Under the pieces are notes generated by a model. It did no database searches. It was not told the DNA's origin and saw nothing but the letters and a program-made list of their open reading frames with translations. Below are positions 1-32,316 of a stretch of 32,316 nt of DNA, piece by piece. Both the position numbers and the translations under genes were made by a program. The stretch spans positions 1 through 32,316 of IMG/VR virus record IMGVR_UViG_3300031999_000128; one strand, 5' to 3'. Every line of letters starts with the position of its first letter. Positions within the stretch are counted from its first letter, which is position 1. This stretch comes from a virus.

Positions 1-74
1 ACTGTTGCCTGTAAGTAATAAAAGTATCATCCTATTATACATCTGAGTGCAGAGGGAATTAATATAGGACTTCA

Positions 75-105
75 TCTATTGGACTTCATACAATAGAGGC
101 TTTTT
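75..105 (+). terminator. weak hairpin followed by T run
   Basis: A 7-bp perfect stem (75-81 with 91-97, TCTATTG/CAATAGA) encloses a 9-nt loop and is followed by GGC and five Ts at 101-105. The stem is A+T-rich, so termination would be weak. The nonamer GGACTTCAT occurs at 67-75 and again at 81-89. No gene is seen in 1-159. Confidence 0.35.
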
Positions 106-159
106 GGTGAGGCATTAACCATTATTTTTATTCACACACACATTAAACTTATATTACAC

Positions 160-381
160 ATGAAAAGTATTATTCTTATTTTTATTTACATAGGGACATT
201 TATTGGCTTGTTCCTATTCTTATCTCTTATTGGTCTATTATGGAATGATTCATATAGGTCTATTATTGCAGATGGTAATTGGTTCTTTCTTTATAGTGTT
301 GTATTTGGTTGGTGGCTTGCTGCTTTTCCATCTAGAGAATACTATTTACACAATGAAGATTATTTTGAACGTTATTTATAA
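160..381 (+). CDS. small two-helix membrane protein
   Basis: This encodes 73 residues. A hydrophobic segment covers about residues 4-27 (Ile/Leu/Phe-rich) and a second, aromatic-rich segment about 40-57 (FLYSVVFGWWLAAF), so an inner-membrane location is likely. The tail is short and charged, with acidic and Tyr residues. The ATG follows a CA-rich tract (131-147) and has no Shine-Dalgarno sequence. I do not recognise the family. It is the first of several short membrane proteins in this accessory stretch. Such phage proteins often act on the host envelope or in exclusion, but nothing here shows a function. An overlapping frame at 203-394 is considered a shadow. Confidence 0.6.
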   Translation: MKSIILIFIYIGTFIGLFLFLSLIGLLWNDSYRSIIADGNWFFLYSVVFGWWLAAFPSREYYLHNEDYFERYL

Positions 382-403
382 ATTATTGACATGAAAACTA
401 TTA

Positions 404-448
404 GCTCTCTGAGTTTACATCCTATAGGGTTTAGATGAGAGCATTTTT
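404..448 (+). terminator. hairpin with T run
   Basis: GCTCTC (404-409) pairs with GAGAGC (437-442). An inner ATCC/GGGT helix is possible around a TATA loop. The sequence A plus five Ts follows at 443-448. It lies between the genes ending at 381 and starting at 467, so it may be a terminator or a processed leader. Confidence 0.4.
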
Positions 449-466
449 ACATTAAATAATTTAATT

Positions 467-850
467 ATGGGAAGCGTATTAGATTTTATAGAATGTCCTA
501 ATTGTAAACACGAAGCATCTGATGATTTCTATTACAAGACAGGAGAAGAATATATATTCTGTCAGAATTGTGGCTATAATAGAAGTGCTACAATTATTAA
601 TAGAGATAAAGCCCTTAATGAGCTTTCTGATGTTGATTGGAAGATTGAAGAGAATAAACACCCTTTTGGTGCATATAGAATATCTACACGTGGTAATATT
701 GGTTATCAATGTGGATCATTATCATCTGAACAAGAATATAATGATTTAAAGACTGATGTACTAATAGATCCAGATTTAGATTATGCATCTATATCAAGAT
801 TTATAGATGGTGAAATAAAAGAAGAAATATTAATTAACCAAATTAAATAA
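467..850 (+). CDS. zinc-ribbon small protein
   Basis: This encodes 127 residues. Near the N-terminus a CPNC pair (residues about 10-13) and a CQNC pair (about 32-35), the second followed by GY, form a four-cysteine zinc-ribbon. The rest is acidic and unrecognised. A zinc-ribbon suggests nucleic-acid or protein binding, but no catalytic motif is visible. The start is the first ATG after the hairpin at 404-448. It stands as its own unit between two intergenic regions. Gene confidence is good; function is unknown. Confidence 0.65.
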   Translation: MGSVLDFIECPNCKHEASDDFYYKTGEEYIFCQNCGYNRSATIINRDKALNELSDVDWKIEENKHPFGAYRISTRGNIGYQCGSLSSEQEYNDLKTDVLIDPDLDYASISRFIDGEIKEEILINQIK

Positions 851-948
851 TTGTCACTTATGTACGTACCCTTTAATATATATACGATATGTATATCATT
901 CGTATTACAAGAAACCTTTTTAATTCATAACAATTAAATTCACACACA

Positions 949-1149
949 ATGAAAAGAACAACCTTTTTACTACTTATGACCATATTTATGATCATATGTA
1001 CAACAACAATGATCTTTGCAGCATTCTATGTAATGCCTCCTAACAGGACAAACTTTGTATTCATCACCTTATTATCTATTATGGGCTATCTTGGTGCAAT
1101 GTTGTACTTTGACAGCTATTTAACAGAAAAAGGAGGGAAAGGACTATGA
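949..1149 (+). CDS. small two-helix membrane protein
   Basis: This encodes 66 residues with hydrophobic segments at about residues 4-27 and 36-55, separated by a short Pro/Asn/Arg turn. The tail is basic and Gly-rich. The start codon is directly preceded by a CACACACA tract (941-948). Its stop overlaps the start of the next ORF as ATGA (1146-1149), which indicates translational coupling with the lipoprotein-like peptide there. The function is unknown; membrane insertion is inferred from hydrophobicity only. Confidence 0.6.
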   Translation: MKRTTFLLLMTIFMIICTTTMIFAAFYVMPPNRTNFVFITLLSIMGYLGAMLYFDSYLTEKGGKGL

Positions 1150-1295
1150 AAACATTAGAGAACTTTCTAGCAGGCTTTATAACAGCAGGTATCATCTGTA
1201 TGATTGTATTTGCATTAACATCTTGCTCCTTAGGGAGACGTGGAATGAAGAATTGTGATTTTATTCAAAATAAAATGTCTGGATATAAATATTAA
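1146..1295 (+). CDS. lipoprotein-like 49-residue protein
   Basis: This short ORF begins inside the ATGA overlap with the upstream gene. It encodes 49 residues: a short N-terminus, a hydrophobic stretch (about residues 8-27) and then LTSCS, which looks like a lipobox with Cys at about residue 28. The remaining 20 residues are basic and polar. If processed, it would be a small lipoprotein at the cell envelope. Pairing with the upstream two-helix protein hints at a shared membrane role. The evidence is the coupling, the hydrophobic profile and the lipobox, with no family recognised. Confidence 0.5.
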   Translation: MKTLENFLAGFITAGIICMIVFALTSCSLGRRGMKNCDFIQNKMSGYKY

Positions 1296-1311
1296 ATCTT
1301 ATTTTTGTGTG

Positions 1312-1345
1312 AGCCCTGAAACTTGAAGAAATAGCGTAGGGGCTT
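1312..1345 (+). terminator. short intergenic hairpin
   Basis: AGCCC (1312-1316) can pair with GGGCT (1340-1344), with one extra wobble pair, around a long loop. It is followed by TATATAATATT rather than a clean T run. Several intergenic hairpins in this window share this shape with a GGGGCTT-like 3' arm. It may be a weak terminator or a leader element. Confidence 0.3.
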
Positions 1346-1368
1346 ATATAATATTAAAAACTAATCCC

Positions 1369-1905
1369 ATGTTCACACAAGCAAAACTGATTCTTAAATC
1401 TTATTTCCCTATTAAATTAGAGAAAGGTATGTGGTTCTTAGGTATGCAACATAAAGAAATAGTTGTATATCAGCTTACTTTTGATATAAACAATGAAGAG
1501 CAAAAAGAGATATACATGCAATTAAATGGTGCACCTGTTGAACCATACATATATTTAGAAGGTAATCCTAATGTACCTGATGAAACAAGCTTAATGGCTG
1601 AACCAGAACAAATAGGCTGGTTTGATGATGGAGAGCATACAGATGATATGCATGACATTACGCTTGTAGAGATTAATAACATTCTTGAGAATGGTGGATA
1701 TTGTGATATAGAAGTGGAAGAAGAACATCTAGATGATGATGAAGCAAGTGATTATATTAAAATAGTTCCTGTGTTATTACAAGGCAAAGTCACTATTAGA
1801 TATGAAGATCCTTATGATGACGAAGGTAGATTTGATGATGAAGAAGAATATATAGACGAAGAAGATGAAGAAGATTGGGACCATCATCCACATTACGATT
1901 ATTAA
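1369..1905 (+). CDS. hypothetical protein with extreme acidic tail
   Basis: This encodes 178 residues. The first 35 contain a Lys-rich, Phe/Tyr-rich segment, and the middle is mixed. The last 35 residues are almost all Asp and Glu and end in a His/Tyr-rich tip (HHPHYDY). Two further acidic clusters lie at about 85-95 and 112-125. Such tails mimic DNA charge or engage basic partners such as SSB or nucleoid proteins; that is an inference. The start is the ATG after the hairpin at 1312-1345. It is followed 9 bp later by another small gene. I do not recognise the family. Confidence 0.6.
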   Translation: MFTQAKLILKSYFPIKLEKGMWFLGMQHKEIVVYQLTFDINNEEQKEIYMQLNGAPVEPYIYLEGNPNVPDETSLMAEPEQIGWFDDGEHTDDMHDITLVEINNILENGGYCDIEVEEEHLDDDEASDYIKIVPVLLQGKVTIRYEDPYDDEGRFDDEEEYIDEEDEEDWDHHPHYDY

Positions 1906-1914
1906 CAATTTAAA

Positions 1915-2097
1915 ATGAAAAAGCTTATGCAATTCATACTATTAAGGTTATTTGGACACAAGAGTGTCACAAATCTACAAATATCCAGCCCAAAGTTTAG
2001 ATCATCTTATCCAACTAATAGACCATCATTACAAGAATGGGCTAAAGAATACAGGTTTGGAATGCTATATGACAGAAAGATAATATATATGGATTAG
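1915..2097 (+). CDS. hypothetical basic small protein
   Basis: This encodes 60 residues and is basic. It has a hydrophobic N-terminal 13-residue stretch (MKKLMQFILLRLF) that could form an amphipathic or membrane-associated helix, followed by a Ser/Pro-rich middle. It starts 9 bp after the acidic-tail gene and ends 17 bp before a strong terminator (2115-2147), so it is probably the last gene of that transcript. No family is recognised. Confidence 0.5.
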   Translation: MKKLMQFILLRLFGHKSVTNLQISSPKFRSSYPTNRPSLQEWAKEYRFGMLYDRKIIYMD

Positions 2098-2114
2098 GTC
2101 TGGTGTGTGGATTG

Positions 2115-2147
2115 AGCTCTCAACATTAATTTGTTGGGAGCTTTTTT
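2115..2147 (+). terminator. intrinsic terminator
   Basis: An 11-bp stem (2115-2125 AGCTCTCAACA with 2132-2142 TGTTGGGAGCT, one G-U pair) closes a 6-nt TTAATT loop. The 3' arm runs directly into six Ts. An upstream TTG start for the next gene would lie inside this stem, which argues for the ATG at 2170 instead. Confidence 0.75.
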
Positions 2148-2169
2148 ATTTATTATCAAAAACAATTAT

Positions 2170-2385
2170 ATGCCATTACCAAGAGTGCTAGCTACAGATT
2201 TATTAAAGCATAGAGCAATACATAAAGCTAAGAATGGTGGTAAAAAAGTCTATCTTATATTCTGGGTTAACTTTAGAACAGGAGAAATAATTGACTCACT
2301 TACACATTCAAATCTTACATGTGATAAGTTTCTATCTGATAAAACAAATATAGAATGCGAAGACTTTACAATATTTAATCATTAA
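2170..2385 (+). CDS. hypothetical protein
   Basis: This encodes 71 residues from the ATG at 2170. I chose this start over upstream non-ATG codons because those sit inside the terminator hairpin at 2115-2147. The protein is Lys-rich at the N-terminus, with a central hydrophobic beta-like strand (KVYLIFWVNF) and an acidic C-terminus. No motif is recognised. It is followed 14 bp later by the gene at 2400, behind a long CA tract. Confidence 0.5.
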   Translation: MPLPRVLATDLLKHRAIHKAKNGGKKVYLIFWVNFRTGEIIDSLTHSNLTCDKFLSDKTNIECEDFTIFNH

Positions 2386-2399
2386 AACACACACACATC

Positions 2400-2606
2400 A
2401 TGAACGCAACATTAGTTTATTCATGCAAGCCATATAGAGCTGCATATGAACCAAGCCCAGCCACAAAGCTATTCAACGCTATTCTTAAAGAGAAGTTTGT
2501 AAGACTAAAGTCTACAAGAATCACTATGAAGAATAACAATTATGTATATCATCCAACAGATGAATACAAAAGTTATTTAGTTAGATTTCGTGGTTTAAAC
2601 AAATAG
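2400..2606 (+). CDS. hypothetical basic protein
   Basis: This encodes 68 residues and is strongly basic and Tyr-rich, without Cys pairs or a signal sequence. The start codon follows an ACACACACACATC tract (2387-2399), the third such CA tract placed just before a start in this region. It ends 12 bp before a long hairpin (2619-2671). The function is unknown. Its high charge would suit nucleic-acid binding, but no fold is recognisable. Confidence 0.5.
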   Translation: MNATLVYSCKPYRAAYEPSPATKLFNAILKEKFVRLKSTRITMKNNNYVYHPTDEYKSYLVRFRGLNK

Positions 2607-2618
2607 TATTAACTTTGT

Positions 2619-2671
2619 TAAGCATAGAGAGAGATTGGTGCCTTATTCACCAGTCTTTCTCTCCCTGCTTA
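2619..2671 (+). other. long leader hairpin
   Basis: An outer 6-bp stem (2619-2624 with 2666-2671, TAAGCA/TGCTTA) stacks on an inner 15-bp stem (2626-2640 with 2648-2662, two G-U pairs), with a small internal loop and a 7-nt CCTTATT loop. No T run follows, and the structure ends 16 nt before the ATG at 2688. It therefore looks more like an RNA stability or processing element than a simple terminator. Confidence 0.6.
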
Positions 2672-2687
2672 CATTAAAACAATTATT

Positions 2688-2816
2688 ATGTGGGCAATTA
2701 TACTTTCCTTAACAATATCATCTGTAATAGCAATAGGATGGGCTAGTGGCATAGGTAGAATGCATGAGGAATATCCTGATTATGATGGAGATGATTTCTT
2801 AAACAACGATATATGA
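2688..2816 (+). CDS. 42-residue single-helix membrane protein
   Basis: This short ORF encodes 42 residues: an N-terminal hydrophobic helix (about residues 2-19, rich in Ile, Leu, Ser and Ala) followed by an acidic tail (EEYPDYDGDDF). A single-pass protein with an acidic cytoplasmic or periplasmic tail is likely. Its stop overlaps the start of the next gene (ATG at 2813, TGA at 2814-2816), and it starts just after the strong hairpin at 2619-2671. Both facts support it as a real gene. No family is recognised. Confidence 0.5.
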   Translation: MWAIILSLTISSVIAIGWASGIGRMHEEYPDYDGDDFLNNDI

Positions 2817-3121
2817 TACCTTGTATTTGCATTGATGACAGCAGAAGACCTAGAATGGTTCCTGCTAACAAATGGCTGGTTAAAGACCAGGAATATCATG
2901 TAATTTATACAGTGACTGTGCTTCCACAGAAACAATTAGCAGTTCATTTAGCTGAAATAGACCTTGATGAATCATGTAAGCCTTATGAATACTTTCTTAG
3001 TTCACGTTTCGCATTCACACAAGAAAACTTATTACTCTTGATGGAATTAATTAAGGATTGCAGTGAGACAGATTTCTCTATTGAGGAGCTATTAGAACAA
3101 ACAGAAACATATGAAACATAA
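2813..3121 (+). CDS. conserved phage hypothetical (IPCICIDDS type)
   Basis: This encodes 102 residues and opens with the motif MIPCICIDDSRRP, followed by a P(A)NKWLVKDQEYHV block. From memory, this opening is shared by short proteins common in Bacteroidota phages and mobile elements, with unknown role. The centre predicts beta strands and the C-terminus is acidic and helical. It is coupled to the membrane peptide upstream (4-base overlap) and overlaps the next gene by 11 bp, so the three genes form one translational unit. Confidence 0.65.
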   Translation: MIPCICIDDSRRPRMVPANKWLVKDQEYHVIYTVTVLPQKQLAVHLAEIDLDESCKPYEYFLSSRFAFTQENLLLLMELIKDCSETDFSIEELLEQTETYET

Positions 3122-3488
3122 ATTTAACAAAGAAGCAGGAGTTTGGTACATAGACCTTCCTGCATTTATAAATGCAAACATAGGCACAAAAGCCAATCTT
3201 ATGATGGTGGCTGGTGCTGATACATTGTTAGACACAATGTCTGATAATGGAGATACAATAACATTAACACTTGGTGAAGAACCATTTGATGGATATACAG
3301 ATACACTAGTTAAAACAGGAATAGGAAAAGATCAAAAGCTATTAGACTCTTACAATCACCCTCAGGTGGAATATGGAGCATATTATACAGCTGTTGAACG
3401 TAATCACAATCTTTGGTTGTGCCCTGTAACAGAATATGTATTTAACGGTAGTTATCCTGATAAGATATATGTTAAAAAAGAAAGTTAG
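3111..3488 (+). CDS. conserved hypothetical (possibly DUF6717-like)
   Basis: This encodes 125 residues. The pattern GVWYIDLP, then a hydrophobic MMVAGADTLLD block and a C-terminal WLCPVTEYVF strand, resembles a small conserved family I associate with DUF6717; this is recollection and not certain. It has no membrane segment or cysteine cluster. It is probably a compact beta-rich cytoplasmic protein. It overlaps the upstream gene by 11 bp and is followed by a terminator (3509-3540). The function is unknown. Confidence 0.6.
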   Translation: MKHKFNKEAGVWYIDLPAFINANIGTKANLMMVAGADTLLDTMSDNGDTITLTLGEEPFDGYTDTLVKTGIGKDQKLLDSYNHPQVEYGAYYTAVERNHNLWLCPVTEYVFNGSYPDKIYVKKES

Positions 3489-3508
3489 ATAATGGATTAA
3501 AACGTGAA

Positions 3509-3540
3509 CCCTGGTATTTCTATACTGGGGGCTTTATTTT
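3509..3540 (+). terminator. hairpin terminator
   Basis: CCCTGGTAT (3509-3517) pairs with ATACTGGGG (3522-3530) through nine pairs, two of them G-U, around a TTCT loop. GCTTTATTTT follows. It closes the coupled genes from 2688 to 3488. Confidence 0.6.
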
Positions 3541-3552
3541 AAATTAGTTATT

Positions 3553-3744
3553 ATGGAAAAGTTAAAAGTTAAATTCAATAATGGTAATCTAGCCATTTTA
3601 TGCTCAGGATGTAGTAAGATTCTTAAAACAGGTAAAGAATTCACAGATCAAGAGCGTGAATACATTAAAGGTCATATAGAGCTAGCTCCAAGATATTGTG
3701 ATGAATGTAATAACTTGTCATTAGAGGAACATCCCACTACTTGA
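3553..3744 (+). CDS. small zinc-finger protein
   Basis: This encodes 63 residues with two CxxC pairs: CSGC at about residues 17-20 and CDEC at about 49-52, with an acidic linker. This spacing suits a small zinc-ribbon or zinc knuckle. It has no enzyme motif. It sits alone between a terminator and the long regulatory intergenic region, so it may be transcribed separately. A DNA- or RNA-polymerase-binding role is possible, but nothing shows it. Confidence 0.6.
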   Translation: MEKLKVKFNNGNLAILCSGCSKILKTGKEFTDQEREYIKGHIELAPRYCDECNNLSLEEHPTT

Positions 3745-3778
3745 TGCGTTCCCTTATACTACACATTATTCAAAGGAA

Positions 3779-3799
3779 AAATGTAATCAAATTACATTT
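3779..3799. repeat. perfect 9-bp palindrome
   Basis: AAATGTAAT and ATTACATTT are exact reverse complements separated by CAA. No T run follows closely. It could be a protein-binding site or a small hairpin. Confidence 0.55.
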
Positions 3800-3867
3800 A
3801 TTTGAAGGAATATTTTGCAAAAGGTAGTGAAAACCACAGCTTTGTGCAAAAAAGTTCTTTTGACATA

Positions 3868-3902
3868 TAGTTTTGTAACAAATTTATATAGTTATTTGTT
3901 AC
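3868..3902 (+). promoter_or_regulatory. promoter-like box with overlapping inverted repeat
   Basis: TAGTTTTG (3868-3875) matches the Bacteroidota -7 box TAnnTTTG. A TTTG lies upstream at 3841-3844, but the spacing is 23 bp, longer than the usual 19-21. The G of the box begins an exact inverted repeat GTAACAAAT/ATTTGTTAC (3875-3883, 3894-3902) with a 10-bp centre, a suitable position for an operator over the transcription start. Confidence 0.4.
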
Positions 3903-3922
3903 AGGGAAATCATATTATAGTA

Positions 3923-3970
3923 GGAAATATTCTACAAAAAATGCGTTTTAGTGGAAAATAATCTACAAAA
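3923..3970 (+). repeat. direct repeat pair, about 18 bp, 30-bp period
   Basis: GGAAATATTCTACAAAAA (3923-3940) and GGAAAATAATCTACAAAA (3953-3970) are near-identical. GGAATATTTTGCAAAA at 3807-3822 is a weaker third copy. The period is about three helical turns, as seen for iterons or operators. Confidence 0.5.
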
Positions 3971-4013
3971 TCACAATATAATGTTTCAAAGCGTGACAAA
4001 TTGGAACGGTTTG

Positions 4014-4038
4014 ATACGCATTGATACGATAATATACG
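4014..4038. repeat. triple ATACG repeat with 10-bp period
   Basis: ATACG occurs at 4014-4018, 4024-4028 and 4034-4038, exactly one helical turn apart. The first two units read TTGATACG. It sits 24 bp before the start at 4062. A near reverse-complement copy of the array lies at 6940-6965. OmpR/PhoB-type regulators bind direct repeats with this kind of spacing, and one is encoded at 4341-4733. Confidence 0.65.
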
Positions 4039-4061
4039 AATAATAAAATAAATTTAAACTT

Positions 4062-4316
4062 ATGACAGCAGTAAATTGGATGATTGAAGAACTAATTAAA
4101 AAACATGTAGGAAAAGTAGGAAATGAATATGTTGAAATCTTTGAAAAAGCCAAAGAAATGGAAGAGCAACAAACAGAAATATCAGATGAGGAGATAGAGA
4201 AAGCAGCAAGAGATTATGATAATGGTGATATTTATGGACCACCATTAGTGAATTTTGAACAAGGTGCATTTTGGTATAGAGAAAAATTAAAATCAGGTGC
4301 ATTACAAGAAAAATAG
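4062..4316 (+). CDS. small protein with F-x-x-G-A-x-W motif
   Basis: This encodes 84 residues, mostly helical and charged. The C-terminal half reads SDEEIEKAARDYDNG, then NFEQGAFWYREKLK. This EE-I/A-x-x-A plus FxxGAxW arrangement is a short motif seen in many small phage proteins, and it recurs in the N-terminus of the next gene. It is the first gene after the regulatory region, and its stop abuts the following ORF, so it is likely co-transcribed with the winged-helix regulator. The function is unknown; interaction with the regulator is a possibility. Confidence 0.6.
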   Translation: MTAVNWMIEELIKKHVGKVGNEYVEIFEKAKEMEEQQTEISDEEIEKAARDYDNGDIYGPPLVNFEQGAFWYREKLKSGALQEK

Positions 4317-4340
4317 GTGCAAATCATTAAAATCAATACA

Positions 4341-4733
4341 ATGACTGAAGAAATAATAGCAGAAAAAGCCTCAGAGTTTGAATACACTGATGGTATATAT
4401 GGATTTAAACAAGGTGTTAAATGGGTTATGCAACATTACAATCTAAAAGATGATGATACATCTGGAGTGTCTGTTGATCTTAATACATACACAGTTTCTA
4501 ATAATGGGAAGTTGTTAAAGCTTCCTACGAAAGTGGTGAAATTAATCCACTATTTCATAATGAATAAAAACAAGGTGATTACGAGACAAGAACTTATTAG
4601 TAATATGTGGCATAAGGATGTTGTTGTAGGAGAAAGAACTGTTGATGTACATATTAGAAAAATAAAGATTGCTCTTGGTAATAGTAAATGTATTCAAACA
4701 TATAAAGGTGTTGGATACAAATGGGTTTTATAA
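4341..4733 (+). CDS. OmpR/PhoB-type winged-helix regulator without receiver
   Basis: This encodes 130 residues from the ATG at 4341; a GTG at 4317, directly after the previous stop, would add eight. Residues about 55-130 match the OmpR C-terminal effector domain: hydrophobic helix 1, then VITRQELISNMW, RTVDVHIRKIKIALG (recognition helix) and the terminal hairpin KGVGYKWV. The N-terminal 45 residues are not a response-regulator receiver. They carry instead the short EE-I-A plus FKQGVKW motif of the preceding protein. It is therefore probably a DNA-binding phage regulator not controlled by phosphorylation. Likely sites are the 10-bp triple repeats at 4014-4038 and 6940-6965, which bracket its operon; that link is inferred. 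Confidence 0.8.
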   Translation: MTEEIIAEKASEFEYTDGIYGFKQGVKWVMQHYNLKDDDTSGVSVDLNTYTVSNNGKLLKLPTKVVKLIHYFIMNKNKVITRQELISNMWHKDVVVGERTVDVHIRKIKIALGNSKCIQTYKGVGYKWVL

Positions 4734-4743
4734 AGTTATTTCA

Positions 4744-4772
4744 TATCTTTGTTGTCAGGGTATTCCTGACAA
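4744..4772 (+). promoter_or_regulatory. -7 box with 8-bp inverted repeat at the start site
   Basis: TATCTTTG (4744-4751) is a perfect TAnnTTTG box, but I see no TTTG at 19-21 bp upstream. Directly after it, TTGTCAGG (4752-4759) and CCTGACAA (4765-4772) form an exact inverted repeat with a 5-nt spacer, overlapping the expected transcription start. It would drive the short ORF and polymerase and could be an operator or a 5'-end hairpin. Confidence 0.45.
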
Positions 4773-4793
4773 TACATACATAAAACATAAATC

Positions 4794-4982
4794 ATGGAAA
4801 ATCTTTACGATTATCTCCTTCATTACAACCATTTTGATAAACTATGGAGTGCTATTCCAAGAGATCAATACAATGCGTATTGGAGTAATAGAAAGGTGGA
4901 AGGTGTAATAAAATCAAAGAACATTAAAACACTAATTGAATTGATTACAAGAGGTGAAGAATTCATTAAAACAATTGAATAA
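4794..4982 (+). CDS. hypothetical protein preceding polymerase
   Basis: This encodes 62 residues: an aromatic-rich N-terminal half (MENLYDYLLHYNHF, then WSAIPRDQYNAYW) and a Lys/Ile-rich helix. Its stop TAA (4980-4982) shares its last A with the ATG of the polymerase gene, giving tight coupling. It has no recognised domain. Position suggests a role tied to replication, but this is context only. Confidence 0.6.
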   Translation: MENLYDYLLHYNHFDKLWSAIPRDQYNAYWSNRKVEGVIKSKNIKTLIELITRGEEFIKTIE

Positions 4983-6940
4983 TGAATGTACTGATATATG
5001 ATATAGAAACCATGCAGGAGTTATTCCTGGTTGGTATATATGATCCTACCACAGAGCTTTACTTTGAGTTTGAAGTGAGTAAGAATACAAATGAGCTTGA
5101 TTCATTTGTTAGATTCACAGAAGCACACAAAGAACACTATTGGGTGGGATATAACAATCTTAGGTTTGACAGCCAAGTGGTTGAATGGATCTTGAGAAAC
5201 TATGAACAATGGCATGAGTTAGGAGCCCTTGAAATCACTGCTAAAATAGCCCAGAAAGCTGCTGATGTTATACATGATGCAAACTTTGATGTATTCCCTG
5301 AATATAAAGAAGAATGGTTAACATTAAAACAGTTAGATCTATTCAAAGTGAACCACTACGATAATAAAAATCGTAGAGTTTCACTAAAAAGATTAGAGTT
5401 TGAAATGGATCTAGAGAACATTGAAGAAATGCCTATTCATCACACTAAAACAAACATGACAGATGAAGAGATATATCTCTCCAAAAGCTATTGTAATAAT
5501 GATGTTTTGGCGACTTATGAGTTTTACAAGGTAACCACTGGTGATACTAATCATCCATTATATCGTGGAAACAATCAAATAGAGTTGAGACAAGATATAG
5601 AAGCAGAGTTTGGTATTCCATGTTTAAACTATTCTGATTCAAAGATAGGTGATGAGATGATTAAGAAGTTCTATTGTGTAGAGAAGAACATAAACCCTTC
5701 TGATCTACCAAAGAAAGGAACATTTAGAAAATCCATTCCTGTTAAGAATTGTGTAGCTGAATATGTTACCTTTGAGACTCCAGAGCTTAAAGCGTTCTAT
5801 AAGAGAATAAGATCAATGAGCCTTGGATTACAAGATGATTTCAAAGAGACAATAAACTTCTATAATAATGCATACACTTTTGCAAAGGGTGGACTTCATA
5901 CTGAGAATGGTCCAAAAGTTTTTGAAGCCACTGATGATTATCTTATCATTGATTGGGACGTTAGCTCTTATTATCCTGCTATCATCATTAATAATGGTCG
6001 TTACCCTCAGCATCTTGGTAAAGAGTTTCTATCAGGATATAAGAAGATGTTTGAGAAGCGATTAGAGCTCAAACCACTAGCTAAGAAGGACAAACGTATA
6101 GCTGGTATAGTTGGAGCCCTTAAACTGGCTGTAAATAGCGTATATGGTAAGAGTTCTGATATGCAGAATTGGATTTATGACAGACAATTGACTATGTTCA
6201 CCACTATTACAGGTGAATTGAGTCTTTTGATGCTTATAGAACAGTATGAACTCAATGGTATACATGTTATATCAGCTAACACTGATGGAGTGACAATACT
6301 TGTAAAAAATGCAAGTTTTGATAAAATGCAAGAGATTAATAAGTGGTGGATGGATTTAACTACATATGAGCTCGAACGCACTGATTATCAGAAGATTATA
6401 TTCTCAACAGTAAATGATTATTTAGCAATTAAAACCAATGGAGATGTTAAAAAGAAAGGTGATTTCCTTACAGATTTTGAGTTACATAAGAATAAGTCTG
6501 CTAGGGTGTGTTCTATTGCCCTTGAGCAGTATTTCGTTAATAATGTTGCTATTGATGACACTATCAGAAATCATACAAGTATTTATGATTTCTGTCTTAG
6601 ACAAAAAGCTTCAAAAGACTTTCATTATGAAGGAATTAATAAGACTACAGGTGAGAAAAATGTTTACAATAAACTTATTCGCTATTATGTATCTAAAAGA
6701 GGTGAAAAACTCCTTAAAGTAAAGAATGAAAACTGTGACACTAATGCTGCTGATGTTTCTCAAGTTGAAGCAGGTGAATGGGTGATGCATGTATGCAATC
6801 ATCTTACAAAAGATCATTCTCTTGATAACATCAATTATGATTATTATATAGAGAGAGCAAATAAGATTGTACATAAAATTGTTACAGAAGGTAGAAAAAG
6901 AAAAATTATTATCAATCCTGATCAACTTTCGTTATTTTAG
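4982..6940 (+). CDS. family B DNA polymerase with 3'-5' exonuclease
   Basis: This encodes 652 residues and copies phage DNA with proofreading. Exonuclease motifs are visible: Exo I YDIET at residues 6-10, Exo II YNNLRFD at about 57-63 and Exo III YCNNDVLATYEFY at about 171-183. Polymerase motifs follow: motif A DWDVSSYYP (catalytic Asp with SYYP), motif B KLAVNSVYG and motif C ANTDG. In motif C a single Asp is preceded by Asn-Thr where most family B enzymes read DTD. At 652 residues it is short for the family, about the size of compact phage enzymes. It lies downstream of the regulator and a promoter-like box and ends in TAG at the triple repeat 6940-6965. Confidence 0.93.
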   Translation: MNVLIYDIETMQELFLVGIYDPTTELYFEFEVSKNTNELDSFVRFTEAHKEHYWVGYNNLRFDSQVVEWILRNYEQWHELGALEITAKIAQKAADVIHDANFDVFPEYKEEWLTLKQLDLFKVNHYDNKNRRVSLKRLEFEMDLENIEEMPIHHTKTNMTDEEIYLSKSYCNNDVLATYEFYKVTTGDTNHPLYRGNNQIELRQDIEAEFGIPCLNYSDSKIGDEMIKKFYCVEKNINPSDLPKKGTFRKSIPVKNCVAEYVTFETPELKAFYKRIRSMSLGLQDDFKETINFYNNAYTFAKGGLHTENGPKVFEATDDYLIIDWDVSSYYPAIIINNGRYPQHLGKEFLSGYKKMFEKRLELKPLAKKDKRIAGIVGALKLAVNSVYGKSSDMQNWIYDRQLTMFTTITGELSLLMLIEQYELNGIHVISANTDGVTILVKNASFDKMQEINKWWMDLTTYELERTDYQKIIFSTVNDYLAIKTNGDVKKKGDFLTDFELHKNKSARVCSIALEQYFVNNVAIDDTIRNHTSIYDFCLRQKASKDFHYEGINKTTGEKNVYNKLIRYYVSKRGEKLLKVKNENCDTNAADVSQVEAGEWVMHVCNHLTKDHSLDNINYDYYIERANKIVHKIVTEGRKRKIIINPDQLSLF

Positions 6941-6965
6941 CGTATATTTGCGTATCAAAGCGTAT
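6940..6965. repeat. triple GCGTAT repeat with 10-bp period
   Basis: GCGTAT occurs at 6940-6945, 6950-6955 and 6960-6965, exactly 10 bp apart. The array begins at the last base of the polymerase stop codon and ends 3 bp before the next ATG. It contains TATATTTG (6943-6950), a perfect -7 box without a clear -33 partner. It nearly equals the reverse complement of the array at 4014-4038: about 22 of 25 bases agree, including the spacer bases. Confidence 0.7.
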
Positions 6966-6968
6966 AAT

Positions 6969-7265
6969 ATGACTAGTATAAATCGTACAAATATTTGTGA
7001 TCATTTAGTTGATTATGAACTTGAAATGATAGGTAGGACAATGTCTGAAGCCTATAAGACTGAGAATTGGTTCCATGAATGGACCATGACAGAAGAACAA
7101 CACACACAGTTTAAAGCTTATTCTATTCCTCTTATTAAAAAGGTTTTTAAATGTAATAAGAAGAGAGCAGAGGGCATATTTAGCTGGTTTGATCTTAGTT
7201 TTGGCCTTCGTATTGATAACGAAAAAACAGATAATTATGAAGACTTACAAAATCTTGAGCTCTGA
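6969..7265 (+). CDS. hypothetical protein
   Basis: This encodes 98 residues from the ATG at 6969, chosen because upstream codons in the same frame lie within the polymerase gene. The protein is helical and charged, with Trp/Phe-rich segments (ENWFHEWTMTEEQH) and a basic stretch (KKVFKCNKKRAEG). No family is recognised. Its start lies 3 bp after the GCGTAT array, so its expression may be controlled directly by whatever binds there. The 3' end overlaps the next gene by 29 bp. Confidence 0.6.
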   Translation: MTSINRTNICDHLVDYELEMIGRTMSEAYKTENWFHEWTMTEEQHTQFKAYSIPLIKKVFKCNKKRAEGIFSWFDLSFGLRIDNEKTDNYEDLQNLEL

Positions 7266-7515
7266 GGACGGAGTTTTAACATTTACAGAAGATGATCTCA
7301 TTTACACTCTTTATGCAACTAATGAAGATGGTGAGAATATAACTATTATAAAAGCTGTAGATAATGGTAATGGGTTTCATTTTATAGACAATGTACCTAA
7401 TAACATGGACTATGCTTATATAGATTACATGCGTTTATTTCTTAATTTAATTGGTAAAATGGACGATAGCTTATATGATTCCTATATAATAACAGAACCT
7501 ATAGGACAAATTTAA
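7237..7515 (+). CDS. hypothetical acidic protein
   Basis: This encodes 92 residues from the ATG at 7237; the longer frame upstream lies inside the previous gene. It is acidic with probable beta strands, and no motif is known to me. It overlaps the upstream gene by 29 bp and is followed 6 bp later by the lipoprotein-like gene, which implies one transcript. Confidence 0.55.
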   Translation: MKTYKILSSEDGVLTFTEDDLIYTLYATNEDGENITIIKAVDNGNGFHFIDNVPNNMDYAYIDYMRLFLNLIGKMDDSLYDSYIITEPIGQI

Positions 7516-7521
7516 AGACAT

Positions 7522-7815
7522 ATGAAAAAAGATAATAACAAGGCTCACTTAGGTGGGCCTTTTGCTATTATAGGACTAACATTATTGTTAGCACTATTAC
7601 TAGTAACAAAGACTTCTTGTACAACAGAAGCACAAACACCTGAAGAAGATAAGGTGTACATAGAGATTGATGGACATCAAGTGGAATTGGTTGCTGATGA
7701 ATATGGTAACCAATATTTAAAACAAACAACAGGAGGTGCATATATGTACATTCCCTTTCAAGGAGAAGTGGATGATGAAACTGATTCAATACAATTTTAT
7801 AACACTAAAAACTAA
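7522..7815 (+). CDS. membrane-anchored or lipoprotein-like protein
   Basis: This encodes 97 residues: a positively charged N-terminus, a strongly hydrophobic segment (about residues 14-29, Leu-rich) and then KTSC, a possible lipobox with Cys at about residue 33. A soluble acidic domain with beta-strand character follows (IEIDGHQVELV and YMYIPFQGEV). It is probably exported and anchored at the envelope. The repeated IDGHQVELV/YMYIPF pattern suggests a small beta-fold. The family is unrecognised. Confidence 0.6.
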   Translation: MKKDNNKAHLGGPFAIIGLTLLLALLLVTKTSCTTEAQTPEEDKVYIEIDGHQVELVADEYGNQYLKQTTGGAYMYIPFQGEVDDETDSIQFYNTKN

Positions 7816-7820
7816 TAACA

Positions 7821-8372
7821 ATGGGAGCATGTCAATTTACTAATTCAGGCAGAGGTAAATCTGCAAGAGATGTATTTACAAAGTTGCAAGATGCAGCTAC
7901 AAGAGAATATGGTGATGATTCCTACAATGGAACTATTAGCACTGTACCAGGGTTTAATGACATTACTAATGATTGGAAAAGAAGTAAGAAAGATCTTGAT
8001 GGTTTTATTGCTGAAAGATTAGATGGTGCAAACAAATATGATTGCTTTTGTATTTGTACAAATCCACCTGTAGAGAACAAGAATAAGACTAAAACACAAG
8101 TGAAGCATGTAGTTACACCAGGAACAAAGAAATGGATTCTTTTATATTGTGTTTATGAAGCATGGAGTGGTAGATTTATAGCATCATTTAATAATAAAGG
8201 TGATGCTGTTAAAAGAGCACGTGAGATTTCAGAGAAAGAACAAGCTGAAGTTCATGTAAAAATGGAAAAGAAGCTTGATAAAGGAACACCTTTAACAGCT
8301 AAAATTACCTATAAACAATCCACTACAGAGAAAGATGGACATTATGTATTCTTTGGTTATGCAGCAGAATAA
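7821..8372 (+). CDS. conserved hypothetical phage/mobile-element protein
   Basis: This encodes 183 residues. It opens with MGACQFTNSG, then ARDVFTKLQDAATREYG and YNGTIST. From memory, this MGA-F, G-x-x-A-x-x-A-F and YxGTI arrangement is a domain common in Bacteroidota phages and plasmids, with no known activity. The C-terminal part has a hydrophobic strand (KWILLYCVYEAW) and a Lys/Glu-rich helix. It starts 5 bp after the preceding gene. A basic, mixed alpha/beta cytoplasmic protein is likely. Confidence 0.65.
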   Translation: MGACQFTNSGRGKSARDVFTKLQDAATREYGDDSYNGTISTVPGFNDITNDWKRSKKDLDGFIAERLDGANKYDCFCICTNPPVENKNKTKTQVKHVVTPGTKKWILLYCVYEAWSGRFIASFNNKGDAVKRAREISEKEQAEVHVKMEKKLDKGTPLTAKITYKQSTTEKDGHYVFFGYAAE

Positions 8373-8376
8373 ACTT

Positions 8377-8595
8377 ATGGAAACACGTTCATCATTCCCC
8401 AAAACTAGATATGATGTCTATTTAAGACATAGACTAGTGAACACTTATATCACCAGCAGGTTAAACTGTGAATATGTATTGAATTTTATAAAAGATGCAT
8501 ATAATGGTGCTCCTGAGCTCTATTTAAAAGTGACAAGAACAGTGGATGGTGAAACTACTGTTATTTATAAATCAAGTGATAAAAATAATATATGA
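8377..8595 (+). CDS. hypothetical protein
   Basis: This encodes 72 residues from the ATG at 8377; the frame extends into the previous gene, but this ATG lies 4 bp after its stop. It is a small alpha/beta protein with a basic N-terminus. No motif is recognised. Its stop overlaps the next ATG (8592-8595). Confidence 0.5.
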   Translation: METRSSFPKTRYDVYLRHRLVNTYITSRLNCEYVLNFIKDAYNGAPELYLKVTRTVDGETTVIYKSSDKNNI

Positions 8596-8813
8596 GAGAA
8601 AGAAAAATATATCAAATCATAGATGGGAATTCTAAATATAGAAGTTCTATTCTATATAATGGAGAACAATTAGACTATATATCTGACAGACAAAAGCAGG
8701 CAGTTGTATATACACTTGATGAAGCAAAAAGAGTTGCTAAATATTACATAGAGGAAAAGAACATTCCTGTTATGATAGAATGTAGAACAGTTTACTCAAA
8801 AGGAGACATATGA
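8592..8813 (+). CDS. hypothetical protein
   Basis: This encodes 73 residues, basic and Tyr-rich. The pattern of a strand, then TLDEAKRVAKYYIEEKNIPVMIECR (shown here in part), suggests a small strand-helix-strand fold. ATGA overlaps at both ends (8592-8595 and 8810-8813) indicate translational coupling. No function is assigned. Confidence 0.5.
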   Translation: MRERKIYQIIDGNSKYRSSILYNGEQLDYISDRQKQAVVYTLDEAKRVAKYYIEEKNIPVMIECRTVYSKGDI

Positions 8814-9013
8814 AAATAAATATTGAAGATTTTGAAAGGGAATTTGACAAAGATTCCGTATATTTGCTAGAGCAAAAACTCCTCGAAGAAAAGCAATTCT
8901 GGAAGTGGTATAACACAACACACAGAAAACCTGCTCAGATAGTTGTAATTAACGAAAGCAAATTAAAAGAATCTCATGAGCAAACTCTCAACCCTGAAGT
9001 TCTCCCATTTTGA
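8810..9013 (+). CDS. hypothetical protein
   Basis: This encodes 67 residues. The N-terminus is acidic and helical and the C-terminus mixed, ending in EVLPF. It overlaps the upstream gene by 4 bp and the downstream gene by 38 bp in another frame. The long overlap means one of the two starts might be misplaced, but both frames look coding. No family is recognised. Confidence 0.5.
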   Translation: MKINIEDFEREFDKDSVYLLEQKLLEEKQFWKWYNTTHRKPAQIVVINESKLKESHEQTLNPEVLPF

Positions 9014-9602
9014 ACAAATACATAAAAATGGCTACAATCTAGATATGGTGTTTTTACTAACACTAGCTGAAGAAGATGTAGATATTAAATCTCTTTGTGC
9101 AACATCTCCTAAATTGGGGGTGTTGTACCAAGGGATATATAGAAAAGGTCTTGTAACAGAAGACAATAAGATTACACTAGCTGGTAAAGCTGTGTTAGAG
9201 TTTCTCAATAAAACATCTCCTGAAGCTCCCTTAGTTAAGAAGAAGGTGATAGATGATGACTTTAATAAATGGTGGAAAGCCTATCCAGGCACAGACACAT
9301 TCAAACACAAAGGTCAATCATTCACAGGCACTAGAAGCTTAAGAAAGGAGAAAGAAGATTGTAAGGTGAAGCTTTACAAGATTTTAGATGAGGGAGAATA
9401 TACAGTTGATGAAATGATTGCAGCCTTAAACTATGAGGTGTTACAAAAGAAAGAGAATTCTATTAAGCAGAAGGCTAACAAGCTCACTTATATGCAAAAT
9501 TCCCTTACATATTTAAACCAACGTACATTTGAACCCTTTATTGAATTAGTAAGACAAGGGATAGAGATTGTACAAACAAATACAGGAGGTACTGATATAT
9601 GA
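8976..9602 (+). CDS. replication-associated hypothetical, possible helicase loader
   Basis: This encodes 208 residues. The N-terminal 80 look like a winged-helix or helical domain. The C-terminal half has FNKWWKAYPGTD, a Gly-Thr-Arg segment, a helical region and NKLTYMQNSLTYLNQR. The F-x-x-WW-x-x-YP pattern resembles one seen in primosome and helicase-loader-like phage proteins, but I cannot name the family. It overlaps the DnaB-like helicase start by 4 bp (ATGA at 9599), which is the main reason to propose a loader role. Confidence in the gene is high, in the role low. Confidence 0.65.
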   Translation: MSKLSTLKFSHFEQIHKNGYNLDMVFLLTLAEEDVDIKSLCATSPKLGVLYQGIYRKGLVTEDNKITLAGKAVLEFLNKTSPEAPLVKKKVIDDDFNKWWKAYPGTDTFKHKGQSFTGTRSLRKEKEDCKVKLYKILDEGEYTVDEMIAALNYEVLQKKENSIKQKANKLTYMQNSLTYLNQRTFEPFIELVRQGIEIVQTNTGGTDI

Positions 9603-10663
9603 ATTTTGAACATTTAAAGAATCAAGTGCAGGTGGGCATTGATGGTAGAAACACTGGTGTTCCTATGGGATTTAACAGACTGAATAGATATGTAGGTATT
9701 CGTAAGAGTATGTACTATCTTATAGGTGGACTAACAGGTTCAGGTAAAACATCCTTTATAGATGATGCATTTGTTCTAAATCCATTTGATTGGTATATTA
9801 GCAATCAGAACAAGACAGACATTAAGCTTAAGATTATATATCGCTCTATGGAAAGAAGTGGTCTATATAAACTAGCTAAGTGGGTCAGTAGAAAGATCTT
9901 TTTAGATCAAGGTGTTATTATTCCTGTACCTAAACTATTAGGTTGGACTGATAAGATGACTAAAGATGAGCACGATCTGTTCTTAATGTATGAAGAATAT
10001 GCAGAGAAGATGAAAGATGTTATCACTGTGATTGATGGTCCAGAGAATCCAGTGGGTATTGCCAAAGAGCTAAAAGCCCATGCTGAAGAGAATGGTGAGA
10101 TTATACAACTTGATAAGTATAACAAGAGATATGTACCAAATGATGAAAACACTATAACTATTGTTGTTATAGATCATATTGGTCTTTTGAAGCTTACAAA
10201 AGATCAACCAACTAAGAAGCAAGCAATTGATAAGATGAGTGATGAATTAAGATATGCAAGAGATTTCTTTGGATATACACCAGTGGTGGTGAGCCAGTTT
10301 AATCGTGATATATCAAATATTGTAAGATTGAAGAATGGTGATGTAGAACCTCAATTAGAGGATTTTGCAGATAGTTCTTCAACACAGAATGATGCTGATG
10401 TTGTATTAGCATTATTCGATCCATTGAGATATAAAGTACCAGATGCTTCAGGATACAATCTTGATAAGCTGAAAGATCAATATGGTGCTAAGTATTACAG
10501 AAGCCTTAGACTAATTAAGAATAGCTATGGTGAAGATGATGTGAGGATTGGTCTTGGTTTTCTAGGTCAGATAGGTATGTTTAAAGAGCTTCCTAAGAAA
10601 AATGATATGACAGAAGCAGACTATGATTCAGTGATTAACAAAACCTATTTCCTAAACAAATAA
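9599..10663 (+). CDS. DnaB-like replicative helicase
   Basis: This encodes 354 residues. It unwinds DNA at the fork as a RecA-fold hexamer. Walker A is GGLTGSGKTS at about residues 43-52, and the Walker B strand is ITIVVIDHIGLL at about 184-195. VVVSQFNRD (near 228-236) matches the sensor/Gln motif of DnaB-type ATPases, and the last third carries FADSSSTQNDADVVLALF, typical of the family's C-terminus. It lacks the N-terminal primase-binding domain of bacterial DnaB, as in compact phage versions. It is coupled to the gene upstream and opens the replisome block. Confidence 0.85.
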   Translation: MNFEHLKNQVQVGIDGRNTGVPMGFNRLNRYVGIRKSMYYLIGGLTGSGKTSFIDDAFVLNPFDWYISNQNKTDIKLKIIYRSMERSGLYKLAKWVSRKIFLDQGVIIPVPKLLGWTDKMTKDEHDLFLMYEEYAEKMKDVITVIDGPENPVGIAKELKAHAEENGEIIQLDKYNKRYVPNDENTITIVVIDHIGLLKLTKDQPTKKQAIDKMSDELRYARDFFGYTPVVVSQFNRDISNIVRLKNGDVEPQLEDFADSSSTQNDADVVLALFDPLRYKVPDASGYNLDKLKDQYGAKYYRSLRLIKNSYGEDDVRIGLGFLGQIGMFKELPKKNDMTEADYDSVINKTYFLNK

Positions 10664-10669
10664 AACTAT

Positions 10670-10837
10670 ATGAAAGTTAAAACATTTAACACACTTCCCA
10701 GTAAGAAAGATCATTTCTGGCAAGTTGTATTGATTCCAACAGTGTGTGTGCTTAGAAGCGTTGAGATACGTGATCAATATACAGCTATCAACTGTGAGTG
10801 GTTATTTTGGTCTGTAACATTTTTAATTAATGACTAA
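10670..10837 (+). CDS. hypothetical 55-residue protein
   Basis: This short ORF starts 6 bp after the helicase and ends in TAA, whose last A begins the next ATG (10837). It encodes 55 residues: a basic N-terminus, a hydrophobic centre (WQVVLIPTVCVL) and an aromatic C-terminus (WLFWSVTFLI). It may be a small membrane-associated protein. Support comes from the tight spacing at both ends. No family is recognised. Confidence 0.5.
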   Translation: MKVKTFNTLPSKKDHFWQVVLIPTVCVLRSVEIRDQYTAINCEWLFWSVTFLIND

Positions 10838-11082
10838 TGACTAAAGAAGATTATCTTAAATTGAGAGCAGGACAAAACTTTAACATTGTCCATGAATTCT
10901 ACAAAGAGAAGTTTGATCACAGTAAACATTCTCCATTTTTATCCTTGATGGAATTAGCAACATTTCTACCAGCATTTGCTAATGTCAATATGATATTTGA
11001 TAAGTGCTGCAGATATTATGATGAGAAGTTTGATGTTAAGATCTTATCAGATAAAGATGGGAATTTAATAAAAACATTATGA
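10837..11082 (+). CDS. hypothetical protein
   Basis: This encodes 81 residues, mixed charge and aromatic-rich, mostly helical by appearance, with a single CCRYY cluster near residue 58. It begins on the last base of the previous stop and overlaps the SF2 helicase start by 4 bp (11079-11082). Placement suggests an accessory replication factor, but the sequence shows no motif. Confidence 0.55.
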   Translation: MTKEDYLKLRAGQNFNIVHEFYKEKFDHSKHSPFLSLMELATFLPAFANVNMIFDKCCRYYDEKFDVKILSDKDGNLIKTL

Positions 11083-12155
11083 CAAAACAAGATGAGTTAC
11101 AGAAAGACTTTGTAGCTAAGACCATTAAGTTCTTTAAAACTAACAAAGCAGGTTATCTTGATCTTGCTATGAGGTTTGGTAAATGTAGAGTGACAATTGA
11201 GACTTTAAAGAAGATGATATCAGCTCATGGTACAGTTTTAATAGCCTATCCTGATAATAAGCTTAAAGAAACCTGGGAATCTGAATGTGTTCTTTGGAAA
11301 TATAACAATCCTAATATTACATATGTAAACTTTAGTTCTCTAAAGAAGTATACACAATATGAATTTGATTTTATTGTAATAGATGAATTTCATAGCTGTT
11401 CACCAAATGAGAGAGAATATGCTAAAGAGATCATAGACAATTGTGAAAAAGCATTATGTCTATCAGGTACAATATCTGATGATACAAGGTTTGATTGGGA
11501 ACTTCCAGAGATAGCTTCTTATTCTACAGCTGATGGTATAAATGATGGTATTCTTGCAGACTATCAAATAACTGTACACAAAGTGGATCTTGATGATTCT
11601 ATTCTAACAAAAGATAAGAAGGGAAAGGAAAAGACAGAAAAACAGAGATACAGTGGATATACATGGGTTATTGAGAAGCTGAAGAGAGAACGTGCTAATT
11701 TTATGTTCATGGCTTTAGCTAGGAATAGATTGTCTCAGAGTTCTATAGGTAAGATGACTTATTTGAAAGCATTGTTACATAACATGCAGGATAAAAGAGT
11801 TATTATATTTACAGGGCTGGCTAATGTAGCTGATGATATAGGATGTCCTTCCTATCACAGCAAGTCTAAGAATGAAGATTCTTATACAGGATTTCAGGAA
11901 GGAAAACACAACCACCTTGCACTAGCTGCAATGGGTAAAATGGGTGTGACATATAAAAATCTTGATTCAGTGATTTTGCTCAACTTCACATATAATGCTG
12001 AAGAGAGCTCACAAATCCTGAACAGAGCTATCAAACTAGATTATCAGGGTAAGATAGCAGATCTTCATATTCTGTGTTTAAATGAGGCACCAGAACTGAA
12101 GAAGATAAAAGAAAGTCTCTCAATGTTAGATCAAAGTAAAATTAAGTATTTATGA
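11079..12155 (+). CDS. superfamily 2 DEAD-type helicase
   Basis: This encodes 358 residues and is an ATP-driven nucleic-acid translocase. Motif I is AMRFGKC at about residues 26-32, motif II (Walker B) is FIVIDEFHS (DEFH box) near 98-106, and motif III-like LSGT occurs near 128-131. The second RecA domain holds VIIFTGLA and a motif VI-like QILNRAIKLD. In motif I the usual Thr/Ser after GK is Cys, which is unusual. At 358 residues it is a minimal helicase. It is coupled to both neighbours, so the role is probably in replication or recombination, as for T4 UvsW-type enzymes. Confidence 0.8.
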   Translation: MTKQDELQKDFVAKTIKFFKTNKAGYLDLAMRFGKCRVTIETLKKMISAHGTVLIAYPDNKLKETWESECVLWKYNNPNITYVNFSSLKKYTQYEFDFIVIDEFHSCSPNEREYAKEIIDNCEKALCLSGTISDDTRFDWELPEIASYSTADGINDGILADYQITVHKVDLDDSILTKDKKGKEKTEKQRYSGYTWVIEKLKRERANFMFMALARNRLSQSSIGKMTYLKALLHNMQDKRVIIFTGLANVADDIGCPSYHSKSKNEDSYTGFQEGKHNHLALAAMGKMGVTYKNLDSVILLNFTYNAEESSQILNRAIKLDYQGKIADLHILCLNEAPELKKIKESLSMLDQSKIKYL

Positions 12156-12355
12156 AACTAGAAATGATTAAAGAAACTCAATGGGACAAAGAAGGAGCTT
12201 GGTATTGCATCTATCTTGATGAAACCTATATTGTAGGAAGTTCTAACCAAGAGAAGATAGACCGTATTTTTGCAGAAGCAATTTCTGATCCAGAAAATTA
12301 TTTTAAAACTAAAAAAGAAGTTTTGATATCTGCAGAAATTAATGTACCTTTGTAA
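12152..12355 (+). CDS. hypothetical protein
   Basis: This encodes 67 residues and looks like a small strand-rich protein (WYCIYLDETYIVG) with an acidic helix. It overlaps the helicase by 4 bp. Its last 30 bp contain a complete Bacteroidota-type promoter (12322-12352) for the downstream genes. The function is unknown. Confidence 0.55.
   Translation: MKLEMIKETQWDKEGAWYCIYLDETYIVGSSNQEKIDRIFAEAISDPENYFKTKKEVLISAEINVPL
12322..12352 (+). promoter_or_regulatory. Bacteroidota-type promoter
   Basis: TTTG (12322-12325), a 19-bp spacer and TACCTTTG (12345-12352) match TTTG-N19/21-TAnnTTTG exactly. The expected start is about 12358-12360, leaving a leader of about 12 nt before the ATG at 12371. It lies inside the 3' end of the previous gene and would transcribe the ATPase and SSB-like genes up to the terminator at 13956. 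Confidence 0.7.
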
Positions 12356-12370
12356 TAAAAAAAATAAATT

Positions 12371-13042
12371 ATGGCAAGCAAATTAATTGGGATTGTTGGT
12401 GCAACTGGAACAGGTAAATCAACATCCATCAAACATCTAGATTCAACAGAAACTTACATTATCAACGTAGCAAAAAAAGAACTTCCTTTTAAAGGATCTG
12501 AAAAACTTTACAACGCTGAAAACAAGAACTACAAAGAAGTAGATGACATTACAGAAATCACTCGATTACTTAAGACAATCTCTGAGAAAGCTCCTCACAT
12601 CAAGAATGTTATCATTGAAGATTCAAATTACATGATGGCTTTTAGAATGGCTGATAAAGCTAATGAAGTGGGCTTTGCAAAGTTTACTATTCTTGCAAAA
12701 GATATGGTGGACTTATTTAGAGAAACTAGAAAGCTTCGTGATGACCTAAAAATCTTTTATTTTACACATCCTGAGACTATTGAAGATTCAGGTGAAATAA
12801 TAGGATATAAGATGAAGACATCTGGTAAGATGTTAGATAATCAAATTGTATTAGAAGGATTGTTTACAATCTGTCTTTACACACTGGTTGAAGAAGCTAA
12901 AGATGGCACAACCACTTATAGCTTTGTAACAAATAGATTTAAGAAGTTTCCTGCTAAGAGTCCAGATGGTATGTTTAAGGATGTTAAAATCCCTAACAAC
13001 TTACAGACAGTAGTTAACACAATAGACGAGTATTACATTTAA
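12371..13042 (+). CDS. Sak4-like RecA-fold ATPase
   Basis: This encodes 223 residues. Walker A is GATGTGKST at residues 10-18, and a Walker B-like strand NVIIEDS occurs near 79-85. Later features are a Lys-rich helix and FYFTHPE near 132-138 in the position of the sensor strand. Length and layout fit the Sak4 family of single-strand annealing and recombination ATPases, which usually act with a phage SSB. Here the SSB-like gene follows 21 bp downstream. It has its own promoter (12322-12352). A general AAA-like ATPase is the alternative. Confidence 0.75.
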   Translation: MASKLIGIVGATGTGKSTSIKHLDSTETYIINVAKKELPFKGSEKLYNAENKNYKEVDDITEITRLLKTISEKAPHIKNVIIEDSNYMMAFRMADKANEVGFAKFTILAKDMVDLFRETRKLRDDLKIFYFTHPETIEDSGEIIGYKMKTSGKMLDNQIVLEGLFTICLYTLVEEAKDGTTTYSFVTNRFKKFPAKSPDGMFKDVKIPNNLQTVVNTIDEYYI

Positions 13043-13063
13043 TAACATATAAACAAGAAAAAC

Positions 13064-13936
13064 ATGAGCTTATCGTTAGGTAGCAAAAAAGAAAAATCAC
13101 AGTCACAAGAGTTCACCAAGAAGGTGGGATTATTTAGTGCTAAGGTGTTGGCAATCAACCCTACAATTGAAGAGTACAATGACCTATTAGGCATTGAGTT
13201 AAAAGAAGACAGTAAAGTAACTGAGTATTTGAGTAAGAACCAAGATGGTAATACGAAACTTCGTGTTGACATATGGTTAGAAGAAATCAAAAACAAAGAC
13301 AGGTTTAAATTAGTGTTCTTCCTAGAAGATAAAGAAAGAGTTAATAAGGATGGTACTAAGAAACAATATATCAATAATATTGGTGTGTGTTCTTGGTCTA
13401 CAGATCCTAATGATCTTCCTGATTGGGTGGCTAAAGGCAGAGAATGTCGTGTAGCATATCTAGGAGAAGAAGATCTTTACAACTTCCTACGCACTTGGTT
13501 AAGTGAAGTTGATTATAAGGATACAGAGAATGTTCTTATGATGGACTGGAAGAAGATGATGAAAGGTAATCTTAAAGATCTTAAAGATCAGGTTGATGGT
13601 GCTTATTGTACTAACATTGGTGCATTAGCTACAATCAAAACTGTTATTAAGGATGAAGAAACTAAAGAATATCAAGGAGTTTATAACAAAGCGTTCATGT
13701 ATGAAAGTGCTTTGAAAAACTTTAAGTTGGTAGACTTCAGTCAATCTAAATCTATTGAATCATTACGTTCTAAGAAATCTAAAGACTTAAAGCCTTATGA
13801 GAGATTTGTATTGAATGTTACAGGAGAATATGGTTGTAAAGACTATTATATCCTTAAAGATTTGAAGGATTACAATCCAGACGATAATTTAGTGGCATCT
13901 GATGATGTAATTTCTGAAGATGGTGCTGATTATTAA
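13064..13936 (+). CDS. probable single-stranded DNA-binding protein
   Basis: This encodes 290 residues. I assign it by context and shape rather than by a clear motif. A basic, Ser/Lys-rich N-terminus precedes a mixed core with beta-strand stretches (LRVDIWLEEI and RFKLVFFLED), and the C-terminus is acidic and ends with an aromatic (ASDDVISEDGADY), as in T4 gp32 and T7 gp2.5. It lies between the Sak4-like ATPase and the primase and ends before a strong terminator. In related phages an SSB-like gene occupies this place. If correct, it would coat single strands and recruit the replisome through the acidic tail. Confidence 0.6.
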   Translation: MSLSLGSKKEKSQSQEFTKKVGLFSAKVLAINPTIEEYNDLLGIELKEDSKVTEYLSKNQDGNTKLRVDIWLEEIKNKDRFKLVFFLEDKERVNKDGTKKQYINNIGVCSWSTDPNDLPDWVAKGRECRVAYLGEEDLYNFLRTWLSEVDYKDTENVLMMDWKKMMKGNLKDLKDQVDGAYCTNIGALATIKTVIKDEETKEYQGVYNKAFMYESALKNFKLVDFSQSKSIESLRSKKSKDLKPYERFVLNVTGEYGCKDYYILKDLKDYNPDDNLVASDDVISEDGADY

Positions 13937-13955
13937 TTGTTAATAAAATCAATAA

Positions 13956-13990
13956 AGCTCTCATCAGAAATGGTGGGGGCTTTTATTTTA
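13956..13990 (+). terminator. intrinsic terminator
   Basis: AGCTCTCATC (13956-13965) pairs with GGTGGGGGCT (13972-13981) through ten pairs, three of them G-U, around AGAAAT. TTTTATTTTA follows. It ends the ATPase/SSB-like unit and lies 12 bp before the primase start. Confidence 0.75.
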
Positions 13991-14001
13991 TACATACTTA
14001 T

Positions 14002-15003
14002 ATGAATTTAACAGGGAAAAGAGCAAAACTCACAATAGAAGAAATCCTCAAGAGAGTTACAGAGTATGATATATTTAGATGGTACATGCCCAGTAAGAAT
14101 TGGAAGATTAATCAGGTGACTTATTCCCCATTCAGGAATGAGAAAAACCCATCATTTATGATTGGTAATAAGCGTGGTGTTCTATCATTCATAGATTTTG
14201 CAGATGACACTAGAAGAGGTGGATGCTTTGACTTTGTTCAAATGCTGTTCAACCTAGCTTCTTTGCATGATGTATTAAGAATGATTGATAGAGACTTTGG
14301 ACTAGGAATTAGTAATGGTAAAGCTACAGAAGAATATAAAAAAGTTGTAGCTGAATACAAACAGCCTGAAGAAAGTAAGAGGTATTCTCTTATACAGGTG
14401 CAAACAAGACCTTTTACACAAGAAGAACTAGCTTATTGGAATCAATATCACCAAGATCTACAAGACCTCAGAGATAACAACATTTATTCTATCAAGAAGC
14501 TCTATTTAAACAAACAGTTGTTTAGCCTTAAAGAAACAGAACTTAGGTTTGGTTATCTATATAATGGACACTGGAAGATATATAGGCCACTTAATGAAAG
14601 AAAGAACAAATGGGTGCCCAATAATGTACCTATTACAGCAATGGATGGACTAGCAGACATAAAAGACTGTAGTACAGCCTTTATTAACAAGAGTAAGAAG
14701 GATTATATGGTGATGAAGAAAGTGTTCCCTTGTTGTTGTGCTGTTCAGAATGAAGGTGTTGCTTGTTTCTCTCCAGAGAATGTAGAGTATCTTAAGGCTA
14801 ATTCAGATAGACAAATCTTATCTTTTGATTCTGATGTTGCAGGTGTTGCAAATTCACAACAAATAACAAAGTTATTTGACTTTGAATATACTAACGTACC
14901 ACGTAACTATCTATCTGAAGGTATTAAAGATTGGGCAGATCTTGCTAAAGCTCATGGCTTAAAAGCTATTGAGGATTATTTAAAACAAAAACAATTATTA
15001 TAA
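14002..15003 (+). CDS. DnaG-type primase with TOPRIM domain
   Basis: This encodes 333 residues and makes RNA primers for the fork. The N-terminal part follows the CHC2 region pattern: YSPFRNEKNPSF, then LSFIDFADDTRRGGCFDFV. The expected zinc-binding Cys/His residues are mostly absent, leaving one Cys. The TOPRIM core is represented by FINKSKKDYMVM (the first acidic position reads as Lys-Ser-Lys-Lys-Asp) and ILSFDSDVAG (DxDxxG). Length is short for bacterial DnaG but usual for phage primases. Its stop overlaps the next start (15003). Confidence 0.8.
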   Translation: MNLTGKRAKLTIEEILKRVTEYDIFRWYMPSKNWKINQVTYSPFRNEKNPSFMIGNKRGVLSFIDFADDTRRGGCFDFVQMLFNLASLHDVLRMIDRDFGLGISNGKATEEYKKVVAEYKQPEESKRYSLIQVQTRPFTQEELAYWNQYHQDLQDLRDNNIYSIKKLYLNKQLFSLKETELRFGYLYNGHWKIYRPLNERKNKWVPNNVPITAMDGLADIKDCSTAFINKSKKDYMVMKKVFPCCCAVQNEGVACFSPENVEYLKANSDRQILSFDSDVAGVANSQQITKLFDFEYTNVPRNYLSEGIKDWADLAKAHGLKAIEDYLKQKQLL

Positions 15004-15779
15004 TGGAAACAAAAACAAGTTATCAATCAGCAAGGAGTATATTAGTAAATGCTCCACTTCCACAACAAACAAGGACATACAAGCCTGTAGCACATGAACA
15101 ACTTATTGATCTTACATTAACTGGTATTCACAATGCAGGATTTAAATTAGATGCTGAGCATTACTCATCAGCTAAAGATGGTCAAGTTGCTAATGGTAGA
15201 TTCTCTATAGCTGATGTAGCAGATTCAGAGATGCAATTACAAATAGGCTGGCAGAATTCATATGACAAGAGCTTAACATTAAAGTTTGCTATTGGTACAA
15301 GAATATTCATTTGTCAGAATGGTTGTGTGTCTGGTGATATGGGTGCATTCAAGAGAAAGCATGTTGGAGAGATACAAAATTTCACACCATCAGCTATCAC
15401 TGAATACATCAAATCTGCAGGAGAAGCATTTAGAAGAATGCAGGAAGAAAGAAACCACATGAAGACAGTAGAACTTACAAAGAGAACTAAAGCTGAGCTT
15501 ATTGGTCGTATGTATTTAGAAGATAAGCTTATTACATCTACACAGCTTAACATCATTGGTAGAGAGTTAATCAACCCTACACATGATTATGGAGCTCCAG
15601 ACTCTATGTGGGAATTGTACAACTATACAACATTTGCTATGAAAGAATCTCATCCAGCAGTATGGATGGATAATCATATGGGTGCTCATAAGTTCTTTGT
15701 GAACGAGAGTGGTATATTAGTGAGTCCTATGCCTGAGATTGTACAATCAGAAGCATTATTACAATTAAATTTATTCTAA
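15003..15779 (+). CDS. DUF932-like protein
   Basis: This encodes 258 residues. The centre, with TRIFICQNGCVSGDMGAFKRKH, matches the recurring core of DUF932 proteins of phages and plasmids (a strand, N-G/C, then basic K-R-K-H); I quote only the part FICQNGCVSGD. A helical segment and an acidic C-terminus follow. The family's activity is unknown, though members occur beside replication genes and homologous plasmid proteins influence DNA maintenance. It is translationally coupled to the primase and followed 1 bp later by the UDG-fold gene. Confidence 0.7.
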   Translation: METKTSYQSARSILVNAPLPQQTRTYKPVAHEQLIDLTLTGIHNAGFKLDAEHYSSAKDGQVANGRFSIADVADSEMQLQIGWQNSYDKSLTLKFAIGTRIFICQNGCVSGDMGAFKRKHVGEIQNFTPSAITEYIKSAGEAFRRMQEERNHMKTVELTKRTKAELIGRMYLEDKLITSTQLNIIGRELINPTHDYGAPDSMWELYNYTTFAMKESHPAVWMDNHMGAHKFFVNESGILVSPMPEIVQSEALLQLNLF

Positions 15780-15780
15780 T

Positions 15781-16497
15781 ATGAAATGGGAAAAGTTCAA
15801 AGACTGCTTTCATGAGAGCTGGCATGCTAAAATGCAACCTTTTATTGAGAGTGAAGACTGTGATCTTATTTATGCATATTTAAAGAAGGAATCAGGGAGG
15901 GGCAAGAAAATTGCTCCTCTTTCTTCCAATGTTTATAGATGTTTTAAAGAGACACCTCTTACAAATTTAAAAGTGGTTATGATGGGAATGTGTCCCTACC
16001 ACACATTAAGAAATGATCAACCAGTGGCTGATGGTCTTCTAATGGGCTGTTCTACAACAGGGAAGTTACAACCTTCTCTAGAGCAATTCTATGGAGGATT
16101 AGAAAGAGAGCTATATAATGGTCTCAATCTTAAATATACAAAGAATCCAGATGTTACCTATTTAGCTAACCAGGGTGTATTAATGATTAATGCAGCCTTG
16201 ACCACTGAGATTAACAAAGCAGGTTCTCACATAGCAATATGGGAACCATTTATTAAACATTTCTTTACATGCATTGAGACTGAAGGAGCACCTATTATAT
16301 TCCTTGGTAAAGATGCAGCTAAGTATAAGAAATATGTAGCACCTTTCAAATGGACATTTGTCACCTCTCATCCAGCTTCTGCTTCTTACAAGAACACAGA
16401 ATGGGATACAGAAGGAACATTTGGTAAAGTGAACAAAGTACTTACAGACAATAACAATTTTAACATCATGTGGCTTGATGAAAAAGCCCCTTTCTAG
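15781..16497 (+). CDS. family 1 UDG-fold protein with Cys in the catalytic loop
   Basis: This encodes 238 residues. Several uracil-DNA glycosylase marks are present: GMCPYH at about residues 69-74 in the place of the water-activating loop GQDPYH, VLMINAALT near 136-144 for the LLLN strand, and TSHPAS near 198-203 for the HPSP Leu-loop. The catalytic Asp of GQDPYH is replaced by Cys and the Gln by Met. The enzyme may be inactive as a glycosylase, or may use another residue. By analogy with poxvirus D4, it could be a structural replication factor. It lies in the primase operon. The UDG assignment is secure at the fold level. Confidence 0.8.
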   Translation: MKWEKFKDCFHESWHAKMQPFIESEDCDLIYAYLKKESGRGKKIAPLSSNVYRCFKETPLTNLKVVMMGMCPYHTLRNDQPVADGLLMGCSTTGKLQPSLEQFYGGLERELYNGLNLKYTKNPDVTYLANQGVLMINAALTTEINKAGSHIAIWEPFIKHFFTCIETEGAPIIFLGKDAAKYKKYVAPFKWTFVTSHPASASYKNTEWDTEGTFGKVNKVLTDNNNFNIMWLDEKAPF

Positions 16498-16499
16498 TT

Positions 16500-16886
16500 A
16501 TGAGAAACATTAAATACGGAGGACAATTGGTCCCAGGAGATTTTATAGTGGTTAGTTTTTCTAACCATTTGGATTTTGGATGGTATGTAGGTGATGGTAT
16601 AGGAGGAACATTACAATATTATTCTCTTAGAAGCCCAGCACTTTCATACGACAGATATGAAGAATGGCTAAAAGAAGAAGAAAGTAAAAGATCTAAATGG
16701 TCAAATAAGACATATGAGAAAGGATTTACAAGGAAGTGTTTATGGAAGTCTTATATAAATGCTGTACACAGTACAAGAGTACTTAAGCTAACAAATACAA
16801 ATGATATATTTACAGAACAAGAAGACATAATATATTACGAAAAATCAAAAGAAGCATTACTAACATTAAATTTCATTAAGCAATGA
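16500..16886 (+). CDS. hypothetical protein
   Basis: This encodes 128 residues. The N-terminus is strand-rich and Gly-rich (LVPGDFIVVSF, then YVGDGIGGTLQYY), reminiscent of a small beta-barrel, and the rest is basic and helical. No family is recognised. It starts 2 bp after the UDG-fold gene and overlaps the rIIA-like gene by 4 bp, so it belongs to the same transcript. Confidence 0.6.
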   Translation: MRNIKYGGQLVPGDFIVVSFSNHLDFGWYVGDGIGGTLQYYSLRSPALSYDRYEEWLKEEESKRSKWSNKTYEKGFTRKCLWKSYINAVHSTRVLKLTNTNDIFTEQEDIIYYEKSKEALLTLNFIKQ

Positions 16887-19216
16887 TTTTAGAAAAACAA
16901 ACGGAAGCAACGGTTCAACAAGATGGTGAATCAAAAGACTCAATTGGTATGTCATTAGACTTAGATTCTGCACAAGTTTTGATGCAGATGTTAAGTAAGA
17001 ATCTCTATTCAGATTCAATAGGCTCAACTATCAGAGAATGTGCATCTAATGCACTAGATAGTCACAGAAGAGCTGGACAAACAAAACCAATTGTTGTATC
17101 ATTTAAAGCAGGAGAATCTAACAATCTAGAGTTCTCTGTAGAAGATTTTGGTATAGGATTAGATGCTGATGATGTAAAGAACATCATTAGTAAATATGGT
17201 AAGAGTACAAAGCGTAATAGCAACACAGAGTTAGGTATGATGGGCCTTGGTTTCAAAGCTCCTCTTGCTTATAGCTCTAGTTTCTATTTTGTATGTAGAA
17301 AAGATGGTCATGAGAGAAAGTATATGATGTATGAAGGAGAAGACACCAACACTATTGATCTATTATATGAAAAAACTACAACAGAACCTAATGGTGTTAA
17401 AGTGATTGTTCCTGTACAGTATTATGACAGAAATGATTTCAAAACAAAGATTAGAGAGCAATTAGCTTATTTTGAGAGTGTATATTTTGACTGTGGAGAT
17501 CTTATAGATAATAACTTCTCTATCTTCAGGAATGAATTATTCCAATTTTCTGAATTAGCTAGTGAGTCTTATTTACATTTATGTTTAGATAATGTCTACT
17601 ATCCTATTGATTTTCAGAAGCTTGGAATAAAGAATCAAATTCCTTTTCCTGTAGCTCTTAGATTTAGTTTGAGTGATGGGTTATTCCCCACTCCTAATAG
17701 AGAGTCTATTAGATATACCAAAGAAGGTAAAGATATCATCTTGAAGAAGATTACAGCTCTTGCTGATTTCTTTGTTAACAAGTATAATGAATCTGTAAAA
17801 GATACAGATGATATACATGCTCTTATGGACTATTATTCTAACACTGATAGATATGTAACCATTCTTAAGTCTAAGTATAATGCAGGATTGTTATCAGAAT
17901 TTGCTACAGTGAAGTTCAATGAACCAAAGCTTAAAAATATTAACATCCTGAATATGAGGAAGATTCATAAAAACAGAGAGTATATTCTTAAGGAATATGA
18001 TGTTAAATATAGAGTGGAAAGAAGTAAATGGAGAGAGTGTAAAAGCTATTGGGATACTGACATTCATAGGTATAATGGTTACAATAAAGCTAAAACTATT
18101 TATATTTTTAATGAAAGAATCTCTGGTCATAAGAAAGATTATATCAAGAGTATTTGTCCTACAGGTTGGAGTGAACAAACTATTATAGTTAAGCAAAATA
18201 AACCATTTACACTTGGTGCTGTTAGAGCTGGTACAGACTATCACACCTATATGGATATTCTTGATCTTAGAAATGTTCAAAGACATCTATGGAGAGCTGC
18301 TATTAAGGAGTTCCATTCTATTGTTGATATGTTCAAGAAAGATTGGTTAGATCTTGATGCTGTAGTGGTTCCTCAATCATTTATAGACTCTAAGAAGAAA
18401 GTGAAGGTGAAAATAGGTGTTGCTCCTGGTCAAAGAAGACAAAAGCTTAAAGGTGAAATCATTGGTAAAGAAGCTTCTCCACTTGAGAGAGATGTTCAAG
18501 GTCAGAATTCTAAATTTGTTCCTGCAGTTTATCAGTTAGAGAATGCTCACAAGCTTCCATATCTTCATGTTTATGGTGGTCAGGAGGATAAAGCAAGACT
18601 GGATCATCTATATGGTGCATTTAAGAAGTGCACTAGGGATATTAGATTTATCATGTTCTCTGAAAGAGAGCTTGCTAACTTGGAGAAAATAGAATTACAT
18701 AACTGGATAAAACTTGATAAATTTATGGAAGGTATTAATAAACCATTTAAGAGAATTGTAACAGCTCATCTTATTGGAAAGCTAAAAGATCAGTATAAGC
18801 CTGTATTTAATAAGATGCAGCATATGGAAATGATTTCTAAAGATCTTTATGATAAATTAGAAACTCTTAATCAATATGAGAATGCTTACAATCCAGGATA
18901 TATGTCTGGAGATACAGAGAAGATTATCTTTACTACGCTTCTTGAGGTGGCTGAGAAAAACAATCTATTTGATGGTGACATCTATCCTATTTATCAGGAA
19001 GTAAAAACTATTCTTGAAAAGTTTCCATTCATCAAATCTGTATTTGATGTGATGAAATCATGGGGATCTGATGATTCTCTACAACAAGTGGTTGTTGATC
19101 TATTGAAGTATAACAAACATAAGGTTAATTTAAACCGTTACACTGTTAAACTTACAGAAGATGCTCCTTTGGAAGAAGAATTAACAGAAGATACAATTGA
19201 AGAATTGCAGGACTAA
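16883..19216 (+). CDS. rIIA: rIIA-like GHKL ATPase
   Basis: This encodes 777 residues. The N-terminal domain has the GHKL ATPase boxes: IRECASNALDSH (N box) near residues 47-58, VEDFGIGLD (G1) near 86-94, a TKRNSNTELGMMGLGFKAP segment (G2 and lid) and later VKVIVP. This is the ATPase fold of topoisomerases, Hsp90 and MutL. Combined with the next gene it matches phage T4 rIIA/rIIB-type pairs, which in T4 act at the inner membrane and affect lysis timing and superinfection. The C-terminal 500 residues are unrecognised here. It is coupled to the upstream gene, ends at a strong hairpin, and was named on N-terminal motifs plus context. Confidence 0.75.
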   Translation: MILEKQTEATVQQDGESKDSIGMSLDLDSAQVLMQMLSKNLYSDSIGSTIRECASNALDSHRRAGQTKPIVVSFKAGESNNLEFSVEDFGIGLDADDVKNIISKYGKSTKRNSNTELGMMGLGFKAPLAYSSSFYFVCRKDGHERKYMMYEGEDTNTIDLLYEKTTTEPNGVKVIVPVQYYDRNDFKTKIREQLAYFESVYFDCGDLIDNNFSIFRNELFQFSELASESYLHLCLDNVYYPIDFQKLGIKNQIPFPVALRFSLSDGLFPTPNRESIRYTKEGKDIILKKITALADFFVNKYNESVKDTDDIHALMDYYSNTDRYVTILKSKYNAGLLSEFATVKFNEPKLKNINILNMRKIHKNREYILKEYDVKYRVERSKWRECKSYWDTDIHRYNGYNKAKTIYIFNERISGHKKDYIKSICPTGWSEQTIIVKQNKPFTLGAVRAGTDYHTYMDILDLRNVQRHLWRAAIKEFHSIVDMFKKDWLDLDAVVVPQSFIDSKKKVKVKIGVAPGQRRQKLKGEIIGKEASPLERDVQGQNSKFVPAVYQLENAHKLPYLHVYGGQEDKARLDHLYGAFKKCTRDIRFIMFSERELANLEKIELHNWIKLDKFMEGINKPFKRIVTAHLIGKLKDQYKPVFNKMQHMEMISKDLYDKLETLNQYENAYNPGYMSGDTEKIIFTTLLEVAEKNNLFDGDIYPIYQEVKTILEKFPFIKSVFDVMKSWGSDDSLQQVVVDLLKYNKHKVNLNRYTVKLTEDAPLEEELTEDTIEELQD

Positions 19217-19220
19217 AAGA

Positions 19221-19261
19221 GTGGATATTGCCCTTGTTATTACAACAGGGGTAATATCTAC
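19221..19261 (+). other. 18-bp intergenic hairpin
   Basis: Positions 19221-19238 pair with 19244-19261 through 18 pairs with three G-U wobbles, around an ATTAC loop. The T-rich tract that follows is interrupted (TTATTTACATTTTT). It starts 5 bp after the rIIA-like stop and could terminate, attenuate or protect the 5' end of the rIIB-like message. Confidence 0.65.
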
Positions 19262-19301
19262 CCTTATTTACATTTTTATTTATAATTAAAAACAAAAAAA
19301 C

Positions 19302-20795
19302 ATGAGCACATTTAGCTTAGACTGGTTCAAACAAGAACTAGCAAAATTACAATTAGAAGAACAAAGATTGAAGAATGAAATGATGAGAGTTGAATTAGAG
19401 AAACAGAAAGTGGAAGAAGAGGAAGATGATGATTGTGACTGTTGTGATGAAGATGATTGGGATGATGAAGAAGAAGGTGATTACAAATGGGATGGTACAC
19501 AAGATTTTTCTCATCTTGATGAGGAAGAGTATGTTCCATATGTAAAGCCTTATTTACATCTCAAGATGGTGAATGATATATTGACTATTGTATTACAAGA
19601 TGGTCAGATCATTAGTAAGCCAAATGCTACACAAGATGATTTCAAAGCAGCACAGAATGCTAACACTGAAGCAGATTTGTTTGCTCTTGTTATGTCTCAA
19701 GAGGTTAAAGATGAGAAGATGAAAAGAGAAGCAGAGGTTTCTAGGATTAAGTCTATTCAGAAAGGTATGGAGTTCTTAAGTCAGTTTAAGGATTTCACTA
19801 TATCTGAAAATAGCATCTATCTTACAGGAATGTCTAGAAGTCTTCCACAAATCCTTGTAGAAGAGTTCTTAGCTATCATTGGTGCATATGATCAATTACA
19901 CCTATCTATTGAAGAAGTGGAGAAGTCTCTACCTTATAATGAGTCTTATTTAGGACTTAAGAGGTTCTTTATGTGGTGTTGCTTAAACCCAAGAGCAGAA
20001 GTGGCTCATGAGTTATATCGTTTCTTGAAAGACAATTCATTCAGAATCACTAAACAAGGTTTCTTTGTAGCCCTTAGGAATGTTGTAAGCTTATGTGATG
20101 ATACTGCACTAGTAGATTTTGTAAGCAATTCTTACAATAAGATTAAGGCTATCTGGAAGAAAGATCCTAATAAATATGTAGTTGTTAGAAAAGATAATGA
20201 GTTATCTCTTATGACAGAAGATATTTATAGTATAATAGATTTTGATGGACAAATTGAAGGTAATCTAACTCAGTTATATCTAGAGCTTCCTGAAATGAAG
20301 AGCAATAGATATACAGATGATTGGACTAAGACATTTGACATTCGTGTAGGTAGACCAGTGAATATGCCTCTAAGTGATTGTAACTGGAGCACACAAGATT
20401 GTGCTGCTGCAGGATTACATTTCACAGCTGATCAAATTCATTATGTAGGATGTGGTGATACAAGCATGTTAATTCTAATCAATCCAATGAAGGTTGTAGG
20501 AATTGGTGCTCATAAAGGTCGTTGTTATGAATATCTTCCAATTATGACTGTTCCACGTGAGGAAGCTACAACTATTCTTCATGATCTAAACTTTGACACT
20601 CTAGAGCTAGATGATCAGTATGCTGTTCGCGAACTGGAATCATTAGCTGAGAGAGCACAAGCAGGATTTGTAGCAGAATCTCGTAAATATGACTTCAATA
20701 TTCCAAATATCTCTATAGCAGAGATTCAGGATATTGCTCGTTCATTAGATCAAATGAGAGGTGAGATTGCTGACAGAATCAAAAATATAGATTAA
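19302..20795 (+). CDS. rIIB: rIIB-like protein with acidic, Cys-bearing N-terminal insert
   Basis: This encodes 497 residues. Residues 1-40 form a Glu/Lys-rich coiled coil, followed by about 30 residues almost entirely Asp and Glu with three Cys and Trp (the core reads DDDCDCC). The C-terminal half contains RVGRPVNMPLSD, CAAAGLHF, MLILINPMKVVGI and a Cys/Tyr pair. This matches the T4 RIIB core with its CS-x-GLH box and NP-x-x-VV strand. It partners the rIIA-like protein upstream. The acidic Cys patch is not typical of T4 RIIB and might bind metal or a basic partner. It is preceded by a long A-rich tract and no Shine-Dalgarno sequence, and followed by a terminator. Confidence 0.75.
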   Translation: MSTFSLDWFKQELAKLQLEEQRLKNEMMRVELEKQKVEEEEDDDCDCCDEDDWDDEEEGDYKWDGTQDFSHLDEEEYVPYVKPYLHLKMVNDILTIVLQDGQIISKPNATQDDFKAAQNANTEADLFALVMSQEVKDEKMKREAEVSRIKSIQKGMEFLSQFKDFTISENSIYLTGMSRSLPQILVEEFLAIIGAYDQLHLSIEEVEKSLPYNESYLGLKRFFMWCCLNPRAEVAHELYRFLKDNSFRITKQGFFVALRNVVSLCDDTALVDFVSNSYNKIKAIWKKDPNKYVVVRKDNELSLMTEDIYSIIDFDGQIEGNLTQLYLELPEMKSNRYTDDWTKTFDIRVGRPVNMPLSDCNWSTQDCAAAGLHFTADQIHYVGCGDTSMLILINPMKVVGIGAHKGRCYEYLPIMTVPREEATTILHDLNFDTLELDDQYAVRELESLAERAQAGFVAESRKYDFNIPNISIAEIQDIARSLDQMRGEIADRIKNID

Positions 20796-20805
20796 TTAAA
20801 TTAGG

Positions 20806-20843
20806 AATATACCCCATTTATTCATATATTTGGGGTATATTTT
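20806..20843 (+). terminator. intrinsic terminator
   Basis: AATATACCCCA (20806-20816) and TGGGGTATATT (20831-20841) form a perfect 11-bp stem with a 14-nt loop. The 3' arm continues into Ts. A TATATTTG box lies within the loop and 3' arm but has no -33 partner. Confidence 0.7.
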
Positions 20844-20854
20844 AATTATATATC

Positions 20855-21274
20855 ATGGCTATAAAGAAAAAAGCAATAAAAACAAAAACAGCAAAACCTA
20901 GAAAAGGTGCAGCACCTAAAACTAGAAATGCTGGAACCCTCACAGAATCTGCATTCTGGTCCTTTATTAGAAGTGGACTAAGACAAAAGAGTAGGTTTTG
21001 GAAACCAATTACAGAATGCAAGATGAAATCTCGTAGGGCTTATAAAGGTCCTAATAAGAGACAAAAGTTTGAATATTTGTGTAATGTTTGTAATAAATGG
21101 TTCCCAGAGAAGAAAATAAACATTGACCACATACATCCAGCAGGCTCATTGAGATGTGCAAATGACCTCCCAGGATTTGTTGAAAGACTGTTCTGTGAGC
21201 AGGAAAATTTACAATGCATTTGCGAGGGTTGTCATGACACAAAGACCAAAAAAGAAAGAAATAAGTCTTTATAG
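20855..21274 (+). CDS. HNH endonuclease-like protein
   Basis: This encodes 139 residues. A Lys/Arg-rich tail (residues 1-30) leads to a helical region, then the HNH core: CNVCNKWFP near residues 76-84, IDHIHPAG near 91-98, then LFCEQENLQCICEGCHDTKTKK with the second CxxC and the final His. All metal-binding Cys and His of the zinc-stabilised HNH type are present. The protein is conserved in phages of this type from memory, and it probably acts in DNA processing rather than homing. It has a terminator in front and overlaps the next gene by 41 bp. Confidence 0.75.
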   Translation: MAIKKKAIKTKTAKPRKGAAPKTRNAGTLTESAFWSFIRSGLRQKSRFWKPITECKMKSRRAYKGPNKRQKFEYLCNVCNKWFPEKKINIDHIHPAGSLRCANDLPGFVERLFCEQENLQCICEGCHDTKTKKERNKSL

Positions 21275-21533
21275 AAATTTAAAAATTGAAATCAACAAAG
21301 ATGTATCTTTTGTTGAACATTGGTACGAAGGAAAAATAGAATATGATAACCAAGAACATTTGTTTTGGTTAATATATCCAAAAGGAACAGATGTAAATGG
21401 AAATTCTTACGAAATAGACATCCGTTGGTTCTTCCAGAGAGTTCCAAGAGAAGTGAGGGCTATGGTCCCATATATTATTGACGCATTTAAACAAAAAGCT
21501 CATGATGATACACGAACTGAGAAATCCAATTGA
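21234..21533 (+). CDS. hypothetical protein
   Basis: This encodes 99 residues from the ATG at 21234; the frame is open further upstream, but that part lies within the HNH gene. The N-terminus is basic, followed by strand-rich aromatic segments (FWLIYPKG, IDIRWFFQRVP) and a helical end. No family is recognised. It overlaps both neighbours, which is common in this cluster. Confidence 0.55.
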   Translation: MTQRPKKKEISLYRNLKIEINKDVSFVEHWYEGKIEYDNQEHLFWLIYPKGTDVNGNSYEIDIRWFFQRVPREVRAMVPYIIDAFKQKAHDDTRTEKSN

Positions 21534-21720
21534 TGTAGAAACACCATTAGGTTATGGTAAATGTATAGCCTGGTTAGACTATGGTCCAGATGTTAATACA
21601 GTTTGGAAAGTTGTATTCTATCACGATGGTAGTGTCAGGAACTTTTATGATGATGATGTGTATGTCCATCCTAACAAGATGGATGGGGGAGAAATTAAAC
21701 CACATTTTAAAAACAATTAA
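21502..21720 (+). CDS. hypothetical protein
   Basis: This encodes 72 residues from ATG 21502 (an adjacent ATG lies at 21505). It has the pattern PLGYGKCIAWLDYG and FYHDGSVRNFYDDDV, two hairpin-like strands with turns that suggest a small beta-barrel or Tudor-like fold. It overlaps the upstream gene by 32 bp and is followed 1 bp later by the nuclease gene. The function is unknown. Confidence 0.5.
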   Translation: MMIHELRNPIDVETPLGYGKCIAWLDYGPDVNTVWKVVFYHDGSVRNFYDDDVYVHPNKMDGGEIKPHFKNN

Positions 21721-21721
21721 T

Positions 21722-22774
21722 ATGAATTTAATAAAAACGGAAGCAATGTACAGAGCTATCCAAATGGATAGTTCTTCTAGTCTTAAGGAGTTTTCCATGG
21801 ACAGAAAGAAATACTATAAAAAGTATATATTAAACGAAAGAGTGGAAGAAGCTGATAACAAAGCTGCAACCACTGGTAGGGTGGTAGAAACCCTATTACT
21901 AGAGCCTGAAGAGTTTGATGGTAGATTCTATCTATCTACATGCATGAGTGCTCCTACAGGGCTTATGTTAGCCTTTGTGGAAGGATTGTATAAATATACA
22001 ATGCTATCTACAAATGAAGATGGTGAAGTGACTAGAGACTTTGCAGAGATCTGTAAAGATGCTCATGCTGAGTCTGGATTTAAAATAAAGCTTGATTCTG
22101 TCCTAGGCAAATTCATAGGAAGTGATGCAGAGATTTATTATAAAGAGATGAGAGAAGTGAAAGCTAAGGGATTGACAGTGGTTACAACAGAAGAAATAGG
22201 TAATGCTGAGAAGATTGTAGATGAACTTAGAAACAACTTTGTCACTTCTAGTGTAGTGAATCTAGTTAATAGTGCACGTTACACTATATATAACCAATTC
22301 CAAGTGGAAGGTTATGAAGTGGATGAGCATATGTTCAAGAGTATGATGGATAAGATTGTAATAGATCATGATTTACAAACTATTCAAGTGTATGATCTTA
22401 AGTGCACCTGGAGTGTAGAGAACTTTTATGAGGAGTATTATCTCTATCGTAGGGCTTATATTCAAGCTTATCTTTATTTTCATGCTGCAATATCTTTAAC
22501 ACAAGATCCTAATGGTGAGTTTTATGGATATACTGTTAATCAACCAAGATTTATAGTTTGTGACTCTACGAACTATTTCAATCCTTTGATATATACATTG
22601 ACTGATGTAGATCTTGAGGATGCATATAATGGATTTGAACATAAAGGACGTAAGTATCCAGGTGTTAAAAACCTTATATCAAGCTTACATTGGGCTATTG
22701 AGAATAATGTATGGAACATCAGTAGAGATAACTATATTAATAATGGATTGGTAAATATAAAAGGAGGAAAATAA
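21722..22774 (+). CDS. PD-(D/E)XK exonuclease (RecE C-terminal/DUF3799-like)
   Basis: This encodes 350 residues from the ATG at 21722, chosen because the upstream extension of the frame lies within the previous gene. The N-terminal motif GRVVETLLLEPEEFD has the LLLEPEEF block of RecE-type nucleases; the usual His of that block reads Glu. The catalytic core is DKIVID followed by VYDLKCT, giving the D-(12-15)-D-x-K pattern, and the YIQAYLYF helix fits the family's QxxxY motif. It would be a nuclease of the phage recombination or replication machinery. Context: HNH nuclease upstream, RecA downstream. Confidence 0.75.
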   Translation: MNLIKTEAMYRAIQMDSSSSLKEFSMDRKKYYKKYILNERVEEADNKAATTGRVVETLLLEPEEFDGRFYLSTCMSAPTGLMLAFVEGLYKYTMLSTNEDGEVTRDFAEICKDAHAESGFKIKLDSVLGKFIGSDAEIYYKEMREVKAKGLTVVTTEEIGNAEKIVDELRNNFVTSSVVNLVNSARYTIYNQFQVEGYEVDEHMFKSMMDKIVIDHDLQTIQVYDLKCTWSVENFYEEYYLYRRAYIQAYLYFHAAISLTQDPNGEFYGYTVNQPRFIVCDSTNYFNPLIYTLTDVDLEDAYNGFEHKGRKYPGVKNLISSLHWAIENNVWNISRDNYINNGLVNIKGGK

Positions 22775-23326
22775 ATGGAAGTGAAAAAAACAATAACTAG
22801 TATATTTATGGTGCCCACCCTTGGTATAAACAAAGAACTACTAAAGGATAATGGGTTCATAAATGGCTATTGTAGAGATGGAAAGAGAGAAGTGCAATAT
22901 GAAAAGTCAATCTATCTACTCTTCAAACCAAAAGATCTAGATAAGTTTCGTGGTTTTCTTGATGGAGAATATGAGAGAACTAAGTATGTAATAGATGATT
23001 ATGATTATGAAGATGGATTTGTTGTTATTGTTTACGAGCTCCATCCTAAATTTAAGAAAGACTTTGCTCTTGTTAGAGAAGGTCTTTATTCTAAAACATC
23101 GTCAGAATTTCAAGCTAAGTTTCCTAAGATTGTTAAGATTACACGTAATGGATTACACAAAGATGAAATATCTTTGCAATATCGTGTTTTTAATAAGACA
23201 GAAGATCTTAAACAATATTGGGAAGAAAAGCTTGGTGTTGAATTTGATGATGATTGGGAAGTTTGGGATGGATTTGAATTAGATAAAGAAACTCTTAACC
23301 TTGATAAAATTAAAGAACATGTTTAA
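22775..23326 (+). CDS. conserved hypothetical protein
   Basis: This encodes 183 residues and begins directly after the nuclease stop. It is strand-rich in the first half (ITSIFMVPTLGI, then SIYLLFKPKDLDKF) and Lys/Asp-rich in the second, with an acidic FDDDWEVWDGFELD motif. From memory, similar proteins lie next to the nuclease gene in related phages. No catalytic residues are evident. It overlaps the next start by 8 bp, so it is co-translated with neighbours. A nuclease partner is plausible, but only from position. Confidence 0.6.
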   Translation: MEVKKTITSIFMVPTLGINKELLKDNGFINGYCRDGKREVQYEKSIYLLFKPKDLDKFRGFLDGEYERTKYVIDDYDYEDGFVVIVYELHPKFKKDFALVREGLYSKTSSEFQAKFPKIVKITRNGLHKDEISLQYRVFNKTEDLKQYWEEKLGVEFDDDWEVWDGFELDKETLNLDKIKEHV

Positions 23327-23528
23327 TGAAGATTTATTAAAGAAGCTCATTTCAGATTTTGGTGAGCTTCAAGCAATGTTATATTGCAGAATGGAAAGTG
23401 CTAAAAACGCTTATCAATTTGAAGATTGTATAAAGAGAGGTGAAGATAACACCTGCTCTCAATATGATTTTGAAAGAGATTGGTGGAAAGAAGCAGAGAA
23501 AAAAGTATCAGATAATATTAAAATTTAA
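23319..23528 (+). CDS. hypothetical acidic protein
   Basis: This encodes 69 residues from the ATG at 23319. It is helical, with two Cys and a Trp-rich RDWWKEAEKK near the end. It overlaps the previous gene by 8 bp. No family is recognised. Confidence 0.5.
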   Translation: MFNEDLLKKLISDFGELQAMLYCRMESAKNAYQFEDCIKRGEDNTCSQYDFERDWWKEAEKKVSDNIKI

Positions 23529-23531
23529 ATT

Positions 23532-23891
23532 ATGGAAATGATTAATTTGTTAGAAGAACACCCTAAAACAACCATTGTTATAAAACAGTGGTTGTTAGAT
23601 GTATTATTATCATCTATAGAAGATAGCAAGTTGCCTGATGATTTTAAAGAGTTTGCTAGACAACAGAGTATGGAAACTGAGCATGTAGCAGGAATGTTAC
23701 AAAATACACCTCGTTCTATGTTTGATGTGTTTGACAATCAAGAATTGTACATACAAATTACTGGAGATAATAAACATGGGTGGAGCTGGGAAGTGGATGG
23801 ATCTGTTGAAAATGCTGTATGTTCATCTAGAAAAGAAGCTGAAACAGCAGCTATTGTTGAAGCATTTAAAATCTTGGAGGCAAAAATATGA
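23532..23891 (+). CDS. hypothetical protein
   Basis: This encodes 119 residues: a helical N-terminal half (LLEEHPKTTIVIKQWLLDVL) and a strand-rich second half with GWSWEVDGSVENAVC followed by an AETAAIVEAFKIL helix. This strand-strand-helix ending resembles small double-stranded-RNA-binding or ribbon-helix folds, without specific match. It overlaps the following gene by 4 bp. The function is unknown. Confidence 0.55.
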   Translation: MEMINLLEEHPKTTIVIKQWLLDVLLSSIEDSKLPDDFKEFARQQSMETEHVAGMLQNTPRSMFDVFDNQELYIQITGDNKHGWSWEVDGSVENAVCSSRKEAETAAIVEAFKILEAKI

Positions 23892-24184
23892 GACAAATAG
23901 ATGAACAAACAAGAGATGCATTTATTGCTAAAAAGAGGTTTAAATTAAAAAATACAAAAATTGATATTATAGATGGAGAACCTCATTTATATTTACATGG
24001 ATATTTAATAGCTAAGATAGAAGATGGTAATTTGTTAATCAATCATTGTGGTTGGGAAACTAGAACTACAAGCTCAAGGTTAAACTCCCTACCTGGTGTA
24101 CAAATCAAAATGATCAAAGGAAAATTTAGATTGAACGAAATGGGATATATGAATAATGAATGGATAAATATAAATAGATTATGA
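23888..24184 (+). CDS. hypothetical basic protein
   Basis: This encodes 98 residues, basic, with strands (IDIIDGEPHLYLHGYLIAKI) and a segment NHCGWETRTTSSRLNSLPGV. It matches a pattern I recall as common in phages (H-C/G-W-x-T-x-T-T-x-x-RLN), where it has no assigned role. It overlaps both neighbours by 4 bp. Confidence 0.6.
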   Translation: MRQIDEQTRDAFIAKKRFKLKNTKIDIIDGEPHLYLHGYLIAKIEDGNLLINHCGWETRTTSSRLNSLPGVQIKMIKGKFRLNEMGYMNNEWININRL

Positions 24185-24432
24185 AAGACCAAGTAGTGGA
24201 CAATGTAATAGATAAATTCTATGACAGAAGTCAGGTGGGAATTACCAAGTATGGTACTACTCTCTATAACAACAACCAGGATAACTACTTCAAGCATTTA
24301 CAAGAAGAGCTCATGGATGCAACTCTCTATCTTCAGAAACTTATGGATCTGAAGGAAGAGCTAACCATTTTGGTTAAAATGTATCCCAATGATGCAGAAC
24401 TTGGAAAACTTATAAGAGGATTAATTATCTAA
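24181..24432 (+). CDS. MazG-like small protein
   Basis: This encodes 83 residues with the pattern YDRSQVGITKYGTTL then HLQEELMDATLYLQKL. The EELMDA-x-x-YL helix is the EExxD motif of all-alpha NTP pyrophosphohydrolases, and the KYGTTL segment is typical of the small phage version. The likely role is hydrolysis of non-canonical or excess nucleoside triphosphates, though the short length leaves a truncated active site possible. It is the last gene before a hairpin, upstream of the RNR gene, which fits nucleotide-pool control. Confidence 0.6.
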   Translation: MKDQVVDNVIDKFYDRSQVGITKYGTTLYNNNQDNYFKHLQEELMDATLYLQKLMDLKEELTILVKMYPNDAELGKLIRGLII

Positions 24433-24457
24433 TATTTTTCAAATCTTTGGTAAATAG

Positions 24458-24486
24458 AAGGGGATGTATTAAATTTGCATCCCCTT
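24458..24486 (+). terminator. hairpin terminator
   Basis: AAGGGGATG (24458-24466) and CATCCCCTT (24478-24486) form a perfect 9-bp stem with a further T-G pair. ATTATTTACATA follows, a weak T-rich tract. It separates the MazG-like gene from the RNR gene. Confidence 0.6.
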
Positions 24487-24519
24487 ATTATTTACATAAC
24501 AAATTAAAAACAAAAACAC

Positions 24520-25492
24520 ATGGATTTAGGATTAGAAGCCTTATCAAATCTGACCATTTTTAGCAAGTATGCTAAATTTAAGCCAGAATTTAAAAGAAGA
24601 GAACCCTGGGATGAAATAGTTGATCGCTACCAGGATATGATGATCAAGAAATACCCAAGTCTTAAAGATGCTATTGTAAAAAGTGCTGAGCTAATTAGAG
24701 CTAAGAAAGTCTTACCATCTATGAGAGCTCTACAATTTGCAGGAGTAGCAGCTGAAGTTAATAATGCTCGTATCTATAACTGTTGTTTCCTACCTATGGA
24801 TGATTATAGATCATTCTCTGAGACAATGTTCCTATTATTAGGAGGAACAGGTGTGGGGTATTCTGTACAGAAGCACCACGTTGAACAACTTCCAGTGATT
24901 ACAAAACCTGGTAAGAAGAAAACATATCTAATAGAAGATTCTATCATGGGATGGGCTGATGCTGTAAAGGTGTTATTTAAAGCTTATATGGAAGGTAAAT
25001 TCCTACCTACATTTGACTTTAGAGCTATTAGACATAAAGGAGCTAGATTGGTTACAGCTGGTGGTAAAGCCCCAGGTCCTGAACCATTGAAATTGTGTCT
25101 CACACATATACAAGCTATTCTTGATAGAAAACAAGAGGGAGAAAGACTAACTACACTAGAGTGTCATGATATTCTTTGTCACATTGCTAACAGTGTTCTT
25201 GCTGGTGGTATTCGTAGAAGTGCTATGATTGCTTTGTTCAGTCATGATGATGAGGAAATGATTACATGTAAGTATGGGAATTGGTGGGAAACTAATGAAC
25301 AGCGTGGTAGAGCTAATAACTCTGCTGTATTAGAGAGAGGTTCTGTAGGAGAAGAAGAGTTTCAAGCTTTATGGAAAAGAATTGAAGCTTCTGGATCTGG
25401 AGAGCCTGGTATCTACTGGACTAACAATAAAGATTGGGGAACTAATCCTTGTTGTGAGATTGGATTAAGACCTTATCAGTTCTGTAATCTCT
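24520..25492 (+). CDS. nrdJ: class II ribonucleotide reductase NrdJ, exon 1
   Basis: This is the first 324 codons plus one base of an adenosylcobalamin-dependent ribonucleotide reductase, which makes deoxynucleotides for phage DNA. N-terminal features include NNARIYNCCFLP and the LLLGGTGVGYSV nucleotide-site segment; the middle has NSVLAGGIRRSAM. Exon 1 ends just after the active-site block (NPCCEIGLRP, then YQFCNL). The last base T25492 belongs to the codon completed by exon 2. Without splicing, translation would stop at 25492-25494. Splicing to 26223 gives CNLCEVNVSD, a smooth match to the family. The predicted spliced protein is 634 residues, slightly short but complete at both ends. Confidence 0.88.
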
Positions 25493-26222
25493 AAACTTTC
25501 ATGGAGATTTAAAACCCTGAGAATTGCTGGGAACTCTGACCACTTGAAGGTGAAGACAATCAGCAGCCGAGCTTAGAAATAAGAAGGTTCAACGACTAGT
25601 CGAAAGACGTACACTCAAGTGAGTGGAAGCACAGGGCCCTTGAAAAAGGTGATGATATAGTCTGAACAATATAGAAATATATTGATGAAAATTTGGAAAT
25701 CTCAAATAAGTTCTGTAACTTTGTAAAAATACAAAACTTATGAGAGTAAATAGAGAAGGTTATAAAATATCAGAGACAGAACGAGAATGTACTAATTGTG
25801 GTACAATGTTCTTAAAAACCTCAAAAACAGTAACACTTTGTAATAAATGTAATTCTGAAAGAGTCAAGTGCACAGACCCTGAAGTAAAAATGTTACAAAG
25901 AGCAAAAAATCGAGCTAAATTAAAAGATTTAGAATTTGATTTAACTGTAAAAGATATAATTATACCGAAACATTGTCCTATTCTTGGAATAGAATTAGTT
26001 TGTAAAAGTGGAACATCAGGAGGTCAGAAAAACTCTCCTGCTTTAGATAGAAAAGATTCAAAAAGGGGCTATACTAAAGATAATGTACAAGTGATAAGTC
26101 ATCTAGCAAATATGATGAAAAGTCATGCCACTGAAGAAGAGTTAATTGCTTTTGCAAATTGGATAATAAATTCTCTACCAAAGGATTCTAGTCAAGCTTA
26201 ACGAACTTGATTGAACATGTTG
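25493..26222 (+). mobile_element. group I intron in nrdJ with internal HNH gene
   Basis: The 730-bp insert interrupts nrdJ. P1: exon AATCTC (25486-25491) pairs with GAGATT (25504-25509), and the splice-site U25492 pairs with G25503, the conserved U-G. P10: the exon 2 start GTGAAG can pair with TTTCAT (25497-25502), allowing G-U pairs. The core R element GTTCAACGACTA (25587-25598) and S element GATATAGTCT (25654-25663) form P7 as GACTA/TAGTC (25594-25598, 25658-25662), with P8 CACTC/GAGTG (25612-25616, 25621-25625). The terminal omega-G is G26222. This suits a group IA-type intron. Its HNH gene lies after the core (25740-26201), in the P9 region. Confidence 0.9.
25740..26201 (+). CDS. HNH homing endonuclease encoded in the intron
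   Basis: This encodes 153 residues. Two CxxC pairs (CTNC at about residues 17-20 and CNKC at 34-37) make an N-terminal zinc-ribbon. The nuclease core reads HCPILGIEL, then PALDRKDSKRGYT and DNVQVIS, the HNH variant typical of phage homing endonucleases, followed by a helical NMMKSHATEEEL end. It is expected to cut intronless nrdJ alleles near the insertion site and so spread the intron. The gene starts 77 bp after the core S element and ends 21 bp before the 3' splice site. Both zinc-ribbon and HNH residues look intact, so it is probably active. Confidence 0.85.
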   Translation: MRVNREGYKISETERECTNCGTMFLKTSKTVTLCNKCNSERVKCTDPEVKMLQRAKNRAKLKDLEFDLTVKDIIIPKHCPILGIELVCKSGTSGGQKNSPALDRKDSKRGYTKDNVQVISHLANMMKSHATEEELIAFANWIINSLPKDSSQA

Positions 26223-27154
26223 GTGAAGTGAATGTTAGTGATGTTGAGAATCAAACAGATCTTAATGATCGTGTAACTGTAGCAGCGTTCTTTAGAACAC
26301 TACAAGCTGGTTTTACAGATTTTCACTATTTGCGTCCAATTTGGAAACAAACTACAGATAAAGATGCTCTATTAGGAATAGGTATGACAGGAATTGGTTC
26401 AGGAAAGATTCTTGAGGCTAATCTTACCATAGCTGCTAATACAGCTAAAGTGGTTAACTCTATGATTTCTGCTATAATAGGAACTAATGAAGCAGCTAGA
26501 ATAACATGTGTTAAGCCTTCAGGTACAACTAGTTGTGTTTTGGGAACAGCATCTGGTATTCATGCATGGCATGCTCCTTATTATTTAAGAACTGTAAGAT
26601 TTGGTAAGAGTGAGGACATTGCAGCTTATATGATGGTAAATCACCCTGAATTATGTGAGGATGATGTTTTAAGGCCCAAGGATACACTTTGTGTAAGAAT
26701 ACCTATCAAGGCACCAGAAGGATCTATATTCAGAACAGAGACAGCTATAGACACTTTAGAGAGAGTTAAGAAGTTTTCTCAAGAGTGGATTTTACCTGGT
26801 CATGTTAAAGGAGATAATACACATAATGTATCAGCTACAATTTCTATTACTAATAGTCGTTTCTATACTATACAAGAGGATAAGAGTATAGATCTTTTTA
26901 AAATGCAACTAGAATGGGACGCTGTAGGAGAATGGATGTGGGAAAATAGAGAATTCTATAATGGTTTGTCAGTGCTCCCCTATGATAATGGAAGTTATGT
27001 CCAACCACCTTTTGAGGACATAACAGAAGAGGAATATAATAAAAGAATCACTACATTGCATTCTCTTGATCTAACAAAGGTTATGGAAATAGATGATAAT
27101 GTAGAATTTGGTCAGACTGCAGCTTGCAGTGGAGGAAGCTGTGCCATAGAATAA
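26223..27154 (+). CDS. nrdJ: class II ribonucleotide reductase NrdJ, exon 2
   Basis: This is the C-terminal part, from the third segment of the CNLCEVNVSD block onward. It contains AAFFRTLQAGFTDFHYLR, MTGIGSG, CVKPSGTTSCVLGTASGIHAWHAPYYLR (the PSGT segment of class II enzymes) and a C-terminal CSGGSC redox pair. The open frame begins upstream within the intron with an apparent TTG at 26207, but that stretch (LIEHVG) is intron-derived and does not fit the family. The terminal Cys pair serves to re-reduce the active site. A terminator and promoter follow. Confidence 0.88.
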
Positions 27155-27190
27155 TATTTTCGTGTTTTCGTTTTTTTGATTAATGATTAC

Positions 27191-27227
27191 AGGCCCAATG
27201 TTTCTACATTTAGGGCCTCTTTTTTTT
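27191..27227 (+). terminator. strong intrinsic terminator
   Basis: AGGCCC (27191-27196) pairs with GGGCCT (27213-27218), extended by AATG/CATT after a 2-nt bulge, with a TTTCTA loop. C and eight Ts follow. It ends the nrdJ transcript; its T run overlaps the recA promoter's -33 box. Confidence 0.85.
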
Positions 27228-27256
27228 GTTAAAACGAAATAAATTTATTAACTTTA
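27225..27256 (+). promoter_or_regulatory. Bacteroidota-type promoter for recA
   Basis: TTTG (27225-27228), a 20-bp spacer and TAACTTTA (27249-27256) match the consensus at 11 of 12 informative positions or better. The leader before the recA ATG is about 13-15 nt. Confidence 0.6.
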
Positions 27257-27276
27257 CAACATAAAATCAATTAAAT

Positions 27277-28323
27277 ATGGCGAAAGCAAAAGAAGTCCCA
27301 ACAGAGGGCAAAGGTAAATTTCAAGATGCATTAGATAAGCTAAATAAAGCTTATGGTGTAGGAACTGTTCTAACATTAGACAGTAAAACAACAGGTGATT
27401 ATGACATAATCAGTACAGGAAGTATTGGATTTGATCACGTGACATTAGGTACTGGAGGATTTGTGAAAGGAAAGATGTATGAACTTATGGGATGGGAAGG
27501 TTCAGGTAAATCAACAATTTGTGGTCATGCTGTAGCAGAGTGTCAAAAGAAAGGTGGTGTTGTTCTGTATATAGATGGTGAGCATGCTGTAGATAAACAT
27601 TATTTTGAAGCATTGGGTGTAGACACAAAGAAGATGTTAATTGCTCAGCCTAGTTGTGGTGAAGAAGGTTTTAACATTGCTATGGAAATGATTCAAACTG
27701 GAACTGTAGATCTTATTATTATAGATTCAGATTCTAGTCTTATTCCTAAGAAGGTCTTAGATGGTGAGGTGGGTGATTCTTCTATTGGTAGAAAAGCATT
27801 ATTGAATAGTAATGCCTATCCAAAGTTGAAAGCAGCTTTGTCTCAACATAATGTTTGTGTTATAGTTATTTCTCAGTATAGAGAAAAAATTGGTGTTATG
27901 TTTGGTAATCCTACAACAACACAAGGGGGTCATGCTCTTAAATTCTATAGCGATGTAAGAATAGAAGTTTCTAAATCTCTTGCTAAAGAAGGTGATGTAA
28001 CTTATGGTAATGTCACTAAGGTGAAAGCTATTAAGAATAAAATGTCTCCTCCTTATAAGCTATCTCAGTTTGAGATTGTTTATGGTCAGGGTATTGATAA
28101 GCTTGGAGAAATCATGGAGCTTATTAACGAACATGGGATTGGTAGAAAGTATGGTAAGACAATGACTCTAGGTGTAGGAACTTTAGGTGAAACCAAGTAT
28201 AACCTTGATGAATTTAAGGTAATGCTCATGGATAATGAGGAATTCTATAATTCTATCAAATCACAAATTCTTAACAAAATTAATCAAACTGAAATTTTAG
28301 AAGATGCTACAAGTGAAATTTAA
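27277..28323 (+). CDS. recA: RecA recombinase
   Basis: This encodes 348 residues, the usual RecA size. It polymerises on single-stranded DNA and catalyses strand exchange. Walker A is GWEGSGKST near residues 72-80, and the Walker B strand is LIIIDSDSSLIPK near 148-160. ISQYREKIGVMFGNP TTT is the loop L1/L2 region, where most RecA proteins read INQLR, and GGHALKFYSDVR is conserved. The C-terminus is acidic, as in bacterial RecA. The Walker A variant (GWEG instead of GPES) sets it apart from host RecA. It has its own promoter and overlaps the dUTPase gene by 20 bp. A Sak4-like ATPase is also present. Confidence 0.92.
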   Translation: MAKAKEVPTEGKGKFQDALDKLNKAYGVGTVLTLDSKTTGDYDIISTGSIGFDHVTLGTGGFVKGKMYELMGWEGSGKSTICGHAVAECQKKGGVVLYIDGEHAVDKHYFEALGVDTKKMLIAQPSCGEEGFNIAMEMIQTGTVDLIIIDSDSSLIPKKVLDGEVGDSSIGRKALLNSNAYPKLKAALSQHNVCVIVISQYREKIGVMFGNPTTTQGGHALKFYSDVRIEVSKSLAKEGDVTYGNVTKVKAIKNKMSPPYKLSQFEIVYGQGIDKLGEIMELINEHGIGRKYGKTMTLGVGTLGETKYNLDEFKVMLMDNEEFYNSIKSQILNKINQTEILEDATSEI

Positions 28324-28801
28324 AAAACTTCATGCAGATGCTAAGCTCCCTATTAAGGGGAGCGAGCATGCTGCTTGTTATGATGTATATGCTACATCAT
28401 TAGTCAAAACTGGTCCTGGTAAAATGACTGTAGGATTAGGATTTGCTACAGAAATACCTGAAGGTTGGAAAGGGTTAGTTGTTCCTAGGAGCAACCTCAC
28501 TAAATACAGCTGGGCTATAACTAATTCTCCTGGTCAAATAGATTGTGACTATAGAGGAGAATGGAAGGTGGTATTTACATCTCTAGCTGATCAAATATTC
28601 CCCTATGGTGTAGGAGAAAGGGTTGCTCAAATCTTTTTTGAGAAGGTGAATGATGTACAGTTTGTAGAAGTGGAAACTCTTGATGAATCTGTTAGAGGTG
28701 AGGGAGGATTTGGCAGTAGTGGAAGAACAGATGTAACTTATGCTAAACCAGATTTTGTAACCAATACAACAGCAGATGTCAAAACTAATACTAACAATTG
28801 A
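28304..28801 (+). CDS. dut: dUTPase
   Basis: This encodes 165 residues. All five trimeric dUTPase motifs are visible in order: motif 1 AACYDVYA, motif 2 PRSNLTK (usually PRSSL or PRSGL), motif 3 GQIDCDYRGEWKV with the catalytic Asp and Tyr, motif 4 GERVAQIFF and motif 5 RGEGGFGSSG. It hydrolyses dUTP to dUMP and keeps uracil out of phage DNA. The final 20 residues are a Thr/Asn-rich extension. It overlaps recA by 20 bp and the next gene by 26 bp. The presence of a UDG-fold protein in the same phage gives it a clear purpose. Confidence 0.92.
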   Translation: MLQVKFKKLHADAKLPIKGSEHAACYDVYATSLVKTGPGKMTVGLGFATEIPEGWKGLVVPRSNLTKYSWAITNSPGQIDCDYRGEWKVVFTSLADQIFPYGVGERVAQIFFEKVNDVQFVEVETLDESVRGEGGFGSSGRTDVTYAKPDFVTNTTADVKTNTNN

Positions 28802-29003
28802 TGAGGAAGATCTTAACATCTTTAAGAAACAATACATCAATCTAGTTGATCTTCATGACGAAATTGAGAAACTCTTTGAAGAAGGAAAGAAACTTGATAA
28901 ACGTAAGAAGAAAGTTTATGCAGATTGGAAAGAAAAGATCAACTTTCTCATCACTATGTATAATGCTAGAGCAACATTTAAAACCTACAATAAAGTAAAA
29001 TGA
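28776..29003 (+). CDS. hypothetical coiled-coil protein
   Basis: This encodes 75 residues, Lys/Glu-rich and helical, with heptad-like leucine and isoleucine spacing in residues 15-50, so a coiled coil is likely. It overlaps dut by 26 bp and the next gene by 4 bp. No family is recognised. Confidence 0.55.
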   Translation: MSKLILTIDEEDLNIFKKQYINLVDLHDEIEKLFEEGKKLDKRKKKVYADWKEKINFLITMYNARATFKTYNKVK

Positions 29004-29266
29004 AAATACTATTTTTAGATTACGATAGTGGATTTGCATACAATAATCCAATTGCAATCTTAGTTCAAGTAAATAAATCTTTACCTAAACAAGAATTAAA
29101 AAAACTTGAATTAAGCCAACCTGGAGTTTCTAGAACAGGAGGAAATTGGAAGAGGATTATTGAAGATGCAAAAGCTATCTGTAAAGTTATAAAAGAAGGT
29201 AATAAATCTGATTTTGAAAAAGAAAATTATGATTTTGAATATGAGTTAATAACTGGTAATTATTAG
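29000..29266 (+). CDS. hypothetical protein
   Basis: This encodes 88 residues. A short N-terminal strand (MKILFLDYD) leads to GISNNP-like loop residues (AYNNPIAILVQVN), then a basic helix and an acidic C-terminus. The strand-loop start recalls a nucleotide-binding fold, but no Walker motif exists. It is followed by a 150-bp stretch with a decayed endonuclease gene. Confidence 0.5.
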   Translation: MKILFLDYDSGFAYNNPIAILVQVNKSLPKQELKKLELSQPGVSRTGGNWKRIIEDAKAICKVIKEGNKSDFEKENYDFEYELITGNY

Positions 29267-29270
29267 TAAA

Positions 29271-29430
29271 ATGAAATGTAAAACATGTGGTAAGAATGCT
29301 GATTTGGAATTCTATACTTGAGGCTGCAAAAGAATTAAATGTATCTTCTGGTAGTATTGGAAATGCTTTATCTAAAACAAATAGACAAAAAACTTGTAAA
29401 GGTTATAAATGGAAATATGAAAACTTGTAA
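29271..29430 (+). pseudogene. remnant of an HNH/NUMOD1 homing endonuclease
   Basis: The first 16 codons (ATG at 29271) encode MKCKTCGKNADLEFYT, the zinc-ribbon opening of phage HNH endonucleases, and then meet TGA at 29319-29321. In another frame, from about 29320 to 29430, the codons read EAAKELNVSSGSIGN and then CKGYKWKY, a NUMOD1 DNA-binding tail followed by a stop. The start and end of a homing endonuclease appear joined by a large internal deletion plus frame loss, leaving about 160 bp. It overlaps the 5' end of the HNH-like nuclease gene at 29417. Confidence 0.6.
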
Positions 29431-29821
29431 AATAAAAAATTGTAATAATACTATATGGAGCAATAGACTTTGTAAAAACCATATACCCAGGAAACCACTT
29501 GCTAAGACTAAAATGATGTCAAGTTTACCACCCAAAAAACTTGACAATCAGATGTCTGAGATGAATATATTTTTCTTACAAATATGGACTAAAAGAAAAC
29601 ATCGTTCAGAAATAAGTGGAGATCCTCTAGGATCAGAGCCTTTAACAATATTCTTTCATCATATTCTCCCAAAAGAAAAATTTCCTCAAGCAAAATTTGA
29701 TGAAGATAACATAATTCTTCTTACCTTTGATGAACATAACAATGTAGAAGGTGATATATACAAATATGAAGAGGTAAATGAAAGACGTAAACATTTAAAA
29801 CTTAAGTATGAAAGAAACTAA
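29417..29821 (+). CDS. HNH-like nuclease (FHHILPK type)
   Basis: This encodes 134 residues from the ATG at 29417; the longer frame upstream overlaps the endonuclease remnant. A Cys pair at MKTCKIKNCNN and a second, CKNH, make a short zinc-binding N-terminus. The C-terminal half reads HRSEISGDPL, then FFHHILPKEKFP and NIILLTFDEHNNVEGD. The HH-ILPK and DEHNN pattern is an HNH/NinG-like nuclease signature I recall from phages; the family name is uncertain. It overlaps phoH by 14 bp. The probable role is DNA processing. Confidence 0.6.
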   Translation: MKTCKIKNCNNTIWSNRLCKNHIPRKPLAKTKMMSSLPPKKLDNQMSEMNIFFLQIWTKRKHRSEISGDPLGSEPLTIFFHHILPKEKFPQAKFDEDNIILLTFDEHNNVEGDIYKYEEVNERRKHLKLKYERN

Positions 29822-30461
29822 TAGAGAACGTAAGCAAGACATTAAATACAAAATCACCCTTAATGAAGAACAAAAAGAAGTTAAGAGGTTGATTCTTGAG
29901 AATCAGATAGTTGTAATCACTGGTAGAGCTGGTTGTGGTAAGAGCCTTGTAAGTGCACAATGTGCTCTAGACTTCCTCTTTAAGAAGCAATGTGACCAAA
30001 TCCTTGTAACTAGGGCTGCTGTAGAAGTGGGTCATTCATTAGGCTTCCTACCTGGTTCTCTTAATGAGAAGTTTGATCCTTATTTAGAAGCATTCCAAGA
30101 AAACTTAGTTAAGTGCTACGATAAGGTGAAGGTGGAAGAGCTTATTAGAGATAAGAAAGTGTTAGCCCTTCCTGTACAGTTCATTAGAGGAAAGACTGTT
30201 GATGATGTTCTTGTTGTAGAGGAAGCTCAAAATCTTACAAAAGCTGAGATGTTAGCCATTCTAACAAGACTAGGTAAAACTGGTAAAATCATTATCAATG
30301 GAGATAATGAACAAAAGGATATTAGAGATGAGTTTAATGGACTTAGCTATGTCATAGACCTTTCTAAGAAGATTAAGGAGATTAAATGGATTAAGCTTAA
30401 GCACAATCACAGAAGTGATCTTGTTGGAAAGATTTTACATATAGAATATGGAAAACCATAA
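29808..30461 (+). CDS. phoH: PhoH-like ATPase
   Basis: This encodes 217 residues. Walker A is GRAGCGKS near residues 39-46, and the Walker B region VLVVEEAQN (residues near 140-148) plus INGDNEQKD follow the PhoH family pattern. PhoH proteins are P-loop ATPases found in many phages, of uncertain exact role (RNA-related functions are proposed). The protein ends with HNHRSDLVGKILHIEYGKP. The ATG of the GIY-YIG gene at 30466 lies 4 bp after its stop, so the insertion did not truncate it, as far as can be seen. Confidence 0.85.
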   Translation: MKETNRERKQDIKYKITLNEEQKEVKRLILENQIVVITGRAGCGKSLVSAQCALDFLFKKQCDQILVTRAAVEVGHSLGFLPGSLNEKFDPYLEAFQENLVKCYDKVKVEELIRDKKVLALPVQFIRGKTVDDVLVVEEAQNLTKAEMLAILTRLGKTGKIIINGDNEQKDIRDEFNGLSYVIDLSKKIKEIKWIKLKHNHRSDLVGKILHIEYGKP

Positions 30462-30465
30462 ACAT

Positions 30466-31047
30466 ATGAAAGGATACATTTATAAAATAACAAGTCCATC
30501 TAATAAAATTTACATTGGTCAAACTATAGATATTGATATTAGAAAAAATAAATATAAATATCTAAACTGTAAAAATCAAACAAGATTATATAGATCTCTT
30601 TTAAAATATGGATGGGAAAATCATGTATTTGAAATTATAGAAACAATAGAGACTAATGATATAAATCAATTAAATTCTTTAGAAATAGAATGGATATCTA
30701 AATTAGATTGTTTTAATACAGGATTAAATTGCACATTAGGTGGACATGGTACTTCTGGTAGAAAATGTTCTAAAGAAACCAAACTTAAAATGAGAAATTC
30801 TCAACTTGGTAAAAAACAATCTATAGAAACTATAGCTAAAAGAGTAGTTAATTTAGTAGGTAAAAAAAGAGATAATACTTTTAAAGAAAAATTAAGAAAA
30901 GCTCATACTGGAAAAATACTTTCTGAAGAAACTAAAGAAAAAATTAGAAAACATAATATTGGAAAAGTTTTAACAGAAGAACACAGACAAAAAATAACAG
31001 AAGGATTAAAAAGAAGGTATCAGCAAAAGAAAGAAAATAAATTATAA
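30466..31047 (+). CDS. free-standing GIY-YIG homing endonuclease
   Basis: This encodes 193 residues from the ATG at 30466, just after phoH; an ATG at 30448 in the same frame would overlap phoH. The GIY-YIG nuclease reads MKGYIYKIT and then YIGQTIDIDIRKNKY, with a later catalytic-type Glu segment (LEIEW). The C-terminal 90 residues hold repeated NUMOD3-like units, such as GRKCSKETKLKM and GKILSEETKEKIRKH, a DNA-binding tail found in homing endonucleases. It is not inside an intron. The gene is more A+T-rich and Lys-rich than its neighbours, suggesting recent arrival. Confidence 0.8.
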   Translation: MKGYIYKITSPSNKIYIGQTIDIDIRKNKYKYLNCKNQTRLYRSLLKYGWENHVFEIIETIETNDINQLNSLEIEWISKLDCFNTGLNCTLGGHGTSGRKCSKETKLKMRNSQLGKKQSIETIAKRVVNLVGKKRDNTFKEKLRKAHTGKILSEETKEKIRKHNIGKVLTEEHRQKITEGLKRRYQQKKENKL

Positions 31048-31064
31048 ACCAAAAAATAAACCAA

Positions 31065-31367
31065 ATGCAAAATCAATTTTTCTACACCAGAAAAGAACTG
31101 GTAAGTGGAACACCAGAGAATCCTGAGTTTAAAGAATTCAGAGACAGTCTTAACATTAACAAGATAGTGAGAAGTGTCACTATGGAAGATGGTCGCATCT
31201 TAGTTTTATTAGATGACATCCATGAGAGATCTAGAGATGTTGAAGATATTGATCTTAAAACTAATAAGATGAAAGGATACAAGAGACAAAGAGATGTGTT
31301 TCAATCAGAGATTTATTTAGATCCAGCTGATGCTGAAAGATTTGTTAAACTTACATCTATAGGATAA
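31065..31367 (+). CDS. hypothetical protein
   Basis: This encodes 100 residues, charged, with strands (GRILVLLDDIHE) and a basic KGYKRQRD segment. It resembles conserved short phage proteins, but I cannot name a family. It is followed by the glycosyltransferase gene, which starts on its last base. Confidence 0.6.
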   Translation: MQNQFFYTRKELVSGTPENPEFKEFRDSLNINKIVRSVTMEDGRILVLLDDIHERSRDVEDIDLKTNKMKGYKRQRDVFQSEIYLDPADAERFVKLTSIG

Positions 31368-32113
31368 TGAACAACACTCCATTAATTTCTGCTAAATGCA
31401 TAACTTATGGAAGGGTAGATACGTTGGAGGAATCGCTTCATAGCTTCCTCCAACAAGACTATCCTAATAAGGAAATGATCATTGTTAATGACTATCCTTT
31501 ACAGAAGCTTATGTTTGATCACCCACAGGTGAAGATTATAAACCTGGATTATACATTCAGTAATATTGGTATGAAGGAAAACTTTGCTATGGAGCATTGC
31601 TCTGGAGATATTATCTGCCAGTGGGACGATGATGATGTAGCCCTACCAAATCATCTTAACAATGTAGTTAAACATATGACTGATGATACTAATATATTAC
31701 ACTGGGAAACAGGAGTGTTATGTCATGTTACAGGTATTGAAAAAGTTACATGGATAGGTAATTCTGGTATTGTCTTTAGAAAATCTGCATGGAAAGCTAT
31801 AGGAGGACATCCTAAAGAAAATGCAGGATATGATATGACATTTATAGAAGCACTTCATGCTTATGGAGGAAGAAAGTTTGTAAAAATGCCTGATGATGAA
31901 GCTAGTTGGTTTTATATGTGGGGAGGAAGAGGCTATCATATGAGTGGACAAGGAGATGATGTTCCTGGAAAAGCTAATATAATACAAAGACATTCTTTAC
32001 ATATAGAAAATCTTAGAAACCAAGGAAAAATCCCTACAGGAGATGTTATATTAAAACCACATTGGAATCATGATTATGTAAAAATGTTAGAAAATTTTAT
32101 ATTAAAAAAGTAG
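31367..32113 (+). CDS. family 2 glycosyltransferase
   Basis: This encodes 248 residues with the GT-A fold marks: ISAKCITYGRVDTLEESL near residues 7-24 (nucleotide-sugar site), SFLQQDYPNKEMIIVND near 27-43, GDIICQWDDDDV near 80-91 (the DxD metal site) and a later WIGNSGIVFRKSAW. It would transfer a sugar from a nucleotide-sugar to an acceptor, perhaps modified phage DNA bases or a structural protein; the acceptor is unknown. It begins on the last base of the previous gene and faces a - strand gene. Its 3' end overlaps the converging gene by 12 bp. Confidence 0.85.
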   Translation: MNNTPLISAKCITYGRVDTLEESLHSFLQQDYPNKEMIIVNDYPLQKLMFDHPQVKIINLDYTFSNIGMKENFAMEHCSGDIICQWDDDDVALPNHLNNVVKHMTDDTNILHWETGVLCHVTGIEKVTWIGNSGIVFRKSAWKAIGGHPKENAGYDMTFIEALHAYGGRKFVKMPDDEASWFYMWGGRGYHMSGQGDDVPGKANIIQRHSLHIENLRNQGKIPTGDVILKPHWNHDYVKMLENFILKK

Positions 32114-32316
32114 TGAATCTTTAATTATTTGAGGAAGTTTTTCTAAAGAACCTTTATGTTCTTCAAACACTTTTTTTACTATATTTTTATTATCAGTGGA
32201 ATATCTCCAAAATACACTTTGATATATTTTATTTGATTCTTGATTATTTTTTAACATAAGATCTTTACAACATTTACCTGTATCAATTAAATAGATGTTT
32301 GCATCAATTTTTAAAT
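32102..32316 (-). CDS. partial hypothetical protein on the - strand
   Basis: The reverse complement is open from the window edge for 71 codons to a TAA (plus-strand 32102-32104). The visible part encodes 70 residues, including YLIDTGKCCKDLML, NKIYQSVFWRYSTDN, KNIVKKVFEEHKGS and LPQIIKDSLLF. It is the only supportable - strand gene in the window, and marks a tail-to-tail strand switch. The 5' end lies outside. No family is recognised. Confidence 0.6.
   Translation of the reverse strand, partial: LKIDANIYLIDTGKCCKDLMLKNNQESNKIYQSVFWRYSTDNKNIVKKVFEEHKGSLEKLPQIIKDSLLF

Follow-up and report, generated by a model that had tools for sequence, protein, structure and literature searches.

The class II ribonucleotide reductase (RNR) gene nrdJ of the phage analyzed here very probably contains a self-splicing, mobile group I intron of the IA type, lying three codons past a catalytic cysteine and moved by nuclease-driven homing. 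The window comprises positions 1 to 32316 of IMG/VR record IMGVR_UViG_3300031999_000128; the intron (730 nt) occupies positions 25493-26222, and all features of nrdJ and its intron are on the plus strand. The DNA polymerase of this phage is at most about 33% identical to that of named phages. Homologous introns with the same nuclease family were found at about 35 loci, at three insertion points within 7 nt: site A (0, TTCTGT^AAC), site C (+6) and site B (+7), the last being that of the window.

The open reading frames at 24520-25494 and 26207-27154 are the two halves of a single class II ribonucleotide reductase gene. Exon 1 (24520-25492) matches positions 34-401 of the ribonucleotide reductase profile phrog_367 (E 1.2e-75) and exon 2 (26223-27154) positions 402-697 (E 2.6e-35), so that the profile continues exactly across the junction, from 401 to 402. 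The family profile over both exons, together with the active-site segment NPCxE...C, identifies the product as NrdJ; its homologues in CRP-7 and Rhizobium phages carry the annotation adenosylcobalamin-dependent. Exon 1 is 79-90% identical to uninterrupted homologues and covers residues 1-324 and one base of codon 325; its end lies three codons past the active-site FC. Removal of 25493-26222 leaves an open frame of 635 codons (634 amino acids and the stop) reading ...NPCCEIGLRPYQFCNLCEVNVSD..., and the joined-exon protein around the junction is NPCCEIGLRPYQFCNL followed by CEVNVSD. The earlier note had predicted splicing after T25492 and G26222, with a product, CNLCEVNVSD, that restores the family block. 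Both predictions were borne out, the splice sites to the base, with P1, P10, the terminal G and the open frame all in agreement. The note had also rightly placed the insertion near the active-site segment NPCCEI, but at about 15 residues beyond it; the junction lies 10 residues past the I of this segment and 14 past its first cysteine, splitting the next cysteine codon between T and GT. In Lactobacillus RTPR numbering, the radical cysteine would be C408, 14 codons before the junction, and the second active-site cysteine C419, three codons before it.

Scanning the window against Rfam yielded a match to the whole of model RF00028 (25452-25684 against model positions 1-253; 71.8 bits, E 1.5e-16; gathering score, 50 bits) and, apart from this intron, no match reaching the gathering score. 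The insert had been called a group I intron with a U-G pair in P1, a possible P10, P7, P8 and a terminal (omega) G; the covariance model confirmed the call and each of these elements was found. P1 (25486-25509) pairs the exon bases AAUCUCU (25486-25492) with the internal guide GGAGAUU (25503-25509) over 7 bp ending in a U.G; double changes occur at two of its pairs, and the U.G at the 5′ splice site is present in 20 of 20 aligned introns. In the P1 loop, UUUCAU (25497-25502) forms the P10 guide, a 6-bp partner to GUGAAG of exon 2 (26223-26228); locus L003 has a compensatory change, CCUCAU with GUGAGG. P10 is shorter elsewhere: introns at sites A and C have 2-5 bp, and L187 has 3 bp. When positions 26150-26260 were scanned for the 3′ splice site, a G combined with a 6-bp P10 occurred solely at 26222/26223, where the frame is also kept. 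The terminal base (26222 in the window) is G in all 35 introns examined. At the other end, an in-frame stop, TAA (25492-25494), spans the splice site, with its T from exon 1 and its AA from the intron. Reading on from exon 1 likewise meets a stop at once in every one of the 35 introns (TAA in 34, TAG in one); its codon phase differs between insertion sites, yet it is always in frame. A similar UAA was noted for the Pf-WMP3 intron (PMC3428280).

The ribozyme core (P3-P9) extends from 25515 to 25684. It comprises P3 (25515-19/25632-36), P4 (25525-30/25560-65), P5 (25535-37/25554-56), P6 (25566-68/25586-88), P7 (25594-98/25658-62), P7.1 (25599-25608), P7.2 (25612-25625), P8 (25638-41/25646-49) and P9 (25667-73/25678-84). 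A structure of 52 pairs drawn on the window sequence was tested for covariation on an alignment of 20 related introns. Paired cells made up 94.2% of 1030, compared to 78.5% after shuffling, and none of 500 shuffles was as good. Double changes affected 33 of the 52 pairs, for a total of 149 double-change cells against 39.6 expected, and sliding the partner by 1-3 columns destroyed the signal. The P3/P7 pseudoknot, P4-P6, P8 and P9 are all present, P6 and P7 being invariant and hence carrying no covariation information. P7.1 and P7.2 both covary, and their presence assigns the intron to the IA group common in phages; they are the feature expected of subgroup IA2, one candidate among the IA subgroups, and the intron is best described as IA-like. 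Single-sequence folding of its 5′ part, mildly better than that of shuffles (z -1.86), was dropped as evidence for the ribozyme. The window's insert is not an intein: its very first codon is a stop, and it contains a complete group I core.

The related introns are unequally divided among the three insertion points. Site A is occupied at some two dozen loci, site C at L306 (CTT^AGT) and apparently at L207, and site B in the window, its close relatives and L187; about 25 introns lie at the sites neighboring that of the window. Among those at site A, 7 nt upstream of the window's site, are the RF00028 introns contained in the split nrdJ genes of Rhizobium phage RHph_N3_13 and Roseobacter phage CRP-7, where the annotation shows partial reductases separated by a "decoy of host sigma factor" or a hypothetical protein. 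The gene at positions 3001-3447 of L162 (MN988507.1, EVB79_080) is labeled "postulated decoy of host sigma factor", yet it is an intron-borne nuclease of this family. The guide pairs six bases with its own site in nearly all introns, and every relative keeps the reading frame over the junction. On the ribozyme tree the site label requires the minimum of two changes, whereas on the nuclease tree the sites are interleaved. Specifically, the nucleases of L306 (+6) and CRP-7 (0) form a sister pair, with support 100/98, whereas a sister relation of their ribozymes is rejected (AU p 0.0026); this indicates at least one nuclease-ribozyme exchange, with the caution that the L306 ribozyme branch is long. 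Non-monophyly of the site-B nucleases, on account of L187, is not claimed (AU p 0.197). The insertion site is set by the ribozyme lineage, and nucleases and ribozymes have probably reassorted.

Relatives of the nuclease also occur as free-standing genes, shortly downstream of uninterrupted RNR genes in L180, L186 and L192, and beside a more distant RNR in L200, L202 and L203, in each case with no RF00028 match nearby. We tentatively postulate, at somewhat less than even confidence, that a nuclease family directed at the FCNL codons is shared by several ribozyme lineages that differ in guide and site, and has been exchanged among ribozymes and free-standing spots beside RNR genes. If true, the series would display the stagewise union of nuclease and ribozyme on one target, along with a shift of the site by a few bases during homing. 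A less likely account, although one retaining some weight, is that points 0, +6 and +7 represent independent colonizations by separate elements that are alike through their common IA core. Group I cores are indeed similar in general, and the ribozyme tree has few strong branches, those of L306, L162 and L187 being long. However, the nucleases form a single family, 53-91% identical to that of the window, and the pairing of the L306 and CRP-7 nucleases unites points +6 and 0.

Comparison of carriers with non-carriers argues strongly for mobility. The same element is present at the same site in nine other IMG/VR contigs, and a more distant one in a tenth (L187), while nrdJ is uninterrupted at this site in about 70 related phages. 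On a NrdJ protein tree of 80 loci (10 with the intron, 70 empty), the distribution calls for 8 changes, no better than shuffled labels. Between the window and L002/L003, dS is 0.39/0.45 for the nuclease gene and 1.86/1.30 for exon 1; the far lower value of the nuclease indicates that the insert reached these genomes after the surrounding genes had diverged. The near-allelic pair L126 (intron-bearing, on the same contig as L003) and L120 (empty) shows 97% identity over 4 kb of the left flank, with mismatches bunched within 19 nt before the site and about 9 nt after it. Similarly, the cultured Rhizobium phages N3_13, which has the intron, and N3_19, which lacks it, are 91-98% identical over aligned stretches, with a fall to 76-84% in most bins up to about 100 nt from the insertion. 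The Leu codon before the junction is CTC in all carriers and in no intron-free allele of the same phage group. We interpret the CTC codon, the scattered presence and the converted flanks as the trace left by homing with flank conversion. When site-B intron flanks were compared as a group with those of empty alleles, their excess similarity was confined to the 30 nt closest to the site; mean identity over the group was therefore abandoned as a test of co-conversion in favor of the allelic pairs. Thus, intronless alleles with the same site exist and flanks are co-converted, and these comparative data, with the low divergence of the nuclease relative to the exons, strongly support the mobility of the intron. 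The insertion does lie in a conserved, active-site stretch, as the earlier note had it.

The intron contains an open reading frame (25740-26201) for a putative homing endonuclease of 153 amino acids, with a Cys4 zinc ribbon and a beta-beta-alpha-metal domain (LDR...GY..NV..S..AN.MK). The protein matches phrog_3322 "endonuclease" (E 4.6e-34) and phrog_1035 "endonuclease VII" (E 9.2e-17). Weak matches to phrog_4592 and phrog_1400 (named sigma decoy or Srd) were also noted. The Cys4 ribbon was seen in an alignment of 36 relatives, as was a C-terminal block that does not vary; Asp103, Arg104, Tyr111 and Asn115 are invariant and Asn124 nearly so. The AlphaFold model (pLDDT 88.2) contains a predicted beta-beta-alpha unit (strands 100-104 and 116-120, helix 121-127). 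Its best solved fold match is PacI (PDB 3ldy; Foldseek E 3.2e-4; VIA Z 7.6 over 82 residues, rmsd 3.0, 21% identity), a Z value in the range where similarity may reflect a common arrangement, making structural support modest. T4 Endo VII is a weak match (Z 3.4), and searches by sequence for solved relatives returned zinc-ribbon matches alone. The Pfam search gave no nuclease (HNH) match for the protein. Furthermore, the alignment of 36 relatives contains no column of conserved histidine, neither the catalytic His of classic HNH enzymes nor those of the DHHRN (Endo VII-type) residues, despite the phrog_1035 match. The lack of this residue and the modest fold support leave nuclease activity not assured. 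Nonetheless, in PacI a tyrosine takes the role of the histidine base (PMC4081073), and a missing histidine need not mean inactivity. The designation of the gene as HNH in the earlier note is therefore upheld by the predicted beta-beta-alpha-metal fold and the PHROG names but not by Pfam or a conserved histidine: on the model, it is correct for the predicted fold and unproven for the chemistry. The dN/dS of the nuclease (0.14-0.29) denotes purifying selection. One scan of genome contigs revealed no bacterial home for this protein.

These properties bear on whether homing persists. Conceivably, the ribozyme splices while the nuclease is inactive or otherwise employed (as the annotation "decoy of host sigma70" in some phages might imply) and homing has been lost. 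The missing histidine, the lack of a Pfam nuclease match and the sigma-decoy annotation of the RHph_N3_13 copy speak for this possibility; purifying selection, scattered distribution, dS values low relative to the exons, converted flanks and the precedent of PacI, the closest fold, with its tyrosine (PMC4081073), make it improbable. Least credible of all is a gene in pieces, in which the intron no longer splices and NrdJ consists of two assembling polypeptides, as in Aeromonas phage Aeh1 with its NrdA split by mobE: the exon 2 frame stays open on the upstream side of the junction, with a TTG at 26207, and the split Aeh1 nrdA is reported to be functional without an intron (PMC3653736), but here P1, P10, omega-G and core are intact and covarying, and the splice sites give exact family continuity with the frame over the junction kept in every relative.

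The region preceding the nuclease gene may have a regulatory role. A predicted hairpin (25706-25741) pairs the nuclease start codon; z values for its folding range from -1.3 to -5.3 in site-B relatives, and in the window, at -1.5, it is weak. The leader of the gene is conserved, with a mean column identity of 93%. In T4 intron nucleases, a hairpin hides the ribosome site (PMC2988022), and by analogy translational control of the nuclease is possible. Also upstream of the gene, at 25705-25726, ATAAGTTCTGTAA-CTTTGTAAA resembles the joined exons ATCAGTTCTGTAATCTCTGTGAA. For the window, none of 200 shuffles matched as well; however, two other places in the window score 34 and 28 against 28 for this one, and L002 has no similarity. 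This homing-site mimic was therefore kept as a lead only. As a weaker addition, it could be an autoregulatory operator, as in T4 intron nucleases.

From the architecture, splice sites, purifying selection, horizontal spread and converted flanks, all read from sequence, we infer splicing, cleavage and their timing. P1 would hold exon 1 on the internal guide, allowing guanosine to attack after U25492; the freed exon, aligned by P10, would then attack after G26222, and the ligated mRNA would encode an intact NrdJ. The stop at the 5′ splice site would keep ribosomes off the ribozyme, and the beta-beta-alpha-metal endonuclease would probably be translated sparingly because its start codon is paired. 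The nuclease would cut or nick the uninterrupted nrdJ of co-infecting phages near the FCNL codons, and in the course of repair the recipient allele would acquire the intron together with flanking exon sequence of about 10 to 100 nt.

Group I introns are known in phage RNR genes, including T4 nrdB (I-TevIII, HNH), T4 nrdD (I-TevII), Twort nrdE (I-TwoI, HNH) and SPbeta nrdE/nrdF. Like these, the window's element is a group I intron in a conserved, functionally important RNR stretch, and many of them too carry a nuclease ORF; they differ in lying in class I or III genes and in having other nuclease families. A 2013 survey of split phage RNRs names, for nrdJ, Thermus phage phiYS40, with a 12-nt spacer (PMC3653736). 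Full-text searches of open-licence papers for introns of class II RNR or nrdJ returned no report of the window's intron family. The insertions of the I-TevI and I-BmoI introns are reportedly offset by 21 nt, according to Edgell and Shub in 2001. These related enzymes, from thymidylate synthase introns, nick at the same positions (PMC3161791), providing a precedent for related intron nucleases with offset insertion points in one target gene; they are, however, GIY-YIG enzymes and two cases, whereas here beta-beta-alpha-metal proteins are associated with three points within 7 nt at about 35 loci. The DNA polymerase introns of SPO1, SP82, Bastille and Pf-WMP3 (I-HmuI, I-HmuII, I-BasI, I-PfoP3I) encode HNH enzymes and share one conserved site in widely divergent phages. 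Their insertion position is identical (PMC3428280), while nrdJ introns differ by 6-7 nt between ribozyme lineages. In collaborative homing by F-CphI, a DHHRN enzyme, a free-standing nuclease and the psbA intron share one target (PMC6083498). The nrdJ family is comparable in that its free-standing relatives adjoin uninterrupted RNR genes and in its weak kinship to PHROG endonuclease VII, but the conserved histidines of DHHRN enzymes are absent. PacI has Cys4 motifs beside a beta-beta-alpha-metal site, as does the window's protein, and also lacks the usual His base (PMC4081073), but it is a type II restriction enzyme rather than a homing enzyme. Finally, a phage intron nuclease that nicks the gene of a co-infecting phage can confer a competitive advantage (PMC11620839), and by analogy the nrdJ intron nuclease could do the same.

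Several other insertions and nuclease genes were observed in the window and its relatives. Two close relatives, L096 and L109, have nrdJ divided exactly between NPC and CEI by some 940 nt of in-frame extra sequence (about 4935-5880), at a distance of 14 codons from the intron site. With CFIGSTLVATADG as its start and TSSGVFVHN, before Cys, as its end, this insertion looks like an intein placed at the radical cysteine. L008 (1828-2073; RF00028, 56.2 bits), L187 (1013-1245; 107.1 bits) and L210 (1771-1978; 58.2 bits) each carry another group I intron at a more upstream position of nrdJ, which is thus struck at several places. In the window, a GIY-YIG nuclease gene with NUMOD3 (30448-31047; Pfam above cut-offs) overlaps the end of a phoH gene and is apparently free-standing, as no group I intron surrounds it; two further free-standing HNH-type nuclease genes are at 20855-21274 (phrog_1985, E 4e-24) and 29339-29821 (phrog_144, E 1.5e-5). 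In crAss-like phage cr116_1 (L165; MT774389.1), a relative of the intron nuclease (47%) lies at 2644-3333, between two fragments annotated as DNA polymerase I; this arrangement suggests an intron, although RF00028 gave no match above cut-off.

As a phage passenger the element is of an ordinary sort, although the literature searches turned up no previous group I intron in this class of RNR. Its recognition corrects database labels, in that nrdJ loci now annotated as split genes around a "sigma decoy" or hypothetical protein are interrupted by introns. Rarer is the combination of homologous introns in three registers within 7 nt, free-standing relatives of the nuclease, and the cultured sister phages RHph_N3_13 and N3_19, with and without the intron. 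Together, these make homing, site shifting and nuclease-ribozyme exchange testable by a laboratory cross.
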